Positions 1 to 64,000 of a DNA stretch of 64,000 nt are shown here, one piece after another; position 1 is the stretch's first letter; every line of letters begins with the position of its first letter. The DNA comes from an uncultured Oscillospiraceae bacterium. Lineage in GTDB: Bacteria > Bacillota > Clostridia > Oscillospirales > Oscillospiraceae. The DNA is taken from the NCBI GenBank assembly GCA_947631865.1, contig CANRNF010000004.1, positions 1 to 64,000 on the forward strand. The letters are read 5' to 3'. Made by a program: the position numbers and the translations under genes. The notes beneath the pieces were generated by a model. The model was not told the origin of the DNA, did no database searches, and saw nothing but the letters and a program-made list of their open reading frames with translations.

Positions 1-863
1 AGCGCCCGGCCCGCAAGGTGCCGGGCGCAGCTTATATCCGTGTCCGCCAGCACGCCCATGGTCTGGCAGTGGACGGAAAGACCGCCCCAGCCCAGCACCA
101 GCGCCGCACAGGCCAGATGCAGCGGCGTGGGGGCCAGCCCCTGAAAGGCGGCGATGCCGCCGCCCAGCTCCAAAAAGCCGGTGAGCAGCGCCCGCATGAG
201 GGGCGGCAGGGCGAGAAAGGGCGTGAGCATGCCCACGATGGCGCCGAAGAGCACCACATAGCCGCACACCGCTATGGTGGAGCCCACTGCCTTCGTGACC
301 GCTGCAGGCAGAGCCTTGGAAAATGGGACCGGCGCAGCGGTGGAGACAGCGGCCTCGCCTTCAGCGGACGCGCCATGGCCCCGGAGGAGGAGCCCCACCG
401 TCACGGCTCCCAGAGCGTGAGTGATATAGAGGAGAAGCCCCGCGGCGGGGCTCTGGAACACGGCTCCAGCCGCGCCCAGGATGAAGCCGGGACCGGAGTT
501 GTTGCAAAAGGCGGCCAGCCGTTCCCCCTCGTCCCGGCTCACCCGGCCGCTGCGGCGCAGGTCCGCCGTCACCGACGCCCCCAGCGGGTAGCCGCCGGAG
601 AGACCCAGTATGAACGCCTGGGCTCCGGCGGGGGAGACACGGAAGAGCCTTCCCAGACCCTTGCCAAGAGACCCGGCCAGGAGCTCCGGTAACCCCAGGG
701 CGGAGAGCATATTCGCCAGGGTGAAGAAGGGCAGAAGCGAAGGTATGAGCGTGGCGGCGCAGACGCCGAGGGCCTGCCTCGCCCCGGTGGCCGCCTCCTG
801 TGACAGGAGCAGAAGCGCCGCGCCTGCGGCCAGGATCGGGAGAAGCGGCAAGAACTTTTTCAT
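1..863 (-). CDS. ylbJ: YlbJ-like sporulation integral membrane protein (partial, runs off the left edge)
   Basis: The frame is open from the ATG at 863 to the window edge, giving 287 codons without a stop, so the C-terminus is missing. The translation begins MKKFLPLLPILAAGAALLLL and carries several hydrophobic segments. It contains the family signatures GLSGGYPLGA, FCNNSGPGFILGA and GWGGLSVHCQ, typical of the nucleoside-recognition-like membrane proteins of the YlbJ group. In Bacillus YlbJ is sigma-E controlled and needed for heat-resistant spores. It is transcribed away from yqfC, another mother-cell sporulation gene, which fits that role. The substrate of these proteins is not known. Confidence 0.85.
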   Translation of the reverse strand, partial: MKKFLPLLPILAAGAALLLLSQEAATGARQALGVCAATLIPSLLPFFTLANMLSALGLPELLAGSLGKGLGRLFRVSPAGAQAFILGLSGGYPLGASVTADLRRSGRVSRDEGERLAAFCNNSGPGFILGAAGAVFQSPAAGLLLYITHALGAVTVGLLLRGHGASAEGEAAVSTAAPVPFSKALPAAVTKAVGSTIAVCGYVVLFGAIVGMLTPFLALPPLMRALLTGFLELGGGIAAFQGLAPTPLHLACAALVLGWGGLSVHCQTMGVLADTDISCARHLAGRA

Positions 864-885
864 GGTCAGAGCATATGAGCTTCAA

Positions 886-915
886 GTCCTTTTTTGAACC
901 GGCCCGGCATAAAAT
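886..915 (+). promoter_or_regulatory. possible sigma-E promoter upstream of yqfC
   Basis: GTCCTTTT at 886-893 matches 6 of 8 positions of the sigma-E -35 consensus. CATAAAAT at 908-915 matches 7 of 8 of the -10. The spacer is 14 nt, as expected. The predicted transcription start near 922 would leave almost no leader before the preferred yqfC start at 926, so either the start codon or the promoter call may be wrong. Confidence 0.35.
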
Positions 916-925
916 CCTTCGGGTG

Positions 926-1201
926 ATGATTTTGGAAAAGACGAAGCTCACACGCAGGATGCTCTCCCGGCTGGATATCCCCGCCGAGGCGGCGGCGCCA
1001 GCGCCCCGGATCACCATCTCCGGTGACGGGCGGGTGCTGGTGGAGGGCCACAGGGGCCTTCTGGAATATGCCGCGGACCGGATCGCCGCCGCCGGGCCAG
1101 GATGCCGCATCCTCATAAAGGGGGAGCACCTGGGACTGGTGGCCATGGACCGGCGGGAGATGGTGGTGTCCGGCCGCCTGTGGGCGGTGGAGCTGGAATG
1201 A
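926..1201 (+). CDS. yqfC: YqfC/YabP-family sporulation protein
   Basis: A 91-residue protein with the YabP/YqfC core: a basic amphipathic start (KLTRRMLSRLDIP), then beta-rich sequence with ITISGDGRVLVEGHRGLLEY and ending VVSGRLWAVELE. The family is required in the mother cell, and YqfC is usually encoded just before YqfD, as here, where the stop overlaps the yqfD ATG. I chose the ATG at 926 because it gives the family's usual length. An in-frame ATG at 875 would add 17 residues, and one at 959 would remove 11; none has a strong ribosome-binding site. Biochemical function is unknown. Confidence 0.8.
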   Translation: MILEKTKLTRRMLSRLDIPAEAAAPAPRITISGDGRVLVEGHRGLLEYAADRIAAAGPGCRILIKGEHLGLVAMDRREMVVSGRLWAVELE

Positions 1202-2418
1202 ACGGCGCGCGGTATTTCACAGGCTGGGTCACCGCCCGGATCACCGGCGCCGCCCCGGAGAAATTTCTGTGCGCCCTGGCGGAGCGGGGAATACCTTTTT
1301 GGGATGCCGAGCCGCCTGTGGACTATTCTCTCACGGTGGAGATACCCTGGCGGGCGGCGAAGCTGGTCCAGCCATTGGCGGCGTCCCTGGGCTGCGAGGG
1401 GACTGTCACGGGCCGCCACGGGCTGCCGGCCTTGGCGGACAAACTGCGCAGGCGATACTTCCTCCTGATAGGCGCGGCGCTCATCCTGGCGGTGCTGTTC
1501 GTGGGCAGCGCGTTCATCTGGGAGATCGACATCGAGGGGAATGAGACCGTTCCGGAGGGAGTCATCCGCCAGGCGCTGCAGGAGTGCGGAGTGGATATCG
1601 GCGCTTTCTGGCCCGGCATGAGCCAGGACGGGGTACGAAACGGCGTCATACTGCGGGTGCCGGACATCCGGTGGATGACCGTTACCATGCGGGGCAGCCA
1701 CGCCCGGGTCATCGTGCGGGAGAGGTATACCCATCCGCCCATCGTCCCGGAGACCGCCTACGCGGACATCGTGGCGGCGAAGGCGGGGCTCGTGGAGCAC
1801 GTGGACGCCTTTCAGGGTACCGCCCTTACGGAGCCCACTAAGGCGGTCCTGCCGGGGGAGAAGCTGATCGGAGGGTACGTCACCGGCCGCATCGGGGTCC
1901 AGGGACCCACCCGGGCCGTGGGGGCTGTCATAGCCCGGACCTGGTATGAGCTGACGGCCAAGACCCCGGCCGTGCCCATGGGGAAGAGCTATTCCGGGCA
2001 TGAACGTACCCGATGGGCCCTGATCCTGGGAAAAACCCGGATAAATTTTTACAAAGACAGTAGTATTTGCCCCGCAGGTTGTGATAAAATCATAAAAGAG
2101 TATACCCTGGCGCGGAAGGGGCTGTTCGCCCTGCCTGTGACGCTGGTGAAGACCACCTATGCGCCCTACGATACCAGGGCGGCGGATGGGACCCGGCTCC
2201 GAAAGGCGCTGGAGGACCAGCTCATGGAGACGCTCACGGGACAGCTGGGGGAGGACGGAGAAGTGCTCTCCAGCCGGTTTTCTGCCTCCGGGTCGAACGG
2301 GGCGCTCTATGTGACGCTGCGGGCGGAGTGCCGGGAGCAGATCGGCGTGTCCGCGCCGCTGACAGACGACGGCCTGGCGGAGATCCAGGCGAAAATACCA
2401 TCAACTGACGACGGGTGA
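1198..2418 (+). CDS. yqfD: Sporulation protein YqfD
   Basis: A 406-residue protein, the usual YqfD length. A cytoplasmic N-terminal part (about 1-85) precedes one strong transmembrane helix at about 88-109 (YFLLIGAALILAVLFVG). A large extracytoplasmic part follows, starting with IEGNETVPEGVI, which resembles a POTRA-like module, and containing RVIVRERYTHPPIV. The start ATGA overlaps the yqfC stop, implying translational coupling. YqfD homologues are sigma-E-regulated proteins needed for sporulation in Bacillus and clostridia, with unknown molecular role. The 52-nt gap to phoH contains no obvious terminator, so the operon may continue. Confidence 0.9.
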   Translation: MNGARYFTGWVTARITGAAPEKFLCALAERGIPFWDAEPPVDYSLTVEIPWRAAKLVQPLAASLGCEGTVTGRHGLPALADKLRRRYFLLIGAALILAVLFVGSAFIWEIDIEGNETVPEGVIRQALQECGVDIGAFWPGMSQDGVRNGVILRVPDIRWMTVTMRGSHARVIVRERYTHPPIVPETAYADIVAAKAGLVEHVDAFQGTALTEPTKAVLPGEKLIGGYVTGRIGVQGPTRAVGAVIARTWYELTAKTPAVPMGKSYSGHERTRWALILGKTRINFYKDSSICPAGCDKIIKEYTLARKGLFALPVTLVKTTYAPYDTRAADGTRLRKALEDQLMETLTGQLGEDGEVLSSRFSASGSNGALYVTLRAECREQIGVSAPLTDDGLAEIQAKIPSTDDG

Positions 2419-2469
2419 CCGAAAGCGAAGCCCGGTAAGATAATCCAACGGTATTTGAGGAAACAGCCT

Positions 2470-3477
2470 ATGATAGAGAAAACCATGTATATCGACCGGA
2501 TGGAGAACGTGATAAGCGTCTTCGGCTCCTTTGACCAGAATCTGCGCATCATCGAGACGGAGCTGGGCGTGACCATCACCAACCGGGACGAAAATCTGAA
2601 GATCGCCGGCGAGGCGGAGAACGTGATGCACGCGGAGAAGGCCATCGACGGGCTCCTGTCCCTGGCGGCCCGGGGCGAGGCCATCGACAGCCAGAACGTG
2701 CGCTATATCATCAAGATGGTCCTGGCCGGGCAGGAGGATAAAATAGGCGACCTGGCCCGGGGGGTCATATGCGTCACCGCCAAGGGCCGGCCGGTCAAAC
2801 CCAAGACCATCGGCCAGAAGACATACGTGGACGCCATCAAAAACAACACCGTTACTCTGGGGGTGGGCCCCGCGGGCACGGGCAAGACGTATCTCGCCGT
2901 GGCCTGCGCCGTGGCGGCCTTCCGGGAGAAGCGGGTCAACCGCATCGTGCTGACCCGTCCCGCGGTGGAGGCCGGGGAGCGGCTGGGCTTCCTGCCCGGC
3001 GACCTGCAGAGCAAGGTGGACCCGTACCTGCGGCCGCTGTATGACGCCCTTTTCGATATGCTGGGGGCGGAGACCTACAACAAGTACCTGGAGCGTGGCG
3101 ATATCGAGGTGGCGCCCCTGGCCTATATGCGTGGCCGGACGCTGGACGACAGCTTCATCATCCTGGATGAGGCCCAAAACACCAGCCGGGAGCAGATGAA
3201 GATGTTCCTGACCCGCCTTGGCTTCGGCTCCACGGCGGTGATAACCGGCGACGTGACCCAGATCGACCTTCCCGCGGACAAGGTGTCGGGCCTCAAAGAG
3301 GCTATGCGGGTGCTGGAGGGTGTGGAAGACATCGCCATCTGCCGCCTCACCGGCGCGGACGTGGTGCGCCACGTCATCGTCCAGCGTATCATCGAGGCCT
3401 ACGAGCGCCACGCCAAGGACGAGCCGCCCGTAAAGACCTACAAGCCCAAATATAAGAACAACGGAGGACGCCGCTGA
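2470..3477 (+). CDS. phoH: PhoH-like ATPase
   Basis: A 335-residue cytoplasmic P-loop protein. A KH-like N-terminal region (about 10-75) is followed by the PhoH ATPase core, with Walker A GPAGTGKTYLA near residue 135, Walker B SFIILDEAQNT near 228, and the conserved VITGDVTQIDLP. The ATG at 2470 is chosen because TGAGGA lies 8 nt upstream; a TTG at 2455 is in frame but has no good ribosome-binding site. The stop overlaps the ybeY start. The phoH-ybeY-era order is widely conserved and suggests a role connected with RNA or ribosome metabolism; the exact activity is not settled. Confidence 0.93.
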   Translation: MIEKTMYIDRMENVISVFGSFDQNLRIIETELGVTITNRDENLKIAGEAENVMHAEKAIDGLLSLAARGEAIDSQNVRYIIKMVLAGQEDKIGDLARGVICVTAKGRPVKPKTIGQKTYVDAIKNNTVTLGVGPAGTGKTYLAVACAVAAFREKRVNRIVLTRPAVEAGERLGFLPGDLQSKVDPYLRPLYDALFDMLGAETYNKYLERGDIEVAPLAYMRGRTLDDSFIILDEAQNTSREQMKMFLTRLGFGSTAVITGDVTQIDLPADKVSGLKEAMRVLEGVEDIAICRLTGADVVRHVIVQRIIEAYERHAKDEPPVKTYKPKYKNNGGRR

Positions 3478-3947
3478 TGGACAAGCTGAAGCTGTCGCTC
3501 CGGTGCGAGCGGGGAACGAAGTGTCCGCCCGAGCTGCGCCGGCGCATCAAGACCGCCGCCCAGGCGGTGCTGAAAGCCGAGGGCGTGGAGGAGCCTTGTG
3601 AGCTGTCTGTGCTGCTCACCGACGACGAGGGCATCCACGCGGTCAACAAGCAGTTCCGGGACGTGGACAAGCCCACGGATGTGCTGAGCTTCCCCATGGG
3701 GGACACCGACCCGGAAACGGGGCGGCTCCTGCTGGGGGATATGGTGCTGGACCTGTCCCGGGCGGAGGAACAGGGGGCCCAGTTCGGTCACGGGGCGGAC
3801 CATGAGATCAGCTACCTCACCGTCCACAGCGTGCTGCACCTGCTGGGCTACGACCATGTGGATGAGGGTCCCATGAAAAAAGACATGCGCGCCCGGGAGA
3901 AGGCCATCATGGCTAAACTGGAACCGGATACGGCGACGGAGGAATAA
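3477..3947 (+). CDS. ybeY: Endoribonuclease YbeY (rRNA maturation factor)
   Basis: A 156-residue protein with the family zinc-binding signature HSVLHLLGYDH (three histidines, about residues 118-128) and the upstream motif ADHEISYLTVHS. YbeY is a metal-dependent single-strand endoribonuclease acting in 16S rRNA 3' maturation and ribosome quality control. Its ATG overlaps the phoH stop. The last codons lie in a sequence repeated exactly just before era (3924-3945 and 4076-4097). The present TAA stop is created at the junction with an inserted element; without the insert the gene would have ended TGA two bases before the era ATG. Confidence 0.95.
   Translation: MDKLKLSLRCERGTKCPPELRRRIKTAAQAVLKAEGVEEPCELSVLLTDDEGIHAVNKQFRDVDKPTDVLSFPMGDTDPETGRLLLGDMVLDLSRAEEQGAQFGHGADHEISYLTVHSVLHLLGYDHVDEGPMKKDMRAREKAIMAKLEPDTATEE
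3924..3945. repeat. Left copy of a 22-bp direct repeat flanking hairpin element A
   Basis: These 22 bases, the end of ybeY, are identical to 4076-4097. The copies bracket about 130 bp that includes the four-hairpin element. This looks like a long target-site duplication, or a tandem duplication with insertion. The right copy supplies the GGAGGA ribosome-binding site for era. Confidence 0.8.
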
Positions 3948-3953
3948 TGGCCA

Positions 3954-4062
3954 GCGAAGCCCGGTCAGGGCGAGCCGCGCGGCATTCCCGCGCGTGAAGT
4001 CAAAAGCCGCTGTACGACAGGCTTTTGACTTCCTGCCGGCGGAATTCACTTCTGCCGAGCAG
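3954..4062 (+). repeat. Four-hairpin dispersed element, copy A
   Basis: A 109-nt stretch with close similarity to 60891-60998. It can fold into four consecutive hairpins: GCCC/GGGC; CGCGCGG/CCGCGCG; GAAGTCAAAAGCC/GGCTTTTGACTTC (13 perfect pairs); and CGGCGGAA/TTCTGCCG. Differences between the copies keep the pairing intact in hairpins 1, 3 and 4. It lies in the intergenic space of a co-directional operon, so it would be transcribed with ybeY and era. It has no plausible reading frame. It could be a REP or MITE-like element, an mRNA-processing site, or a small structured RNA. Confidence 0.8.
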
Positions 4063-4075
4063 TTTAAATATTATG

Positions 4076-4097
4076 CCGGATACGGCGACGGAGGAAT
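4076..4097. repeat. Right copy of the 22-bp direct repeat
   Basis: Identical to 3924-3945. It ends 4 bases before the chosen era start and carries the GGAGGA Shine-Dalgarno site. The insertion therefore left era translation signals intact while moving them about 150 bp from ybeY. Confidence 0.8.
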
Positions 4098-4101
4098 GAG
4101 C

Positions 4102-5001
4102 ATGATAACCAAAACCGCTATGGTGACCATTTGCGGCCGGCCCAACGTGGGAAAGAGCACGCTCACCAACGCCCTGGTGGGGGAGAAGATCGCCATCGTG
4201 TCTCCCAAGCCCCAGACCACCCGCACCCGCATCCTGGCGGTGGCCAGCCGGGGCGAGACCCAATTCGTCTTTGCCGACACCCCGGGATTCCACCGGGCCC
4301 GGACGAAGCTGGGTAATTACATGGACGACGTGGTCCGCCAGAGCGTGGCGGACGTGGACGCGGTGGTGCTCATGGCGGAGCCGGTGGCAACGGTGGGGGA
4401 CATCGAGAAAAAGCTCATCGCCCGCATCAAAGAGACAGGCGTGCCCGCGGTGCTGGCCATCAATAAAGTGGACGCGGTGGATGACAAGCGCTCGCTCCTG
4501 CCAGTGATAGCGGCCTACAGCGATGAGTATGACTTCGCCGCCGTGGTGCCCATCAGCGCCCAGACCGGCGAGGGCGTGGAGGAGCTGCTGGCGGAGCTTG
4601 ATAAATTCGCCGTGGAGGGGCCGGCGCTGTTCCCCGACGACGTGATCAGCGACCAACCGGAAAAGCAGATATGCGCCGAGATCGTCCGGGAGAAGCTGCT
4701 GCTTTGCCTGGACAAGGAGATCCCCCACGGCACCGCCGTGGTGGTGACCAAGTTTGCCGAGCGGGACGACGGCAGCGACATCATCGACTTGGACGTGACC
4801 ATCTACTGTGAAAAGCAGAGCCATAAGGGCATCATCATCGGCAAGCACGGCGCCATGCTCAAGCGCATCGGCGAGCTGGCCCGCCATGACATCGAGGAAT
4901 TCATGGGCGCCAAGGTGTTTTTGCAGACCTGGGTGAAGGTGAAGGAGAACTGGCGGGACTCCGACGCGCTGCTGAGAAATTTTGGATTCACCGACCAGTG
5001 A
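4102..5001 (+). CDS. era: GTPase Era
   Basis: A 299-residue protein with an N-terminal GTPase domain (G1 GRPNVGKS at 12-19, G3 DTPGF, G4 NKVD) and a C-terminal KH domain with GIIIGKHGAMLKRIG. Era binds the 3' end of 16S rRNA and assists 30S assembly. The ATG at 4102 has GGAGGA at a proper 7-nt spacing; the ATG at 4096 sits directly on that site. An upstream in-frame start at 3994 would lie inside the hairpin element and is not credible. A yqzL-like micro-gene and recO follow, the usual Bacillota order. Confidence 0.95.
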   Translation: MITKTAMVTICGRPNVGKSTLTNALVGEKIAIVSPKPQTTRTRILAVASRGETQFVFADTPGFHRARTKLGNYMDDVVRQSVADVDAVVLMAEPVATVGDIEKKLIARIKETGVPAVLAINKVDAVDDKRSLLPVIAAYSDEYDFAAVVPISAQTGEGVEELLAELDKFAVEGPALFPDDVISDQPEKQICAEIVREKLLLCLDKEIPHGTAVVVTKFAERDDGSDIIDLDVTIYCEKQSHKGIIIGKHGAMLKRIGELARHDIEEFMGAKVFLQTWVKVKENWRDSDALLRNFGFTDQ

Positions 5002-5048
5002 TACTGGAGGGCGTCCCGTGGCACACTAAGACCACGGGGTGATCCTCT

Positions 5049-5135
5049 ATGAAAAGCGAACTGCTTTGGCAGATATTTTTGGATACGGGCGACCCCATGT
5101 GCTGGATACTGTACCGGCGCATGGAGCGCCGGTGA
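5049..5135 (+). CDS. yqzL: YqzL-like microprotein
   Basis: A 28-residue frame, MKSELLWQIFLDTGDPMCWI followed by LYRRMERR, starts 5 nt after a GGGGTGAT-type Shine-Dalgarno sequence. Position and sequence fit YqzL, a tiny protein encoded between era and recO in Bacillus and relatives. The shared pattern is W-x-[IV]-F-x-x-T-G-[DN] followed by a short amphipathic tail. Family members are usually about 45 residues, so this one is at the short end. Function is unknown. The call rests on synteny plus the short motif. Confidence 0.65.
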   Translation: MKSELLWQIFLDTGDPMCWILYRRMERR

Positions 5136-5153
5136 CGGGGCAGGGTACATAGA

Positions 5154-5897
5154 ATGTTTTTGACGACGAGGGGTCTTGTGCTGCGGGCGGTGCGCTACAA
5201 GGAGGCCGACCGCATCCTGACCCTGCTGACGGAGGACCAGGGCAAAATCACCGTGAAGGCCCGGGGAGCCTTGCGAAAGGGCAGCAAAATGGCCGCCGCC
5301 AGCCAGGACCTGTGCTGGGCGGAGTTCACGCTGTTCGGCAACCGGGGCAAGTGGACGGCGGACGAGGCCTCCACCCTGGAGCAGTTTTTGGGGCTGAGGG
5401 AGGACCTCTCCCAGCTGGCCCTTGGGGCCTATTTTGCCGAGCTTCTGGACACGGTCTGCCCCGAGGAGCAGCCGGCCCGTCCGGCCCTGCAGCTGGCGCT
5501 GAACGCTCTGTACGCTCTGAGCCGGGGCATCTACACGCCGGAGCATGTGAAGGCGGTATTCGAGCTGCGGCTGCTGAGCCTGGAAGGGTTCCAGCCGGAA
5601 GCGGAGGCCTGCGGCGTGTGCGGAAAAGTGGATATGGACGGACCCATGTTCTCGCCCGCCTCGGGGATGGTCCACTGCGCGGGGTGCGCTCCCGGCGCGG
5701 AGGGACCGTCCGTGGCCCTGGACAGGGAGTCGCTGGCTGCCATGCGGCACATCATCGCCGCAACCGCCAAGAAGGAGTTCTCCTTCGCCATACCGGACGC
5801 ATCCCTGGAGCGCCTGGGACGGGCGGCGGAGCTGTTCGCCCGGGTCCAGCTGGACAGGAGTTTCTACTCCCTGGATTATTGGAAGAGTGTAAAATGA
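5154..5897 (+). CDS. recO: DNA repair protein RecO
   Basis: A 247-residue protein. The N-terminal OB fold (about 1-80) starts with the family-typical TTRGLVLRAVRYKEADRIL. The helical C-terminal part carries a four-cysteine zinc site (CGVC near 152 and CAGC near 174). RecO works with RecR and RecF to load RecA onto SSB-coated single-stranded DNA. The stop overlaps the mutS2 start (ATGA), so the two are probably translationally coupled. Confidence 0.93.
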   Translation: MFLTTRGLVLRAVRYKEADRILTLLTEDQGKITVKARGALRKGSKMAAASQDLCWAEFTLFGNRGKWTADEASTLEQFLGLREDLSQLALGAYFAELLDTVCPEEQPARPALQLALNALYALSRGIYTPEHVKAVFELRLLSLEGFQPEAEACGVCGKVDMDGPMFSPASGMVHCAGCAPGAEGPSVALDRESLAAMRHIIAATAKKEFSFAIPDASLERLGRAAELFARVQLDRSFYSLDYWKSVK

Positions 5898-8266
5898 GCT
5901 TATACGAAAAATCTTTACAGACCATCGAGCTGCCGGCGGTGTTGGAACTGCTGGCGGCCAAGTGCGCTTCCGACGGGGCGAAGGACCTGGCAAGAGCCCT
6001 GCGGCCCACAGGGGACAAAAACCGGGTCCGGGAGCGCCAGACGGAGACCACCGACGCCAAGACCATGGTGGAGACCAAGGGAAGCCCATCCTTCTCCGGC
6101 CTCAAGGACGTGCGCCCGGCCCTGGCGAGGGCCGACATGGGCGGCATGCTCAATACGAGGGAGCTTCTGGACATCGCGGGAGTGCTGTTCTGCGCCCGCG
6201 CGGCCAGCTCCTATGCCTCCGGCCGGGGCGACTGCGGGAGCCTGAAGCGGCTTTTCACCGCCGTGACCCCCAACCGGTTTTTGGAGGAGAAGATCACCAC
6301 CGCCATCACCGGCGAGGAGGAGATCGCCGACGCAGCCAGCCCGGAGCTTGCCGACATCCGCCGGAAGATGCGGGCGGCGTCCGCCAGGGCAAGGGACGCT
6401 CTGCAGAAGATCATCACTGCCCCCAGCTACGCGAAGGTGCTGCAGGAGCCCATCATCACCCAGCGCGGCGGCCGGTTCGTGGTGCCCGTGCGGGCGGAGA
6501 AAAAAGGAGACCTGCCAGGCCTGGTGCACGACGTGTCCGGCAGCGGCATGACCCTATTTGTGGAGCCCATGGGCGTGGTGAAGGCCAACAACGAGCTGCG
6601 GGAGCTGGGTGCCAGGGAGAAGGCGGAGATCGAGCGCATCCTCATGGAGCTGTCCGCCGAGTGCGCCGGGGCCCGCAGCGGCATCGACCTGAACTACACC
6701 GTCCTCACGGAGCTGGACCTGATCTTCGCCAAGGCGGAGCTGAGCTATGACCTCAACTGCGGCGAGCCCATCCTCACGGACAGCGAGCTCATTTTGAAAA
6801 AAGCCCGGCACCCGCTGCTGCCCCGGGACACGGCGGTGCCGATAGACCTGACCCTGGGCGGGGACTATGACACCATGGTCATCACCGGCCCCAACACCGG
6901 CGGCAAGACCGTGACGCTCAAGACCCTGGGCCTTATGTGCGCCATGGCGGGCTGCGGCCTGCACATCCCCGCCGGGGACGGCAGCGCCGTACCGGTGGTG
7001 GAGAAGATACTGGCGGATATCGGCGACGAGCAGTCCATCGAGCAGTCCCTTTCCACCTTCTCCAGCCACATGGTGAACATCGTGGAGATATTGAAGGAGT
7101 GCGGCCCCGGCTGCCTGGTCCTGCTGGACGAGGTGGGCGCGGGCACGGACCCCACGGAGGGCGCGGCCCTGGCCATCTCCATTTTGGAGTACGCCCGCCA
7201 GGCGGGAGCCAGTGTGGCCGCTACCACCCACTACGCGGAGCTGAAGGTATACGCCACCAACACCAAGGGCGTGGTGAACGCCTCCTGCGAGTTCGACGTG
7301 CAGACCCTCCGGCCTACTTACCGCCTTTTGGTGGGTATCCCCGGCAAGTCCAACGCCTTCGCCATCAGCCGGCGGCTGGGGCTCCCCGAGAGCATCATCG
7401 AGGACGCGGGCCGGCGCATCGACGCTGGGAGCACGGATTTTGAGCGTACCATTGAGCGCTTGGAGCAGCAGCGCCTGGCCATGGAAAAGGAGACCCAGGA
7501 GCGGGAAAAGGCCAACCGGGCCGCTCAGGAGGACGCCGCCAAGGCGGAGCGCATGCGCCGGGAGCTGGAGGTGCGTTTGGAGAAGGCGGAGCAGAAGGCC
7601 CGCCGGGACGCGGAGCGCATCATCAAGGAGGCTCGTGCCGCCGCCGACGAGGCGTACCGCCAGATCGACCGGGAGCGGGCTATAGGCCTGGAGGAGCTGG
7701 ACCACCAGAAGATCAACGAGGCCCGGGCGGACCTGCGCCGGAAGCTGAACCTGGCGGAGGACGCCGTCCGCAGCCGGGAGGAGATCACCCAGCCACGGAA
7801 GAAAGACCCGTCCCGGCCCATCGCGGCGGGGGACACGGTGGAGCTTCTCTCCACCGGCCGTCAGGCGGAGGTGCTGGCGGTGAACGGCAACGGCACTCTG
7901 TCCCTGCAGGCGGGGGCCATGAAGCTGACCGTCCCGCCGGAGGAGGTCAACCTGGTGGAGAAGCCGGGCAAGCAGAAGATATCCGTGTCCGCCGCGGCGG
8001 GCCGGGCCCTGCGCACGGCGTCGGTGGCCCGGGAACTGGACATCCGGGGCATGATGGCCGACGAGGCGGAGCTGGCGGTGGAGCGGTACCTGGACGCGGC
8101 CTCGTCGGCACGGCTGGAGACAGTCACCATCATCCACGGCAAGGGTACCGGCGCTCTGCGCTCGGCGGTACAGCAGATCCTCAAACGCAGCCGCTATGTG
8201 AAGAACTTCCGCTTGGGCCGCTACGGCGAGGGGGAGACAGGCGTAACAGTTGTGGAACTGAAATAA
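5894..8266 (+). CDS. mutS2: Endonuclease MutS2
   Basis: A 790-residue MutS2. It has the core and lever regions, then the ATPase with Walker A TGPNTGGKTVTLKT near 330 and Walker B VLLLDEVGAGTDPTEGAAL-like sequence near 410 (read here as CLVLLDEVGAGTDP), a long charged coiled coil at about 515-640, and a C-terminal Smr domain with ELDIRGMM and TIIHGKGTGALR. MutS2 suppresses homologous recombination and, in Bacillus, acts on collided ribosomes; it lacks the mismatch-recognition domain of MutS. The start overlaps the recO stop. The next gene has its own -10 element, so the operon probably ends here. Confidence 0.95.
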   Translation: MSLYEKSLQTIELPAVLELLAAKCASDGAKDLARALRPTGDKNRVRERQTETTDAKTMVETKGSPSFSGLKDVRPALARADMGGMLNTRELLDIAGVLFCARAASSYASGRGDCGSLKRLFTAVTPNRFLEEKITTAITGEEEIADAASPELADIRRKMRAASARARDALQKIITAPSYAKVLQEPIITQRGGRFVVPVRAEKKGDLPGLVHDVSGSGMTLFVEPMGVVKANNELRELGAREKAEIERILMELSAECAGARSGIDLNYTVLTELDLIFAKAELSYDLNCGEPILTDSELILKKARHPLLPRDTAVPIDLTLGGDYDTMVITGPNTGGKTVTLKTLGLMCAMAGCGLHIPAGDGSAVPVVEKILADIGDEQSIEQSLSTFSSHMVNIVEILKECGPGCLVLLDEVGAGTDPTEGAALAISILEYARQAGASVAATTHYAELKVYATNTKGVVNASCEFDVQTLRPTYRLLVGIPGKSNAFAISRRLGLPESIIEDAGRRIDAGSTDFERTIERLEQQRLAMEKETQEREKANRAAQEDAAKAERMRRELEVRLEKAEQKARRDAERIIKEARAAADEAYRQIDRERAIGLEELDHQKINEARADLRRKLNLAEDAVRSREEITQPRKKDPSRPIAAGDTVELLSTGRQAEVLAVNGNGTLSLQAGAMKLTVPPEEVNLVEKPGKQKISVSAAAGRALRTASVARELDIRGMMADEAELAVERYLDAASSARLETVTIIHGKGTGALRSAVQQILKRSRYVKNFRLGRYGEGETGVTVVELK

Positions 8267-8361
8267 AAAGATTCTTCCAGATTAATGCCAACTGTGCAAT
8301 CCTCCAAACTATTGGAAAACGGCGCTAAAACATTTGCGAAATGGGTAGTTTTTTGCTACAG

Positions 8362-8367
8362 TATAAT
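8362..8367 (+). promoter_or_regulatory. -10 element upstream of the HPr gene
   Basis: A perfect TATAAT at 8362-8367 lies in an AT-rich 130-bp gap after mutS2 and 33 nt before the HPr ATG. I see no convincing -35 at 16-18 nt, so only the -10 is supported. Confidence 0.5.
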
Positions 8368-8399
8368 AAACATCTGCTGTAAAGGATAGGTGTACTCCC

Positions 8400-8663
8400 A
8401 TGATCAATCGTGAAGTTACCATCAACAACCAGGTCGGCCTGCACGCCCGGCCCGCTACCTTCTTCATCCAGAAGGCCAATGAGTTCAAGAGCGTCATCTG
8501 GATCGAGAAGGAGGACCGCCGCGTGAACGCGAAGAGCCTGCTGGGCGTCCTGTCCCTGGGCATCGTCAAGGGCACGACGGTCAACATCATCGCCGATGGC
8601 CCCGATGAGAACGAAGCGGTGGAGACGCTCACCGACCTCATCGACAAAGAGTTTGCCGAGTAA
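8400..8663 (+). CDS. HPr-family phosphocarrier protein
   Basis: An 87-residue protein with the HPr fold signature: GLHARPATFF with the phosphorylatable histidine at 15, and NAKSLLGVLSLGI carrying the regulatory-serine region near 46. HPr relays phosphate from enzyme I to sugar permeases. The serine-phosphorylated form is a co-repressor in Bacillota carbon catabolite control. No enzyme I, EII or HPr kinase gene is near, so it may be the general HPr or a Crh-like paralogue; the active-site histidine argues for HPr. It is a single-gene unit between a -10 element and a strong terminator. Confidence 0.88.
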   Translation: MINREVTINNQVGLHARPATFFIQKANEFKSVIWIEKEDRRVNAKSLLGVLSLGIVKGTTVNIIADGPDENEAVETLTDLIDKEFAE

Positions 8664-8678
8664 TTTTCTATCAGCGGG

Positions 8679-8719
8679 AAGAAGGGTGTGTGGAATGCAC
8701 ACCCTTTCTTGCTGTTTTT
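8679..8719 (+). terminator. Intrinsic terminator after the HPr gene
   Basis: The inverted arms AAGAAGGGTGTG and CACACCCTTTCTT, with a TGGAATG loop, are followed by a T-rich stretch. The terminator ends only a few bases before the uvrC start at 8727, so uvrC depends on readthrough or on an internal signal. Confidence 0.75.
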
Positions 8720-8726
8720 GGTGACT

Positions 8727-10547
8727 ATGGACAAGATCGCCCAGCTTCGGGAAAAAGCCAATAAGCTGCCGCTGCTCCCCGGCGTTTACATCATGCAAAA
8801 CGCCGCCGGGGAGGTCATCTATGTGGGCAAGGCCAAGGCCCTCAAGAACCGAGTGACCAGCTACTTTCGGGGCGAGCATCTGCCCAAGGTGGCGGCCATG
8901 GTCAGCCATGTGGACGACTTTTCCGTCATCGTGGCGGCCTCGGAGTTCGAGGCGCTTATGCTGGAAAACAGCCTCATCAAACGCCATAAGCCCCACTACA
9001 ACATCCTCCTCCGGGACGACAAGACCTATCCCTATCTGCGCCTGGACCTGCGGGAGGAGTACCCCGGTTTTTCCATCGTGGGCCGTGTGGCCGAGGATGG
9101 GGCCAAGTACTTCGGTCCCTACGGCGGCCGGGGCGTGAGCCACAACATTTTGAATGCCCTGGCCAAGGCCCTCAAAATGCCCACCTGCGGGAAGACCTTC
9201 CCCCGGGACATCGGGAAGGACCGGCCCTGCCTCAACCACCACATGGGCCTGTGCGAGGGCTGGTGCCGGGGCGAGCCGGACCAGACGGAGTACCGGGCCC
9301 GGATAGACCAGGCGGTGCAGCTTTTGTCCGGCGGGGCAAAGGAGCTCATGGGACAGCTGGAGCAGGAGATGCTTCAGGCCTCCGAAGAGCTGCGCTTTGA
9401 GAAGGCCGCGGAGCTCCGGGACCGGCTCAACGCCGTGAAGGAGATCAACAACCGCCAGACAGTGCTGAAGGCCGCCCGGGCGGATGTGGACGCGGTGGGC
9501 TTCAACCGTTCGGCCAGGACTTCTTTCGTGGTGCTCCACTACGCCGAGGGTGACCTGGCGGGGAAGGACCTGGAGCAGATGCCGGAGCCTTTGGAGGACG
9601 ACGCCGCGGCGGTGTCCGCCCTGGTCCGGCAATACTATACCCGCCGGGGCGCGTGGCCCCGGCAGATACTGCTCCCTGTGGAGCTGGAGGACGCCGAGCC
9701 CCTGGCACAGTTCCTCACGGAAATGGCGGGGCACAAGGTGGAGCTCATAACGCCCCAGCGGGGCATCAAGCGGGAGCTCCTGGAGGCCGCGGCCCGCAAC
9801 GCCCGGGAGGAGAGCCTCCGGGCCGAGAGCGAGGCCGAGCGCCGGGTCAAGACCATGGAGTGGCTGCAGAAAATGCTGGACCTGCCGGAGCCCATCCACC
9901 GGATGGAGTCCTTCGATATCTCCAACACCGGGGACTTCGGCATCGTGGCTTCCATGGTGGTGTTCGTGGACGGAAAGCCCGCCCGCAGCCAGTATCGGAA
10001 GTTCAAGATGAAGACCGTGGAGCACCAGGACGACTTCGCCAGTATGCACGAGGCGGTGAGCCGCAGGCTGGCCCACTATAAAGACGGGGACGAGAAGTTC
10101 TCACCGCTGCCCGACGTGCTGCTCATTGACGGCGGCGTGGGCCAGGTGGCCATGGCGGTCCAGGCCATGGCCGAGCAGGGGTACCCCGATATCCCCGTGT
10201 TCGGCATGGTGAAGGACGACCGGCACCGCACCCGGGCGCTGACTACCCCCGACGGGCGGGAGATCGGCATCTCCGCCAGCCCCGCGGTGTTCGCCCTCAT
10301 CGGCAGTATCCAGGAGGAGACCCACCGCTTCGCCATCACCTACCACAAGACCCTGCGGAAAAAGGCCATCGGCTCCTCCCTGGAGGAGATAGAGAGCGTG
10401 GGACCCAAGCGCCGGGCGGCGCTTTTGAAGCGGTTCAAGAGCGTGAAGGCCGTGAGCGGGGCCAGTCCCGAGGAGCTGCAAAGCGTCCTTCCCAGGGACG
10501 CCGCCCAGGCGGTATACGACCATTTTCATACCAAGGAGAGCGAATAG
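8727..10547 (+). CDS. uvrC: UvrABC system protein C
   Basis: A 606-residue protein. It has an N-terminal GIY-YIG nuclease domain (PGVYIMQNAAGEVIYVGKAK), a central UVR motif binding UvrB (about 200-235), an RNase H-like second nuclease domain, and a C-terminal helix-hairpin-helix with SVGPKRRAALLKRF. UvrC makes both incisions in nucleotide excision repair. The ATG at 8727 begins the family-typical MDKIAQLREKANKLP; an upstream in-frame ATG at 8688 would lie inside the terminator. It abuts rsmD with no gap. Confidence 0.95.
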   Translation: MDKIAQLREKANKLPLLPGVYIMQNAAGEVIYVGKAKALKNRVTSYFRGEHLPKVAAMVSHVDDFSVIVAASEFEALMLENSLIKRHKPHYNILLRDDKTYPYLRLDLREEYPGFSIVGRVAEDGAKYFGPYGGRGVSHNILNALAKALKMPTCGKTFPRDIGKDRPCLNHHMGLCEGWCRGEPDQTEYRARIDQAVQLLSGGAKELMGQLEQEMLQASEELRFEKAAELRDRLNAVKEINNRQTVLKAARADVDAVGFNRSARTSFVVLHYAEGDLAGKDLEQMPEPLEDDAAAVSALVRQYYTRRGAWPRQILLPVELEDAEPLAQFLTEMAGHKVELITPQRGIKRELLEAAARNAREESLRAESEAERRVKTMEWLQKMLDLPEPIHRMESFDISNTGDFGIVASMVVFVDGKPARSQYRKFKMKTVEHQDDFASMHEAVSRRLAHYKDGDEKFSPLPDVLLIDGGVGQVAMAVQAMAEQGYPDIPVFGMVKDDRHRTRALTTPDGREIGISASPAVFALIGSIQEETHRFAITYHKTLRKKAIGSSLEEIESVGPKRRAALLKRFKSVKAVSGASPEELQSVLPRDAAQAVYDHFHTKESE

Positions 10548-11087
10548 ATGCGCGTGATAACAGGCACGGCCCGGGGCCGGAAGCTCATGGAGCCCCGGGA
10601 TATGTCCGTCCGGCCCACCACCGATATGGTGAAAGAGGCCATCTTCAGTATCGTCCAGTTCGACGTGCCTGGCCGGCGGGTGCTGGACCTGTTTGCAGGG
10701 ACGGGCCAGCTGGGCATCGAGGCGTTGAGCCGGGGGGCCAGGGAGTGCATCTTCGTGGACCAGAGCCCCGCGTCTCTGGCGCTGGTGCGAAAAAATCTGG
10801 AGATATGCCATATGCAGGCCCCGGTCATTCGGGCAGACGCGCTGAGCTATCTGGAAAACTGCGGAAAATTCGACCTTGTCCTTCTGGACCCGCCCTATCA
10901 CGAGGGGCTTTACGACAAAGTTTTACAAAAAGTATTTGGATTTGACATCTTGAACGATGGTGGTATAATACTGGTCGAGAGTATGCGGGATGAGCCCATG
11001 CCCGCCGCTCCCGCCCCCTATGAGCGGGGCCGGACCTATCATTACGGGAAGATCTCCCTGACCACCTACAGGAGACAGGCCACATGA
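10548..11087 (+). CDS. rsmD: 16S rRNA (guanine966-N2)-methyltransferase RsmD
   Basis: A 179-residue class I SAM-dependent methyltransferase. It begins MRVITGTARGRKL with the substrate-binding RPTTDMVKEAIFS, then motif I DLFAGTGQLGIEAL, and the catalytic LLDPPY near 112. It methylates G966 of 16S rRNA. It directly follows the uvrC stop and overlaps coaD by 4 nt. The rsmD-coaD pair is conserved in Bacillota. Confidence 0.93.
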   Translation: MRVITGTARGRKLMEPRDMSVRPTTDMVKEAIFSIVQFDVPGRRVLDLFAGTGQLGIEALSRGARECIFVDQSPASLALVRKNLEICHMQAPVIRADALSYLENCGKFDLVLLDPPYHEGLYDKVLQKVFGFDILNDGGIILVESMRDEPMPAAPAPYERGRTYHYGKISLTTYRRQAT

Positions 11088-11581
11088 CCACTGCCATCAT
11101 CCCCGGCAGCTTCGACCCCATCACCCTGGGGCACCTGAACATCGTCCGCCGGGCGGCGAAGATATTCGACAGGGTGATCGTCTGCGTGATGAAAAACCGG
11201 GCCAAGACGCCCATGTTCACCATCGAGGAGCGGATGGACATGGTCCGCCGGTCCACCAAGCGGTTCGGGAACGTGGAGGTGTCCACCACGGATGTGCTCC
11301 TGGCGGAGTACGCCAAGCAGTTCGAGGGCGCCGTGATCGTGAAGGGCCTGCGGGCGGTGTCGGACTTCGATTATGAGTTCCAGATCGCTCTGGTGAACAA
11401 GAAGATGAACCCGAACCTGGACACGCTGTTTCTGACATCCAGCGAGAAATACACCTTCCTCAGCTCCACCGTGGTGAAGGAGATGGCCGCCTACGGAGCG
11501 GACCTTTCTGAGCTGGTGCCGAAGGAGATCATAGCGGATATCGTAGAGAAAACCAAAATCAGGAGGCAGACAGAGAAATGA
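11084..11581 (+). CDS. coaD: Phosphopantetheine adenylyltransferase
   Basis: A 165-residue nucleotidyltransferase with the N-terminal signature PGSFDPITLGHLNIV and the C-terminal TFLSSTVVKEMA. It transfers AMP to 4'-phosphopantetheine in the fourth step of coenzyme A synthesis. The length is typical. It overlaps rsmD upstream and the coiled-coil gene downstream, each by 4 nt, so these three genes form a tight operon. Confidence 0.95.
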   Translation: MTTAIIPGSFDPITLGHLNIVRRAAKIFDRVIVCVMKNRAKTPMFTIEERMDMVRRSTKRFGNVEVSTTDVLLAEYAKQFEGAVIVKGLRAVSDFDYEFQIALVNKKMNPNLDTLFLTSSEKYTFLSSTVVKEMAAYGADLSELVPKEIIADIVEKTKIRRQTEK

Positions 11582-12078
11582 ACGAGAATCAGGGCATCCT
11601 TGAGCTGATCGAAATGCTTTACACCATGATATCGGAGGCCTGGGGCGTCCCTCTGGGCAACGACAAGTGCCTTGTAGACCGGGAGAAGGCCCTGGACCTG
11701 ATCGAGGAGATCAAGGCCCAGCTGCCCGCCGAGATGGCGGAGGCCAAGCGTCTCGTGTCTGCCCGCGACGAGTTCATCCGCAACGCCAAGAAGGAGGCCG
11801 AGTCCGTCCGCAAGATGGCGGAGGAGCGGGCCCGGAAGATGGTGGAGGAGCAGGAGGTCGTCCGCGCCGCAAAGGCCCGGGCGGAGGAGATGATCGCCAC
11901 CGCCGACAACAAGTCCCGGGAGCTGCGCAAGGCCGCCAACGAGTACCTGAACGAGTCCATGCAGAATGCCGAGGAGTCCATGAACCAGGCCCTGGAGATC
12001 GTACGCAAGACCCGGGCCAAGTTCCGCAGCGCCTCCGTGGGTGTGAGCAGCGCCCCCACCCAGCAGCGGGAACAGTAA
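11578..12078 (+). CDS. Coiled-coil protein of unknown function (coaD operon)
   Basis: A 166-residue, highly charged, mostly helical protein without membrane segments. Residues about 45-150 form a continuous predicted coiled coil rich in Ala, Glu, Arg and Lys (MAEERARKMVEEQEVVRAAK). The tail is Ser/Gln-rich. Proteins of this kind follow coaD in many clostridia and are often annotated as ATPase or ATP synthase subunit H/E-like because of the coiled coil; I see no catalytic motif supporting that. It could be a DivIVA-like scaffold, but it lacks the DivIVA N-terminal lipid-binding motif. Confidence 0.7.
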   Translation: MNENQGILELIEMLYTMISEAWGVPLGNDKCLVDREKALDLIEEIKAQLPAEMAEAKRLVSARDEFIRNAKKEAESVRKMAEERARKMVEEQEVVRAAKARAEEMIATADNKSRELRKAANEYLNESMQNAEESMNQALEIVRKTRAKFRSASVGVSSAPTQQREQ

Positions 12079-12100
12079 TGCCTGCCTGAATTGAAATATC

Positions 12101-12134
12101 GGGAGAGCCCTTTAGTGGGCTCTCCTTTTTTCTT
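12101..12134 (+). terminator. Intrinsic terminator after the coaD operon
   Basis: GGAGAGCCC and GGGCTCTCC form a stem with a short TTTAGT loop, followed by TTTTTTCTT. This closes the uvrC-rsmD-coaD transcript. Confidence 0.9.
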
Positions 12135-12198
12135 GTCACGGCGGGGACAGAACGCGCGTTATTCGTAGTGGTACGCCCCATGAGGGACTTGACCGGGG

Positions 12199-12301
12199 CC
12201 CCGTGAAAGCCCAACGCAGTGGGTTTCACGGGGAGAAGGAGAAAGGCTTCTGCCCGATGAGAGGCCTCGCTGGCGAGGACCTCGAATCTTCAGAAGCCTT
12301 T
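12199..12301 (+). repeat. Structured intergenic element before the ECF sigma gene
   Basis: Two strong hairpins fill the gap. One pairs CCCCGTGAAA (12199-12208) with TTTCACGGGG (12224-12233). The second pairs AAAGGCTTCTG (12242-12252) with CAGAAGCCTTT (12291-12301) and holds an inner hairpin, CCTCG/CGAGG. The element ends 33 nt before the sigma-factor start. It resembles a REP/MITE-type insertion or a structured 5' leader. I found no second copy in the window, and no convincing promoter in 12135-12198. Confidence 0.6.
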
Positions 12302-12334
12302 CGACGGGAGCGCGCCGAAAGGAGGCGGAGGAAA

Positions 12335-12871
12335 TTGGACGAGACAAAGGCACTGGAACGGCTGAAGCGGGGCGACGAGCGGGCCCTGGAGTGGTTCATA
12401 AAAAGGTATACGCCCTATGTGGGCGCGGTGGTATGGGCCGTCATCGGCGGGCGCCTCTCCGTCCAGGACGGAGAGGAGGTCGCGGCGGACGTGTTCCTCA
12501 CGCTGTGGCGCAGCCGGGAAAAGGTCCGGGAGGGCGCCGCGCGGGGCTACCTGGGCGCCATCGCCCGCAGCAGGGCCATCGACCGGCTGCGCCGGGCGTC
12601 CGCGCTGCCGGAACTTGCCTACGACGAACTGGACGGGGCCGTGGAGGGCCCGGAGAGCGGCGTGCTGGAAAAGGAGGAGCGGGAGACGCTTCTCGCCGCG
12701 GTGGACGGACTTGGCGAGCCGGACCGGGAGATATTCCTTCGCCGGTACTACCTCTGCCAGAGCGCCCCGGACATCGGCGAAAAGCTGGGCATGACAGCGG
12801 ACGCCGTCCGCCAGCGGCTGAAGCGGGGACGGGACGCCATCAAAACGCAGCTGACGAAAGGAGAACGGTAA
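12335..12871 (+). CDS. ECF-type RNA polymerase sigma factor
   Basis: A 178-residue sigma-70-family protein. It has a region 2 (ALEWFIKRYTPYVGAVVW to AADVFLTLWRSREKVREG) and a region 4 helix-turn-helix (QSAPDIGEKLGMTADAVRQR), without region 3, so it is ECF type. I chose the TTG at 12335 because GGAGG lies 9 nt upstream and the protein then starts just before region 2. In-frame ATGs further up lie inside hairpins. It overlaps the next gene, a probable membrane anti-sigma factor, by one base. Confidence 0.82.
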   Translation: MDETKALERLKRGDERALEWFIKRYTPYVGAVVWAVIGGRLSVQDGEEVAADVFLTLWRSREKVREGAARGYLGAIARSRAIDRLRRASALPELAYDELDGAVEGPESGVLEKEERETLLAAVDGLGEPDREIFLRRYYLCQSAPDIGEKLGMTADAVRQRLKRGRDAIKTQLTKGER

Positions 12872-14577
12872 TGGACTGGTTTGAATTGTTTGACGGGACC
12901 TGCCCGGGGGACCTGCCCCTGGAGGGGAGCCCCATCGGCACGGACGCCGTGCTGGACCTTGTCCGGCGGGACATGGGCCGGAGGAGAAAGCCCCGGAAGC
13001 TGGGCCGGATGGTCCGGACGGGCCTGGCCGCGGCGGCGCTCATCGCCGCTCTGGGCGTGACGGCCTACGCGGTCTATGAGATGTTCATCGACAAGTACGT
13101 CATCGAACAGCCCTTTGAACTTGAGACAGAAGAAGAGGCGGCGGAGCGGCCCACGACGCGGATATCCCTGACCGGCTACCAGGGCACGCCGGAGTACCAG
13201 GCCTACACCGAGTGGGAGGCGTGGCAGCGCGGCTGGCGGGAAAAGACCATGGAGGTCAACCCCTGGCAGGCGCGGGGCGTGGACGACAGCTGGTATGAGA
13301 CGCCGGACAACTACGCCCTGCTCTATGACGCCAGCTTCCAGGAACAGGCGGACGCCCTGGACGCCATCGTAGAGAAGTACGGCCTGACCCTCCACCAGGA
13401 CCGGGCGGTCTACTATCAGTCGAAGGACCTCTACGAGGCTCTGGGCACGGAGCCCTTCTTTGATGATTCCATCGACCCCATTGCCCCAAACTATGACGTG
13501 GGCGGGTATATCTACGACGACGGCAGCTTCAAGGCGGAGTTTCAGGAGCTTCTGTTCGGGGACCGGCGGGTGAGCATGAGCATGTTCGTCAACGCCAAGG
13601 GCTCCTTTGCCATCATCTCCGGCTTCGCGGAGCTGTCCGGGGACGGGGAGGCCTGGCAGTACACCACCGCCAGCGGCGAGACGGTGGACCTGTATCTGGC
13701 CCCCAACAGCGCGGAGATCATGACGGAGAGCGCCGGAGCCTATATGGAGCTGGGCGTGAACGCGGGCAGCGCCCCCAGCTACGACCCGGCCGCGGACCCA
13801 AGCCTGGATGAGGAGCATAAAGCGTTCGTTTTGGAGAACATTCTGCAAAACGAGCCGGACCTGACTGAGGCCGAACAGGATGCCGCGTGGCAGGAGTATT
13901 ATGACGGCTATGTCCGGAACAAGCGGGAGAACCTTCCGCCTGCCATCACGAGAGAGGACCTGGAGACCATCGCGGACAGCGTCGACTTTGCGATCCTGGC
14001 GGCGCGGTTCGACGGCACGGCCAACCCAGAGACGGCCGATGCGTTGATGGCGCTGCAGGAGCAGGAAAACTCCCGGAATGAGGCCATTACCGCCGCGGCG
14101 GCGGAGAGGCAGGCGCAGAGCGCCGGCGTTATCGACCAGCTGGGCCGATATGCTTTCAGCACGCTCCCTGAGACCTATGCCGATGGGCTCTTGGGACGCC
14201 AGGAACCCCTGGATCCGGATCGGATCGGCCTGGAGGGCGAGGCGCTGTCCTGCGGCGGCAGTTATACCCCTGCCGAGAGCGAGGTGGATACGCTCGCCTA
14301 CTACCGCATCACGGACTCGCCCACAGAGCCGGCGGCGTATATTCCGACCATCCGCAAGTTCCTCACAGAGAAGTTCCCGGACGGGGAGGTCACCGACGAG
14401 ACCGTCCAGGGGCACCCAGCGGCGATGGTGCTGCTGCCGGACTACGGCGCCGTGTACTGGTACGATGAGGACGCGGACCTGCTCTTTGGCGTGAGCATCA
14501 ACGACCTGAGACAACGCCCGGCCGTGGAGCGGGACGCGGTCCTGGCCCTGGCGGAGAGCGTGGAAAAGGTGAAATAA
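12871..14577 (+). CDS. Membrane-anchored partner of the ECF sigma factor, with a large extracytoplasmic domain
   Basis: A 568-residue protein. A short cytoplasmic N-terminus (about 1-50, basic) precedes one transmembrane helix (about 52-68, TGLAAAALIAALGVTAYAVYE). A roughly 500-residue acidic extracytoplasmic region follows. The layout and the one-base overlap with the sigma gene fit an anti-sigma factor, although I see no zinc-finger HxxxCxxC in the N-terminus. I do not recognise the outer domain. It is rich in Tyr, Trp and acidic residues, with a C-terminal part (about 430-565) that looks like a separate module. Function is inferred from context only. Confidence 0.7.
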   Translation: MDWFELFDGTCPGDLPLEGSPIGTDAVLDLVRRDMGRRRKPRKLGRMVRTGLAAAALIAALGVTAYAVYEMFIDKYVIEQPFELETEEEAAERPTTRISLTGYQGTPEYQAYTEWEAWQRGWREKTMEVNPWQARGVDDSWYETPDNYALLYDASFQEQADALDAIVEKYGLTLHQDRAVYYQSKDLYEALGTEPFFDDSIDPIAPNYDVGGYIYDDGSFKAEFQELLFGDRRVSMSMFVNAKGSFAIISGFAELSGDGEAWQYTTASGETVDLYLAPNSAEIMTESAGAYMELGVNAGSAPSYDPAADPSLDEEHKAFVLENILQNEPDLTEAEQDAAWQEYYDGYVRNKRENLPPAITREDLETIADSVDFAILAARFDGTANPETADALMALQEQENSRNEAITAAAAERQAQSAGVIDQLGRYAFSTLPETYADGLLGRQEPLDPDRIGLEGEALSCGGSYTPAESEVDTLAYYRITDSPTEPAAYIPTIRKFLTEKFPDGEVTDETVQGHPAAMVLLPDYGAVYWYDEDADLLFGVSINDLRQRPAVERDAVLALAESVEKVK

Positions 14578-14585
14578 AACGAACA

Positions 14586-14612
14586 AGGCCCTGCCGTACC
14601 CCGGCAGGGCCT
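14586..14612 (+). terminator. Strong hairpin after the sigma/anti-sigma pair
   Basis: AGGCCCTGCCG (14586-14596) pairs perfectly with CGGCAGGGCCT (14602-14612) around a 5-nt loop. No T-run follows, so termination is likely but not certain. Confidence 0.6.
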
Positions 14613-14635
14613 GACACTATGGAACGGCCCACTCT

Positions 14636-14736
14636 GACGAGGGGGCTGTTGAGCGTTAGCGAAACTGGGGGAGAGATTATAATTTCTCTCCCTCCGCCGC
14701 GGCTTATGCCGCGCCACCTCCCTCGTCCGAGGGAGG
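14636..14736. repeat. Compact intergenic element with nested inverted repeats
   Basis: Several perfect or near-perfect inverted repeats are packed into about 100 bp: GGGAGAGA/TCTCTCCC (14669-14692), CGCGGC/GCCGCG and CCTCCCTCG/CGAGGGAGG (14717-14736). The left edge GACGAGGGGG is inverted relative to CCTCCCTCGTC near the right edge, as in a MITE. It sits between convergent transcription units, ending 16 bp before the galT stop. A 65-codon frame through it is not a gene. From memory, elements of this look are frequent in Oscillospiraceae genomes. Confidence 0.6.
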
Positions 14737-14752
14737 CGTTTGATAAGGTGGT

Positions 14753-16240
14753 TTACTTCACGCTCTCCACGAAGCGGAGGAAGGCTGCCTGGCCCTCGGG
14801 GGTGCGCTTGTAGACCCCCGCGTGCTCCAGGACTTTGGCGAACACCTTGCCCACCTCGTCCTGCAATATGGGCAGGGCGTTTTCGGCGGTGAAGGTGTAT
14901 TTTGTTTGCAGCTCCTCGGCCCAGTCGGCGTGCTTGGAAAGCGTCTTGTCGCCACGGATGTCGCCGCCTTCCACCAGCTTGTCTGCCAGCGCGGCCAGCT
15001 CTGTCTTCAGCCGGGCGGGGAGGACGGCCAGACCCATCACCTCGATGAGGCCGATGTTCTCCTTCTTGATGTGGTGCAGCTCCTGGTGGGGGTGGAACAG
15101 CCCTAAGGGAAACTCCTCCGTGGTGCGGTTGTTCCGGAGCACCAGGTCCAACTCGAATTTGTCCCCACGCATGCGGGCGATGGGGGTGATGGTGTTATGG
15201 GGCTCGCCCTCCGTCTCGGCCAGGATGTCCGCCGATGGGTCGGAATATGCCCGCCAGGCCAGCAGTATTTTATCCGCCAGGTCCACCAGCCGGTCCGGGT
15301 CAGTAGAGCGGATGCGGATCACGCTCATGGGCCACTTCACCAGGCCCGCCTCCACGTCGTCATAGCCGGGGAAGGAGACAGGCGTCTCGATGGGGGCCTT
15401 CGCCATGGCGAAGGTATAGCGGCCGCCCTGGAAGTGGTCGTGGCTCAGAATGGAGCCGCCCACGATGGGCAGGTCCGCGTTGCTGCCCAGGAAGTAGTGG
15501 GGGAAGAGCTTCAAAAAGTCCATCTGCCGCCGGAAGGTGGACCGGTCGATCTTCATGGGGATGTGGCGGGAGTTGAGGACGATACAGTGTTCGTTGTAGT
15601 AGACGTAGGGGGAGTACTGGAAGAACCAGTCCTGGCCGTCCAGGGTCAGGGGGATGATCCGGTGGTTCTGCCGGGCGGGGTGGTCAAGCCTCCCGGCGTA
15701 GCCCTCGTTGGAGGCGCAGAGCTGGCAGGCGGGGTAGGCGTTTTGGGGGGCGTTCTTCGCCGCGGCGATGGCTTTGGGGTCCTTCTCCGGCTTGGAGAGG
15801 TTTATCGTGATGTCGATGTCGCCGTACTCCGTGGGGGTGACCCACTTCATGTCTTTGGCGATACGGTAGCGGCGGATGTAATCCGTGTTCTGGGAGAAGT
15901 CATAGTACCAGTCCGTGGCGGCCTCGGGGCTGCGGGCATAGCGGGCCTGGAACGCGCTGATCACGTCGCTGGGGCGGGGGGTGAGCCGGCCCATGAGCTC
16001 GGTGTCGAAAAGGTCCCGGCTGGCCACGCCGTCCTCGATGCGGCCATTCTCCACCGCCCAGTCCAGAATATCCTTCAGGATATCTTCCAAAGACCGGTGT
16101 TCCCCAGGCTGCGGGGCGGACCAGCGGTCCAGCTTCAAAGCCTCCAGCAGCCGGTTAGCGGCCCAGGTCATGTCCGTGGGGGCGATGAGGGCCTTCTCCA
16201 TACCGTAGCGGACCAGCTCCGCGATACAGGTGTCTATCAT
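14753..16240 (-). CDS. galT: UDP-glucose--hexose-1-phosphate uridylyltransferase, class II
   Basis: A 495-residue protein of the Bacillota-type (class II) GalT family, recognisable from QNTDYIRRYRIAKDMKW, the CQLCASNEGYAGR metal-site region and the nucleophile segment GGSILSHDHFQGG. It exchanges UMP between UDP-glucose and galactose-1-phosphate in the Leloir pathway. It lies 12 nt downstream of galK on the same strand, so the two form an operon. No galE is in the window. Confidence 0.93.
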   Translation of the reverse strand: MIDTCIAELVRYGMEKALIAPTDMTWAANRLLEALKLDRWSAPQPGEHRSLEDILKDILDWAVENGRIEDGVASRDLFDTELMGRLTPRPSDVISAFQARYARSPEAATDWYYDFSQNTDYIRRYRIAKDMKWVTPTEYGDIDITINLSKPEKDPKAIAAAKNAPQNAYPACQLCASNEGYAGRLDHPARQNHRIIPLTLDGQDWFFQYSPYVYYNEHCIVLNSRHIPMKIDRSTFRRQMDFLKLFPHYFLGSNADLPIVGGSILSHDHFQGGRYTFAMAKAPIETPVSFPGYDDVEAGLVKWPMSVIRIRSTDPDRLVDLADKILLAWRAYSDPSADILAETEGEPHNTITPIARMRGDKFELDLVLRNNRTTEEFPLGLFHPHQELHHIKKENIGLIEVMGLAVLPARLKTELAALADKLVEGGDIRGDKTLSKHADWAEELQTKYTFTAENALPILQDEVGKVFAKVLEHAGVYKRTPEGQAAFLRFVESVK

Positions 16241-16252
16241 GATACCGCCTCC

Positions 16253-17533
16253 TTACAAGAGCTTCATGCCGCCCACCGGGCGGACGTTCAGGATGTGGCA
16301 GGCGCCCTCGCCCAGGACCGCCTCGATGCGGGATTTGAATCCATCCGCCATGTCCAGGGGCACGAAGGCCTGGGCCGTGCCGCCGAAGCCGCCGCCGTGG
16401 ACCCGGACCGCGCCCCGCCCGTTCAGGATGTGGCTGGCCAGGGCGATGGTGAGCATCAGCTCCTGGTTGGCGGTCTGGCCCGTGGGCACCACGTTTTGCA
16501 GATAGAGGGCGGAGGAGCGGCCAGAGGCGGAGGCCAGCTTTAAAAAGCCGTCGAAGTCTCCGGCCTTTAAAGCCTCGGCTTGGGCGTGAGCCCGTTCGTT
16601 CTCGTCGAAGTAGTGCATGGACCGGAGCACGGCCCGGTCGCCGGCTTCCTTCCGCAGGGCGGGGATGGCGGCGGAAAATGCCTCCTCGGACACGTCCCGC
16701 AGGACCTCTTTTCCGAAGTGGCGGCTCACGTTTTTCAGCTCGTCGGTGATGGCGGCGTATTCCGCCGTCAGATCCTCATGGCCCGCCCGGGAGTCCAGGA
16801 TGCACAGGGCGTAGCCCGCCTTGTGCAGGTCCAGGTCGATCTGCTCCACGATGGGGTGGGATGGGTCCTTGAAGTCGATGGCCACCACGCCGCCCACGGA
16901 GGAGGCGGTCTGGTCCATGAGGCCGCAGGGCTTGCCGAAGAAGAAGTTCTCCGCGTACTGGCCGATCTGGGCCAGCTCCACGGGTGTGCACTTACCGTCA
17001 AAAAAGAGGTCGTTGAAGATGTTGCCCGCCAGCACCTCGAAGGCGGCGGAGGAGCTCAGGCCGCTGCCGCCGGGCACGTCCGACACAGCGTAGGCGTCGA
17101 AGCCCGCGCCGGAGAGGTCGCAGCCCAGCTGGCCGAACCGGGCGGCCACGCCCCGCAGAAGGGCGGCGGTGGTATTGCGCTCTTCCGGTACCGGGTCCAG
17201 CTCAGCGAGGCTTATCTCCACCATGGAGTAGCCCTCGGACAGGACCCGGACCTTGCCCGTCCCTGTGGGGGCTACGGAGGCCAGGATGTCCATGTCCACC
17301 CCGGCGGCCAGGACCCGGCCGTGCTGGTGGTCGGTGTGGTTGCCGCCCAGCTCTGTGCGGCCGGGGGCGGTGAAGAACGCCTCCGCCGGGCGGCCGAAGG
17401 CGGCGGCGAACCGCTCCAGCACGTAGGCGTAGCGGTCCCGTTCCCGGGCCAGGCGCTTGGGGCCGTAGAGATAGGTGAGTTTTTCATCCAGCGCGCCGGA
17501 TGTGAGGCGCTGGGAGAGGGTGGATGTGGCCAT
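16253..17533 (-). CDS. galK: Galactokinase
   Basis: A 426-residue GHMP kinase with the galactokinase signature PGRTELGGNHTDHQHG, motif 2 GGSGLSSSAAFEV, and motif 3 HGGGFGGTAQAF near the C-terminus. It phosphorylates galactose at C1. The start ATG at 17533 has AAAAGGAGGAAG upstream on the minus strand. galT follows directly. The 27-nt gap to gluQ is short, so all three may share the gluQ promoter, although the functions are unrelated. Confidence 0.94.
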   Translation of the reverse strand: MATSTLSQRLTSGALDEKLTYLYGPKRLARERDRYAYVLERFAAAFGRPAEAFFTAPGRTELGGNHTDHQHGRVLAAGVDMDILASVAPTGTGKVRVLSEGYSMVEISLAELDPVPEERNTTAALLRGVAARFGQLGCDLSGAGFDAYAVSDVPGGSGLSSSAAFEVLAGNIFNDLFFDGKCTPVELAQIGQYAENFFFGKPCGLMDQTASSVGGVVAIDFKDPSHPIVEQIDLDLHKAGYALCILDSRAGHEDLTAEYAAITDELKNVSRHFGKEVLRDVSEEAFSAAIPALRKEAGDRAVLRSMHYFDENERAHAQAEALKAGDFDGFLKLASASGRSSALYLQNVVPTGQTANQELMLTIALASHILNGRGAVRVHGGGFGGTAQAFVPLDMADGFKSRIEAVLGEGACHILNVRPVGGMKLL

Positions 17534-17560
17534 GGCTTCCTCCTTTTCGCCCAGAGGGCG

Positions 17561-18499
17561 TCAGATGTCAAGATCGTCTATAGGTATATCCCCGGTGGGG
17601 ATGTTGTTCCAATCGAACAGGGGCAAAAGCTCAGCGGGGGAGATGGGCTCCGGGGCGGGCAGCAGCCCGGCGATATGGGCCAGCGTCCCCACCAGCTTCC
17701 GGGGGTCATATTCATGGCGCAGAGCCTCAGTGCTGCGGCTGCCCAGCCGCTTGGAGAGCTTTTCCTTGTTGCCGGTGAGAAGGGGCAGATGGCAGTGCCC
17801 CGGCGGCGTGCCCCCCAGGGTGCGGATGAGCCAGGCCTGCCGGGGCGCGGAGGAGAGAAGGTCCCGGCCCCGGACTACCCGGGTCACGCCCATGCGCATG
17901 TCGTCCACGCTCACCGCCAGCTGGTAGGCGTATATCCCATCCGCCCGGCGGATGATGAAGTCCCCGCCCTCCTGGACCAGGTTCTGGGTATAGGCGCCGT
18001 AGTGGCCGTCGATAATAGTGATCGTCTCGTCCGGCACGGCTGCCTTCCAGGCGGGCATCCGCCCGGCGGACGTGAGGGCGGCCCGCTCCTGGGGGGTATA
18101 GCGCCGGCAGCGGCAGCTGGGGTCATGGACCGCCTCGCCGGGATGGGGCGCGCTGGCGGCGGCCAGCCGCTGGGCCCGGCTGCACCAGCAGGGGTATACG
18201 AGGCCCGTTTCCTCCAGTGTACGGAACGCCTCCTCGTAGAGGGCTGTCCTGTTGGACTGGCAGTAGGCCGGGTCGGGGTATCCCTCGTCCCAGTCTAGGC
18301 CCAGCCAGCGCAGGTCCTCCGCCAGGGCGGCGGCGTATTCAGGCCGGGTGCGCACCGGGTCCAAGTCCTCCATGCGGAAGATGAGCCGTCCGTTATGGGC
18401 GCGGCAGTCCAGCCACGCCAGGAGCATGGCCAGAAGGTTGCCCAAGTGCATATACCCGGAGGGGCTGGGCGCGAAGCGGCCCACATACGGCTTGTCCAT
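17561..18499 (-). CDS. gluQ: Glutamyl-Q tRNA(Asp) synthetase (GluQRS)
   Basis: A 312-residue paralogue of the glutamyl-tRNA synthetase catalytic domain without an anticodon-binding domain. It has the substrate motif GRFAPSPSGYMHLGN, a zinc site built from CWC and CRC (about residues 100-130), and KLSKR in place of KMSKS. GluQRS attaches glutamate to queuosine at position 34 of tRNA-Asp. The start is fixed by the family motif 7 residues later. A good promoter lies so close that the ATG is essentially the transcription start, so the mRNA appears leaderless. Confidence 0.9.
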   Translation of the reverse strand: MDKPYVGRFAPSPSGYMHLGNLLAMLLAWLDCRAHNGRLIFRMEDLDPVRTRPEYAAALAEDLRWLGLDWDEGYPDPAYCQSNRTALYEEAFRTLEETGLVYPCWCSRAQRLAAASAPHPGEAVHDPSCRCRRYTPQERAALTSAGRMPAWKAAVPDETITIIDGHYGAYTQNLVQEGGDFIIRRADGIYAYQLAVSVDDMRMGVTRVVRGRDLLSSAPRQAWLIRTLGGTPPGHCHLPLLTGNKEKLSKRLGSRSTEALRHEYDPRKLVGTLAHIAGLLPAPEPISPAELLPLFDWNNIPTGDIPIDDLDI

Positions 18500-18505
18500 A
18501 CTCTT

Positions 18506-18533
18506 ATTATACTGTTTTTCGCCCGGTTGTAAA
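18506..18533 (-). promoter_or_regulatory. Promoter of gluQ, predicting a leaderless transcript
   Basis: On the minus strand TTTACA (18528-18533), a 16-nt spacer and TATAAT (18506-18511) form a near-consensus vegetative promoter. The A of the ATG is at 18499, about 7 nt below the -10, where transcription would begin. Confidence 0.75.
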
Positions 18534-18553
18534 GGAAGAAATTCCCGGCGGGG

Positions 18554-18582
18554 TTGACAATCGGAGCGGCATTTACTACAAT
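18554..18582 (+). promoter_or_regulatory. Vegetative promoter of pgsA
   Basis: TTGACA (18554-18559), a 17-nt spacer and TACAAT (18577-18582) lie 42 nt before the pgsA start. This promoter is divergent from the gluQ promoter; the two -35 boxes are about 20 nt apart. Confidence 0.85.
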
Positions 18583-18623
18583 CTACTTCAAAGAAAACGG
18601 TCAAGAAAAGGAGCGGCGCGATC

Positions 18624-19166
18624 ATGAATCTGCCCAACAAACTGACCCTGGCCCGCATCGCCATGACGGTGCTGATGGTGGTGTTCCTGCTGCTGACAGG
18701 CCCGGCGTGGGCGTGGCTCGCGGCGGTGATGTATGCCGCGGCGTCCCTCACCGATATGGCCGACGGGCGCATCGCCCGCAGCCGGCACCTTATCACCAAC
18801 TTCGGCAAGTTCATGGACCCTCTGGCGGACAAGATACTGAACTACTCCGTCATGATCGTGCTCATCCCCGAGGGGCTCATCCCCCCGGTGGCCCTGGTGG
18901 TCATCCTGTTCCGGGAGTTTCTCGTCTCCGGTATCCGGCTGTCCGCCGCGGAGCAGGGGAGAGTGGTGGCCGCCAACATCTGGGGCAAGCTGAAGACCCT
19001 GGTCCAGGACGTGTCACTGGTGGTCATCCTTGTCCTGCGGGCGCTGGACCTGCCCATGCTGGTCACCGCCGCCAACGGGCTCATGTGGCTTTGCGTGGTG
19101 CTGACGGTGGTGTCCGGGGCCATCTATGTGGTCCAGAACATCGACGTGCTGAAGGACGCGGATTGA
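18624..19166 (+). CDS. pgsA: CDP-diacylglycerol--glycerol-3-phosphate 3-phosphatidyltransferase
   Basis: A 180-residue integral membrane enzyme, beginning MNLPNKLTLARIAMT. It has the CDP-alcohol phosphotransferase signature spread over LTDMADGRIARSRHLITNFG and the following KFMDPLADK, which supplies the catalytic aspartates. At least four hydrophobic segments surround it. It makes phosphatidylglycerophosphate, the precursor of phosphatidylglycerol. It has its own consensus promoter and is followed by a hairpin, so it is likely monocistronic. Confidence 0.93.
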   Translation: MNLPNKLTLARIAMTVLMVVFLLLTGPAWAWLAAVMYAAASLTDMADGRIARSRHLITNFGKFMDPLADKILNYSVMIVLIPEGLIPPVALVVILFREFLVSGIRLSAAEQGRVVAANIWGKLKTLVQDVSLVVILVLRALDLPMLVTAANGLMWLCVVLTVVSGAIYVVQNIDVLKDAD

Positions 19167-19183
19167 TATCTAAACGAATAACG

Positions 19184-19213
19184 GACCGCCGGGGGCAGAA
19201 GCCTCCGGCGGTC
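19184..19213. terminator. Bidirectional hairpin between pgsA and the M3 peptidase gene
   Basis: GACCGCCGG (19184-19192) pairs with CCGGCGGTC (19205-19213) between the convergent 3' ends. There is no long T-run on either side. Confidence 0.55.
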
Positions 19214-19234
19214 ATGCTATATTTGGGAAAGGTA

Positions 19235-21040
19235 TCATCCGGCCAGGCGATCCAGTTCCTCCAGTGGGGGGGCGCATATCTCCTCCACGGCGCCCTCCTC
19301 AGTGAACAGCCGCAGCCCGCACCGGGAGAGCACGTCCATATACTGCTCCGTGTAGGGGTCGGCGGCGGTGACGTCCTTCCACAGGTCCACGGCGGCGGGC
19401 AGGTCCGTCTGCCCAACGTCCCATATCTGAATGGCGGCCAGGGCCGACACGGCGTAGCTGATATAATAGAGGGGCACGTCGAAGTTGTGGGACACGTAGA
19501 CCCAGTAATAGTCCGTGCCGGTGGGCTCGTAGACGCCATAGTCGGCGCTGATCTCCGCATAGAGGGCGCTGATGTCCTCCACGGTCATATCCGGGTCGGC
19601 GTATATCCGCCGCTGGAGCTCGTCGAAGATGCACCCGTCTATGACCGACTCCACCAGCCCGCAGAGCACAGCGGCGCGGGCTGTGTCGGCGCCCGTGTCA
19701 TAGACGTCGCCGTAGCGGAAGGTGCACAGGGCCTCCATGGCCGTGGAGGGTATCTCCTGCAGGTCGATGCTGCCGGAGATGAAGGGGCTGGGATGCGCCT
19801 CCCGGAGCATGTCGGCGAAGTGGCCGAACTCATGGGTGAGGGTGGACAGGTCGAAAAAGTCTCCCCAGAGGGTGCTGAATATGATCGGCATGCCGTATTG
19901 CATGAGGTCCGTGGTGTAGCTGGCTTCCAGCCTGTCACCGGAAAAACCGATGTCGGCCAGGCCGTGCCCGGTCATGTATTGCCAGTTGGCCTCCAGCTCA
20001 GGGTCCAGCGCCGCGACGCAGGCGCCCAGCGCGTCCAGGAGGGCCCCCTCGTCCATCTGGGGGGTCACGTCGTCGGTGTCTCCCCAGGCCTCGGCATAGT
20101 AGCGGCTGTCATAATAGGCCCGGGCGATGGGCTTCACCGCGTCGCAGAGAGTCTGGGCGTCTTCTGTGGTGTAGTCCCGCATATAGAGCCGCTCATAGGC
20201 CATATCCGCGTAATTGTCATATCCGGCGATGGCCGCCCGCTCCGCGCGGATGTCCACCAGCTCCTCGAACAGGGGTCCCACCTGGTCGCAGACGACCTTC
20301 TGCAGACCGTAGAACACCTCCAGATAGCCGTCATAGTCCCGGTAGGCCAGGTCCGCGCCCTGGAAACCGTTGACCATGTCCGTGGTCCAGACCTCGCCCT
20401 CGTAGTCATAGGTGACGCCGTCGGCGCCGTTCATGAGCTCGTAGTATTCATCCACCAGCTCTGCCTCCCGGCGCATCAGCTCCGACGCCCGGTCCGTCAT
20501 GGGCACATAGTTCTGGAACATGCCCGCGAGGCTCTCGCCCACATGGGCGCGGAAGCCGTCCCCGCAGGGACCCTGGACCGCCTGGTGGCAGGCGGTGAAG
20601 AGTTCGTCCTGCATATCGGCCACAAGGGTCTCGCTGTAGACGGACTCGTCGGACCAATACTGGTCCGTCACATCGTCGCTGAAGCGGACATAGGCCACCT
20701 CTGCAAGGGTATAGGCGCAGATGAACTGGCTGTAGAGCTCCTCGTACTGATCGATGAGGGCCTGGCTGTCCTGACCCTCCGCCAGAGCAGTGAGCTCCTC
20801 CACGCCTGCGTCAAAGACGGCGGGGTCATAATGGACGTAGGAGATATCCTCCCAGTTTAAGTCCGCGGCCGGCTCAGACGCAGGGGCCACAGCGGCCGCG
20901 GCGGTCTGGGGGCGGAGCACGTCGCCCGCCGCTGCCAGCCGGTCCCGGCGCAGGGCAAGGGTGTCCCGCAGGCCGTCAAGTCCGTCTGCAGCGGAGAAGG
21001 CGACGAGAAAAGCCAGGATGAGCGATAAAATGGTGTGCAT
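19235..21040 (-). CDS. Secreted M3-family metallopeptidase (oligoendopeptidase-like)
   Basis: A 601-residue protein with an N-terminal signal peptide (MHTILSLILAFLVAFSAADG), an Ala-rich linker, and a mostly helical, Tyr/Asp-rich body. The zinc-binding motif HEFGH in TLTHEFGHFADML lies about three quarters along, as in M3 peptidases; downstream GSIDLQEIPSTAMEAL supplies the likely third ligand. Most M3 enzymes are cytoplasmic, so the signal peptide suggests extracellular peptide digestion. I chose the start at 21040 because it gives the signal peptide; the frame stays open 71 codons further upstream, without coding character. Confidence 0.82.
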   Translation of the reverse strand: MHTILSLILAFLVAFSAADGLDGLRDTLALRRDRLAAAGDVLRPQTAAAAVAPASEPAADLNWEDISYVHYDPAVFDAGVEELTALAEGQDSQALIDQYEELYSQFICAYTLAEVAYVRFSDDVTDQYWSDESVYSETLVADMQDELFTACHQAVQGPCGDGFRAHVGESLAGMFQNYVPMTDRASELMRREAELVDEYYELMNGADGVTYDYEGEVWTTDMVNGFQGADLAYRDYDGYLEVFYGLQKVVCDQVGPLFEELVDIRAERAAIAGYDNYADMAYERLYMRDYTTEDAQTLCDAVKPIARAYYDSRYYAEAWGDTDDVTPQMDEGALLDALGACVAALDPELEANWQYMTGHGLADIGFSGDRLEASYTTDLMQYGMPIIFSTLWGDFFDLSTLTHEFGHFADMLREAHPSPFISGSIDLQEIPSTAMEALCTFRYGDVYDTGADTARAAVLCGLVESVIDGCIFDELQRRIYADPDMTVEDISALYAEISADYGVYEPTGTDYYWVYVSHNFDVPLYYISYAVSALAAIQIWDVGQTDLPAAVDLWKDVTAADPYTEQYMDVLSRCGLRLFTEEGAVEEICAPPLEELDRLAG

Positions 21041-21173
21041 AGACAGCCTCGCTTCGCGTTTTGTTGATGTGTTCAGTATGCGCCGCCTGTAGGAGGACAT
21101 ACATTTTAATTCTATGGGTATTTTATCACAGGCATGGGAAAAAGAAAAGCGCTGAGACGGAGAGAAGGAGAAA

Positions 21174-21202
21174 TTGACAAGCGGCGGGCGCTCCTGTATA
21201 AT
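21174..21202 (+). promoter_or_regulatory. Vegetative promoter of the MATE gene
   Basis: TTGACA (21174-21179), 17 nt, TATAAT (21197-21202). The ATG at 21234 follows with GGAAGGAG as ribosome-binding site. Confidence 0.88.
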
Positions 21203-21233
21203 GACGGGCTGTGTGTGAAGGAAGGAGACAGCC

Positions 21234-22625
21234 ATGAAAGCCTTAGCCAGCAAGTTTATCGGGGACCGGCGGTTCTATCGCCGGGCCATGGCGGTGGCGC
21301 TGCCCATCATGCTCCAGAACGTGGTGACCAACTTCGTCAACCTGCTGGACAACATCATGGTAGGGCAGACGGGCACCGCCTCCATGAGCGGTGTTGCTAT
21401 CGTGGGACAGCTGTTCTTCATCTTCAACCTGGTCATCTTTGGCGCCGTCTCCGGCCCCGGCATTTTCTGCGCCCAGTACTGGGGCGCGGGGCAGGCCAAA
21501 AGCTTCAAGGCGGCCTTTCGCTACAAATTCCTGACCGCGCTGGCCATGTGCCTGGCGTGCCTCGCGGTATTCGGCCTGTTCGGCCGGCAGCTCATTGGCT
21601 TTTACATCACCGGCGAGGCGGGGACGACCGAAGAGGTCATGGGCTACGCCTATGACTATCTTCGTATCATGCTGTGGGAAATGATCCCCTTCGCCGTGGC
21701 CACGGTCTACGCCTCCACGCTGCGGGAGGCGGGCCACGCCGCCGTGCCCATGGCGGCGTCCTGGGCGGCGGTGGCCGTGAACCTGGTGCTGAACTGGATC
21801 CTCATCTTCGGCAAGCTGGGTGCGCCTGCCATGGGTGTGCGGGGTGCCGCTGTCGCCACGGTCACGTCCCGCGTGGTGGAGGCGGCCATCAACATCGGCT
21901 GGAGCCATGCCCATAAAAAAGAGGTGCTCTTCACCCAGAGGATGCTGGAGGGCTTCCCCATGAACCGGGCGCTGCTGGCGGACATGACTCGCCGGAGCCT
22001 GCCGCTCACCCTGAACGAGACCCTCTGGTGCACGGGCACGGCCATGCTGAACCAGATCTACTCCACACGGGGCATCACGGTCATGGCATCGCTGAACATC
22101 GCCTATGTGCTGTTCGACCTGTTCACTGCGGTGGCCTTCAGCCTGGGTACCACCATCGGCATCGTGGTGGGCCAGGAGCTGGGGGCAGGGGAGCTGGAGA
22201 AGGCTGTAGATACGGACCGAAAGCTCCTGGCTCTGGACGTGGCTGTGGCGGCAGTCATCGGTGTGAGCATGGCGCTGGTGTCGGGGCTGTTCCCCCGCTT
22301 TTATAACACAACGCCCCAGGTCCGGACCCTGGCGCGGGACATCATCTGCGTCATGGGGGCTTTCCTGCCTCTGGACTGCTTTGCCCAGGGCTGCTACTTT
22401 ACCATGCGGTCCGGGGGGAAGACCATGGTCACGTTTTTGTTCGACTGCTGCTTCACATGGGTGGTGAACGTGCCTGTGGCGTGGGCGGTGGCCCATTTTA
22501 CGGGCCTCGGTATCCTGTGGGTCTATGCCCTCAGCTGCGGCACCGTCATCATCAAGGACGTGGCGGGCGCCATTATGGTCCATAAGCGATATTGGGTAAA
22601 CACCCTGTCCGGCCTGGACCTATAA
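21234..22625 (+). CDS. MATE-family multidrug efflux transporter
   Basis: A 463-residue polytopic membrane protein with about 12 hydrophobic segments in two similar halves. The opening half has ALPIMLQNVVTNFVNLLDNIMVGQ, as in clostridial MATE exporters; the second half has a matching SLPLTLNETLWCTGTAMLNQ. These are cation-coupled drug or metabolite antiporters, but the substrate cannot be read from sequence. The gene has a near-perfect promoter and stands alone. Confidence 0.9.
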   Translation: MKALASKFIGDRRFYRRAMAVALPIMLQNVVTNFVNLLDNIMVGQTGTASMSGVAIVGQLFFIFNLVIFGAVSGPGIFCAQYWGAGQAKSFKAAFRYKFLTALAMCLACLAVFGLFGRQLIGFYITGEAGTTEEVMGYAYDYLRIMLWEMIPFAVATVYASTLREAGHAAVPMAASWAAVAVNLVLNWILIFGKLGAPAMGVRGAAVATVTSRVVEAAINIGWSHAHKKEVLFTQRMLEGFPMNRALLADMTRRSLPLTLNETLWCTGTAMLNQIYSTRGITVMASLNIAYVLFDLFTAVAFSLGTTIGIVVGQELGAGELEKAVDTDRKLLALDVAVAAVIGVSMALVSGLFPRFYNTTPQVRTLARDIICVMGAFLPLDCFAQGCYFTMRSGGKTMVTFLFDCCFTWVVNVPVAWAVAHFTGLGILWVYALSCGTVIIKDVAGAIMVHKRYWVNTLSGLDL

Positions 22626-22656
22626 CGGGAAACATGACAAATAGGTAATAAATTCT

Positions 22657-22673
22657 ATATTTTCAGAAAATAT
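22657..22673. promoter_or_regulatory. 17-bp palindrome just upstream of the surface-protein promoter
   Basis: ATATTTTC and GAAAATAT flank one base, 13 bp upstream of the -35 at 22687. It could be an operator or the weak terminator of the MATE gene; no T-run follows. Confidence 0.4.
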
Positions 22674-22686
22674 TTAGAAACTCTCG

Positions 22687-22715
22687 TTGACATCCGCAAG
22701 GATTGATGATAAAAT
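22687..22715 (+). promoter_or_regulatory. Vegetative promoter of the large surface protein
   Basis: TTGACA (22687-22692), 17 nt, TAAAAT (22710-22715). A leader of about 80 nt follows, with CAGGAGG 9 nt before the ATG at 22800. Confidence 0.85.
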
Positions 22716-22799
22716 TGTAACTGAATCCAGACGGAAATAACAATTAATAACAAAAAGATTACACGACCGGTAATGCTTGGATTCAGGAGGTACAGCCTT

Positions 22800-25538
22800 A
22801 TGAGAAAAACTTGGACCACCCTCGTGGTGCTCGGCATCCTGCTGTGCATGTTCGTGAGCCTTGGTGCCAGCGCGCATGCGGCGGAGGACGCCCTCACCAT
22901 CCTGGCCGTGAACGGCGACGCGCTCACCGATGAGCAGATCGCCGCACTGAAGAATGAGTACGCAAACGGCTATATTCTGGACGTGACCGGCAACGGCACC
23001 AGCAAAGCCCTGGATATCGTGTTCAACGAGGCGCGTCCCTTTGACACGGGCGCCATCGGCCCCCAGTCCGAAGAGCACGTGCCGGAGATCCTGTATCTGG
23101 GCGACCCCATGACCCTGGAGGCCAACGGGGAGAAGATCACCCTCATCGGCGTGAACTATGAACTGGACGACCTCACGCTTGGCTCGCTCCTTTCTGCGGC
23201 TGAGGGCAAGGTCATCGCGGTGGGCAAGGCTGACGGCGGCGAAGCGGTGAAGATGGCGGGCATCGACCTGTTCCTGACCACCGACGCCAGCGACGGCGTG
23301 CAGACCATGGTCACCGCCAATGTGGGCGTCACCCAAGTGGTCAATGTGGGCAACGACAGCAGCTATCCCATCACCAAGGTGACCCTGGACGGCTACGGCG
23401 ATCTCCAGGCGGAGCCCATGGAGGCCCCCGCGCCCGGCGTCATCGTGGCGCCCGGCCCTGTGGAGAGCGAGCCTGAAGCGCCCGAAGAGCCCGCGGTGTG
23501 CAATGTGACCTATGACGCCAACGGCGCCAACGGTGGTTATATGGACGACTCTGAGGTCACCGAGGGCAACTCCCTGACCCTGCCTGAGAACGGCTTCACC
23601 TATGATGGGTATGATTTCACCGGCTGGAGCGTCGATGGCACTACCTACAATCCCGGCGAGACCGTCGCCATTTACAACGACACCGTTGTCACCGCCCAGT
23701 GGACGGAGACCTATGTGGCCCCTGTCTATAACGTGACCTACGACCCCAACGGGGCTGACGGCGGCTGGATGGATCCCGCCCAGGTCACCGAGGGCAATCC
23801 TCTGACCATGCCTGAGTGCGGCTTCACCTACACCGGCTACACCTTCGCCGGCTGGAACGTGGAGAACAACATCTATCAGCCCGGCGATCCTGTCTTCATC
23901 GGCGGCGACGCCATCGCCTATGCCCTGTGGGATCAGGACTATGTGCCTGCCGTCTACACTGTGGCCTACGTGCCCAACGGCGCCAACGGCGGCTGGATGG
24001 ACGACTCCCAGGTCACGGAGGGCAACGACCTGACCCTGCCCGAGTGTGGCTTCACCTATGACGGCTACAACTTCATCGGCTGGAGCGTCAACGGCGAGAC
24101 CCGTATGCCCGGCGAGACCGTCGCCATCACCGGCGATACCCAGATCACCGCTCTGTGGGAGGAAGTCCCCGTGACCGTGGCTGTGCCCACGATCGAACTG
24201 ACCTATACGGCCGGTGAGGGCACCGGCGAGGACGTGAAGGTCACCGTCGAGGAAGGTACCGTTTTCGCTGAATGCACCTTTGCCGCTCCCGAGGGGAAGC
24301 ACTTCGACCACTGGGACATCAACGGCGAGGCCCACAATGTGAACGATCCTGTGACCATCACCGAGAGCGCTGTCGCCACTGCCATCTATGCGGAGGAGCC
24401 TCAGACAGCGTCCACCGAGGCTGAGCCCGGTCTCACTGACGTGAGCATCCGCACTTGGAACCTTGGCGGCACCGATCCGCTGGTCTTCACCTTTACCAAC
24501 GCCACCGCTACCGGCGTTTCTATGAGCGGCACAGCTCTTGACCAGAGCAGCTACACCGTCGCCCCCAGCGGCAATGGATGCACCGTGACCCTTTCCGCCG
24601 CTTATCTGAATACCCTGACCGCCGGCAGCACCTGCTACTTCACCTGCACCTTCGCCCCCGGCGCTGACGGTACCTTGTACAAGGATACCGCCGTCATCGT
24701 GAGCGTGAACGCCGCCGCGCCCAAGGACCCCGGCTTCCAGGGCGGCAGCGATATGTACACCTGGAAGAACGGCGGCACCGATCCGCTGAAGTTCGACTTC
24801 GCCAACGCCAAGGTCGCCGCGGTCTCCGTGGGCGCTGAAGGCGTCACCGCCAATACGCTGGCAGCCGGCACCGACTACACCGTTGGCCAGTACGGCGACC
24901 ACGGCCAGACCATCACCTTCCAGAAGACCTTCCTGGACAACCTGCAGCCCGCTACCTATAACATGAAGTTCACCTTCCTGAACGACGCGGACGGCTCCAC
25001 CTATAATGAGGTGAGCACGAAGCTGGACGTGCGGGCCGCGGACGTGCAGCCTACGGCCGAGCAGACCCGCAGGGAGACATGGAACCGGGCCTATGAACTG
25101 CCCATCACCTTCAGTGGCCTCACGCCCAGCACCTTGGAGATCAAGTTCGGCAGTTCCTGGACCACCGCCACCTATAACACTGACTATAAGCTGAACGGCA
25201 GCACCATCACGCTGCTGCCCGCCATGATCAACGGCGGCAGCCGGTGGCAGGCCTGGGGCAACGGCGGCTACACCTTCCGTGTCAACTTCACCGACGGCAC
25301 CAGCAAGGAGGTCAGCGTACAGGTGGAGGGCACCGCTCCCACCACGCAGACCACCGCTGCTCCCACCGCGACGCCTGTTCCCGGCACCACCGCCGCGCCC
25401 GCGCAGACCGGCCCCACCGCTCCTGTGACTGGTGACGAGACCCCCATCGCGCTGTATGTGGCGATCCTGGTGCTCCTGGTGGCCGCGCTGGCCATCGTGA
25501 TCATCCTTCTCACCAGGAAGAAGGGCAGCCGCCGGTAA
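22800..25538 (+). CDS. Cell-wall-anchored surface protein with InlB-type and X2-like repeats and an APVTG sorting signal
   Basis: A 912-residue exported protein. After a signal peptide (about 1-30) comes an unassigned domain (to about 205). Three InlB-type B repeats (about 234-455) follow, each starting VTYD-NGA and repeating every 76 residues (exactly 228 bp). Then come a related half repeat, two or three Ig-like modules resembling the X2 domain of cellulosomal proteins (W-GGTDPL-F-F and TDYTV motifs, about 540-850), and a Thr/Pro/Ala linker. The C-terminus is APVTG, a hydrophobic stretch and TRKKGSRR, a sortase signal of the xPxTG type. It is probably an adhesin or carbohydrate-contacting wall protein. 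A class B sortase is encoded 12 kb downstream. Confidence 0.88.
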   Translation: MRKTWTTLVVLGILLCMFVSLGASAHAAEDALTILAVNGDALTDEQIAALKNEYANGYILDVTGNGTSKALDIVFNEARPFDTGAIGPQSEEHVPEILYLGDPMTLEANGEKITLIGVNYELDDLTLGSLLSAAEGKVIAVGKADGGEAVKMAGIDLFLTTDASDGVQTMVTANVGVTQVVNVGNDSSYPITKVTLDGYGDLQAEPMEAPAPGVIVAPGPVESEPEAPEEPAVCNVTYDANGANGGYMDDSEVTEGNSLTLPENGFTYDGYDFTGWSVDGTTYNPGETVAIYNDTVVTAQWTETYVAPVYNVTYDPNGADGGWMDPAQVTEGNPLTMPECGFTYTGYTFAGWNVENNIYQPGDPVFIGGDAIAYALWDQDYVPAVYTVAYVPNGANGGWMDDSQVTEGNDLTLPECGFTYDGYNFIGWSVNGETRMPGETVAITGDTQITALWEEVPVTVAVPTIELTYTAGEGTGEDVKVTVEEGTVFAECTFAAPEGKHFDHWDINGEAHNVNDPVTITESAVATAIYAEEPQTASTEAEPGLTDVSIRTWNLGGTDPLVFTFTNATATGVSMSGTALDQSSYTVAPSGNGCTVTLSAAYLNTLTAGSTCYFTCTFAPGADGTLYKDTAVIVSVNAAAPKDPGFQGGSDMYTWKNGGTDPLKFDFANAKVAAVSVGAEGVTANTLAAGTDYTVGQYGDHGQTITFQKTFLDNLQPATYNMKFTFLNDADGSTYNEVSTKLDVRAADVQPTAEQTRRETWNRAYELPITFSGLTPSTLEIKFGSSWTTATYNTDYKLNGSTITLLPAMINGGSRWQAWGNGGYTFRVNFTDGTSKEVSVQVEGTAPTTQTTAAPTATPVPGTTAAPAQTGPTAPVTGDETPIALYVAILVLLVAALAIVIILLTRKKGSRR
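23499..24164 (+). repeat. Three tandem 228-bp coding repeats (InlB-type modules)
   Basis: Units begin at 23499, 23727 and 23955, an exact 228-bp period. Each encodes about 76 residues with the pattern YxVTYxxNGAxGGxMD, EGNxLTLPE, GFTYxGYxFxGW. Confidence 0.9.
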
Positions 25539-25563
25539 CAGACGGCGCAAACGCATAACGACC

Positions 25564-25594
25564 AAGGGCCGTGGGCTTTTCCACGGCCCTTTTG
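25564..25594 (+). terminator. Intrinsic terminator after the surface protein
   Basis: AAGGGCCGTGG and CCACGGCCCTT form an 11-bp stem around a GCTTTT loop, followed by TTT. Confidence 0.85.
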
Positions 25595-25622
25595 CAAACG
25601 ACCTTTTGAAAGGCGGTGCTCT

Positions 25623-27266
25623 GTGAGAGAGCTGACAGCGAAAATAACGCGGCGGCTGGCCGCGCTCATACTGGCGTTCTGTCTCCTGCTCCTGACCGGC
25701 TGCGGAGGGGAAGAGGCGCCGGGGCCCGCAGAGTATCAGGAGGGCGAGGTCTTTCGTCTGGGCATGACGGAGCAGCCCGACAGCCTCAATCCTTTTTTGG
25801 CCAGGGACCGCATCAGCAAGGAGTTTTTCCTGTTGGCTTACGACCCCCTGTGGCGCCTTGACGCCTCCGGGGAACCGGTGAACTGTCTGGTGGAGGACTG
25901 GAGCCTTTCCAGCGATCAGCTCACTTGGACGGTGCGCCTGCGGAAGGACGTGTCTTTCTCCGATGGCGTGCGCCTGACCTCTGCGGACGTGGCGTTCACC
26001 TACGAGGAGCTCATGCGAGGCGACACCGCCTATACCCACTGCTTTGATGGCATAACCAGCTTGCGCTGTCCGGATGACTACACGCTCATCATCACCACCT
26101 CCTATGTGAAGGGTGACATGCAATATCTGGACGTGCCCATCCTGCCCAAACATATCTGGGCCGCCTATGAGGGCAATATGGCAGGCTTCGACAATGAGAA
26201 TATGGTCGGCTCCGGACCCTTCGTCCGCCAGATCGTGGATGTGGGCCCCCAGGAGATCAGCTGGACCTTCAGCGCCCGGGCCAACTATTTCGGCGGCGCG
26301 CCGAAGGTGGGCGGCCTCAAATTCATCTATTACGCCACCGCTACCGGGGCAGGGCGGGCCATATCCCCCGCGGAGCCGGAGCTTGACGGCGTCCTTGGTC
26401 TCACGGATGTGCAGCTCACCACCCTGGAGGGCGTGCCCGGCATGCAGCTCATGCAGACTTACCTGCCCGGCTCCCAAGTGTGGGCCGTGGCATTCAATAC
26501 CCGGGACAGCGTGTTTCAGGAGGCGTCTCTGCGCCAGATGGTGGAGTACTGCGCGGACAGAGAGCGGATCGTTTCCATGTCCGCCGGCGACGCGGCCATG
26601 GCCGGAAGCTCCTGGTCCAGCCCCGGCGTATACTATCACTGCAGCGTGAACGGTCTGCGCACCTATAACCCGGAGGCTGCCAGGGCTATCCTCAGCTCCA
26701 TGGGCTATTCCGATGTGGACATGGATGGGTATCTGGAGCACATCGGGACCAGGGAAAAGCTGAGCCTCACCCTGTATACGGGCTCTGGGGACGACTGGTC
26801 CTCCTCGGCGGCCACTATCCTCACCGAGGCGCTGACGTCCCTGGGTGTACAGGTGGACCGGCGGGTGACGGACGGGCCTGTTGAGGACGTGTGCGGTCCC
26901 CAGGACGAGTGGGACATGTGCATGCTCTCCTGGCGCGGCGACAGCAACGCCGTGCTGGCCGCGCGGCAGTTTGTCGGCTCCGCTGACAGCCTGACCGGCT
27001 GGAGCAGCGAGAACTATACGACCACCTTTGGGCGGCTGCAGACGGCCCTGGACCGGGAGGACGCCCGGGACCTGGCCGGACAGCTGCAGCAGATCGTCTA
27101 CGACGAGTGCCCCTATCTCATCCTGGGCTACTACAGCGATATCCAGGCCGTCCGCCAGGACGCATGGACTGGCTATGAGGACACCCTGAACGCCGCCGGC
27201 GGGCTGTTCTGCAACGGCAGCATCGACGCCTATATGACCCTGGCCCGCGCTGAGGCGGGCGAATGA
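25623..27266 (+). CDS. Oligopeptide/solute-binding lipoprotein of an ABC importer (SBP_bac_5 family)
   Basis: A 547-residue lipoprotein with a GTG start, a signal sequence and the lipobox LLTGC (cysteine 27). It has the family-5 opening EVFRLGMTEQPDSLNPF and the later WTVRLRKDVSFSDG, VAFTYEE and ILPKHIWA. Such proteins deliver oligopeptides or nickel to Opp/Dpp permeases. No permease or ATPase genes are adjacent, so it is either an orphan receptor using another locus or part of a signalling input. The aminotransferase gene starts 23 nt downstream and is probably co-transcribed. Confidence 0.88.
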   Translation: MRELTAKITRRLAALILAFCLLLLTGCGGEEAPGPAEYQEGEVFRLGMTEQPDSLNPFLARDRISKEFFLLAYDPLWRLDASGEPVNCLVEDWSLSSDQLTWTVRLRKDVSFSDGVRLTSADVAFTYEELMRGDTAYTHCFDGITSLRCPDDYTLIITTSYVKGDMQYLDVPILPKHIWAAYEGNMAGFDNENMVGSGPFVRQIVDVGPQEISWTFSARANYFGGAPKVGGLKFIYYATATGAGRAISPAEPELDGVLGLTDVQLTTLEGVPGMQLMQTYLPGSQVWAVAFNTRDSVFQEASLRQMVEYCADRERIVSMSAGDAAMAGSSWSSPGVYYHCSVNGLRTYNPEAARAILSSMGYSDVDMDGYLEHIGTREKLSLTLYTGSGDDWSSSAATILTEALTSLGVQVDRRVTDGPVEDVCGPQDEWDMCMLSWRGDSNAVLAARQFVGSADSLTGWSSENYTTTFGRLQTALDREDARDLAGQLQQIVYDECPYLILGYYSDIQAVRQDAWTGYEDTLNAAGGLFCNGSIDAYMTLARAEAGE

Positions 27267-27289
27267 AGTAACGACAAGGAGCTTTTGGC

Positions 27290-28429
27290 ATGGAACTGAC
27301 CATCAACGCCGCCGCGAAAAACGAGCGTCTTTCCGGTATCCGGGAATTCACCTATCTGGTCCGGGCCACCCCCGGCGCCATCGGCTTCACCCTGGGCGAG
27401 CCGGACCTTAATACGCCCGAGGACGTGAAGGCCGCCGCCAAGGCCGCTCTGGACGCCAACGACACCCATTATCCTCCCGGAAACGGCTATCCGGAGACCC
27501 TGCAGGCCATATCCGACTATGAAAAGCGGGCCCACGGCCTCTGCTACAGCCCCGAGGAGGTCATCCTCACCGACGGGGCCACGGAGGGCCTGTTCGTGTC
27601 CCTGTTCACGGTGCTGGACCCCGGCGATGAGGTCATCATCCCCACGCCCGCTTTTGGCCTGTACGAGTCCATCACCCGTCTGGCCCGTGGCGTGCCCGTG
27701 GCCCTGCCTACGGAGGGCCATGATTTTCAGATAGATGCAAAGGAGCTGGCCGCCGCTGTCACAGACAGGACCAAGGCCATCATCCTCACGTCCCCCAACA
27801 ACCCCACCGGCTGCATCTATACGAAGGCCACCCTGGACGCCATACACCAGGTGCTGAAGGACAAGCCAATATTCGTGATCTGTGACGATGTGTACCGGGA
27901 GCTTGTCTACTCCGGGGAGTACCACAGCTTTTCCGAGTACCAGGACATGCGTGAGCGGATCATCGTGGTGCAGAGCTTTTCCAAGCCCTATGCCATGACC
28001 GGCTGGCGGCTGGGCTATATCCTGGCCGACGCGCCGCTGCGGGAGCGGCTGCAGGTGTTCCATCAGTACTGCGTCACCTCCGCGCCCAGCTTTCTCCAGC
28101 GGGCCTGCGCCGTGGCGCTGGAGAGCGACGTGGAGCCGGTGCGGCAGCTTTTTAAGCGCCGCCGGGACTATGTATACGGCCGGCTCAAGACTATGGGCTG
28201 GCAGGTCCGGGAGCCGGAGGGCGCCTTCTATTTCTTCATTCCCATCAGTCAATACGGCATGGATTCCGTCAGCTTCTGCAAAAAGCTCCTGGCGGAGGCG
28301 GGCGTGGGCATGATCCCCGGCGTATTCTTCGGCACGGAGGGCTACATGCGCATGAGCTATTGCTACTCTGACGCGGAGCTCAAAGAGGGCATGGACCGCC
28401 TGGAGAAATTTGTGAATGACAATCAATGA
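27290..28429 (+). CDS. PLP-dependent class I aminotransferase (PatA/AspC-like)
   Basis: A 379-residue fold-type I aminotransferase. It has the N-terminal FTLGEPDLNTPEDV, the TSPNNPTG substrate loop, and the PLP lysine in SFSKPYAMTGWRLGY near residue 232, with the phosphate-binding arginine region FGTEGYMRMSY at the C-terminus. It is closest in look to the PatA or aromatic/aspartate aminotransferases of Bacillota; the exact amino acid is uncertain. Coupling to a peptide-binding protein gene suggests peptide or amino acid catabolism. A strong terminator follows. Confidence 0.88.
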   Translation: MELTINAAAKNERLSGIREFTYLVRATPGAIGFTLGEPDLNTPEDVKAAAKAALDANDTHYPPGNGYPETLQAISDYEKRAHGLCYSPEEVILTDGATEGLFVSLFTVLDPGDEVIIPTPAFGLYESITRLARGVPVALPTEGHDFQIDAKELAAAVTDRTKAIILTSPNNPTGCIYTKATLDAIHQVLKDKPIFVICDDVYRELVYSGEYHSFSEYQDMRERIIVVQSFSKPYAMTGWRLGYILADAPLRERLQVFHQYCVTSAPSFLQRACAVALESDVEPVRQLFKRRRDYVYGRLKTMGWQVREPEGAFYFFIPISQYGMDSVSFCKKLLAEAGVGMIPGVFFGTEGYMRMSYCYSDAELKEGMDRLEKFVNDNQ

Positions 28430-28437
28430 AAATTAAA

Positions 28438-28472
28438 AAGCGGCGCTGCCATCCGTCTGGCAGCGCCGCTTT
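28438..28472. terminator. Bidirectional terminator between the aminotransferase gene and ireB
   Basis: AAGCGGCGCTGCCA and TGGCAGCGCCGCTT pair over 14 bp around TCCGTC, with A-rich sequence on the left and TT on the right, serving both converging genes. Confidence 0.85.
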
Positions 28473-28484
28473 ATGTGTATAGGT

Positions 28485-28727
28485 TTATTTTTGTAGATAC
28501 GCCGAGACAAGCTCCTGCAGCAGATCGTCCCGGTCCAGCCGGCAGATCAGGGTGCGGGCGTTGTTGTAGTTGGTGATGTAAGTGGGGTCCTCGGAGAGGA
28601 TGTAGCCAACGATCTGGTTGATGGGGTTATAGCCCTTCACCAGCAGGGAACTGTAGACGCTGGACATGATCTCCCGGATCTCCGCGCTGTGGTCTACGAC
28701 CTTGAACTTACGGGTGGATTCTTCCAT
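28485..28727 (-). CDS. ireB: IreB-family regulatory phosphoprotein (UPF0297)
   Basis: An 80-residue small protein containing the invariant family core YNPINQIVGYILSEDPTYIT. In Enterococcus, IreB is phosphorylated on threonines by the PASTA kinase IreK and limits cephalosporin resistance. The ATG at 28727 is chosen for the family length and an AAGGAGGGA ribosome-binding site; the frame extends 25 codons further up through the promoter. It usually lies beside ruvX and alaS; here it is a single-gene unit, divergent from nnrD. Confidence 0.9.
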   Translation of the reverse strand: MEESTRKFKVVDHSAEIREIMSSVYSSLLVKGYNPINQIVGYILSEDPTYITNYNNARTLICRLDRDDLLQELVSAYLQK

Positions 28728-28777
28728 GTTCCTATCCCTCCTTGCGTCTTTTATCCTTGGTGCTCTCCCATGACCGT

Positions 28778-28795
28778 AGTATACCATATATGGTA
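28778..28795 (-). promoter_or_regulatory. ireB -10 element with an overlapping palindromic operator candidate
   Basis: On the minus strand TATACT (28778-28783) is a good -10. The 14-bp palindrome TACCATATATGGTA (28782-28795) overlaps it and fills the spacer. A near copy lies inside the surface-operon promoter at 35091-35103. Confidence 0.55.
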
Positions 28796-28860
28796 GGTAC
28801 AAAATGTTACAGAAGTATTAAAAATAAATTACAACGCAAAACGTTGTCGACCGGTTTGAA

Positions 28861-28889
28861 TTGACGTACGCAGGCCGGGATATTATAAT
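28861..28889 (+). promoter_or_regulatory. Vegetative promoter of nnrD
   Basis: TTGACG (28861-28866), 17 nt, TATAAT (28884-28889), 23 nt before the ATG. A 6-bp inverted repeat (ACAACG/CGTTGT, about 28831-28847) lies just upstream and could be an operator. Confidence 0.85.
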
Positions 28890-28911
28890 GGGCCGAAAAG
28901 GGGGCGAGACC

Positions 28912-30429
28912 ATGGAGCTGTCCGACGCCAAGCGCATGAAAGCTGCCGATGAAGCGGCTATCCACGGCAGGGGCATACCGTCCCTCAAACTCATGGAGAC
29001 TGCGGCGGGCCACTTAGCCCTGGCCGCGGCGGAGCTTGCCGGGCGGAACAAGACTGCCATGGTTTTCTGCGGCCCCGGCAACAACGGCGGTGACGGTATC
29101 GCCGCCGCCCGCATCCTGATGGATATGGGCTTTTCGGTGCGGTGCCTTCTGGTGGGCAGCCGGGAGAAGATGACAGAGGATGCCCGGAGCATGGAGCGCG
29201 AGCTCCAGTCCGCTGGAGGCGCCCTGGAGACGTTCGACCCCAAAGACGAAGATCTGACGGCGGAACTCAAAGCCGCCGGCGTGCTGGTAGACGCCATCTT
29301 TGGCATCGGCCTGAAGCGCCCTCTGGAGGGGGACGCTCTCGCCGCTGTGAAGGTCATCAATGGCGCGGGACGGCCCGTGGTGTCTGCGGATATCCCCAGC
29401 GGCGTGTCGGCGGATACGGGCGCGGTGCTTGGCGCGGCGGTGCGGGCCGACAGTACCGTGACCTTCTCCCTGGCCAAGCCCGGCCACTTCGTGGAACCGG
29501 GGTGCGTATTCACGGGCGAACTGCTGGTACGGGACATCGGTCTCCCGGCCGACATCGTGAAAGGGGCCGGCTGCGGCGTCTACGCCATCCACGGGGAGGA
29601 CCTGGCGCTTCCGAAGCGCGCCGCCGTGAGCCACAAGGGCGACTATGGAAAGCTCCTCATCGCCGCTGGCAGCGTGGGCTATACTGGCGCGCCTGCCCTC
29701 TGCGCCCGGGCGGCTGTGAGAGGCGGGGCAGGGCTGGTCTATCTGGCTGTCCCCGCGGATATATATGAGATAGAGGCGGGGAAGCTGGACGAGGCCATGG
29801 TGTTCCCCGCGGCGGGAAGCGAGACTGGCCGCTTTGCCCGGGAGGCTATTCCAGCCCTGAAAGAGAGGCTGGGCGCCTGCGGCGTGTGCGTTGTGGGCCC
29901 GGGCCTGGGCCGGGACGAGGACACAGCCGCGGTGACGGCGGCGATCCTGCGGGCTTCCGCTGGCCCTGTAGTGGCGGACGCGGACGCCCTGTGGGCCATC
30001 GCGGAGACGCCGGAGCTCCTCGCTGAGGCGGCAGGCCCTGTTGTGCTCACGCCCCACGAGGGGGAGTTCGCCCGGCTGCTGGGCCGTCCGGTGCAGGACC
30101 GGCTCACCGACGCCCTCGCCTATGCGGCGGAGCGCAAGTGCGCCCTGGTCCTCAAAGGCCACCGGACGATCTGCGCCTTCCCGGACGGCAAGGCCTATAT
30201 CATCGACGCCGGCAATCCAGGCATGGCCTCCGGCGGCACAGGAGACGTGCTGGCGGGCGTCATCGGGGCGCTGCTGGGGCAGTTCCCGCCCCGGCGTGCG
30301 GTGGTGACGGCCTGCTGGCTCCACGCCCGGGCCGGGGACATAGCCGCGGAAAAGATGGGCGAATACGCCCTGCAGGCGGGGGACGTCATCGATGCCCTGC
30401 CTCAGGCGGAACTGGAGATCACGAGATAA
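28912..30429 (+). CDS. nnrD: Bifunctional NAD(P)H-hydrate epimerase / ADP-dependent (S)-NAD(P)H-hydrate dehydratase
   Basis: A 505-residue fusion. The N-terminal YjeF/NnrE epimerase domain (about 1-210) carries GPGNNGGDGIAAARIL and SADIPSGVSADTG. The C-terminal NnrD ribokinase-like dehydratase (about 225-500) carries VVGPGLGRDEDT, LTPHEGEFARLLG and the nucleotide-site NPGMASGGTGDVLAG. The enzyme repairs hydrated NAD(P)H. The ATG at 28912 follows AGGGGGCGAG. It opens a probable operon with the lipoprotein, alr and mazF, echoing the Bacillus acpS-ydcC-alr-ndoAI-ndoA region. Confidence 0.93.
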   Translation: MELSDAKRMKAADEAAIHGRGIPSLKLMETAAGHLALAAAELAGRNKTAMVFCGPGNNGGDGIAAARILMDMGFSVRCLLVGSREKMTEDARSMERELQSAGGALETFDPKDEDLTAELKAAGVLVDAIFGIGLKRPLEGDALAAVKVINGAGRPVVSADIPSGVSADTGAVLGAAVRADSTVTFSLAKPGHFVEPGCVFTGELLVRDIGLPADIVKGAGCGVYAIHGEDLALPKRAAVSHKGDYGKLLIAAGSVGYTGAPALCARAAVRGGAGLVYLAVPADIYEIEAGKLDEAMVFPAAGSETGRFAREAIPALKERLGACGVCVVGPGLGRDEDTAAVTAAILRASAGPVVADADALWAIAETPELLAEAAGPVVLTPHEGEFARLLGRPVQDRLTDALAYAAERKCALVLKGHRTICAFPDGKAYIIDAGNPGMASGGTGDVLAGVIGALLGQFPPRRAVVTACWLHARAGDIAAEKMGEYALQAGDVIDALPQAELEITR

Positions 30430-30439
30430 GGAGCGTTCC

Positions 30440-31000
30440 ATGCGGAAACGAGTCATTTCCGCACTGATGATGACCCTCCTGCTGCTGCCGGGCTGCGGCG
30501 GACGGGAGGCACGGTTGGAAAGAGCATTTGACAGCCTGCGCCAGGCGGTGACGGCGGCCAGGAGCATCACCTTTCAGACGGCTATGACGGCGGACTACGG
30601 AGACACGGCCGCTGAATATACCCTGGCTGTTTCCTACGACGGGCAGCGAACGCAGATCGAAATATTGGCCCCGGAGATCATCGCAGGGGTGAAGGCCACG
30701 GCCCTGCGGGGCGAGACATCTGTTTCCTACGAGGGCGTCATATTGGGCGCGGGCCCACTGGACAAGGAGGGGACCACGCCGGTGAGCGCCGTGCCGGTGA
30801 TGCTGGATGCGCTGGCCAGCGCCTATGTGGAGCTGCTCTGGTGGGACGGGGACTATATGGCCGCCCGGTTCTACGTGGGAGAGAGCTCCGTATTGACTGT
30901 GTGGCTGGACGGAGACACCATGCTGCCCCGGGCGGCGGAGCTGGCCGCCGACGGGCGGACAGCGGTGACCATGGATATCACGGACTGGCTACTAAGCTAG
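30440..31000 (+). CDS. LolA/YdcC-like lipoprotein
   Basis: A 186-residue lipoprotein (lipobox LLLPGC, cysteine 19). The mature part looks like a curved beta-sheet of the LolA/LppX type, with alternating strands such as SITFQTAMTADYGD, AEYTLAVSYDGQRTQIEIL and YMAARFYVGESSVLTVWL. Its place between nnrD and alr matches Bacillus ydcC. Role unknown; a lipid or membrane-stress binding function is only inferred. The ATG is preceded by ATAAGGAG. Confidence 0.75.
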   Translation: MRKRVISALMMTLLLLPGCGGREARLERAFDSLRQAVTAARSITFQTAMTADYGDTAAEYTLAVSYDGQRTQIEILAPEIIAGVKATALRGETSVSYEGVILGAGPLDKEGTTPVSAVPVMLDALASAYVELLWWDGDYMAARFYVGESSVLTVWLDGDTMLPRAAELAADGRTAVTMDITDWLLS

Positions 31001-31025
31001 TTTTGGATACAAAGGAGAAAGAGAT

Positions 31026-32147
31026 ATGACAGACGAGACAAAGAGGACATGGGCGGAGATCGACTTGGGCGCCATCGAGCACAACTACCGGGCCATGCGG
31101 GCCAAACTGGCCCCGGGTACCCGCTTTTTGGGCGTGGTGAAGGCCAATGCCTATGGCCACGGGGCGGTGCAGGTATCCCGGCTGCTGGCAGGCCTGGGCT
31201 GCGAGTATCTGGCGGTGGCGTGCCTGGATGAGGCGCTGGAGCTTCGCCGGGCAGGGATAAAGCTTCCCATCCTTATTTTGGGCTACACGCCGCCTCAGTA
31301 CGCCGTGACCCTGGCGGAAAATGACGTCACCCAGGCGGTGGGGAGCTTTGCCGTGGCGGAGGCCCTGAACGAGGCGCTGGCGGGTACGGGACTCACACTG
31401 AAGGTGCACTTCAAGCTGGAGACCGGCATGGGCAGGACGGGGTTCCGGGCCTACGGCGGGACGGCGCTTGCCGACGCCGCCAAGGCCATGGCGCTGCCCC
31501 GCTTGGAGCCGGAGGGCGTGTTCACCCATTTCTGCGTCTCTGACGGGGATGAGGGCGTGCGGGATTTCACCTGGACCCAGCTGGAACGGTTCAAGACCGG
31601 CTTCCAGGCCATAGAGGCCCAGGCGGGCAAGGCCTTTCAGATACACCACTGCACCAACTCCGGGGCCATGATCGCCTTCCCGGAGACCTATATGGACATG
31701 GTCCGGCCCGGCGTGGCGCTTTACGGCGTCTATCCCGGCACCGACAGGGGGGACCTGGACCTTGTCCCGGCCATGAGCCTCAAGAGCAGGGTGGCCTATG
31801 TGGAGGACCACCAGCCGGGGGACACCATCAGCTACGGCCGCACCTTCACCGTGGAAAAGCCCAGCCGCATCGCCGTGCTGCCCATCGGCTATGCCGACGG
31901 CCTGCACCGGGCGCTGTCCAATAAGCTGACGGTGGATATCGGCGGACAAAAGGTCCGGCAGGCGGGCCGTATCTGCATGGATATGTGCATGCTGGACGTG
32001 ACGGGAACAGACGTGAAGAGCGGCGACGTGGCGGAGATCTTCGGCAAGGTCATGCCCGCCGGGGAGGTCGCAGACCTGGCTGGGACCATCCATTATGAGC
32101 TTTTCTGCGCCGTGAGCCCCCGGGTGCCGCGCATCTACGTACAGTAA
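31026..32147 (+). CDS. alr: Alanine racemase
   Basis: A 373-residue PLP enzyme with the lysine-bearing VVKANAYGHGAVQV (lysine 39), AVACLDEALELR, the HCTNSGAM region and the catalytic-tyrosine region GVALYGVYPG. It converts L- to D-alanine for peptidoglycan. AAGGAGAAAGAG precedes the ATG. It lies between the lipoprotein and mazF as in Bacillus. Confidence 0.95.
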   Translation: MTDETKRTWAEIDLGAIEHNYRAMRAKLAPGTRFLGVVKANAYGHGAVQVSRLLAGLGCEYLAVACLDEALELRRAGIKLPILILGYTPPQYAVTLAENDVTQAVGSFAVAEALNEALAGTGLTLKVHFKLETGMGRTGFRAYGGTALADAAKAMALPRLEPEGVFTHFCVSDGDEGVRDFTWTQLERFKTGFQAIEAQAGKAFQIHHCTNSGAMIAFPETYMDMVRPGVALYGVYPGTDRGDLDLVPAMSLKSRVAYVEDHQPGDTISYGRTFTVEKPSRIAVLPIGYADGLHRALSNKLTVDIGGQKVRQAGRICMDMCMLDVTGTDVKSGDVAEIFGKVMPAGEVADLAGTIHYELFCAVSPRVPRIYVQ

Positions 32148-32188
32148 GTATAAAATATGCCTCTCCGTGGGAGAATAGAAGCGTGTCC

Positions 32189-32203
32189 GTACATAGAATG
32201 TAC
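32189..32203. promoter_or_regulatory. Inverted repeat upstream of mazF
   Basis: GTACAT and ATGTAC flank AGA in the 85-nt gap between alr and mazF. It is a perfect 6+3+6 inverted repeat where a toxin operator could lie. No mazE-like frame is present in this gap. Confidence 0.4.
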
Positions 32204-32232
32204 CGGGCGACTCTTTCACGGAAGGTGCTCAC

Positions 32233-32595
32233 ATGACAAATCCGGTTCGACGCGGAGACATCTATTACGCCGATCTCAGCCCCGTGGTCGGTTCGGAGCA
32301 GGGCGGCCTGCGCCCTGTGCTCATCATCCAGAACGACACGGGCAACCGCCACAGCCCCACAGTGATCGCCGCGGCCATCACCTCCCAGGTGGGGAAGGCC
32401 CGGCTGCCCACCCACATCGAGATACAGGCCCCCGACAGCGGCCTTACACGGGACAGTGTGATATTGCTGGAGCAGATACGCACGCTGGACAAATCCCGCC
32501 TGCGGGAGCGGATGGGAAAGCTGTCCGGTCCCACCATGACCAAGGTGGATGACGCCATCGCCGTCAGTTTCGGCCTGAACCAGTCTCTGTCGTAA
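32233..32595 (+). CDS. mazF: MazF/PemK-type endoribonuclease toxin (NdoA-like), without an adjacent antitoxin gene
   Basis: A 120-residue protein with the full MazF core: [45 protein letters not shown] and [17 protein letters not shown]. Relatives cut single-stranded RNA at short motifs (UACAU in Bacillus). In Bacillus the antitoxin ndoAI lies between alr and ndoA; here those 85 nt encode nothing similar. The protein looks intact, so an antitoxin is probably encoded elsewhere or activity is otherwise restrained. A strong terminator follows at once. Confidence 0.9.
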
Positions 32596-32602
32596 AATCC
32601 AG

Positions 32603-32639
32603 CCCTCCGTCATACACTTCGTATGACGGAGGGTTTTGT
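32603..32639 (+). terminator. Terminator whose 3' arm carries the Shine-Dalgarno site of the next gene
   Basis: CCCTCCGTCATAC (32603-32615) pairs perfectly over 13 bp with GTATGACGGAGGG (32621-32633), followed by TTTTGTT. The GGAGGG in the right arm is 7 nt before the ATG at 32641, so the same sequence serves mazF termination and, on readthrough, hides the ribosome-binding site. Confidence 0.8.
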
Positions 32640-32640
32640 T

Positions 32641-32994
32641 ATGACTGTACCTATCTACATCGACGGGAAGGAGACGGGCTCGCTGGATATCCGGCGGGAA
32701 GGGCCTGTCACGGTGATGCGGGCGGATCTGGAAGACGTGGGCCGGGTGGTGCGGCTCACGGTCTTTGGAGAGAGGGAGGGCTATCTGGGCGTCCCGGAGC
32801 CAGCGGACGGGCGGCTGAAACTGACAAAGCGCCTGAGTCCGACCCAGATGCGCGCTTTTCCGAAGTATCCCGGCTATGCCGCTGAGAGGGCTGTGGAGGC
32901 AAAAAAGGAGCCTGCGCCCGTGTCCGTGAGCACCGGGGCAGAGGAGCCGGGGCGGCATGTGCTCTGGATGGGGGGCAAGCCCCATTATTTCTGA
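32641..32994 (+). CDS. Small protein of unknown function
   Basis: A 117-residue protein I do not recognise. The N-terminal 80 residues look like beta strands (TVPIYIDGKETGSLDIRREG, TVMRADLEDVGRVVRLTVFG); the tail is charged and ends HVLWMGGKPHYF. It has no signal peptide, membrane segment or catalytic motif. The ATG at 32641 is placed by GGAGGG 7 nt upstream, which sits in the arm of the preceding terminator. An ATG at 32623 lies inside the stem. A new promoter follows the gene. Confidence 0.65.
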   Translation: MTVPIYIDGKETGSLDIRREGPVTVMRADLEDVGRVVRLTVFGEREGYLGVPEPADGRLKLTKRLSPTQMRAFPKYPGYAAERAVEAKKEPAPVSVSTGAEEPGRHVLWMGGKPHYF

Positions 32995-33017
32995 TAGCCA
33001 AATGGAAAAATGTGTGC

Positions 33018-33023
33018 TATAAT
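33018..33023 (+). promoter_or_regulatory. -10 element upstream of the nucleoside phosphorylase gene
   Basis: A perfect TATAAT preceded by GTGTGC, 58 nt before the ATG at 33081. No clear -35 is visible. Confidence 0.5.
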
Positions 33024-33080
33024 AGGATAAAACAACCAAAAATTTTGCGCGATTTGCACAAAAGACAGGAGGCGGTCCCT

Positions 33081-34385
33081 ATGCGGATGACGGACCTATT
33101 GCAGAAGAAGCGGGACGGCGGCGTCCTCTCCGGCGAGGAGATCCGCTGGATGATCGAGGGATACACCAAGGGCGAGATACCCGACTACCAGATGAGCGCC
33201 ATGTGTATGGCCATTTACTTCCAGGGGATGGACAGGGATGAGACATATGAGCTCACTATGGCCATGCTGGATTCCGGGGACAAGATCGACCTCTCCGGCA
33301 TCAGCGGCGTGAAGGCGGACAAACACTCCACCGGCGGCGTAGGAGACAAGACAAGTCTCCTGCTTTGCCCCATGGTGGCGGCCTGCGGCGTGAAGATGGC
33401 GAAGCTGTCCGGCCGGGGCCTGGGCCACACCGGCGGCACCATCGACAAGCTGGAGAGCTTCCCTGGCTTCTCCGTGGAGATGAGCGAGGACGCCTTCACC
33501 AAGCAGGTCAATGAGGTGGGGTTCGCCATCGCCGGTCAGACAGCGGAGCTCTGCCCGGCTGACAAGAAGCTCTACGCCCTCCGGGATGTGACGGCTACGG
33601 TGGCGTCCCTGCCCCTCATCGTGAGCAGCATCCTGTGCAAGAAGCTGGCGGTGGGCGCGGACGTGATCGTACTGGACGTGAAGTGCGGCTCCGGCGCGTT
33701 CATGCACACGGAGGAGGACGCCTTCGCCCTGGCCCGGGCCCTGGTGGATGTGGGCCGCAGGGCGGGGCGGAAGGTGGTGGCCGTGGTGACGGACATGGAT
33801 GAGCCTCTGGGCGCCACCGTGGGCAACGCCATCGAGGTCCGGGAGGCCCTGGCCACTCTGCGGGGCGAGTACCGGGGCGAGCTCATGGAGCTGTGCCTGG
33901 TGCTGGGTGCTCAGATACTGCGGGAGAGCGGTGTGGCCACCGACGACGACACGGCGAAGAAGATGCTGGAGCATGCGGTGGAAAGCGGCGCGGCCCTGGA
34001 GAGGTTCGCTGCCTTCGTGAAGGCCCAGGGCGGCGACCCGGCGGCGGTGTACGACCCGGACAAGCTGCCCCTGGCGCCGGTGCACAGGGATGTACTGGCG
34101 GAGGCGGCTGGATATGTCAAGGGCATCCAGGCGGAGGACGTTGGCCTCGTGAGCATGCGTCTTGGCGGCGGCCGGGCCTCCAAGGAGGACACCGTCGACT
34201 TGGGCGTGGGCGTGGCGCTCTACAAAAAGGTGGGCCAGCCCGTGGCCGCCGGTGAAAAACTGGGCACCGTGTTTGCCGAGACCGAGGCCGCCGCCGAGGA
34301 GGCGGCAAAGCAGCTTCGCGCCTGCTATGAGATCGTACCGGAAAAGGTGGTCCGCGCTCCCTTTGTCAAGGGCGTGGTGAAGTGA
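33081..34385 (+). CDS. pdp: Pyrimidine-nucleoside phosphorylase
   Basis: A 434-residue protein of the thymidine/pyrimidine-nucleoside phosphorylase family. It has KADKHSTGGVGDKTSLLL, the family signature KLSGRGLGHTGGTIDKLE, and DVKCGSGAFM. It cleaves uridine and thymidine with phosphate in nucleoside salvage. The ATG at 33081 follows CAGGAGG. The next gene starts within a few bases of its end, so the two are co-transcribed. Confidence 0.93.
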   Translation: MRMTDLLQKKRDGGVLSGEEIRWMIEGYTKGEIPDYQMSAMCMAIYFQGMDRDETYELTMAMLDSGDKIDLSGISGVKADKHSTGGVGDKTSLLLCPMVAACGVKMAKLSGRGLGHTGGTIDKLESFPGFSVEMSEDAFTKQVNEVGFAIAGQTAELCPADKKLYALRDVTATVASLPLIVSSILCKKLAVGADVIVLDVKCGSGAFMHTEEDAFALARALVDVGRRAGRKVVAVVTDMDEPLGATVGNAIEVREALATLRGEYRGELMELCLVLGAQILRESGVATDDDTAKKMLEHAVESGAALERFAAFVKAQGGDPAAVYDPDKLPLAPVHRDVLAEAAGYVKGIQAEDVGLVSMRLGGGRASKEDTVDLGVGVALYKKVGQPVAAGEKLGTVFAETEAAAEEAAKQLRACYEIVPEKVVRAPFVKGVVK

Positions 34386-34393
34386 GGCGCGCC

Positions 34394-34822
34394 ATGGGGG
34401 AGAGAAAAAAGCGCTGTCTCATCCTGGACGGACAGGGCGGCGGCATCGGTGCCCAGCTTGCCCGCCTGCTGGCAAAGGACATGCCGACGGGCTGGGAGCT
34501 TCTGGCCGCTGGCACCAACGCGGCCGCCGCGGCGGCCATGCTGAAGGCAGGGGCCTCGCAGGGCGCCACAGGGGAAAACGCGGTCATCTATAACGCCGGG
34601 CGGGCGGACATCATCCTGGGGCCCATCGGCGTGATATTGGCCAACGGCATCATGGGAGAGGTCTCTCCCGCCATGGCTGCGGCTGTCTCCGGCGCCGAGG
34701 CGGTGAAGATCCTCATCCCCACCTCTACCTGCGGGGTCTGTGTGGCCGGGACGGAGGACCTGCGCCTGGAGGAATACCTCCGCCAGGCGGTGGATCGGGC
34801 CCTGGCGCTTATGAGAGAATAA
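34394..34822 (+). CDS. DUF3842 family protein
   Basis: A 142-residue protein with the DUF3842 hallmark LILDGQGGGIGAQLARLL at the N-terminus (a nucleotide-binding-like glycine loop), then AAGTNAAAAAAMLKAGA and IMGEVSPAMAAAV, with a cysteine pair in STCGVCVAG. Function is unknown; the fold may bind a nucleotide. I place the start at the ATG at 34394 (GTGAGG 8 nt upstream); a GTG at 34382 overlapping the previous stop is possible. Confidence 0.75.
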   Translation: MGERKKRCLILDGQGGGIGAQLARLLAKDMPTGWELLAAGTNAAAAAAMLKAGASQGATGENAVIYNAGRADIILGPIGVILANGIMGEVSPAMAAAVSGAEAVKILIPTSTCGVCVAGTEDLRLEEYLRQAVDRALALMRE

Positions 34823-34887
34823 TGGTAGTTGCTGTTTGTTTTTGAACAGAAAACTGGCCGGTCGGGCCGATCGGCCAATTCTAAAAA

Positions 34888-34926
34888 ATACCTTTGCTGT
34901 GTATAGCAGTGAAGGTGTTTTTTTTA
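34888..34926 (+). terminator. Intrinsic terminator after the DUF3842 gene
   Basis: An imperfect 12-bp stem (ATACCTTTGCTG with AGCAGTGAAGGTGT) is followed by eight T. A second, GC-rich hairpin at 34855-34877 (TGGCCGGTCGG/CCGATCGGCCA) precedes it. Confidence 0.8.
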
Positions 34927-35290
34927 TTGAGCATTTTTAATTTTACCAATATTATTTATATTAAAATATTAATGCGATCGACCGATAAATAAAATCATGT
35001 TACAAAGTGGTTAAAATGTTATGATTTTGCTGAAAAAAATGCCGCAAAAACCGAAAAAACATGATTTTGGAGGAATGACGCACTTGCTAATACCATGTAT
35101 GGTGTGATATAATGCCTGCTGTATGGGTAGGGTCGTAGTATATCCGTACGCGTTAGCTTGGGCAGATGACAGCATATCTAGTAGGCTGATCGCGCTCTCA
35201 GTACATATTTCGTGGTATGCGGGCCATATGGCGATACACGATCACGATTTATATCATATGATCTGAACGCAGAGAAGACAGGAGAAGGAC
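34927..35290 (+). promoter_or_regulatory. AT-rich control region and long leader of the surface operon
   Basis: This 364-bp gap holds no gene. AAAATCATGTT (34991-35001) recurs inverted as AACATGATTTT (35058-35068), with a close relative GTTATGATTTT at 35018-35028. The promoter is TTGCTA (35084-35089), 18 nt, TATAAT (35108-35113). The spacer holds the inverted repeat TACCATGTATGGT (35091-35103). About 170 nt of leader follow before the ATG at 35291; I recognise no known riboswitch in it. Confidence 0.7.
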
Positions 35291-36232
35291 ATGTACGAAA
35301 ACCGTCCAGAAACAGACGAGATCGAGATCGACCTGCTGAAGGTCGCGCAGGTATTGCTGCGAAAGGTAAAATTCATCATTGCTATCACGCTGCTGGCGGC
35401 AGCGGCGACATTTGGCGTGACGTATTTCCTTATCACGCCGATGTATACGTCCACCGCTATGATGTACGTCAATAACTCCAGCTTCTCTCTGGGCAACACG
35501 TCGTTCAGTATCTCTCAGGGCGAGCTCACAGCGGCGCAGGGTCTGGTGGATACATACATCGTGATATTAAAAAGCCGTACTACCTTGGAGGAGATCATAG
35601 ACCAGTGCTCGCTGGAGTACGACTATGAAGAGCTGTACGACATGATCGAGTCGGAGGCGGTGAACTCCACGGAGATATTCTCCATCGATGTGACGAGCGA
35701 GAGCCCTCAAGAGGCGGAGAAGATCGCCAACACCATCACCCAGGTGCTGCCGGAGCGTATCGCTTCCATCGTGGACGGCAGCGACGTGCGCATCGTCGAT
35801 TACGCGGTGATTCCCTCGGAGCGGACGTCGCCCAGCTATACGCTCAACACCGTGATCGGCGCGCTGGTGGGCTTTGTACTGGCGGCGGCCATCGTGATCC
35901 TCCGGTATCTGTTCGATGATCAGATCCACGAGGAGGATTACCTGACCCAGACCTATCCCGGCATCCCCCTGTTGTCTGTGGTGCCGGACATGCTTTCCAG
36001 CGATAATAAGGGACACTACTACCGTGCCAGTGGCAGTTCCGGCGGCCAGCGAAAAGAGCGGCCCGCCGAGAGCAGAAAGCGGGAGCCGAATAAAGCGAAG
36101 GAGTTGCCTCAGCGTTCCCAGCAGCCGGCAAAGCACCAGCATCCCCAGCAGCCGGCGGCCCGGCCTCAGAACGCCGCCCAGCCGCGGACCGCTCAGTCTC
36201 AGCGTGAGCAGAGCCGGTCTCAGAAGAACTGA
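35291..36232 (+). CDS. Wzz-family polysaccharide co-polymerase / kinase activator (CpsC/CapA-like)
   Basis: A 313-residue membrane protein. A Wzz domain with one transmembrane helix at each end (about 31-52 and 181-203) encloses an extracytoplasmic region with PMYTSTAMMYVN and a coiled segment. A cytoplasmic tail of about 75 residues is rich in Gln, Pro, Lys and Arg. CpsC/CapA proteins activate the partner tyrosine kinase and control polymer length. The kinase gene follows 20 nt later. The long basic low-complexity tail is unusual and may dock the kinase or polyanions. Confidence 0.88.
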   Translation: MYENRPETDEIEIDLLKVAQVLLRKVKFIIAITLLAAAATFGVTYFLITPMYTSTAMMYVNNSSFSLGNTSFSISQGELTAAQGLVDTYIVILKSRTTLEEIIDQCSLEYDYEELYDMIESEAVNSTEIFSIDVTSESPQEAEKIANTITQVLPERIASIVDGSDVRIVDYAVIPSERTSPSYTLNTVIGALVGFVLAAAIVILRYLFDDQIHEEDYLTQTYPGIPLLSVVPDMLSSDNKGHYYRASGSSGGQRKERPAESRKREPNKAKELPQRSQQPAKHQHPQQPAARPQNAAQPRTAQSQREQSRSQKN

Positions 36233-36252
36233 GGAAGGGAGGAACACCGACG

Positions 36253-37032
36253 ATGGCAAAGAAAGAAAAGATGACCGCGGCGTCCTCTGCCAGCAGGACC
36301 ATGACCGAGCGGCGGAGCATGATCGGTCCGAAGATGAACTTTGCGACGGCTGAGGCCTACAAGCTTCTGCGCACAAACGTGATGTTCTCGTTCCCCGACG
36401 CCAATGACGCCCATGTCATCGGTATCACCAGTTCCATACGGGGCGAGGGCAAGAGCATCACGGCCATCAACCTGTCCTATACCTTTGCGGAGACAGGTCG
36501 GAACGTACTGCTCATCGAGGGTGATATGCGTCTTCCCACCTTGGCTGGCCGTCTGGCTTTGTCGGCAAAGCCGGGTCTTTCCAATGTACTGGTGGGCACG
36601 GACAGCGTGGCGATGTCGGTGCAGGAATATAAGGTCAGCGAACAGGATAATGAAGTCTCCTTTGATGTTCTGGTGGCCGGCGATATCCCGCCCAACCCCT
36701 CCGAGCTTCTGGGCTCGGCCCGCACCGACGCCTTTTTGAAGAAGGCGAAGGAGAAATATGACCTCATCATTCTGGACCTGCCGCCTGTGACGGCGGTGAC
36801 GGACGCCATCGTGGCCTCCCACCTGGTGGACGGTATGATCGTGGTGGTCCGGTCCGGTCACGCGGTCCGGGGGGGCCTCGCGGATACCATGCGCCAGCTC
36901 AGCCTGGCGGAGGCCCATGTTCTTGGCTTCGTGTTCAACGGCGCCCACGCCGGAGAGAAGAAGTATTACAAGAAAGGCTATTATAAGAAAGGCTACTATT
37001 CCGCTGACTATTACGGCGGCGGTCAGAAATGA
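36253..37032 (+). CDS. BY-type protein tyrosine kinase (CpsD/CapB-like)
   Basis: A 259-residue cytoplasmic kinase. Walker A GEGKSITAINLSY is near 64, Walker A' LLIEGDMRLPTL near 94, and Walker B LIILDLPPV near 175. The C-terminus has a tyrosine cluster (KKYYKKGYYKKGYYSADYY) that is the autophosphorylation site. It works with the upstream Wzz protein and is countered by the phosphatase, whose gene overlaps it by 4 nt. Confidence 0.93.
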   Translation: MAKKEKMTAASSASRTMTERRSMIGPKMNFATAEAYKLLRTNVMFSFPDANDAHVIGITSSIRGEGKSITAINLSYTFAETGRNVLLIEGDMRLPTLAGRLALSAKPGLSNVLVGTDSVAMSVQEYKVSEQDNEVSFDVLVAGDIPPNPSELLGSARTDAFLKKAKEKYDLIILDLPPVTAVTDAIVASHLVDGMIVVVRSGHAVRGGLADTMRQLSLAEAHVLGFVFNGAHAGEKKYYKKGYYKKGYYSADYYGGGQK

Positions 37033-37724
37033 CCGATCTCCACATGCATGTCCTGCCGGGCATGGATGACGGCAGCAAGGATGTGCGTACCTCCATCGCC
37101 ATGTTGAAACGGAGCGCGTCCTATGGCGTGGACACTGTGGCGGCCACCTCGCACTTCTACGCGGAGCAAAACGAGATCGCCAGATTCCTGGCTCGCCGGC
37201 AGACGGCTTATGACAGGCTGACTGAGGCGATAGGGGAGAGACATGGTTTTCCCCGGCTGCTGCTGGGCGCGGAGGTGCTCTACTTCAGCGGCATGAGCGC
37301 GTCGGACGATCTGGACGCGCTGTGCCTGGAGGGGACGGACCTGCTCCTGCTGGAGATGCCTTTCGTCCCCTGGACAGACAGGGTGCTCCGGGAGGTGGAG
37401 GCCATCCAGCGCAGCGGTCTGCAGGTGGTGGCGGCCCATATCGAACGGTATATGGACATCCAGCCCCGGCGGACCATGGAGGCCTTCTTCGATCTCAATA
37501 CATTCATCCAGTGCAACGGAGATTTTTTTCTCTCCCGGTGGACGGCCCGCCGCGCCCTGCGGATGTTCCGGCAGGGACAGATACAATTCCTGGGCTCGGA
37601 CGCTCACAATATGGCTTCCCGCGCGCCCAATCTTGGCGAGGCGGTGCAGTTCATAGAGCGAAAGCTGGGAAGGGAGTCCGTGAACCGGTTTTTTGCCGAT
37701 GTGGATTACTTTATCGGCGCGTGA
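37029..37724 (+). CDS. PHP-domain protein tyrosine phosphatase (CpsB/CapC/YwqE-like)
   Basis: A 231-residue metal-dependent phosphatase of the PHP superfamily. The metal ligands are in TDLHMHVLPGMDDGSK, ATSHFYAE, VAAHIERY and LGSDAHNM. It dephosphorylates the kinase tail. The start ATGA overlaps the kinase stop, so the pair is translationally coupled. It is slightly shorter than Bacillus YwqE but has all motifs. Confidence 0.92.
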   Translation: MTDLHMHVLPGMDDGSKDVRTSIAMLKRSASYGVDTVAATSHFYAEQNEIARFLARRQTAYDRLTEAIGERHGFPRLLLGAEVLYFSGMSASDDLDALCLEGTDLLLLEMPFVPWTDRVLREVEAIQRSGLQVVAAHIERYMDIQPRRTMEAFFDLNTFIQCNGDFFLSRWTARRALRMFRQGQIQFLGSDAHNMASRAPNLGEAVQFIERKLGRESVNRFFADVDYFIGA

Positions 37725-37743
37725 ATAGGAAGGTGTATCCCAC

Positions 37744-38508
37744 ATGAAAAGACGCGTATTATCGCTTGTTCTGAGCGTGCTGTTCCTGCTGCCGGCAGGT
37801 ATACAGGCAATTGCCGCTGAAGAGGTGAGCGAGAAGGAGCCTTACGAGAGCCCCATCGATTTTGAGGAGCTGCAGAAGATCAACCCGGATATTTACGCAT
37901 GGCTGAGGATCGAGGATACGGTCATCGATTATCCCATCGTCCAGAATCCTGACATGGATGATTACTATCTCCACCATGACAGCGACAGGAACATAAACCT
38001 GGACGGGGCCATTTTTTCCCAGGCTACATATAACGAGGCGCGGTTTACTTCCCGGAAGACGACTGAGGATCCGGAGATCACAGTTGAGCCGGGGGATGCG
38101 AAGGAGCCGCAGAACATGGTGATGGTCCTGTACGGCCACAACATGAAGAGCGGCAATATGTTCGGTACCCTTCGGGAGAAGTATACCGATACTGAGTTCT
38201 TCGACGAGCACAAGGATATCACCGTTTTCACACCGGAGGAGGAATTGACCTACAAGGTCTTTGCCGCCGTGCCCTATTCCAACGAACTCATCCCCTATAA
38301 GCACGATTTTACAGAGGAGAAGGACTACAACAATTTCTTCGAGGGCGTGTTCCATATCCGCGATCTGAGCGCCCAGTATGACGAGGAGAACAAGCCGGTG
38401 TACGGGGACCGGGTCCTGATCCTGTCTACCTGCATATCCGGCACAAACATGCGCTTCCTGGTCATGGCTACATTGGAGTCTGACCTTGAAAATAGAAGCG
38501 AATCTTGA
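37744..38508 (+). CDS. srtB: Class B sortase
   Basis: A 254-residue sortase with an N-terminal signal/anchor (about 1-25) and the typical start FEELQKINPDIYAWLRI with IDYPIVQ. The catalytic triad is histidine 132 in YGHNMKSGNMFG, cysteine 230 in LSTC, and arginine 237 in NMRF. Clostridial class B sortases (for example C. difficile SrtB) recognise (S/P)PxTG-type motifs. The gene immediately downstream encodes an SPQTG protein, and the APVTG protein at 22800 is another candidate substrate. Confidence 0.92.
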   Translation: MKRRVLSLVLSVLFLLPAGIQAIAAEEVSEKEPYESPIDFEELQKINPDIYAWLRIEDTVIDYPIVQNPDMDDYYLHHDSDRNINLDGAIFSQATYNEARFTSRKTTEDPEITVEPGDAKEPQNMVMVLYGHNMKSGNMFGTLREKYTDTEFFDEHKDITVFTPEEELTYKVFAAVPYSNELIPYKHDFTEEKDYNNFFEGVFHIRDLSAQYDEENKPVYGDRVLILSTCISGTNMRFLVMATLESDLENRSES

Positions 38509-38527
38509 AGAAAGGAGGAATACTCCC

Positions 38528-39145
38528 ATGAGAAAGTTGATTTCTGTCCTGACCATCGCTGTTCTGGTGCTGGCTCTGGCTGTGCCCACGTTTGCTGCGC
38601 CTAACAGCCCCACTCTCCCCAGCGGCGGCGTTACGGAAGTGACGCCTACTGTGGGCGACGCTGTCGACCCGGTCACTGGTGAGAAGGTCGATGTCGTGGT
38701 CTCCGAGCCCAAGCTCGAAGCCGGCGAGACGCTGCAGAGCGTTGCCGAAGATGCGCTGAAGGCCGCGAAGGAGGCTGGTGCGCCTGTTGAGAACGCCACT
38801 GCTGCGGAAGTCTTCGATATCGACATGAGGGACGGCACTCAGCCCGACGGCTCCGTGCAGGTCACCATCGTCCGTGAGAAGGATTCCGGTGAAGTCGCGG
38901 CGATCATGTATCAGGCTGAGGATGGTACTTGGGACAAAGCTGAGTTCACGCAGAATGCTGACGGCACCGTTGTTGTCACCTTTAAGCATTTCTGCACGGT
39001 CGTGCTTCTGATGAAGGAGGCTACTCAGGCTCCCGACGTGCCCAAGCCCACGACGAAGCCCGATGGCGGCAGCACTGGCAGCACCGGTTCTACTGGCAGC
39101 TCCAGCGAGCCCACCTCTCCCCAGACGGGGTACGACTGCGCCTGA
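38528..39145 (+). CDS. Secreted SPQTG protein lacking the membrane-anchor part of its sorting signal
   Basis: A 205-residue exported protein. It has a signal peptide (about 1-24), a roughly 140-residue domain with VEDALKAAKEAG-like helices and a beta-rich end (GSVQVTIVREKDSGEVAAIM, VVVTFKHFCTVVLLM), and a Thr/Gly/Ser linker. It ends SPQTGYDCA followed directly by TGA. A normal sorting signal continues with about 20 hydrophobic residues and a basic tail. No frame downstream encodes one before the terminator, so it is not a simple recent frameshift. AGAAAGGAGG precedes the ATG. It is probably a former or unconventional sortase substrate. Confidence 0.8.
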   Translation: MRKLISVLTIAVLVLALAVPTFAAPNSPTLPSGGVTEVTPTVGDAVDPVTGEKVDVVVSEPKLEAGETLQSVAEDALKAAKEAGAPVENATAAEVFDIDMRDGTQPDGSVQVTIVREKDSGEVAAIMYQAEDGTWDKAEFTQNADGTVVVTFKHFCTVVLLMKEATQAPDVPKPTTKPDGGSTGSTGSTGSSSEPTSPQTGYDCA

Positions 39146-39229
39146 TCTCTGACCAGACGCTGCCCGGAAACGGGCCCCGCTCCTCTGCGGGCGGGAAAAA
39201 GGAAACCAATTGATTTCCCTTTAAGCGCG

Positions 39230-39255
39230 GGCGCCCGCCCTTCGGGGCGGGCGCC
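39230..39255 (+). terminator. Strong hairpin after the SPQTG gene
   Basis: GGCGCCCGCCC and GGGCGGGCGCC form a perfect 11-bp stem with a TTCG tetraloop. TATTCTATT follows, a weak T-tract. Smaller hairpins precede it at about 39165-39225. Confidence 0.75.
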
Positions 39256-39291
39256 TATTCTATTACCGGTGTCGATCCGGGAGGTGGAGAT

Positions 39292-40362
39292 GTGAAAAAA
39301 TCCACATTGAAGGGCATCTTGGGGGCTGTCGTGGTGATCGCGCTGATCATTGGCGGGATCATGGCGGCCAATGTCATCGAACGAAAGAGCGAGAGGGCGC
39401 CGGAGGGCGCCGGCACGTCCACGGTTTCCCACGCGGAGGAGACTACTCCCGAGCCGGGGGCGACATTCCCGCCGGCGGAAATGCCGGAGGCGGTGGATTA
39501 TGAGGGCCAGGAGGCCGAGACCGTCAACATCAACGGGAAGAATTACCGCCTGAATGAGAATATATCTACTTTGCTTATGATCGGCGTAGACGACGTGGAG
39601 GTCAGCCAGTCTCTGGGGTACCGGAATGACGCCATGGCCGACTTCCTGGTCCTCGCTGTTTTTGATAATGAGAAAAAGACCTGCCGCCTTTTGCAGATAG
39701 ACCGCAATACAGTAGTCGATGTGCCTATGCTTGGCGCGACGGGTGATTATATCGGACTGACCACGGAGCAGATCGCCTACGCCCACTCCTACGGCGACGG
39801 CCTGGAGGAGAGCTGCGAGAATACGGCCCTAGCCGTTTCCCGCATGCTGTATAACACCCCTGTGGACAATTATATCTGTCTGACGATGGGCGGCATCCCG
39901 GCTCTCAACGATGCGGTGGGCGGTGTGACGGTGACGATCGAGGACGATTTCACCGGCGTGGATGACACCCTGAAAAAGGGCGAGACCGTGACCCTTATGG
40001 GAGAGCACGCTGAGCATTTTGTGCGGGGTAGAAAGTATATGCCGGACGACCCGCTGAACGCGGCCCGTATGCGCCGCCAGGCGGAGTATATGACCTCTTT
40101 GGCAGGCAAGCTCCGGGAGAAGCTGAACGAGGACGAGGCGTTTATTTTCAATGTATATGACGCCGTGGCGGACTATCTGGTCACGGATTACGATGTAAAC
40201 GGCCTGGGCGAACTGAGCGAGGCGTTCTCCGACTATGAACTGGAGGACATCTTGACGCTGAAGGGCGAGAACGTGGTGGAGGATTATGAGTACTTCTACC
40301 TGGACGATGACGCCCTCAGAGACACCATCGCGGACCTGTTTTATATCCCTGTGGAAGAATGA
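39292..40362 (+). CDS. LytR-CpsA-Psr (LCP) family protein
   Basis: A 356-residue membrane protein with a GTG start after GGGAGGTGGAG, an N-terminal transmembrane anchor (about 7-25), a Glu/Pro-rich linker, and the LCP domain (STLLMIGVDDVE, RNDAMADFLVLAV, LLQIDRNTVVDVP, VGGVTVTIEDDFTG, RMRRQAEYM). LCP enzymes attach polyprenyl-linked glycopolymers to peptidoglycan. Its place behind the kinase/phosphatase/sortase genes suggests cell-envelope polymer attachment. No glycosyltransferases are encoded here. Confidence 0.9.
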   Translation: MKKSTLKGILGAVVVIALIIGGIMAANVIERKSERAPEGAGTSTVSHAEETTPEPGATFPPAEMPEAVDYEGQEAETVNINGKNYRLNENISTLLMIGVDDVEVSQSLGYRNDAMADFLVLAVFDNEKKTCRLLQIDRNTVVDVPMLGATGDYIGLTTEQIAYAHSYGDGLEESCENTALAVSRMLYNTPVDNYICLTMGGIPALNDAVGGVTVTIEDDFTGVDDTLKKGETVTLMGEHAEHFVRGRKYMPDDPLNAARMRRQAEYMTSLAGKLREKLNEDEAFIFNVYDAVADYLVTDYDVNGLGELSEAFSDYELEDILTLKGENVVEDYEYFYLDDDALRDTIADLFYIPVEE

Positions 40363-40379
40363 CCTGACGAGAATATGGC

Positions 40380-40414
40380 ACCGCGCTTTTCTGATTAGGG
40401 AGAGCGCGGTTTTT
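40380..40414 (+). terminator. Terminator after the LCP gene
   Basis: ACCGCGCT and AGCGCGGT pair around a 15-nt loop, followed by TTTTC. Confidence 0.75.
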
Positions 40415-40422
40415 CATGTCTT

Positions 40423-40450
40423 TGTAACGAAATGGCGTCTAGATTGTCTA
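40423..40450 (+). promoter_or_regulatory. ECF-type promoter, probably autoregulatory
   Basis: TGTAAC (40423-40428), 16 nt, TGTCTA (40445-40450) resembles the AAC...CGTC/GTC pattern of ECF promoters, with no vegetative -35/-10. It lies 34 nt before the sigma gene it would control. Confidence 0.6.
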
Positions 40451-40483
40451 ACGGGCGTACATGTACGAAAAGGGGGTGAGCCC

Positions 40484-40993
40484 ATGGGCCGGAAAAAGCG
40501 GCCGCCGGAGATATCGGAGCAGGCGCTGTGCGCCGAGTATGAGGCGGTATACCGCTACGCGCTGACGCTTTGCCGCAGCGAGGCGGACGCCCAGGACGTC
40601 ACTCAGGAGACATTCCTGAAGGCCATGAAGGCCCGTGGCTCCTTTGCGGGGGAGAGCAGCCTCTATACATGGCTGTGCGCCATCGCGAAGAACCTGTGGC
40701 TCAACCGATGTAAAAAGCTGGGCCGGGAGACAGAGCTTTCCTGGGACCCATCGCCCCAGGCCGGCGGGGTAGAACAGGCGGCTGAGGACCGGGACATGTC
40801 CATGGCGGTCCACTGGGTGCTGCACACGCTGGAGGAGCCCTATAAGGAGGTGTTCTCCCTGCGGGCCTTCGGGGAGCTGGCCTTCGCCGAGATCGGGGAC
40901 CTGTTCGGAAAGACCGAGGGCTGGGCCAGAGTCACCTACCACCGGGCGAGAATGGCCATATTGGACACGTTACGAAAGGACGGTATGATATGA
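40484..40993 (+). CDS. ECF-type RNA polymerase sigma factor
   Basis: A 169-residue sigma factor with region 2 (YEAVYRYALTLCRSEADAQDVTQETFLKAM, SLYTWLCAIAKNL) and region 4 (FGELAFAEIGDLFGKTEGWARVTYHRAR). AAGGGGGTGAG precedes the ATG. The stop overlaps the zinc-finger anti-sigma gene by 4 nt. An ECF-like promoter directly upstream suggests autoregulation. Confidence 0.9.
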   Translation: MGRKKRPPEISEQALCAEYEAVYRYALTLCRSEADAQDVTQETFLKAMKARGSFAGESSLYTWLCAIAKNLWLNRCKKLGRETELSWDPSPQAGGVEQAAEDRDMSMAVHWVLHTLEEPYKEVFSLRAFGELAFAEIGDLFGKTEGWARVTYHRARMAILDTLRKDGMI

Positions 40994-41838
40994 ACGAGAA
41001 TAAAAACACGCTGCCCTGCGCCGTGGTGCGGGACATATTGCCCCTCTACCACGACGAGGTGGTCAGCGCCGAGACCAGGTCGGCGGTGGGGGAGCACCTG
41101 ATGGGGTGCGCGAGCTGCCGGGCGGAGTACGAGGCCATGGAAAAGGAGCTGGCCAAGCCCGCCAAGGGCGGCCAGAGCACCCTGGGCCGGTTCCGGGCCA
41201 TGCTGAAAAAGCAGAAGCGGAGGAAGATAATAACCATTGTGCTGGCGGCGGTGCTGGCGGCCTCCGCCGCCGTGGGAGGCGTCGCGGCCCTGAGCGATTG
41301 CTGCATCGTGCCGGTGAAGGACTCCCAGTGGGAGGTGAAGCAGGTCAGCCGTATCGATACGGACCAGGGCCCGCAGATCTTCATCCACTACGTCGACACC
41401 TACGGCGGCAAAACGGCGACCCACATGGAGACCGTGGAGAAGGACGGCAAGACCATATATGCTTTCCAGCTGCGCCATCCGGTGCTGAGCTGGAGGATTC
41501 CGGCCAGTCACACAGAGCGGCCAGACCTGTTCTTCGTTCCCGACGAGACGGTGGGCGGCGTGGACGAGGTCACCTTCAACGGCGTGAGCGTGTGGACGGC
41601 GGAGGAAAACGACGCGCCCGGCTATGTGGACGCCTTCTGGGACTGGGAACAGGAATTGTGGGAAGCCGGCGGCTATGCGGGCTATGACTTCACGGACGAC
41701 CATGTATATATCCTCTGGCCGGACGGTCACGGGGAGTACTGGACCTACGACGGCGAGCTGTATCTGCAGGAGCCGGCGGAGTCTGACCAGGAAGAACTGG
41801 AAGAGGCCCCGGAAGTAGAGGAACCGGTCGAGGAATAG
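40990..41838 (+). CDS. Zinc-finger (zf-HC2) membrane anti-sigma factor
   Basis: A 282-residue protein. The N-terminal zf-HC2 module contains LPCAVVRDILPLYHDEVVS and the zinc motif HLMGCASC. A transmembrane helix lies at about 80-99 (IITIVLAAVLAASAAVGGVAAL), followed by an acidic extracytoplasmic sensor of about 180 residues, rich in Trp and Tyr and ending in a Glu-rich tail. It would hold the upstream sigma factor at the membrane until a signal releases it. The signal is unknown; envelope stress is the usual one for this class. Confidence 0.87.
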   Translation: MNENKNTLPCAVVRDILPLYHDEVVSAETRSAVGEHLMGCASCRAEYEAMEKELAKPAKGGQSTLGRFRAMLKKQKRRKIITIVLAAVLAASAAVGGVAALSDCCIVPVKDSQWEVKQVSRIDTDQGPQIFIHYVDTYGGKTATHMETVEKDGKTIYAFQLRHPVLSWRIPASHTERPDLFFVPDETVGGVDEVTFNGVSVWTAEENDAPGYVDAFWDWEQELWEAGGYAGYDFTDDHVYILWPDGHGEYWTYDGELYLQEPAESDQEELEEAPEVEEPVEE

Positions 41839-41847
41839 AGAAAAAGG

Positions 41848-41874
41848 AAAAGCGCCCCACGGGGGCGCTTTTTC
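41848..41874. terminator. Bidirectional terminator between the anti-sigma gene and spoVAE
   Basis: AAAAGCGCCCC and GGGGCGCTTTT pair perfectly around ACG; A- and T-tracts serve both directions. Confidence 0.88.
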
Positions 41875-41876
41875 CA

Positions 41877-42242
41877 TCAGTACCGCTCTTTGCTCTTGAA
41901 TATCGACGCTACCAGGATGCCGAAGAAGATGGCGGCGCAGACGCCGCCCGCCGCGGCAGTGAAGCCCCCGGTAAAGGCGCCGAGGATGCCCCGCTGGGCC
42001 ACAGCCTCCTTCACGCCTTTGGCCAGGAGATTGCCGAACCCGGTGAGGGGTACGGTGGCCCCAGCCCCGGCCCAGTCGGCCAGGGGCTGGTAAAGGCCTA
42101 CAGCCCCCAATATCACCCCGGCTACCACGTAGCCGGTCAGGATGCGGGCGGGGGTGAGCTTCGTCAGGTCGATGAGCGCCTGGCCGATGAGGCACAAAAG
42201 CCCGCCCACCAGAAACGCGCGCAAAAACTGCATCCAATCCAT
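41877..42242 (-). CDS. spoVAE: Stage V sporulation protein AE
   Basis: A 121-residue membrane protein with four hydrophobic segments and the SpoVAE signatures FLVGGLLCLIGQALIDLTKLTP, VPLTGFGNLLAKGVKEAV and GGFTAAAGGVCAAIFFG. With SpoVAC and SpoVAD it forms the channel moving Ca-dipicolinate into the forespore. It follows spoVAD by 16 nt on the same strand. spoVAC, normally just upstream of spoVAD, is not here. Confidence 0.93.
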   Translation of the reverse strand: MDWMQFLRAFLVGGLLCLIGQALIDLTKLTPARILTGYVVAGVILGAVGLYQPLADWAGAGATVPLTGFGNLLAKGVKEAVAQRGILGAFTGGFTAAAGGVCAAIFFGILVASIFKSKERY

Positions 42243-42258
42243 ATCAGTTACCGCCTTC

Positions 42259-43278
42259 TCAACAACGAGTATTTTCCAACGCCACCGCGTGGCAGATGGC
42301 GGGGATGCTCTCGCCCTGCTGGTTGGTGGTGGGGCTCATCATGGCCCCGGTGGCGGCGAACAAAAGCCGGTCCCAGTTGTGTTCCAGCATCCCGTGGAGC
42401 AGGTGGCCGCAGAGGACCGCCGCTGAACAGCCGCACCCGGAGCCGCCCGAATGGGTGTCCTGGCCGTTGGAGGAGTAGATGAGCCGGCCGCAATCCATAT
42501 ACCGCACGCCCAGGTCAACGCCGTCTTTCCAGAACAGATCCGCCAGGATGTGGGAGCCCACGATGCCGAGATCCCCCGTAACGATGGCGTCGTAGTAGTC
42601 CGGGCCACGGCCTGTGTCGGCGAAGTGGGCCTTCAATGTCTCATAGGCCGCCGGGGCCATGGCCGCGCCCATGTTGTTCATATCCGTCACCCCCGCGTCG
42701 GTGATGACGCCGGTGGTGATGTGGGTCACGTAGGGGGCGGGGCCGTCGGCTTTGAGTATCAGAGCCCCTGCGCCGGTGACGGTCCACTGGCTGGTGGGAG
42801 GCCGCTGGCAGCCGTACTGCAGGGGGAATCGGTACTGCCGCTCGGCGGAGCAGAAGTGGGAGCTGGTGGCCGCGGCGGCGGTGGAGCAGAAGCCCCCGTC
42901 GATCATCATGGCGGCCAGGGAGAGCCCCTCCGCCATGGTGGAGCAGGCGCCGTACAGGCCGAAGTAGGGCACGCCGCACTCCCGCATGGCGTAGGCCGAG
43001 CCGGCGCACTGATTGAGAAGGTCCCCGGAGAAGACGTATTCCACGTCGCTGGGGCTGGTCTTGGCCTTGTCGCAGGCGATGGACCAGCACATTTTGAGCA
43101 TGGCGCTCTCCGCTTTTTCCCAGCTCTTGGCCCCGAAGCGGGAGTCCTCGCTCAGGTAGTCGAAGTATTTGCGCAGAGGGCCTTCGCTCTCTTTTTTGCC
43201 GCCCACGCACGCCGCCGCGGCCACGCCGGGCTGCAAGGTCAGGTGGACGGTCTGTTTTCCCATTCGTTTCGTTTCCAT
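42259..43278 (-). CDS. spoVAD: Stage V sporulation protein AD
   Basis: A 339-residue thiolase-fold protein. It has DYLSEDSRFGAKSWEKAES, FSGDLLNQCAGSAYAMR, FGLYGACSTMAEGLSLA and SGGSGCGCSAAVLCGHLL. SpoVAD is the dipicolinate-binding cytosolic component of the SpoVA channel. Two starts are possible, 43278 and the ATG at 43263 (MGKQTVHLTLQPG); the ribosome-binding site is poor for both. On the minus strand GTATT and CAAAATA, about 17 nt apart, loosely resemble a sigma-G promoter upstream. Confidence 0.93.
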   Translation of the reverse strand: METKRMGKQTVHLTLQPGVAAAACVGGKKESEGPLRKYFDYLSEDSRFGAKSWEKAESAMLKMCWSIACDKAKTSPSDVEYVFSGDLLNQCAGSAYAMRECGVPYFGLYGACSTMAEGLSLAAMMIDGGFCSTAAAATSSHFCSAERQYRFPLQYGCQRPPTSQWTVTGAGALILKADGPAPYVTHITTGVITDAGVTDMNNMGAAMAPAAYETLKAHFADTGRGPDYYDAIVTGDLGIVGSHILADLFWKDGVDLGVRYMDCGRLIYSSNGQDTHSGGSGCGCSAAVLCGHLLHGMLEHNWDRLLFAATGAMMSPTTNQQGESIPAICHAVALENTRC

Positions 43279-43312
43279 GGTGCTATTTTGCGCGGGAAGA
43301 GCGAAAAAATAC

Positions 43313-43334
43313 GCTGTGAAGAGTTCTTCACAGC
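43313..43334. terminator. 22-bp perfect palindrome between the ylmH-like gene and spoVAD
   Basis: GCTGTGAAGA and TCTTCACAGC flank GT, with T-tracts on both strands. It separates two same-strand genes and would terminate the upstream ylmH-like transcript before spoVAD. Confidence 0.8.
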
Positions 43335-43341
43335 ATATTTT

Positions 43342-44088
43342 TTAAAGATATATCTCCGCTTCCAGAAACGTCCTGTCCTTCCGGGACTGGCCGCCCAGGG
43401 CGGTGACGGCGCCCTTGCCTTTGCCCCGGAGGGAGATCACGTCACCCTCATGGATGGGTGCGTCCACGTGAAGGCAGGGCACATAGTTGAGCGTCGCGGC
43501 TCCGGCCCGGATGAGCTCCGCCGCCGCGGTGCGGGACAGGCCGAACATGCCGCTTGCCACTGCGTCCAGGCGAAGGCTCTTCACCGTGAATGTGAGCTTT
43601 TTCACCTTCCGCTCCGGCTTTGGAACGTCCGAAAGGGGGATGGAGGCCGTTTTAAGGCTTACCCGCCCGGCCTGGGTGAGCTCGTCTGTAAGGAGCTTTT
43701 CCACCGTGGGCAGGCAGAAGATGTAGGCCGCGTCGTCCACCACCCGGAAGTCGCCGATCCACTCCCGGCGGATGCCCAGGGCCAGGGCCGCGCCCATATA
43801 GTCCCGGTGGGAGGGCGTGCCGAAGAAGGCGGTGGCCTTCACGGCGTGGATGTGCTCGGCGGGATCGAAGTCCGTCTCCTCCATCCAATAGGGGAGAAAG
43901 AAGGCGCACTTGCGCTCGCTGAGCTCGTCGCCGCCGTCCAGGTGGAGCGTCACGTCCGCGAGACGCTTGGCCCAGGCGGAGACCTCCATCTGCTCGGCCA
44001 TGGTGAGAAAGCCGGTGGAGGTGACCACGCTCTGCCTCTCGCACCGGCTGGATAATTCCTCAATACGCTTTTCCAGGTCTTTATCCAT
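43342..44088 (-). CDS. YlmH-like RNA-binding protein with S4 domain
   Basis: A 248-residue protein. The N-terminal part has LHLDGGDELSERKCAFFLPYW and FGTPSHRDYMGAALALGIRREWIGD; the C-terminal S4 domain (about 175-240) has LRLDAVASGMFGLSRTAAAELIRAG and GDVISLRGKGKG. YlmH-type proteins bind ribosomes and act in large-subunit quality control. It usually lies by divIVA and ylmE-G; here it follows a degraded peptidase gene, whose end it overlaps by 8 nt. Confidence 0.88.
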   Translation of the reverse strand: MDKDLEKRIEELSSRCERQSVVTSTGFLTMAEQMEVSAWAKRLADVTLHLDGGDELSERKCAFFLPYWMEETDFDPAEHIHAVKATAFFGTPSHRDYMGAALALGIRREWIGDFRVVDDAAYIFCLPTVEKLLTDELTQAGRVSLKTASIPLSDVPKPERKVKKLTFTVKSLRLDAVASGMFGLSRTAAAELIRAGAATLNYVPCLHVDAPIHEGDVISLRGKGKGAVTALGGQSRKDRTFLEAEIYL

Positions 44089-44937
44089 GGTCCATAAATA
44101 AGTCGTACAGGCGCTTCACGTCGCCGATGTCAAAGGATATGATCTCGTCCAGGGGGTACAGGGAAAGGATATACCGCACGAACCGGCTGCCCAGATAGTA
44201 GCCCACATCCCCATGGCCCTGATAGCGTACCCAGTCGCCGAACCAGCGCTGATCGGCGCGGGTCATGGTGCCCAGGTCCCGGAGAAAATCTGCCTTGATA
44301 TCCTCAAAATGATCGTCGCACCAAGCTTTCCAGCCGTTTTTGTCCTGATGGTAGTATCCGTCGTCCTCCGCCAGGGTCTGCTCAAAGACCATGGCAACGC
44401 CCTCAGTGAAGAGCTGCCAGAGAAACCAGTTGGAGGAGTCGTCAAAGTTTCGCTCCAGCACGCCGTGCTGGGCCTGGTAGACGTGGCCCAGTTCGTGCCA
44501 GATGAGACCGCGCATATCGTCCGGACCGCACCAGTCCAGCTCCACGATCTTCTCCAACCCCAGCAGGACGACCGTTCGCCCATTCAGAGACGTGACCCAG
44601 CCCGCGCCGCTGCAAAGCCCAGATAGAAGTAGACGTCCACATCCAGCCCCCTGCCGAACTTATCCCGGATGGCTGTGTCCAGCCCATCTGTGACGCGCAG
44701 AAAGCTGTCGTGGGCGGCACGGCAGCGGGCCGCTTTTTCGGGCAGGGCGTTCAAAACAGGGAGAAAATCTTTCTCCCATGTGAAGCCGCCCGTGTCCAGG
44801 ACTGACTTGGCGTCCGTTTCCAGCAGCGGCCGCAGACCAGGGATGGCGGCGTCGATATAGGCACGCCAGCGGTCAAGAGAAAACACGCCGTTTTCATAGG
44901 CGGCGGGGATATTGGGATAGGTGTCGATGATGCGCAT
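44081..44937 (-). pseudogene. Frameshifted HELGH metallopeptidase-like gene
   Basis: Two adjoining minus-strand frames read as one protein. The upstream frame (44937-44584) starts MRIIDTYPNIPAAYENGVFS and runs to DVDVYFYLGF, then goes out of frame to a stop. The downstream frame carries SLNGRTVVLLGLEKIVELDW and the zinc-protease motif IWHELGHVYQAQHG. Adding one base at the AAA run at 44614-44616 (TTT on the coding strand) joins them as YLGFCSGAGWVTSLNG, about 285 residues. There is no signal peptide. The family is not recognised. It may be a real pseudogene or a sequencing error in a short homopolymer. Confidence 0.75.
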
Positions 44938-44957
44938 GGGTCACCTCTGTACAAAAG

Positions 44958-45959
44958 TCAAAACTGCGACCTTTTCACCGCGTCGGATATCTGCTCCAGG
45001 ACCCACTCCACCTCGGTCTTGAACTCTCCCGAGGAGCAGCGCAGGACCCCGGAGCGGAGGGCGCCCACCTGGACCATGCGGTCGGAGGTGACCACCCTGA
45101 CGGTCTCGTTCTTGCCGATCTCGTCCACCAGCCGCTCGATATACATGTCCGCCGTCTCGCCCTCCTTGGTGTAGGCCACGCGCACATTGCCGTGGCTTAC
45201 CCGGCTGCCCTGGCCGCCGGGGACTTTATAGGCGTCGAAGACCACGATAAGGTCGCTCCTGGTGTAGCCCTGGTAGTTGGCCAGCACATCCAGAAGCCGG
45301 GACCGGGCCATGTCCAGGCTCTCCGCCGCCAGGGCTTTCAGCTCGTCCCAGGCAAAGATCACGTTGTAGCCGTCCACGATGATGTGCTCGTGGTCACGGC
45401 GCGCCTGCATCTGGATGCCGATGGCGCTGTTGATCTGGGGCGCGGCGTACTGTTTCCGGCGGATGGGGCCGAACTCCCGGAGCATGATGGCCTCCAGCTC
45501 TTTGTCGTCGATGTTCAGGTTCTGCCGCTGGACCGTGGGCGCCAGGTCCTCCGGCGCTGCCGGGTCCTTGAGCCCGCTGTCCAGGTGCATATACTCCGGT
45601 ACTTTGTCCCACTTCACCGTGAAGCCCGCCCCGTGGGCGCAGAAGACGCTGTCGGGAGTGTTTTCCAGATCCGCTTCCGGGTCGTAGCCGATGGATTCGA
45701 TGACCGCGTCGGCATCGTGACAGGGGCGATAGCCCTCCACGTGGCAGGAAAACCGGCCCCGGCCGCCAGTGTAGGCGGCGAGCTGCACGGCGTAATCGCC
45801 CATGGCGGCCACGGGCGCGGCCCCAGTGAGGATCATATCGGCTCCCTCGGCCACGGGGCTGTCATGGGTCCCGCCCATGGCCCGCACGTCGGTGATGGCA
45901 CGGCCGATCTGCTCGGCGGGCACGGTGAGGCGGAAGGTATAATAGGGCTCCAGGAGCAC
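44958..45959 (-). CDS. Ribosomal-protection C-terminal region plus NYN (YacP-like) RNase domain; 3' half of an interrupted fusion gene
   Basis: A 333-residue frame that continues, in the same reading frame, the GTPase encoded upstream. It starts within LLEPYYTFRLTVP, the elongation-factor-G domain IV/V region of TetM-like proteins. A linker follows, then from about 190 a NYN/YacP domain: HIIVDGYNVIFAWDEL, DLIVVFDAYKVPGG, ADMYIERLVDEIG and VRVVTSDRMVQ, with the conserved aspartates of this nuclease fold. A TAG at 45969-45971 separates it from the GTPase part. It could be made by readthrough or reinitiation at the GTG at 45959, or not at all. Confidence 0.75.
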   Translation of the reverse strand: MLLEPYYTFRLTVPAEQIGRAITDVRAMGGTHDSPVAEGADMILTGAAPVAAMGDYAVQLAAYTGGRGRFSCHVEGYRPCHDADAVIESIGYDPEADLENTPDSVFCAHGAGFTVKWDKVPEYMHLDSGLKDPAAPEDLAPTVQRQNLNIDDKELEAIMLREFGPIRRKQYAAPQINSAIGIQMQARRDHEHIIVDGYNVIFAWDELKALAAESLDMARSRLLDVLANYQGYTRSDLIVVFDAYKVPGGQGSRVSHGNVRVAYTKEGETADMYIERLVDEIGKNETVRVVTSDRMVQVGALRSGVLRCSSGEFKTEVEWVLEQISDAVKRSQF

Positions 45960-45968
45960 GCTCTCGGC

Positions 45969-47507
45969 CTACATGAGCCCCTGGCGCACGGCCCGGTAAG
46001 TGGCCTGGCGGAAGTCGCCGCCCTCGGTGTGCTTTAAGTGTGCCCGCCCGGCCAGAAGGGTGATCTTCACGTCGGTGAGAGGGGAGCCGGTGAGCACGCC
46101 CAGGTGCTGCTTTTCCTCCAGGTGGGTGAGGATGAGCCGCTGCCAGTTCCGGTCCAGCACGTCCTCGGAGCAGACCGTGTCCAGCACGATGCCGCTGCCC
46201 GGCTCGCCCGGCTCCAGCAGCAGATGGACCTCGGCGTAATGGCGCAGGGGCTCGAAGTGGCCCACGCCTTCCACAGTGGAGGCAATGGTCTCCCGGTAGA
46301 GGACCCGGCCCGCGTCTATCTCCACGTCCACGTCGAACCGGTCTTTGATGAGGCTCTTCAGTATCTCTATCTGCACCGCGCCCATGAGCTGGACGTGGAT
46401 CTCGCCCAGGGTCTCCTGCCAGAGGATGTGCAGCTGAGGCTCTTCCTCCTCCAGCAGTTTCAGCTTCGGCAGCATGGTCCGGGCGTCGCAGCCCTTGGGA
46501 AGGCAAATGCGATAGCCCATGGCGGGGGTGAGGTAGGGCTCGTCCCCGTCCGGCTCCGCGCCCAGCCCCTGGCCCGGCCAGGTTTTGGTGAGTCCCGTGA
46601 CGGCGCAGACCTGCCCTGCGGGGACGGCGTCGGCGGTATCATACTTCACCCCGGAATAGAGGCGTATCTGACTGATTTTTTCCTCCACTGGCTCCGAGCC
46701 CCGCAGGGGCAGATACCGGATGGGTGTCCGGACGGCCAGGGTCCCGCCGGTGACTTTCAGATAGGTCAGGCGGTTGCCCTGGGCGTCCCGGCCGATCTTA
46801 TAGACCCGGGCACCGAAAGGGGCGGGCCAGGCGGGGACGGCGGTATAGCGCTCCAGGGCGGCGAGAAACTCCTCTACGCCGTCCAGCTTCAGACCGGAGC
46901 CGAAAAAGCAAGGGTGGAGCTTCCGCTCCCGGACGAGGCGGATGATCTCCTCGTCGGGGAGAGCGCCGGAGTCCATATATTTGTCCAGGGCCTCCTCGTC
47001 CAGCATGGCAGCTTCCTCGTCCCGGCCGGCGTTGTCGGGGGAGAAGTCTACACAATTCTCGCCCAGGAGGGTGTGGATGTCGGCCATGAGCTTGGACCGG
47101 TCCGTACCGTTCACGTCCATCTTGGTGACGAAGACGAAGGTGGGGACCCGATAGCGCTGCAAAAGCGTCCACAGCGTCTCGGTGTGGGCCTGGACGCCGC
47201 CGGTGCCGCTCACCACCATGATGGCATAGTCCAGCACCTGTAGCACCCGCTCCGCCTCCGGGGAGAAGTCCACGTGGCCGGGGGTATCCAGGAGGGTGAT
47301 CTCGGTCTCCCCGGCGGTGAATACCGCCTGCTTGGAGAAGATGGTGATGCCCCGGGCCCGCTCCAGATCGTGGGTGTCCAGGTAGGTGTCCCGGTGGTCC
47401 ACCCGGCCCAGCTTCTTGATCTTTCCCGCCAGGTAGAGCATCCCCTCGGAGAGGGTGGTCTTGCCCGCGTCCACGTGGGCCAGTATGCCGATGGCCAGTT
47501 TCTTCAT
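45969..47507 (-). CDS. TetM/TetP-like translation GTPase, truncated by an in-frame amber codon
   Basis: A 512-residue protein. It has a full GTPase domain (GILAHVDAGKTTLSEGML, the switch-I region RARGITIFSKQ, DTPGHVDFSPE, TKMDVNG), a domain II, and part of the EF-G-like domain IV ending VRQGLM. The next codon is TAG, and the frame continues with AESVLLEPYYTFRL. Relatives have an amino acid here (probably Gln, CAG), so the stop looks like a C-to-T change. Homologues protect or remodel ribosomes. The start is placed at the ATG at 47507 with GGAAAGG upstream; a GTG at 47549 is in frame. Confidence 0.82.
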   Translation of the reverse strand: MKKLAIGILAHVDAGKTTLSEGMLYLAGKIKKLGRVDHRDTYLDTHDLERARGITIFSKQAVFTAGETEITLLDTPGHVDFSPEAERVLQVLDYAIMVVSGTGGVQAHTETLWTLLQRYRVPTFVFVTKMDVNGTDRSKLMADIHTLLGENCVDFSPDNAGRDEEAAMLDEEALDKYMDSGALPDEEIIRLVRERKLHPCFFGSGLKLDGVEEFLAALERYTAVPAWPAPFGARVYKIGRDAQGNRLTYLKVTGGTLAVRTPIRYLPLRGSEPVEEKISQIRLYSGVKYDTADAVPAGQVCAVTGLTKTWPGQGLGAEPDGDEPYLTPAMGYRICLPKGCDARTMLPKLKLLEEEEPQLHILWQETLGEIHVQLMGAVQIEILKSLIKDRFDVDVEIDAGRVLYRETIASTVEGVGHFEPLRHYAEVHLLLEPGEPGSGIVLDTVCSEDVLDRNWQRLILTHLEEKQHLGVLTGSPLTDVKITLLAGRAHLKHTEGGDFRQATYRAVRQGLM

Positions 47508-47535
47508 AGGGTGAGTGACCTTTCCAAAGCGTAAA

Positions 47536-47568
47536 ATGACCGCCGACACAGGGGCGCGCGGCGGTCAT
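47536..47568. repeat. Hairpin beside the MITE-like element
   Basis: ATGACCGCCG (47536-47545) pairs with CGGCGGTCAT (47559-47568). It touches the left end of the element and lies just before the GTPase gene on the minus strand, so it may shape its leader or belong to the element. Confidence 0.55.
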
Positions 47569-47569
47569 A

Positions 47570-47842
47570 GCTGACGGGAGGCGGACCCGCATCGGTTTCT
47601 GGCGGCGGGTCAGCGCCCGTGCGGCGTCAAAACCCTTGGCAATACGGGAGTATTCCCTGCGGGCTTTTCCTTGCCCGAACACAGACCCGCTCGCCAGAAA
47701 CTGCTTCGCACTCCACGGGGAGCAGTTTTCGAGGGATTTTCTTTGAGAAGAAGGAAGGCTTGCTGGCGCAAGCCAACGACGACGAGACGAAAAGCACCGA
47801 AAAATGCCCCCGTGGAGCGGCGTGTGTTCGCCTCCCGTCAGC
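47570..47842. mobile_element. MITE-like element with terminal inverted repeats and TA flanks
   Basis: The ends form a near-perfect inverted repeat: 47567-47586 against 47826-47845 matches 19 of 20. A TA dinucleotide stands on each side, as expected for IS630/mariner-type insertions. The 273-bp interior has no credible gene but several long inverted repeats: 47595-47611 with 47684-47701, 47711-47720 with 47808-47817, and a local GGCTTGC/GCAAGCC hairpin. It fills the whole gap between the GTPase gene and the GNAT gene. No transposase is present, so it would depend on one elsewhere. Confidence 0.7.
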
Positions 47843-47853
47843 TATAGGTGATA

Positions 47854-48705
47854 TCAGTCAAAGGCGAAGCCCCACCACAGGTCCGCGGGAGGCTGTCCGA
47901 TGGCGTCCGGATTCAGAGAGGCCATCATAAAGGGGCGTACGGTCTCAGGCCCGGGGAAGAACACCGGCGAGCGGACCAGGTACTTCTCCGCGGGGAACAG
48001 GGCGCCGATGGCCCGGAGCACGTCCATCCAATCCCCTTCAGGGGCGAGGAGCTCTATAATGCGGCAGGTGTCGCCGTCCATCTCCACAGCGGCGATATCA
48101 CCGTCCACGGAGATATATCCGCCGCCGAAGCGCTTCATATGGTAGGCCTCCATGGCCAGGAACCGGGAGGTGACCACGGCATAGGGCAAGCCCCGGAGCA
48201 GGGACTTGCGCCGCAGATAGTATTCCCCGGCGGAGATGAAGTCGCCCCGGGGGATGGGGCCGGATAGCTCCTTCCGGTCATAGACGCCCTCCCGGGCCCA
48301 GCTCACGGGCACGCTGCCGTTGGCCTTCTCGTAGAAGGAGTAGAGCGCCTTCTCCGAGGGCAGCACGCATGCCGCGTCCACCAGCTGAAGCGCCGCATCC
48401 ACGCAGGCCCGGTACACCGCCGTACCGATGCCATGGCCCCGATAGGCCGGGTCTGTGGCCAGCGCGTAGGTATAGGCGGTGGACAGGGAAGTGCCATCGG
48501 GCGGGAAGAGGATGGGGCCATCCAGGATGTACATGGCCGAGACGGGCTTTCCGTCTGCCTCAGCCACGAGACAGGCGTCGGGCTGGAGGAAGTTGCTGCG
48601 GAAGGCGTGGATGTAGTTGGCGTCGTCGCCGAAGGCGTCCGTCCACAGCTTTTCCAGCGCGGGCAGGTCCTCCTGCCGCCAGGGTCGGATGAAATAGTCA
48701 GACAT
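47854..48705 (-). CDS. GNAT-family N-acetyltransferase
   Basis: A 283-residue protein. The N-terminal GNAT domain (about 1-150) has the acetyl-CoA-binding motif ATDPAYRGHGIGTAVYRA. The C-terminal half, about 130 residues, has FLAMEAYHMKRFGGGYISVDGD and resembles the second half of Eis-like or bidomain acetyltransferases. The substrate cannot be deduced. Its start overlaps the end of the DUF2156 gene by 8 nt, so it is in an operon with that gene and the uracil-DNA glycosylase. Confidence 0.82.
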   Translation of the reverse strand: MSDYFIRPWRQEDLPALEKLWTDAFGDDANYIHAFRSNFLQPDACLVAEADGKPVSAMYILDGPILFPPDGTSLSTAYTYALATDPAYRGHGIGTAVYRACVDAALQLVDAACVLPSEKALYSFYEKANGSVPVSWAREGVYDRKELSGPIPRGDFISAGEYYLRRKSLLRGLPYAVVTSRFLAMEAYHMKRFGGGYISVDGDIAAVEMDGDTCRIIELLAPEGDWMDVLRAIGALFPAEKYLVRSPVFFPGPETVRPFMMASLNPDAIGQPPADLWWGFAFD

Positions 48706-49600
48706 CTTTTAACTCCACCTTATATTTTTTCACCATTTTATCGGGGTGATAGCTGAGCTTGGACTGGCGCAGGCTGGGACGGCCCGTGTCGTCCTCCCGG
48801 TTGATCCAGCGGACCTGTGGGTGGACAGAGCGTATATAGCGGACGAACTCCCGGTTGATCATGGGATAGGCGCCGTCGATATCCGTGTCCGCCTTTTCAA
48901 AGTGTACGTCGAAGGTGTCCGGGGCGGCCAGCTCCCCGATGGAGAAGGCCGCGAGGGTGTTCCCTGTCCAGAGGACGCCGCCGTCCAGGCCGAGGGCCAT
49001 CCTGTATTCAAAGGCACGGCAGATGGCCCGGTGCTCATCCTCCACGCCGTCGGACTCGTCCTCGCCGCAGGAGGCCAGCCACTTGTCCAGCAGCGCCCGG
49101 CAGGCGGGGATGTCATCTTCTGTCAACGGGGCGAAGCGCCAGTCGTTTTCCTCCTCGAAGCGGTGGATGTGGTTGCGCTTGGAATGCAAGTGCTTCCCCG
49201 CGAGGGTGTCCAGCTTCTCCGCATCGTAGAGGTAGTCCCACAGGTCCCGCTCCTCCGTCACCAGGGCGCGGCCGCCGAAGAATTGCTCCACCAGGGGCAG
49301 GTGGTCCTCCGTCACGCCCCGCAGCACCAGGGGAAAGCCGTGCTCCGCGGCATAGGCGGCCATCTCGTCCAAAACGGGCGATATGTCCCCTGCGCCGATG
49401 GGCCAGGCGAAAAAGGGGGCGTCACCGTAGGTGAGCAGCGTCACCATGCGATCTCCCAGGCGGCCCACCTGCTGACGGTAGGTCTCGTCCCAGAGGAAGA
49501 TGTTGCCAAAGTTATAGTCCGCGCTGGGGGAGCCCTCCGCCAGCACGATGGGGTCCGCCCAGGCCTTGTCGTCCAGGGTCACAGGGTGCAGTTCAAGCAT
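48698..49600 (-). CDS. DUF2156 / phosphatidylglycerol lysyltransferase-domain protein
   Basis: A 300-residue soluble protein with two GNAT-like halves, as in the C-terminal domain of MprF. It contains YNFGNIFLWDETY, KLDTLAGKHLHSKRNHIHRFEEEN and AYPMINREFVRY. It has no membrane segments, so it is not a full MprF. Stand-alone members are common in clostridia and presumably transfer an aminoacyl or acyl group; the substrate is unknown. It overlaps both neighbours by 8 nt, indicating a tight operon. Confidence 0.8.
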   Translation of the reverse strand: MLELHPVTLDDKAWADPIVLAEGSPSADYNFGNIFLWDETYRQQVGRLGDRMVTLLTYGDAPFFAWPIGAGDISPVLDEMAAYAAEHGFPLVLRGVTEDHLPLVEQFFGGRALVTEERDLWDYLYDAEKLDTLAGKHLHSKRNHIHRFEEENDWRFAPLTEDDIPACRALLDKWLASCGEDESDGVEDEHRAICRAFEYRMALGLDGGVLWTGNTLAAFSIGELAAPDTFDVHFEKADTDIDGAYPMINREFVRYIRSVHPQVRWINREDDTGRPSLRQSKLSYHPDKMVKKYKVELKDV

Positions 49601-50198
49601 GAAGGTCTTTGATCTCCCGCTGCAAAGTTTTCAGGTCCACGAAGGTCTCCGGCCGCTTGGATGGGTCCCGGAGCAGGGCGGAGGGGTGGTAGATGGCCAT
49701 GGCCTTCCGGCCGTCCACGTCGAACCACTGGCCGTGTTCCCTGGTGATGCGGAAATCGGGTTTGATGAACGCCATGGCCGCGATGCGGCCCAGAAACACG
49801 AATATTTTCGGGTCTACCAGAGCGATCTGCCGGTGGAGCCAGCCGATGCAGGCGCTCTGCTCGTCGGGGAGCGGGTCCCGGTTCCGGGGCGGCCGGCATT
49901 TGACGATGTTGGCGATATAGACCTGAGTCCGGTCCAGGCCGATGATCTCCATCATCACGTCCAGCAGCTTGCCCGCCGGGCCCACGAAGGGCTCACCCTG
50001 CAGATCCTCCTGTTCGCCGGGGCCCTCGCCGATGAACATCACGTCAGCGTGCTCATTGCCCACGCCGAAGACCAGGTTCGTGCGGGTCCTGCCCAGCTCG
50101 CAGTTCATGCACCCGGCGCAGTCGCCTTTGAGCTTTTCCCAGGTGTCTGACGCGGGCGCGACGGGCTCCATCATGTCGTTTTCCAGTATCCAGTCCAT
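49593..50198 (-). CDS. Uracil-DNA glycosylase, family 4 (iron-sulfur type)
   Basis: A 201-residue protein with the family-4/5 architecture. The N-terminal cysteine pair [10 protein letters not shown] forms part of the [4Fe-4S] site, followed by [22 protein letters not shown], the [13 protein letters not shown] segment with further cluster ligands, and the C-terminal IYHPSALLR. It removes uracil from DNA. The ATG at 50198 comes one base after the stop of the ABC gene, so it is co-transcribed with the exporter; in frame it extends upstream only into that gene. Confidence 0.9.
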
Positions 50199-50199
50199 G

Positions 50200-52185
50200 T
50201 CAGTCCAACTCGCTCTGGCCGGTGTAGAGCATGTAGTACCGGCCCTCCTGGGCCAGCAGGTCCTCATGGCTGCCCCGCTCCACGATCTGGCCGTGCTCTA
50301 TGACCACGATGGCCTTAGCGTTGCGGACAGTGGAGAGGCGGTGGGCGATAACGAACACGGTCCGGCCCTCCATGAGGGCATCCATGCCCTTGTCGATGAG
50401 CTTTTCCGTGCGGGTATCGATGGAGCTGGTGGCCTCGTCCAGGATCATCACCGGGTGCCTGGCCACGGCTGTGCGGGCGATGGCGAGAAGCTGCCGCTGG
50501 CCCTGGGACAGGTTCTGGCCGTTGCCGGTGATCATGGTCTGGTACCCGTCCGGCAGGCGGGAGATGAACCCGTGGGCGTTGGCGGCTTTGGCCGCGGCGA
50601 TACACTCCTCGTCGGTGGCGTCCAGCTTGCCGTAGCGGATGTTGTCCATGACCGTGCCGGTGAAGAGATTGGTGTCCTGCAGGACGATGCCCAGGCTCCG
50701 GCGCAGGCCCGCCTTCTTGATATCCTTTACATCGATGCCGTCAAAGAGGATGCGGCCGCCGTCGATCTCATAAAAGCGGTTGATGAGGTTGGTGACGGTG
50801 GTCTTGCCAGCGCCGGTGGAGCCCACAAAGGCGATCTTCTGGCCCGGGTCCGCCCAGACGGTGAAGTCTTTGAGGACCGGCTTTCCCGGCACATAGGAGA
50901 AGTTCACGTTCTCCAGCCGGACGCCGCCCTTCACTTCACGGAACTCATAGGAGCCGTCAGCCTGGGGGATCTTCCAGGCCCAGAAGCCGGTGCGCTCGCC
51001 GTGGCCGGTCTCGGTGAGGGTCCCGTTGGCAGCCCGGTCCACGGTGACCAGAGTCACATTGCCCTCGTCCGGCTCCGGCTCGTGGTCGATGACCGCGAAG
51101 ATGCGCTCCGCGCCGGCGATGGCGGAGAATAGGTTGATGGCCTGGTTCGACATCATGTTGATGGGCATGGTCACCTGGCGGATGTAGTTCAAGTACACGC
51201 CCAGGGAGCCGATGGTGAAGGACCCGGCCAGGGTCATGAACCCGCCCAGCACGGCGGTGACCGCGTAGCACACGTTCATGACGGCGTTCATGGTGGGGAA
51301 GATGATGGAGCCCAGGAAGTTGGCGAAGATGGCGTTTTCCCGGTACTCGTCGTTCAGGTCCTCGAAGCCCTTCTTGGCTCTGTCCTCATAGTTGAAGGCC
51401 TTGACCACCTTGAGCCCGTCCAGCATCTCCTCGATGTAGCCGTTCAGCGCGCCCAGGGAGGACTGCTGCTTTTTGAAGAGGATGCGGGAGTACCGGCCCA
51501 CGCCCTTCACCAGCAGGAAGGAGAGGCCGATGGTGAGAAGGGTGATGAGGAACAGCTTCCAGCTCAGGCTGATCATCAGCGCCACGGTGCCCACGAAGGT
51601 GATGATGCCGGAGAGGAACTGGACGATGCCCTGTTCCAGACACATCTGCACGTTGTCCGCGTCGTTGGTGAACCGGCTCATGAGTTCGCCGTGGGTGTGC
51701 TCGTCAAAGAAGGTGATGGGAAGCTCCTGCAGCGCCGCGAACAGGTCCCGGCGCAGGGCGTTGGTGGCCCACTGGGCCAGGGTCATGCAGGTGCGGGAGG
51801 TGAAGTAGGTGGCCACGGCGCTGGCAAGATATATGCTGGCCAGGATGCCAAGCTGCCGCGCCAGGGCGGAGAAGTCCTTCTCCGGGCTGGTGATGAGGGG
51901 CACGATGTAGTCGTCGATGAGGGGACGCAGATAATAGCTGGCCGCGAGAGAACAGCCGGTGGAGATGAGCATCATCACCAGCACCAGGACGAACAGGGCC
52001 TTATTTTTTCCGGCGTAGCCCAGCACCCGCATAAGGGTGCCCTTGGCGTCTTTGGGCTTGCGGAAATCCCGGCCGCCGCCGGGGCCGCCGTGGAGGTTCT
52101 TATAGATCTTCTCGTCGTTCACATCCACGCTGTCCACGGCCAGGCGCGCTTTCAGCTGGGACCAAATGCTCTGTTTCTTAGCCAT
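50200..52185 (-). CDS. ABC-type multidrug exporter, catalytic-site Walker B subunit
   Basis: A 661-residue half-transporter. An N-terminal extension is followed by six transmembrane helices (about 55-350), an insertion of about 50 residues before the nucleotide domain, then Walker [10 protein letters not shown], a degenerate signature LSQGQ, Walker [12 protein letters not shown] with the catalytic glutamate, and AHRLST. It overlaps the partner gene by 8 nt. With the partner's DD Walker B, this makes one degenerate and one functional ATP site, as in BmrCD/EfrCD/TM287-288 heterodimers. Substrate unknown. Confidence 0.9.
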
Positions 52186-53923
52186 TGGAAAGCGCCTCCT
52201 CTACCTGTGAAGTGTAGATATCCCGATAGATGGGACTGGAGCGCATGAGCTCGTCGTGGGTGCCCACACTCTCCACGCGGCCCTCGTCCAGGACCACGAT
52301 CTTGTCCGCACCCACCACGGAGGAGATGCGCTGGGCGATGATGAACACGGTTGTGTTGGCAAGCTCCCTATCAAAGCTCTCCCGGATGCGGCCCTCTGTG
52401 TCCGAGTCCACCGCGCTGGTGGAGTCGTCCAGGATGAGGATGGCCGGCTTTTTCAGCATGGCCCGGGCGATGCAGAGCCTCTGCTTCTGACCGCCGGAGA
52501 CGTTGGTGCCGCCCTGGAGGATCATGGTGTCCAGCCCCTCGGGCATCTGGGAGACGAAGTCCCAGGCCTGGGCGTTCTTGAGGGCTGTGATGATCTCCTC
52601 GTCCGTGGCGTTCTCGTCGCCCCAGGCGATGTTCTCCCGGATGGTGCCGGAGAAGAGGACATTGTTTTGCAGCACCATGCCGATGCCGTCCCGCAGGTCC
52701 TCTATCCGGTAGTCCCGCACGTCCGTGCCGTCCACCAGAACGGCCCCCTCGGTCACGTCGTAGAACCGGGGGATGAGGTTCACCAGGCTGGACTTGCCGG
52801 AGCCTGTGCCGCCCACGATGGCCACGGTCTGGCCAGGCTGGGCGGAGAAGGTGATGTTTTTCAGCACGTCCCCGCCGGTGCCGGCGTGGGAGTAGCGGAA
52901 GGAGACGTTTTGAAATTCCACGGAGCCATGGTCCTGGGCGATGGGGTGGGGCTTAGCCTCCGGCTTGTCCTGGATGTCCGGCTGGGCGTTCAGCACCTCC
53001 GCCACCCGCTTGCCGCAGGCCCGGGAGCGGGTGTACTGCATCAGGACCATGGAGAACATCATCACGCTCATCATGATCTGATTCAGGTAGCTGATGACCG
53101 CCAGAAGCTGGCCGGAGGCGATGGTGCCCCTGGCCACCATGCGGCCGCCGAACCAGTAGATGCACAGGGTCACCGCGTTCAGAACGATGGTGGCCAGGGG
53201 GCTCATGGCGATGATCACGCCCACGGCCCGCAGGTTCGACTTTGTGAGTTCGTCGTTGGCCTTTTTGAACTTTTCCTTTTCGTACCGCTGGCGGACGAAG
53301 GCCTTCACAACCCGTATGGCGATCAGGTTCTCCTGGATGTCCGCGTTCATGGCGTCCAGCTTCTGCTGGACCAGGATGAACAGTTTATCCACGAAGGTCA
53401 TCACCGTGATGACGCCCACGAACAGCACCGGCACCGCCACCATGTAGATGAGGGCCAGACGCCAGGAGTAGGTGATGACGATGGTCATGGCCACCAGCAG
53501 CTGGAAGGGGGCCTGGATGAAGGTGCGCAGCATCATCTGCACGGCGGTCTGAAGCTGGCGCACGTCGCTGGTGGTGCGGGTGATGAGACTGGCCGTGGAG
53601 AACTTGTCGATATCGGCGAAGGAGAACTCCTGGATATGCCGGTACATGGCCTGGCGCAGATTGGAGCCGAAACCGTTGGCGGCCCGGGAGGCGTTCCATG
53701 TGCTGATAAAGCCCGCCGTGACGCTCACCAGGGCCAGGGCCGTCATCAGAAGGCCGCAGACGATGATATAGCTTTTGTCCCCCGTCGCCACACCCACATC
53801 CACGATGTTGGACATGAGCGTGGGCAGCGCTAAGGTCACCACTGTCTCCAGAAGCACGAATATGGGCGTCAGGATCAGCGAGTTTTTGTATTTTCCCCAA
53901 TATCCTGTCAGGATCTGTCGCAT
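52178..53923 (-). CDS. ABC-type multidrug exporter, degenerate-site Walker B subunit
   Basis: A 581-residue half-transporter with six transmembrane helices and a nucleotide domain: Walker A GGTGSGKSS, canonical signature VSGGQKQRL, and Walker B LILDDSTSAVD, where aspartate replaces the catalytic glutamate. This is the degenerate partner in a heterodimeric exporter. The ATG at 53923 is used because upstream in-frame ATGs fall inside the promoter; GGAGCCC precedes it at a rather long spacing. Confidence 0.88.
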   Translation of the reverse strand: MRQILTGYWGKYKNSLILTPIFVLLETVVTLALPTLMSNIVDVGVATGDKSYIIVCGLLMTALALVSVTAGFISTWNASRAANGFGSNLRQAMYRHIQEFSFADIDKFSTASLITRTTSDVRQLQTAVQMMLRTFIQAPFQLLVAMTIVITYSWRLALIYMVAVPVLFVGVITVMTFVDKLFILVQQKLDAMNADIQENLIAIRVVKAFVRQRYEKEKFKKANDELTKSNLRAVGVIIAMSPLATIVLNAVTLCIYWFGGRMVARGTIASGQLLAVISYLNQIMMSVMMFSMVLMQYTRSRACGKRVAEVLNAQPDIQDKPEAKPHPIAQDHGSVEFQNVSFRYSHAGTGGDVLKNITFSAQPGQTVAIVGGTGSGKSSLVNLIPRFYDVTEGAVLVDGTDVRDYRIEDLRDGIGMVLQNNVLFSGTIRENIAWGDENATDEEIITALKNAQAWDFVSQMPEGLDTMILQGGTNVSGGQKQRLCIARAMLKKPAILILDDSTSAVDSDTEGRIRESFDRELANTTVFIIAQRISSVVGADKIVVLDEGRVESVGTHDELMRSSPIYRDIYTSQVEEALSNG

Positions 53924-53982
53924 CCGGTCAAAGGGCTCCTTTCCATAGATACATAAGATACATATACTAAATAAGCTAAAAT

Positions 53983-54019
53983 ATGTTATCAGACCTGACA
54001 TCCAATGTCAACATGTTGA
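53983..54019 (-). promoter_or_regulatory. Promoter of the ABC exporter operon with an overlapping palindrome
   Basis: On the minus strand TTGACA (54006-54011), 17 nt, TAACAT (53983-53988). The perfect palindrome TCAACATGTTGA (54008-54019) covers the -35, a typical repressor position (MarR-like regulators use such sites). No regulator gene is adjacent. Confidence 0.7.
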
Positions 54020-54045
54020 TGTGAACAGAGTGTAAAAACTGAAAA

Positions 54046-54075
54046 GGCATATCGGCCGGGACAGGCTAATAGACT
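54046..54075 (+). promoter_or_regulatory. Predicted sigma-E promoter of the spoIIIA operon
   Basis: GGCATATC (54046-54053) matches 7 of 8 of the sigma-E -35 consensus and AATAGACT (54068-54075) 6 of 8 of the -10. The spacer is 14 nt. The start codon of spoIIIAA is 22 nt further on. Sigma-E control of spoIIIA is established in Bacillus. Confidence 0.7.
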
Positions 54076-54096
54076 TGTCCTGAGGAGGCGGGGAGC

Positions 54097-54975
54097 ATGG
54101 ATGGATTCACTGCGGCGGCGGCGCTGCTGCCGGCGGCGCTGCGCCGGGCGGCGCTGGCGCTTTCCCGGGAGGACAGGGACCGGTGCGAGGAGTTCCGGCT
54201 CCGCCGGGGCCGGGAGATGACTATCCTCCTGGCAGGCCGGGAGTATGGTCTGGGCGGCGGCCAGGTGGGAGAGAGCGTGCTGCGCGCCGTCCTGGAGGCC
54301 GCCACCGGTTCCAGTCTCCACGCTGCGGGTGAGCAGATCAGAAGAGGATTCATTTCCGCACCCGGCGGCGTGCGGGTGGGGCTTTGCGGCACGGCGGTGA
54401 CAGACGGGACGGGCATGACCGGCCTGCGGGAGGTATCCTCCCTGGCCATCCGGGTGCCCCGGGCCGTGCCCGGCTGCGCCGACGGCATATGGGAGGCCCT
54501 TACCGCCGGAGGCGTCCGCTCCACGCTCATATCCTCGCCGCCGGGCGGGGGAAAGACCACGCTTCTGCGGGAACTCATTCGCCGCTTGTCCTGGAGCGGT
54601 TACCGGGTGGCGGTGGCCGACGAGCGGGGCGAGATCGCAGGAGCCTGGAACGGGGAAAGCGCCTTCGACCTGGGACCGGGCACGGACGTGTTGACCGGCG
54701 CGCCCAAGGGGCAGGCCGCGGCGCTGCTCCTGCGGGCCATGAATCCTCAGGTGCTGGCCATGGACGAGGCGGCGGAGCGGTCGGAGATCCAGGCGCTTCT
54801 GCGGGCGGCGGGCTCCGGTGTCATTCTGCTTGCCACCATGCACGGCGGCCGGGGCCTACGGGACGGGGCGCTTTGCCGGGAGCTTCTGGAGGCGGGCGTG
54901 TTCCGCCGACGGGTATGGGTGGAGCTGCGGGGCGGCCGTCGGGCCTACACTGTGGAGCGGGTGCCATGCGCCTAG
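54097..54975 (+). CDS. spoIIIAA: Stage III sporulation protein AA (secretion-type ATPase)
   Basis: A 292-residue RecA-like ATPase related to type II/IV secretion ATPases. Walker A SSPPGGGKTTLLREL is near 150. Downstream are VADERGEIAG and VLAMDEAAERSEIQALL (Walker B), with ILLATMHG. It would power or assemble the mother-cell side of the SpoIIIA-SpoIIQ channel. GAGGAGGCGGGG precedes the ATG. First gene of an eight-gene operon with short overlaps throughout. Confidence 0.95.
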   Translation: MDGFTAAAALLPAALRRAALALSREDRDRCEEFRLRRGREMTILLAGREYGLGGGQVGESVLRAVLEAATGSSLHAAGEQIRRGFISAPGGVRVGLCGTAVTDGTGMTGLREVSSLAIRVPRAVPGCADGIWEALTAGGVRSTLISSPPGGGKTTLLRELIRRLSWSGYRVAVADERGEIAGAWNGESAFDLGPGTDVLTGAPKGQAAALLLRAMNPQVLAMDEAAERSEIQALLRAAGSGVILLATMHGGRGLRDGALCRELLEAGVFRRRVWVELRGGRRAYTVERVPCA

Positions 54976-55463
54976 CCGGGGCGGCGCTGCTCACGGCGGC
55001 GGGGATGCTGGCGGGGCTCCTGCAGGAAGAGCGTCTGCGGGACCGGGCGGAGCGGCGGGAGTCGCTGTGCCGGGTGCTGGATATGATGGAATTCGAGCTG
55101 GAGCGATTCCGCACGCCTCTGCCGGCGCTCTTTGAGAAGCTCTCGGAGCAGATGGACGGGGACGCCGGCGCTTTTTGTGAGAAAGTGGCCGAGGGCCTGC
55201 GAAAACGGCAGGAGCGGGACATGGCAGGGATATGGCGGAGCGCGCTCCAGACATTGCCTGCTTCGGAGCGGAAGCTTCTGGCGTCCCTGGGCGGGGTGCT
55301 GGGCAGGTATGGGGCGGAGGAGCAGTTGCGGGCGCTGGCGGCCTGTGCCCGGGACATGGAGCGGGCACGGGACGAGGCCCGGGAGGAGGCGCGCCGGAAG
55401 GGGCGTCTCTGGGTGGGCCTGTCGACCGCGGGCGCGGCGGCGGCAGCGGTCCTGCTCCTGTGA
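54966..55463 (+). CDS. spoIIIAB: Stage III sporulation protein AB
   Basis: A 165-residue protein with an N-terminal hydrophobic helix, a helical cytoplasmic or intermembrane body (SLCRVLDMMEFELERFRTPLPALFEKL; ASLGGVLGRYGAEEQ), and a C-terminal hydrophobic segment. It resembles the type II secretion GspF fold. The ATG lies inside the end of spoIIIAA, overlapping by 10 nt. Length is normal. Confidence 0.92.
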   Translation: MRLAGAALLTAAGMLAGLLQEERLRDRAERRESLCRVLDMMEFELERFRTPLPALFEKLSEQMDGDAGAFCEKVAEGLRKRQERDMAGIWRSALQTLPASERKLLASLGGVLGRYGAEEQLRALAACARDMERARDEAREEARRKGRLWVGLSTAGAAAAAVLLL

Positions 55464-55478
55464 CGAAGGATGAAGGAT

Positions 55479-55673
55479 ATGGATGTAGATCTGATCTTCA
55501 AGATAGCGGCGGTGGGATTGCTGGTGGCGGTGCTCAATCTGCTGCTGACCCGTTCAGGGCGGGACGAGCAGGCCCTGATGACCACCATCGCGGGGCTCAT
55601 CGTCGTGCTGTTCATGCTGATCCAGCGCATTGCGGAGCTCTTTGACCTCATCCGCACCCTCTTTGAGCTATGA
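55479..55673 (+). CDS. spoIIIAC: Stage III sporulation protein AC
   Basis: A 64-residue membrane protein with two transmembrane helices (DLIFKIAAVGLLVAVLNLLL and MTTIAGLIVVLFMLIQRI). I prefer the ATG at 55479 because AAGGA lies 8 nt upstream and the length equals the family norm; an ATG at 55470 adds three residues. It overlaps spoIIIAD by 4 nt. Confidence 0.92.
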   Translation: MDVDLIFKIAAVGLLVAVLNLLLTRSGRDEQALMTTIAGLIVVLFMLIQRIAELFDLIRTLFEL

Positions 55674-56056
55674 CGCTGCTGATGAAGGCCGCCGCCCTGG
55701 GGCTCACAGGGACGGTGACGGCGCTGCTGCTGAAAAAGAACGCCCCGGAGCTGGGGCTGTGCCTCAGCATCGCGGTGAGCCTCGCGGCGGCGGGCATTGC
55801 TGTGGAGCTTTTTTCGGAGCTGCGGGAGATCGTGATCCTGGCCCGGGATCAGACGGGGCTGAGCCCCGCCGTGGTGGGGCCGGTGCTGAAATGCGTGGGG
55901 ATAGGGGCGGTGACCCGCCTCGCGGCGGACCTCTGCAAGGACGCGGGACAGGGGGCGATCGCCTCGGCGGTAGAGCTGTGCGGCGCGGCCTGCGCCATGG
56001 GGGCGGCCCTGCCGCTCATCCGGTCGCTTCTGCTGATGATAAACGAACTGACATGA
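55670..56056 (+). CDS. spoIIIAD: Stage III sporulation protein AD
   Basis: A 128-residue membrane protein with three to four helices, related to SpoIIIAC in its first half (LELFSELREIVILA-like region followed by VGPVLKCVGIGAVTRLAADLCKDAG). It is part of the membrane core of the feeding-tube complex. The ATGA start overlaps spoIIIAC and the end overlaps spoIIIAE. Confidence 0.93.
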   Translation: MTLLMKAAALGLTGTVTALLLKKNAPELGLCLSIAVSLAAAGIAVELFSELREIVILARDQTGLSPAVVGPVLKCVGIGAVTRLAADLCKDAGQGAIASAVELCGAACAMGAALPLIRSLLLMINELT

Positions 56057-57117
56057 AGGTTTTGACGGTCATTCTCATATTTCTCCTCCTGGCGCCCATA
56101 CCCGCCTTTGCGGCGGATGCGGGAGCGGTGGAGGAAGCTCTGCCGCCCTCGGCCCGGGAGATCCTGGGGGACGTCACGGTGAACGACGCGGCTGGCAGCG
56201 GCCTGTGGCATAAGATAGGCGATTGGGTCTTGGATGCCCTGGGCGGCCGGTTCCGAGCGGCTGCCCGCAGCGCGGCAGTGGCGCTGGCGGTGGCGCTCTT
56301 ATGCTCTGTGGCGGCGACCCTCTCCGATGACGGGAAGACGCCGGAATACGTTCTCCTGGGCGGGGCGCTGGCCATCATGGCTGTGTGCGCGGGAGACATG
56401 CGCTCCTTCCTGGGTCAGGCGGAGACGGCGCTTTTCGAGCTTTCCGACTTCTCCAAGGCGCTGCTGCCAGCCATCGCCGCCGGGGCTGCCGCGGGAGGGA
56501 GGGCTGCTTCCGCCGCGGCCAAATACGCTGCCTCGGCGCTGTTCATGGACGTGCTCATGACGGTGGGTATCAAGTTCGTCCTGCCCATGATCTGCGCCTA
56601 TGCCGCGGCCTGTGCCGCCCAAGCGGCGCTGCCCTCCGGGGCGCTGGGGGGACCGGTGAAGCTCATCGGCTGGTCCTGCTCCACGCTTTTAGCGGCGCTG
56701 ACCACCGTGTTCACCCTGACACTGACGGTGACGGGCGTGGTGTCCGGCTCCGCCGATAAGATAGCTGGCAGCGTGGTCAAGAGCGCCATATCCGCCGCTC
56801 TGCCGGTGGTGGGTTCCATCCTGGCGGACGCGGCGGACACCTATCTCGCCGGGGCGGCGCTGGTCCGGGGCGCGGTAGGTGTGTTCGGCCTGGCCGTCGT
56901 GGCGGGCGTGTGCGCGGGACCGCTGCTGAGCCTGGGGCTGCACTATGTTCTCTACAAGGCGGCCGCCTGCGTGGCGGAGCCCTTCGCGGAGGGAAGGCTT
57001 GCCGCCCTCCTGGGCCACATCGGCACGGCCTACGGTATGGCGCTGGGGCTGGTGGGCACGGCGGGGACCATGCTCTTCATCTCCGTGGTGATCGGGGCGG
57101 AGGTGATAGGTCCGTGA
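56053..57117 (+). CDS. spoIIIAE: Stage III sporulation protein AE
   Basis: A 354-residue polytopic protein with a signal-like N-terminus (MKVLTVILIFLLLAPIPAFA), then seven or so hydrophobic segments and the family sequence TGVVSGSADKIAGSVVKSAIS and VPVVG-like SAALPVVGSILADAADTYL. It is the largest membrane component of the SpoIIIA complex and resembles transport proteins. The stop overlaps the GTG of spoIIIAF. Confidence 0.94.
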   Translation: MKVLTVILIFLLLAPIPAFAADAGAVEEALPPSAREILGDVTVNDAAGSGLWHKIGDWVLDALGGRFRAAARSAAVALAVALLCSVAATLSDDGKTPEYVLLGGALAIMAVCAGDMRSFLGQAETALFELSDFSKALLPAIAAGAAAGGRAASAAAKYAASALFMDVLMTVGIKFVLPMICAYAAACAAQAALPSGALGGPVKLIGWSCSTLLAALTTVFTLTLTVTGVVSGSADKIAGSVVKSAISAALPVVGSILADAADTYLAGAALVRGAVGVFGLAVVAGVCAGPLLSLGLHYVLYKAAACVAEPFAEGRLAALLGHIGTAYGMALGLVGTAGTMLFISVVIGAEVIGP

Positions 57118-57584
57118 GACAGTGGATCGCGGGGGTGACCGCCGCGTCGGTGCTGGCGGCCATGGCTATGGCCCTGACGCCCAAGGGGTCGGTCAAGCAG
57201 GTGACGCGGCTGGTGTGCGGGCTCATGTGCGCTCTGGCGGTGGCGGCGCCGGTGGTGAAGCTGGACCTTGGGAGCCTCTCAGCGGGCATCGCCAAATATG
57301 AGCAGCGGGCCCGGGAGATCACGTCCCAGGCCGAAGAGGAGGAGAAAATGCTGGATAGGACATACATAGAGGACCGATGCCGGGCATATATTCTGAGCAA
57401 AGCGGCGAGCCTTGGCGGCGCAGTTAAGGACGCCGCGGTCACCGCCCGGTGGGACAACGAGGACACGGTCTGGTATCCCTGGACGGTAGTGGTCAGCGGC
57501 GGCTATGACAGAGCCCTGGCCGCGGCCATCGAGGGGGAGCTGGGCATCCCGGCGGACCGGCAGGAGTGGCTGACCGATGGATGA
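57114..57584 (+). CDS. spoIIIAF: Stage III sporulation protein AF
   Basis: A 156-residue protein with a GTG start overlapping the spoIIIAE stop. Two transmembrane helices fill the first 50 residues, followed by a coiled region and a C-terminal soluble RBM-like ring-building domain (AYILSKAASLGGAVKDAAVT, WTVVVSGGYDRALAAAIEGELGI). In Bacillus SpoIIIAF forms part of the channel ring stack. Confidence 0.9.
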   Translation: MRQWIAGVTAASVLAAMAMALTPKGSVKQVTRLVCGLMCALAVAAPVVKLDLGSLSAGIAKYEQRAREITSQAEEEEKMLDRTYIEDRCRAYILSKAASLGGAVKDAAVTARWDNEDTVWYPWTVVVSGGYDRALAAAIEGELGIPADRQEWLTDG

Positions 57585-57930
57585 GGAGAAAAAGTCCCTT
57601 GCGGCTGTCCTGGGGCGATACAGGTATGTGCTGCTGGTAGCGGCGGTGGGCCTGGCGCTGCTCCTCTGGCCCACGGGCGGGAACGGCCGGGAGGAGTCGC
57701 CCGCGGAGGCGACGGAGGAGGCGAGGCTGGAGGCCCTGCTGTCGAATATGGAAGGGGTGGGGCGGACACAGGTACTGCTTTCCGACCGGGGCGCCGCCGT
57801 GGTGTGCCAGGGGGCGGACAACGCCTCCGTCCGGCTGGCCGTGACCGACGCCATCCGGTGCTATACCGGGCTGGGCGCGGACGAGATCGTCATATTCAAA
57901 TCAATCAATAGCTGGAGGGAAGGACATTGA
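57577..57930 (+). CDS. spoIIIAG: Stage III sporulation protein AG, compact form
   Basis: A 117-residue protein with one transmembrane helix (about 17-33) and a single RBM domain: LEALLSNMEGVGRTQVLL, GAAVVCQGADNASVRLAVTDAI and GADEIVIFKS. Bacillus SpoIIIAG is about 229 residues and carries a long insert between these strands that builds the beta-triangle part of its 30-subunit ring. Here the strands are joined by about five residues, so that insert is missing. It overlaps both neighbours by a few nt. Confidence 0.9.
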   Translation: MDEEKKSLAAVLGRYRYVLLVAAVGLALLLWPTGGNGREESPAEATEEARLEALLSNMEGVGRTQVLLSDRGAAVVCQGADNASVRLAVTDAIRCYTGLGADEIVIFKSINSWREGH

Positions 57931-58487
57931 AAAAGAACCTGAAACGCAATATCGTCGTCATCGCGGTGCTGGTATTCGTGGGCGCGGCGGTATATCTGAA
58001 CTGGTCGTACAACAGCCGCTGGGGCACGGCGGACCCGGCCATGGTGGCGGCGGAGGACCAGGCCATGGCCCAGGCCCAGGAGGAGTACCAGGCCGCCTCG
58101 GCCGCGGCGGATACCGGCGCGGTGGCGGTGAACGCCTATTTCGACGAGGCCCGGCTCACACGGCAGTCCTCACGGGACGAGGCCCTGAAGCTGCTGGAGC
58201 AGGCCTGCTCCGCCGAGGACTCCTCCCAGGAGGTCATCGACGAGTCCATGCGCCAGATCAACACCATGGCGACCTGGAACCTGCAGGAGAGCCTTCTGGA
58301 GAACGAGCTCATGGCCAAGAACTTCACCGACTGCGTGGTCCTGGCCTCCGACCAGGGCGTGACCGTAGCGGTGCCGGCGCCGGTGGAGGGCCTCACGGCC
58401 ACCCAGGTGGCCCAGATCACCGAGGCGGTGGTGTCCAACACGGACTATACCGCCCAGACCCTCAATATCATCGAGGTCACGGAGTGA
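57927..58487 (+). CDS. spoIIIAH: Stage III sporulation protein AH
   Basis: A 186-residue protein with a TTG start overlapping the spoIIIAG stop. An N-terminal transmembrane helix (about 8-27) precedes a charged linker and a C-terminal YscJ/FliF-like ring domain (MRQINTMATWNLQESLLENELMAKNF, DCVVLASDQGVTVAVPAP). SpoIIIAH binds SpoIIQ of the forespore across the intermembrane space. No spoIIQ is in this window. The operon ends here; a new promoter follows. Confidence 0.94.
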   Translation: MKKNLKRNIVVIAVLVFVGAAVYLNWSYNSRWGTADPAMVAAEDQAMAQAQEEYQAASAAADTGAVAVNAYFDEARLTRQSSRDEALKLLEQACSAEDSSQEVIDESMRQINTMATWNLQESLLENELMAKNFTDCVVLASDQGVTVAVPAPVEGLTATQVAQITEAVVSNTDYTAQTLNIIEVTE

Positions 58488-58517
58488 TAAATTTGGCCCT
58501 TTTCTTTTTGGCCTAAT

Positions 58518-58528
58518 TGTGCTATAAT
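58518..58528 (+). promoter_or_regulatory. Extended -10 promoter of asp23-nusB
   Basis: TATAAT (58523-58528) preceded by TGC, giving TGnTATAAT. A weak -35-like TTTCTT lies 16 nt upstream. It is 32 nt before the asp23 ATG. Confidence 0.7.
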
Positions 58529-58560
58529 GCCTCTATCCATGTGAACGGAGGTTTCGGGCG

Positions 58561-58920
58561 ATGGCAGAGAACTATATCACCAAGCAGGACGAGAAGGGTT
58601 CTGTCAACATCTCGGAGGACGTGATCGCCGCGATGGCGGCGGCCGCCGTGACCGAGGCGGAGGGCGTGGCCGGCTTCGGCAACCCCACCACGCCGGAGCT
58701 CGTGGACCTCTTCGGACGGAAGAATCCGGGAAAGGGTCTGAAAATACGCTTCCTGGACGATAAGATCACCGTCGATATCCTCATCGTCGTCCGCGCTCCC
58801 GGCAGCATCACCGACACGGCTGTACACGTACAGGACGTGGTGTGCAGCGAGGTGGAGTCCATCACCGGCATGAACGCGGTGGTGAACGTCCACGTCACGG
58901 GCGTTTCCTTCGACAAGTGA
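58561..58920 (+). CDS. Asp23/Gls24 family envelope-stress protein
   Basis: A 119-residue soluble protein with the Asp23 pattern: GSVNISEDVIAAMAAAAVTEAEGV, GLKIRFLDDKITVDILIVV, VQDVVCSEVESITGMNAVVNVHVTGV. Members are alkaline-shock or envelope-associated proteins. In clostridia one copy commonly precedes nusB, as here (YqhY-like), and is thought to influence lipid synthesis. The operon with nusB, xseA, xseB and ispA fits that. Confidence 0.9.
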   Translation: MAENYITKQDEKGSVNISEDVIAAMAAAAVTEAEGVAGFGNPTTPELVDLFGRKNPGKGLKIRFLDDKITVDILIVVRAPGSITDTAVHVQDVVCSEVESITGMNAVVNVHVTGVSFDK

Positions 58921-58938
58921 TCGAAACTGAGATTCATC

Positions 58939-58961
58939 CGGAGCCCCGTCGCGGGGCTCCG
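58939..58961 (+). terminator. Hairpin between asp23 and nusB
   Basis: CGGAGCCCCG and CGGGGCTCCG pair perfectly over 10 bp around TCG. Only a short TATTT follows, so it probably attenuates rather than stops transcription into nusB. Confidence 0.55.
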
Positions 58962-58981
58962 CGCTGTATTTGGAGGCAGTT

Positions 58982-59455
58982 ATGACAAGATCTGCTGCGA
59001 GAGAGATCTCTATCCAGCTCGGCTTCTCCGTGGCCGGGGCGGACCTGGAGCCGGAGGCGGCCGTGGAGGCCTTCTTCGAGCCGGAGCATTACGCGTCCCT
59101 GGCCGGAGAGGACGAGCTGTACGCAGAAAAGCCTGACCGGCGGGACATGGATTTCATCCGCCGGAGCGTGTGCGGCGTGGCGGAGCACCGCGGGGAGCTG
59201 GACAAGCTCATCGGCAAGTACGCCAAGGGCTGGCGCCCCGAGCGCATCAGCCGCAGCGCCGCCGCCATCCTGCGCCAGGCCATGTTCGAGATACTCTATA
59301 TGCCCGACGTACCGCCGGCGGCTGCCATGGACGAGGCGGTGGAGCTTGCCAAGGGCTACGAGGACGCCGATGTGGTGGCGTTCATCAACGGCGTGCTGGG
59401 CGGCTTTTATCGAGGCGAGATAGAGAACGACCACCCGGAGAAAAAGGATGAATGA
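58982..59455 (+). CDS. nusB: Transcription antitermination factor NusB
   Basis: A 157-residue helical protein beginning TRSAAREISIQLGF, with the C-terminal signature AAMDEAVELAKGYEDADVVAFINGVLGG. NusB with NusE binds boxA RNA in rRNA antitermination. TTGGAGGCAG precedes the ATG at 58982. It overlaps xseA by 8 nt. Confidence 0.93.
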   Translation: MTRSAAREISIQLGFSVAGADLEPEAAVEAFFEPEHYASLAGEDELYAEKPDRRDMDFIRRSVCGVAEHRGELDKLIGKYAKGWRPERISRSAAAILRQAMFEILYMPDVPPAAAMDEAVELAKGYEDADVVAFINGVLGGFYRGEIENDHPEKKDE

Positions 59456-60656
59456 GCAGACCTTCACCGTCACGGCCCTGAACGAGTACATAAAGGGCCT
59501 GGTGGACACCGACCCGCTGCTGGGCCGGGTAGCGGTGCGGGGGGAGCTTTCCAACTATAAGGTCTATCCCTCCGGCCACCACTACTTCACCATGAAGGAC
59601 GGCCAGTCCAGCCTGCGGTGCGTCATGTTCCGCTCCAGCGCGGAAAAGCTCCGCTTCCGGCCGGAAAACGGCATGTCTGTCACGGCCACGGGCCGGATCA
59701 CGGTCTATCCCCGGGATGGGGCCTATCAGCTGTATGTGGGCTCTCTGATGCCGGACGGCGTGGGAGACCTGCAGGTGGCCTTCGAGCAGCTGAAAGCAAA
59801 GCTTGCCGCCGAGGGCCTTTTCGATCCGGAGCACAAAAAACCCCTGTCGGCGTTTCCGGACCGGGTAGCGGTCATCACCAGCGGCGCGGGCGCGGCGGTG
59901 CACGATATCATCCGTGTGCTGGGCAAGCGCTGGCCCATGGCGAAGATACTGGTCCTGCCGGTACGGGTCCAGGGCACGGAGGCGCCGCCGGAGATCGTGG
60001 GCGCCATACGGTACGCCAACCGCCATCATGTGGCGGACCTGATCATCACCGGCCGGGGCGGCGGGTCCATGGAGGACCTGTGGGCCTTCAACGACGAGCG
60101 GGTGGCCCGGGCCATCTATGAGTCCGAGATACCGGTCATATCCGCCGTAGGCCACGAGCCGGACGTGACCATCGCCGACTACGTGGCGGACAAGCGGGCG
60201 GCTACGCCCTCCAACGCCGCGGAGATCGCGGGACCGGACGGGGCGGACGTGGCAGCCTATATCGCCCAGAGCGGCATCCGGCTGGGTCAGGCCATGGGGA
60301 AGAAGCTGGACATGCTCTCCCGGCGGCTGCAGGAGCTTGCCGGCCGGCCGGCGCTGACGGACCCGGAGGTGTATCTGGGCGCCAAGCGCATGGCCCTGGA
60401 CCACGCCCGTTCCGATCTGGCCGCCGCGGGAGAGCGGCTCACCGGCGAAAAACGCCGGACCTATGTGGCCCTGGCGGCAAAGCTGGACGCCCTGAGCCCC
60501 CTGAAGGTACTGGGTCGGGGCTATGCCATCGCGGAAAAGGACGGGAAGGCCCTTCGCACCGCCGCCGACGCGGCGGCAGGGGACCGCATCACCGTTCGAC
60601 TGACCGGCGGCAGCTTGGGCTGCGCCGTGGAGGAGGTACGCCATGAAAAAGAATGA
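59448..60656 (+). CDS. xseA: Exodeoxyribonuclease VII large subunit
   Basis: A 402-residue protein with an N-terminal OB-fold DNA-binding domain (LGRVAVRGELSNYKVYPSGH) and the catalytic region containing VAVITSGAGAAVHDIIRVL, ITGRGGGSMEDLWAFNDE and SAVGHEPDVTIADYVADKRA. With XseB it degrades single-stranded DNA. The end overlaps xseB by 14 nt. Confidence 0.95.
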   Translation: MNEQTFTVTALNEYIKGLVDTDPLLGRVAVRGELSNYKVYPSGHHYFTMKDGQSSLRCVMFRSSAEKLRFRPENGMSVTATGRITVYPRDGAYQLYVGSLMPDGVGDLQVAFEQLKAKLAAEGLFDPEHKKPLSAFPDRVAVITSGAGAAVHDIIRVLGKRWPMAKILVLPVRVQGTEAPPEIVGAIRYANRHHVADLIITGRGGGSMEDLWAFNDERVARAIYESEIPVISAVGHEPDVTIADYVADKRAATPSNAAEIAGPDGADVAAYIAQSGIRLGQAMGKKLDMLSRRLQELAGRPALTDPEVYLGAKRMALDHARSDLAAAGERLTGEKRRTYVALAAKLDALSPLKVLGRGYAIAEKDGKALRTAADAAAGDRITVRLTGGSLGCAVEEVRHEKE

Positions 60657-60867
60657 ACAGACCTTTGAGCAGTCCCTGGAACGGCTGGAGCAGATCGTAC
60701 GCCTGCTGGAGAAGGGGGACGCCCCCCTGGCGGAGAGCCTGGGGCTGTTTGAGGAGGGCACGGCGCTGATCCGCGCCTGTTCAAAACAGCTGGACGAGGC
60801 GGAACAGAAGGTGGTCCAGCTGCGCAAGGGACCGGATGGAGAGCCGGAGGAACTTCCCTTCGAGTGA
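60643..60867 (+). CDS. xseB: Exodeoxyribonuclease VII small subunit
   Basis: A 74-residue helical protein with the family core FEQSLERLEQIVRLLEKGD followed by APLAESLGLFEEGTALI. It forms long helical arms in the XseA-XseB complex. Start within the end of xseA. The second copy of the four-hairpin element lies downstream. Confidence 0.94.
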   Translation: MKKNEQTFEQSLERLEQIVRLLEKGDAPLAESLGLFEEGTALIRACSKQLDEAEQKVVQLRKGPDGEPEELPFE

Positions 60868-60890
60868 ATGGTTGGTAGGATTAGAGAATT

Positions 60891-60998
60891 GCGAAGGCCG
60901 GTCAGGCCGAGCCGCGCGGCATTCCCGCGCGTAAATCCAAAAGCCGCAATATATCAGGCTTTTGGATTATGCCGGCGGGATTCACTCCCGCCGAGCAG
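60891..60998 (+). repeat. Four-hairpin dispersed element, copy B
   Basis: 108 nt matching 3954-4062 with one gap. The hairpins are GGCC/GGCC, CGCGCGG/CCGCGCG, AATCCAAAAGCC/GGCTTTTGGATT and CGGCGGGA/TCCCGCCG. It has the same orientation as the operon, between xseB and ispA. Flanking duplication is not clear; only a short TCGAGT match (about 60869 and 61037) is seen. A further small hairpin, GTCAAAA/TTTTGAC, follows at 61013-61032. Confidence 0.8.
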
Positions 60999-61056
60999 AT
61001 CTGATTTGAGCTGTCAAAACATGGTTTTTGACAAGCTCGAGTAGAAAGGAGCGCAT

Positions 61057-61869
61057 ATGGACCCACTGGAGAGATATGAGCAGTACAAGGCCATGGTGGA
61101 CCTGTGGCTGGCAGGCCGCCTTGTCCCCGAAGGGGACGGGGCAGACGGGCTCCGGGAAGCCATGGCATACACCCTGAAGGCGGGCGGCAAGCGGGTGCGG
61201 CCTGTGCTGTGCCTGGAATTCGCCCGCATCTGCGGTCTGGAGCCGGAGGACGCGGTGCCTGTGGCCTGCGCGGTGGAGCTTTTGCACACCTATACCCTTA
61301 TCCACGACGACATGCCCTGCATGGACGACGACAGCCAGCGCCGGGGCCAGCCCTCCAATCACGTGAAGTTTGGAGAGGGCACCGCGCTGCTGGCCGGTGA
61401 CTGTCTCCAGGCGGAGGCCTTCGCCGCCGTGTGCGACGCGCCGGTGGATGAGACGGACCGCTACCGCTGCTGTCAGCTTCTCGCCGCCGCCGCCGGCGTG
61501 AGAGGCATATGCGGCGGGCAGTATATGGACCTGGCTGATGGGGAGGTCACCCCTGAGAGCCTGACCGCCGCAGACGTGCGCAAGACGGCCGCCCTCATGG
61601 CAGCCGCCTGCGCCATGGGCGCCGCCGCCGCCGGTGCGGACAACGATACCGTGGCCGCCGCCCGGGACTACGGCGCGGCCCTGGGCATGGCGTTCCAGAT
61701 CCGGGACGACATGCTGGACGGTGACGGCTTCGCGGCGCTGCTGGGGCCGGAGAAATGTCAGGCCATGGCCGAAGGCTATACCCAGGACGCCTTCCGGCTT
61801 TTGAACGAGTTCGAGGATACAGAGTTCCTGCAGGAGATGACGGAAAAGCTCTGCGGCAGGAAAGCGTGA
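61057..61869 (+). CDS. ispA: Polyprenyl synthetase (farnesyl diphosphate synthase-like)
   Basis: A 270-residue trans-prenyltransferase. The first aspartate motif is HDDMPCMDDDSQRRGQPSNH, with KAGGKRVRPVLCLEFARI upstream, and the second is FQIRDDMLD near 210. It condenses IPP with DMAPP/GPP. It is slightly shorter than E. coli IspA (299 residues). AGAAAGGAG precedes the ATG. dxs often follows in clostridia but does not here. Confidence 0.92.
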   Translation: MDPLERYEQYKAMVDLWLAGRLVPEGDGADGLREAMAYTLKAGGKRVRPVLCLEFARICGLEPEDAVPVACAVELLHTYTLIHDDMPCMDDDSQRRGQPSNHVKFGEGTALLAGDCLQAEAFAAVCDAPVDETDRYRCCQLLAAAAGVRGICGGQYMDLADGEVTPESLTAADVRKTAALMAAACAMGAAAAGADNDTVAAARDYGAALGMAFQIRDDMLDGDGFAALLGPEKCQAMAEGYTQDAFRLLNEFEDTEFLQEMTEKLCGRKA

Positions 61870-61893
61870 CAGCCAGTCAAGGAGGATAAAGCT

Positions 61894-64000
61894 GTGACAA
61901 AGAGAATACTCAGCATTCTGTTGCTGATAGGTACGCTTGTCAGCCTTTGCGTGCCCGCGCTCGCTGCGGACGCCCAGGAGGAGACATTCACCGCCATAGA
62001 GGAGCCGGCGGCGCCTGATGACCTGGAGGCCGAGGCGGCCGTTGAGCCGGAAGCTCCGGAGGCGCCGGAGGAGCCCGCGGCGCCCGAAGAGAACGCGGAG
62101 CCGGCGAAGGCCCTGCCCCAGGAGGAGGCTCCCGCAGAGGCGATGGAGGCGGATGTGCCCGTGGCAGCCACCACGACCTCCGGTACCTGTGGTACCGGCG
62201 TTACCTGGCGCCTGTCGGGCGGCACGCTGACTATCAGCGGCAGCGGCGCCATCAACGCCTACTCGTTCTATGTGGGGAGAATGGCTCCCTGGTATGACTA
62301 CAGGGACGAGATAACATCCGTGGTCATCAGCAGCGGCGTGACCGGCATCGGCGACGAGGCGTTTTTCAACTGTACCGCCATGACGTCGCTCACTCTGCCC
62401 AATACGCTGACGACCATCGGCGAACGTGTTTTCCAGGACTGCGAGGGCCTGCGTTCCGTCACCATCCCCGCCTCTGTGACCTCCATAGGCGAGGTGGCGT
62501 TCTCCCGCTGCCTGAGCCTCACGTCCGCCACGATCAACGGCAAGCTGGATAAAATACCTTCCAGAATGTTTGCTGGCTGCGCCAGGCTGCAGACCGTGAC
62601 CATCCCGGAGGGCGTGATCAGTATAGGCGGCTATGCCTTTGACGGGTGCACGTCTCTTGGCAGTATCACCTTCCCCAACAGCTTGGAGGTCCTCTATCAG
62701 GGAGCGTTCCAGGGCTGCTCGGCGCTGAGAAGCGTTACCTTCCCCGTGAATGTGCGGTCCATCGGCATGGAGACCTTTGCCAACTGCACCTCTCTCGCCA
62801 GCGTGACCTTCCTGGGGAGCCGGACCGTTGCCATGGGCGACAGGGTCTTCACCAACACCCCCTGGCAGAGGGCTCAGGGCAGCTTCGTCATCAAAAACGG
62901 CGAGCTGCAGGAGTACCAGGGCCCCGGCGGCAGCGTGACCATCCCCAGCACTGTCACCAGCATCGGCAGCCGCGCCTTCTATGGGCAGACCAGCGTGACG
63001 GCCGTGACTATCCCCTCTTCGGTCAGGACCATTGATGATTGGGCATTCGGCGAGTCGGGGATCAGATCCATCACTATCCCCTCCGGTGTCACCTCCATCG
63101 GCAACTGGGCCTTTGAAAGCTGCATGTCTCTGGCCAGCGTCAGTATTGCCTCTACCGTCCGGACCATCGGTGAAGACGCCTTCTGGGGCTGCCAGGTACT
63201 CAGTTCGGTGACCCTTGCCGAGGGCGTGCGCACCATCGGCAAGGAGGCGTTCCGGGACTGCGTGGCGCTCAAGAGCATCACCATCCCCTCCACGGTGACC
63301 TCCATGGGCGACTATGCCCTTTACAACGACGCCCTGCGCAAGATCATCATCAACGGCGCCACCTTTACCTACGGCAAGACCTACGGGGATTGGGAGAAGC
63401 TCTCCGCCGCGACTGTATATTCCAACGGCTCCAGTTCGGCCAGAAACTATGCCACGGCTATTGGCGCTCACTACGAAGAGATCGGCCAGCAGCATCGGAA
63501 CGGCTGGGTGAGAACAGAGGGCACGACCTGGTTCTACTATAAGGACGGCGCGCTTGTGGCCAGCGACTGGCTGTATGACGGCGCGTGGTACTTCATGGAC
63601 CCGGACGGAAAGATGAAGGAGGGCCTTGACGAGATCGCTCTGGGCCGGTCCGACGACGGGGTGTACTACTTCAACGAGAAGCACGACGGCTCCTACGGCC
63701 ACGTGATGGTGGGCTGGCAGACGGTCAGCGGCAAGCGGTACTACTTCAACCCCAAGCACGACGGCGCCTACGGCCGGGCCCTCACCGGCTGGCAGTGGCT
63801 GGACCGCAGCTGGTACTATTTCTCCCCGGATACCGGCGAGATGCTGACCGGCTGGCAGAACATCGGCGGCAAGCGGTTCTATCTCCTCCCGGATACTGGC
63901 AAGATGGTGACCGGCTGGAAGTACATCAGCGGGGAGTGGTATTGCTTCAATTCCGACGGCTCCATGATAACGAGCGCCTGGCAGTACTACAACAAGAACT
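61894..64000 (+). CDS. Secreted BspA-like leucine-rich-repeat protein with cell-wall-binding repeats (partial, runs off the right edge)
   Basis: At least 702 codons with a GTG start after CAAGGAGGATAA. It has a signal peptide (VTKRILSILLLIGTLVSLCV, cleaved near ALAA) and a Glu/Pro/Ala linker (about 29-88). A run of LRR_5/BspA repeats (about 95-510) follows, each with the pattern SVTIPxxVTSIGxxAFxxC. Then come choline/glucan-binding-type repeats (from about 532; GWQTVSGKRYYFN, TGWQWLDRSWYYF). It is expected at the cell wall, perhaps as an adhesin. It begins 24 nt after ispA, so it would be co-transcribed with isoprenoid genes. The C-terminus is outside the window. Confidence 0.9.
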   Translation, partial: MTKRILSILLLIGTLVSLCVPALAADAQEETFTAIEEPAAPDDLEAEAAVEPEAPEAPEEPAAPEENAEPAKALPQEEAPAEAMEADVPVAATTTSGTCGTGVTWRLSGGTLTISGSGAINAYSFYVGRMAPWYDYRDEITSVVISSGVTGIGDEAFFNCTAMTSLTLPNTLTTIGERVFQDCEGLRSVTIPASVTSIGEVAFSRCLSLTSATINGKLDKIPSRMFAGCARLQTVTIPEGVISIGGYAFDGCTSLGSITFPNSLEVLYQGAFQGCSALRSVTFPVNVRSIGMETFANCTSLASVTFLGSRTVAMGDRVFTNTPWQRAQGSFVIKNGELQEYQGPGGSVTIPSTVTSIGSRAFYGQTSVTAVTIPSSVRTIDDWAFGESGIRSITIPSGVTSIGNWAFESCMSLASVSIASTVRTIGEDAFWGCQVLSSVTLAEGVRTIGKEAFRDCVALKSITIPSTVTSMGDYALYNDALRKIIINGATFTYGKTYGDWEKLSAATVYSNGSSSARNYATAIGAHYEEIGQQHRNGWVRTEGTTWFYYKDGALVASDWLYDGAWYFMDPDGKMKEGLDEIALGRSDDGVYYFNEKHDGSYGHVMVGWQTVSGKRYYFNPKHDGAYGRALTGWQWLDRSWYYFSPDTGEMLTGWQNIGGKRFYLLPDTGKMVTGWKYISGEWYCFNSDGSMITSAWQYYNKN

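Follow-up and report, generated by a model that had tools for sequence, protein, structure and literature searches.

A small multi-hairpin element with a conserved fold that works like a MITE in Oscillospiraceae genomes

Introduction

The REP and REPIN sequences with RAYT are hairpin repeats that are thought to move in trans. IS1272, which is placed in the IS1182 family, targets stem-loops and is reported to replace the target hairpin without a duplication (PMC5678879), while IS1182 is one of ten families over-represented between convergent genes in one survey (PMC9208149), an excess that fits the targeting of terminators. MITEs and the Yersinia elements YPAL/RU-2 are non-coding, strongly folded and 100-200 bp long with target duplications, those of YPAL measuring 3-26 bp at targets that span or adjoin dyad symmetry (PMC2229807); the pneumococcal BOX, RUP and SPRITE are folded interspersed repeats beside genes, and BOX gives the stop codon of some of them (PMC3049150); and IS1549/IS1634 produce long variable direct repeats of 8-514 bp (PMC2266710).

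Two copies of a folded element lie in the window, by which we mean the whole 64,000-nt stretch of contig CANRNF010000004.1 from an uncultured Oscillospiraceae bacterium that was analysed. In size, lack of coding capacity, strength of folding and target duplication the element is like MITEs and YPAL/RU-2, as far as these are described in the source cited. It is set apart from YPAL/RU-2, by description, through duplications of up to 64 bp within the genus and up to 113 bp among relatives, and also by its different lineage, its several separate hairpins and the IS1182 ends of one form. It resembles BOX, RUP and SPRITE in being a folded repeat interspersed beside genes, and copy 1 supplies the stop codon of ybeY in the manner of BOX, but the host is different and the likeness is one of description. 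Its long variable direct repeats recall IS1549/IS1634. Compared by description with REP/REPIN (PMC3116915), it is longer, with several hairpins and direct repeats. The long form shares its inverted repeat and type of target with IS1182-family elements of the genus. In contrast to IS1272, here the hairpin is often duplicated, and the element has nowhere near the length of a transposase gene; as IS1272 reportedly takes the place of its hairpin and leaves it unduplicated, the long form would be a variant of that mechanism.

Results

An alignment of the two cores (3954-4062 and 60891-60998) spans 109 columns and contains a single gap, in agreement with the about 109 nt originally predicted, and both cores fold into the four hairpins claimed, with z-scores of -6.03 (copy 1) and -6.60 (copy 2) and none of 200 shuffles folding as well. 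All base changes that had been reported between the copies were found in the alignment: a C-G pair of hairpin 1 becomes G-C, two pairs of hairpin 3 are altered, hairpin 4 turns A-U into G-C and G-U into G-C, and hairpin 2 is identical. The observation of the hairpin element at both places is confirmed, and its interpretation in the original prediction is, as a whole, partly supported. The predicted coordinates cover only the core, as the insertions extend over 3946-4075 (copy 1) and about 60866-61036 (copy 2).

3954..3975, + strand: hairpin 1 of copy 1 (fold, genus pairing alignment)
3976..3994, + strand: hairpin 2 of copy 1 (fold, genus pairing alignment)
3996..4032, + strand: hairpin 3 of copy 1 (fold, genus pairing alignment)
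4033..4062, + strand: hairpin 4 of copy 1 (fold, genus pairing alignment); with hairpin 3, the part common to the relatives in other genera
60891..60998, + strand: four-hairpin core of copy 2 (alignment, fold, match to covariance model R1)

Copy 1 is flanked by the genes for YbeY and Era. Downstream of copy 2 lies a gene for a farnesyl-diphosphate-synthase-like (ispA-like) protein, the best family match of which is below the cut-off; the 74-aa ORF before copy 2 we take to be XseB and the preceding 402-aa ORF XseA, both names being given by recognition. Consensus scans returned two promoter-like sites and one terminator-like site in the surroundings of copy 1 and no such sites around copy 2. 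A 58-codon ATG reading frame (window 60868-61044) crosses copy 2 directly after the xseB-like ORF and is probably due to chance.

The ybeY-era comparison covered 35 genomes of the genus, five of which were absent from the compared loci. The region is without the element in 27 of the 35, and in 17 of these 27 the two flanks of copy 1 run into each other with an overlap of 21-25 nt, as a target duplication would leave. This makes copy 1 an insertion of 130 bp with a 22-bp duplication:

3924..3945, + strand: left repeat of the 22-bp target duplication, at the ybeY 3' end (22-mers identical to the left and right of the element, single in sister genomes)
3946..4075, + strand: inserted short-form element, copy 1, 130 bp (comparison with empty sites)
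4076..4097, + strand: right copy of the 22-bp target duplication, identical to the left 22-mer

YbeY keeps its end because copy 1 completes a TAA stop, as against the TGA of the empty site. Two further genomes, G002 and G011, carry the element at the orthologous place. The ends of copy 1 are AATGGCCA and TTTAAATATTATG, and the inverted repeats of IS1182 were not found there.

Copy 2 is absent from the orthologous site of genome G033, where positions 1-266 and 438-699 of the query adjoin with a 6-bp overlap; no clear target duplication emerged from this comparison.

60866..61036 (approximate), + strand: copy 2 of the inserted element, about 171 bp, lying after the xseB-like ORF and before the ispA-like gene, absent in G033
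61008..61038, + strand: hairpin 5 of copy 2, with a right-hand IS1182-like end (TTTTTGACAAGCTC); the same hairpin occurs in long copies

The last bases of hairpin 5 extend past the border estimated from G033. The right IS1182-like end is present in this hairpin and the left one is not recognisable; copy 2 may represent a worn copy of the long type.

The claim that no named family has this structure agrees with Rfam, which is without a match to the element. The window gave no Rfam match at the gathering score, and E-value searches returned only matches below it, except for a 6S RNA neighbour at one locus of the family (L171). A few narrow searches of the open-access literature did not find the element. 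By DNA search, its own genome contains 15 near-full copies (L001-L015) plus fragments, and 23 of 60 genomes, its own included, were matched, one of them (G042) outside the genus. A covariance model, R1, was built from 14 own-genome copies, and it scores the two window places with E-values of 4.6e-27 and 1.5e-25, both having been training sequences. As the original prediction had proposed, searching with covariance models uncovered further copies in the genus and in other genera. R1 matched 24 of the 35 genus genomes at E<=0.01, those in G015 and G018 being weak throughout; the per-genome counts sum to 244, at most 110 candidates being scored per genome, and G032 holds the most copies among genus genomes (41). 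Among the matches listed, the named records with the 5' motif are uncultured Oscillospiraceae MAGs titled 'Lapin', which we read as rabbit.

The proposed covariation withstood comparison with shuffles. In an alignment of 100 genus copies (93 distinct), fitted to the model and thereby favouring structure, 99.5% of the pair cells pair, and sliding the partner by 1-3 columns lowers this to 32-48%. Two-sided changes occur in 18 of 37 pairs among the 93 distinct copies, a value reached by none of 500 shuffles; this alignment, too, is the model-fitted one. That pairing is what is kept, and not sequence, is supported in three groups, namely the genus copies, the copies from other genera and the matches of the g9 type. 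The cells of the genus alignment comprise 89 G-U/U-G against 12 A-C/C-A, which points to the strand as read; in numbers of pairs, however, G-U was seen in 7 and A-C in 10, and the surplus of G-U cells thus stems from a few columns of hairpin 4. Two-sided changes could also arise by template switching, to which hairpin DNA is prone: one arm would be copied onto the other, with the structure not being selected. Perfectly matched arms are indeed abundant, but arm copying alone would not account for the standing G-U pairs or for joints and loops that are conserved from genus to genus (GAGCAG, the ATTCA loop), and we consider this origin improbable.

The 100 copies comprise 32 of the long and 42 of the short form, 16 that add only hairpin 5 to the core and 10 that add only the 5' part, the long form consisting of the core, a 5' extension beginning with CAGACTGTCAAAGAA and hairpin 5. 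A quick tree requires 17 changes between short and long. By eye, L005 and L114 have the same flanks, one with hairpin 5 and one without it, as if it had been lost after insertion, while hairpin 5 of L254 and L335 is of different sequence and still pairs. In L169 (about 340-580), L170, L172, L178 and L179, hairpin 2 gives way to a folded domain of about 130 nt, which makes an extended form; this domain also stands alone in other genus genomes, where by eye it adjoins palindromic repeats. A transposase gene would not fit into its roughly 130 nt, and we set this enlarged hairpin 2 aside. The 6S RNA gene at L171 77-270 (Rfam RF00013, E 4.1e-13) adjoins an extended-form copy.

Direct repeats flank 28 of 94 genus copies (score >=17) and are not detectable in the other 66; controls scored at most 14 apart from one 18, and 94 of 97 rows were kept, L016, L017 and L150 being dropped. 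Of 44 copies in which the script's pattern recognised hairpin 5, 16 had repeats, and of 50 in which it did not, 12 had them, although one of these 12, L134, is a long copy by another reading. In the hairpin-5 copies, 14 of the 16 repeats are strong hairpins of 26-38 bp with a dG of -19 or lower (exceptions L156 and L166). The repeats of copies without hairpin 5 measure 20-64 bp, and several include a gene end. Comparison of L103 with the empty site L287 of another genus MAG places the insertion within the last codons of a gene, with the element giving the stop.

The long form is linked to IS1182 by its ends and its targets. An insertion sequence at L353 (G033) has the inverted repeats CAGTCTGTCAAAGAA, a duplicated terminator hairpin and a transposase of the IS1182 family (NF033551 above the cut-off, E 1.8e-121; Pfam PF13751, PF05598). 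Long copies carry the terminal CAGACTGTCAAAGAA or CAGTCTGTCAAAGAA, as compared with CAGTCTGTCAAAGAA in this element, and their right end fits the inverted repeat less well (TGAGCTTGTCAAAAAA). Among 48 distinct long-form copies, 45 have a hairpin with dG <=-15 directly against their right end and 30 have one against their left end, whereas random windows taken from the fetched loci gave 54 of 200; by eye, the ends of other IS1182-family elements also mostly come after hairpins. The long form thus has IS1182-type ends and sits at terminator stem-loops that are often duplicated, like the IS1182-family elements of the genus. Because inverted repeat and terminator-hairpin target are shared with these, the long form is, judged by sequence and target, a MITE of the IS1182 type, presumably transposed as such. 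Transposase matches of the family occur in 14 of the 35 genus genomes, many as fragments, and none was found at E<=1e-10 in G002, which is 97% complete and has 22 copies. The own genome contains three IS1182-family pieces (L380, L390 and L395; G000:C39), two of them with stop codons.

Other partners and routes were considered. An IS1634-type partner was chosen for its long variable repeats (PMC2266710), but in contrast to that system none of the 35 genus genomes has an IS1634-family transposase above the cut-off, and four have weak matches. A closing stem joining the element ends was rejected in three forms, as own pairs were no better than swapped ones; swaps as good as the own pairs numbered 108 of 200 (long), 30 of 200 (short) and 57 of 200 (5' part only), and own pairs were better only in the 16 hairpin-5-only copies (3 of 200). 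Viral spread was likewise set aside, with no exact pattern match in viral contigs and no phage match for the relative L458.

Beyond the genus, R1 matched 15 of 394 genomes of the order, the own one included, several of them in genus g46 of the same family and in g9 of another family. A second model, R2, was made from 17 sequences of other genera, out of 19 fetched loci of the same family (L456 and L467 left out). In the window it matches only the two places at E<=1 (1.9e-8 and 4e-7); as its sequences had been found with R1, the two models are not fully independent. R2 matched 14 of 16 chosen genomes, with up to 68 matches in one, and these include G119, which R1 had missed. Common across genera are hairpins 3 and 4 with the GAGCAG joint, and the ATTCA loop is also kept. 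In the model-fitted alignment of 41 copies from other genera, 96.4% of the cells pair, with two-sided changes at 16 of 27 pairs. The corresponding values for 31 g9-type matches, likewise model-fitted and including weak ones up to E 0.01, are 91.2% and 35 of 37 pairs; here 2 of 11 hairpin-4 pairs fail in 27 and 28 of the 31 rows through a register slip. Some relatives stand in tandem, two or more in a row (L438, L440, L448, L513), and one lies on plasmid pMM59_01 of Pusillibacter faecalis (L472 3001-3079).

The footprint was readable in 37 of 40 fetched copies from other genera (L510, L511 and L533 were dropped for want of an anchor), and 33 of the 37 have direct repeats of 26-113 bp (score >=20; controls 24 once, 12 otherwise). 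In these 33, representing 31 distinct repeat starts with shifted orthologues still included, the 3' border is constant, at 36-46 nt (sd 2.8) from a point that lies 22 nt beyond the hairpin-4 anchor, and the 5' border varies, from 56 to 152 nt ahead of the anchor (sd 18.8). For 28 of the 33, the end of a sense ORF of 100 codons or more falls within the left repeat or close to it. The repeat end lies within 2 nt of the stop codon in 16 of these 28 and runs at least 40 nt beyond it in 4, with a terminator included in the three inspected. Four of the five without a long sense ORF (L505, L506, L507, L516) have repeats that by eye look like antisense gene starts, and the fifth, L522, has too little left flank. 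In 6 of the 33 (L503, L509, L516, L520, L523, L525), the right repeat takes in the end of an antisense ORF of 100 codons or more, either additionally or in place of the sense ORF. A repeat that ends at the stop may reflect insertion there or faster divergence of the non-coding parts; L524 speaks for a sharp edge. Among the fetched loci there was no clean empty site for these copies, the nearest being L513, with two elements, compared with L520, with one.

An inverted copy of the repeat start, X', precedes the element in 15 of the 33 at 7 nt or more, against 12 of 1056 and 8 of 1221 in controls, about 1%. Such a footprint would suit an RNA-templated, SINE-like retroelement, whose structured RNA would be the template for DNA synthesis from a nick in the target, as in target-primed reverse transcription; the fixed 3' end, the variable 5' ends and the long duplications would follow, and X' would be the free 3' end folding back. 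The domain RVT_1 has matches in 14 of the 35 genus genomes, including one in G032 with its 41 copies. It has none, however, in six genus genomes with 14-26 copies each (G000, G002, G010, G011, G033, G007), of which G002 is the sole one more than 90% complete. Moreover, the genus copies are without X' (longest anchored match 4 nt in 28 copies, in which short spacers of 1-32 nt weaken the test), and some of the 5' variation may represent insertions and not truncation. We hold such a retroelement to be very unlikely, and we give as little credence to its extension, an order-wide superfamily of bacterial SINE-like elements at transcript or ORF ends with a fold-back target copy, in which one genus later captured IS1182 ends.

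Both copies had been described as lying in transcript orientation. This holds in the window, but as a rule for the genus it does not, being a tendency only: the upstream gene of 49 short-form copies is sense in 29, antisense in 17 and undecided in 3. The copy starts within 40 nt of an upstream sense stop codon in 24 of the 49, and an antisense stop is as near on the other side in 10. Among all copies counted here, in the genus and beyond it, many are orthologous between species (e.g., L002/L095/L115, L167/L168 and L526/L517), so independent events are fewer than the counts given throughout. The proximity to sense stops, the position of 28 of 33 other-genera relatives after a sense ORF and the pairing kept in three groups could be understood if the element were a functional 3'-UTR RNA (processing, stability or attenuation), kept by selection after insertion, with a fold that reflects host use and not mobility. 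Many copies are antisense, though, and the examined sites of both window copies are empty in sister genomes, so neither site needs the element. We regard a host function of this kind as unlikely.

Discussion

The element is dispersed, the places into which it inserted are unoccupied in sister genomes, and target DNA was duplicated by copy 1. Of the options left by the original prediction, the non-autonomous mobile element is the one borne out by empty sites, target duplications and dispersed copies. We propose, with a probability of roughly 0.75, that both places in the window arose by insertion of a small, non-autonomous mobile element whose multi-hairpin core is conserved, that its long form is moved by an IS1182 transposase, and that the fold is needed in the single-stranded state. 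The long form would be mobilised in trans by an IS1182-family transposase, which may cut at the feet of a stem-loop, so that gap filling copies the whole hairpin. Copy 1 would belong to a short form without IS1182 ends, similar forms of which have variable direct repeats of 20-64 bp. The fold may be kept because the mobilising machinery or the transcript of the element needs a single-strand structure. Counting against this proposal are the reported lack of a duplication in IS1272, the 66 of 94 copies without a repeat, the short form without IS1182 ends, the rarity of intact IS1182 genes in carriers and the closing stem, which was not supported.

The element works like a MITE, its fold is conserved and Rfam is without it. 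It is an abundant repeat of gut Oscillospirales, situated at gene ends, with a fold kept across genera. The footprint in other genera, which combines insertion at ORF edges, long repeats and X', corresponds to no transposition scheme that we know. With the long form, IS1182 target choice at terminators gains an example in which the hairpin is duplicated and not replaced.
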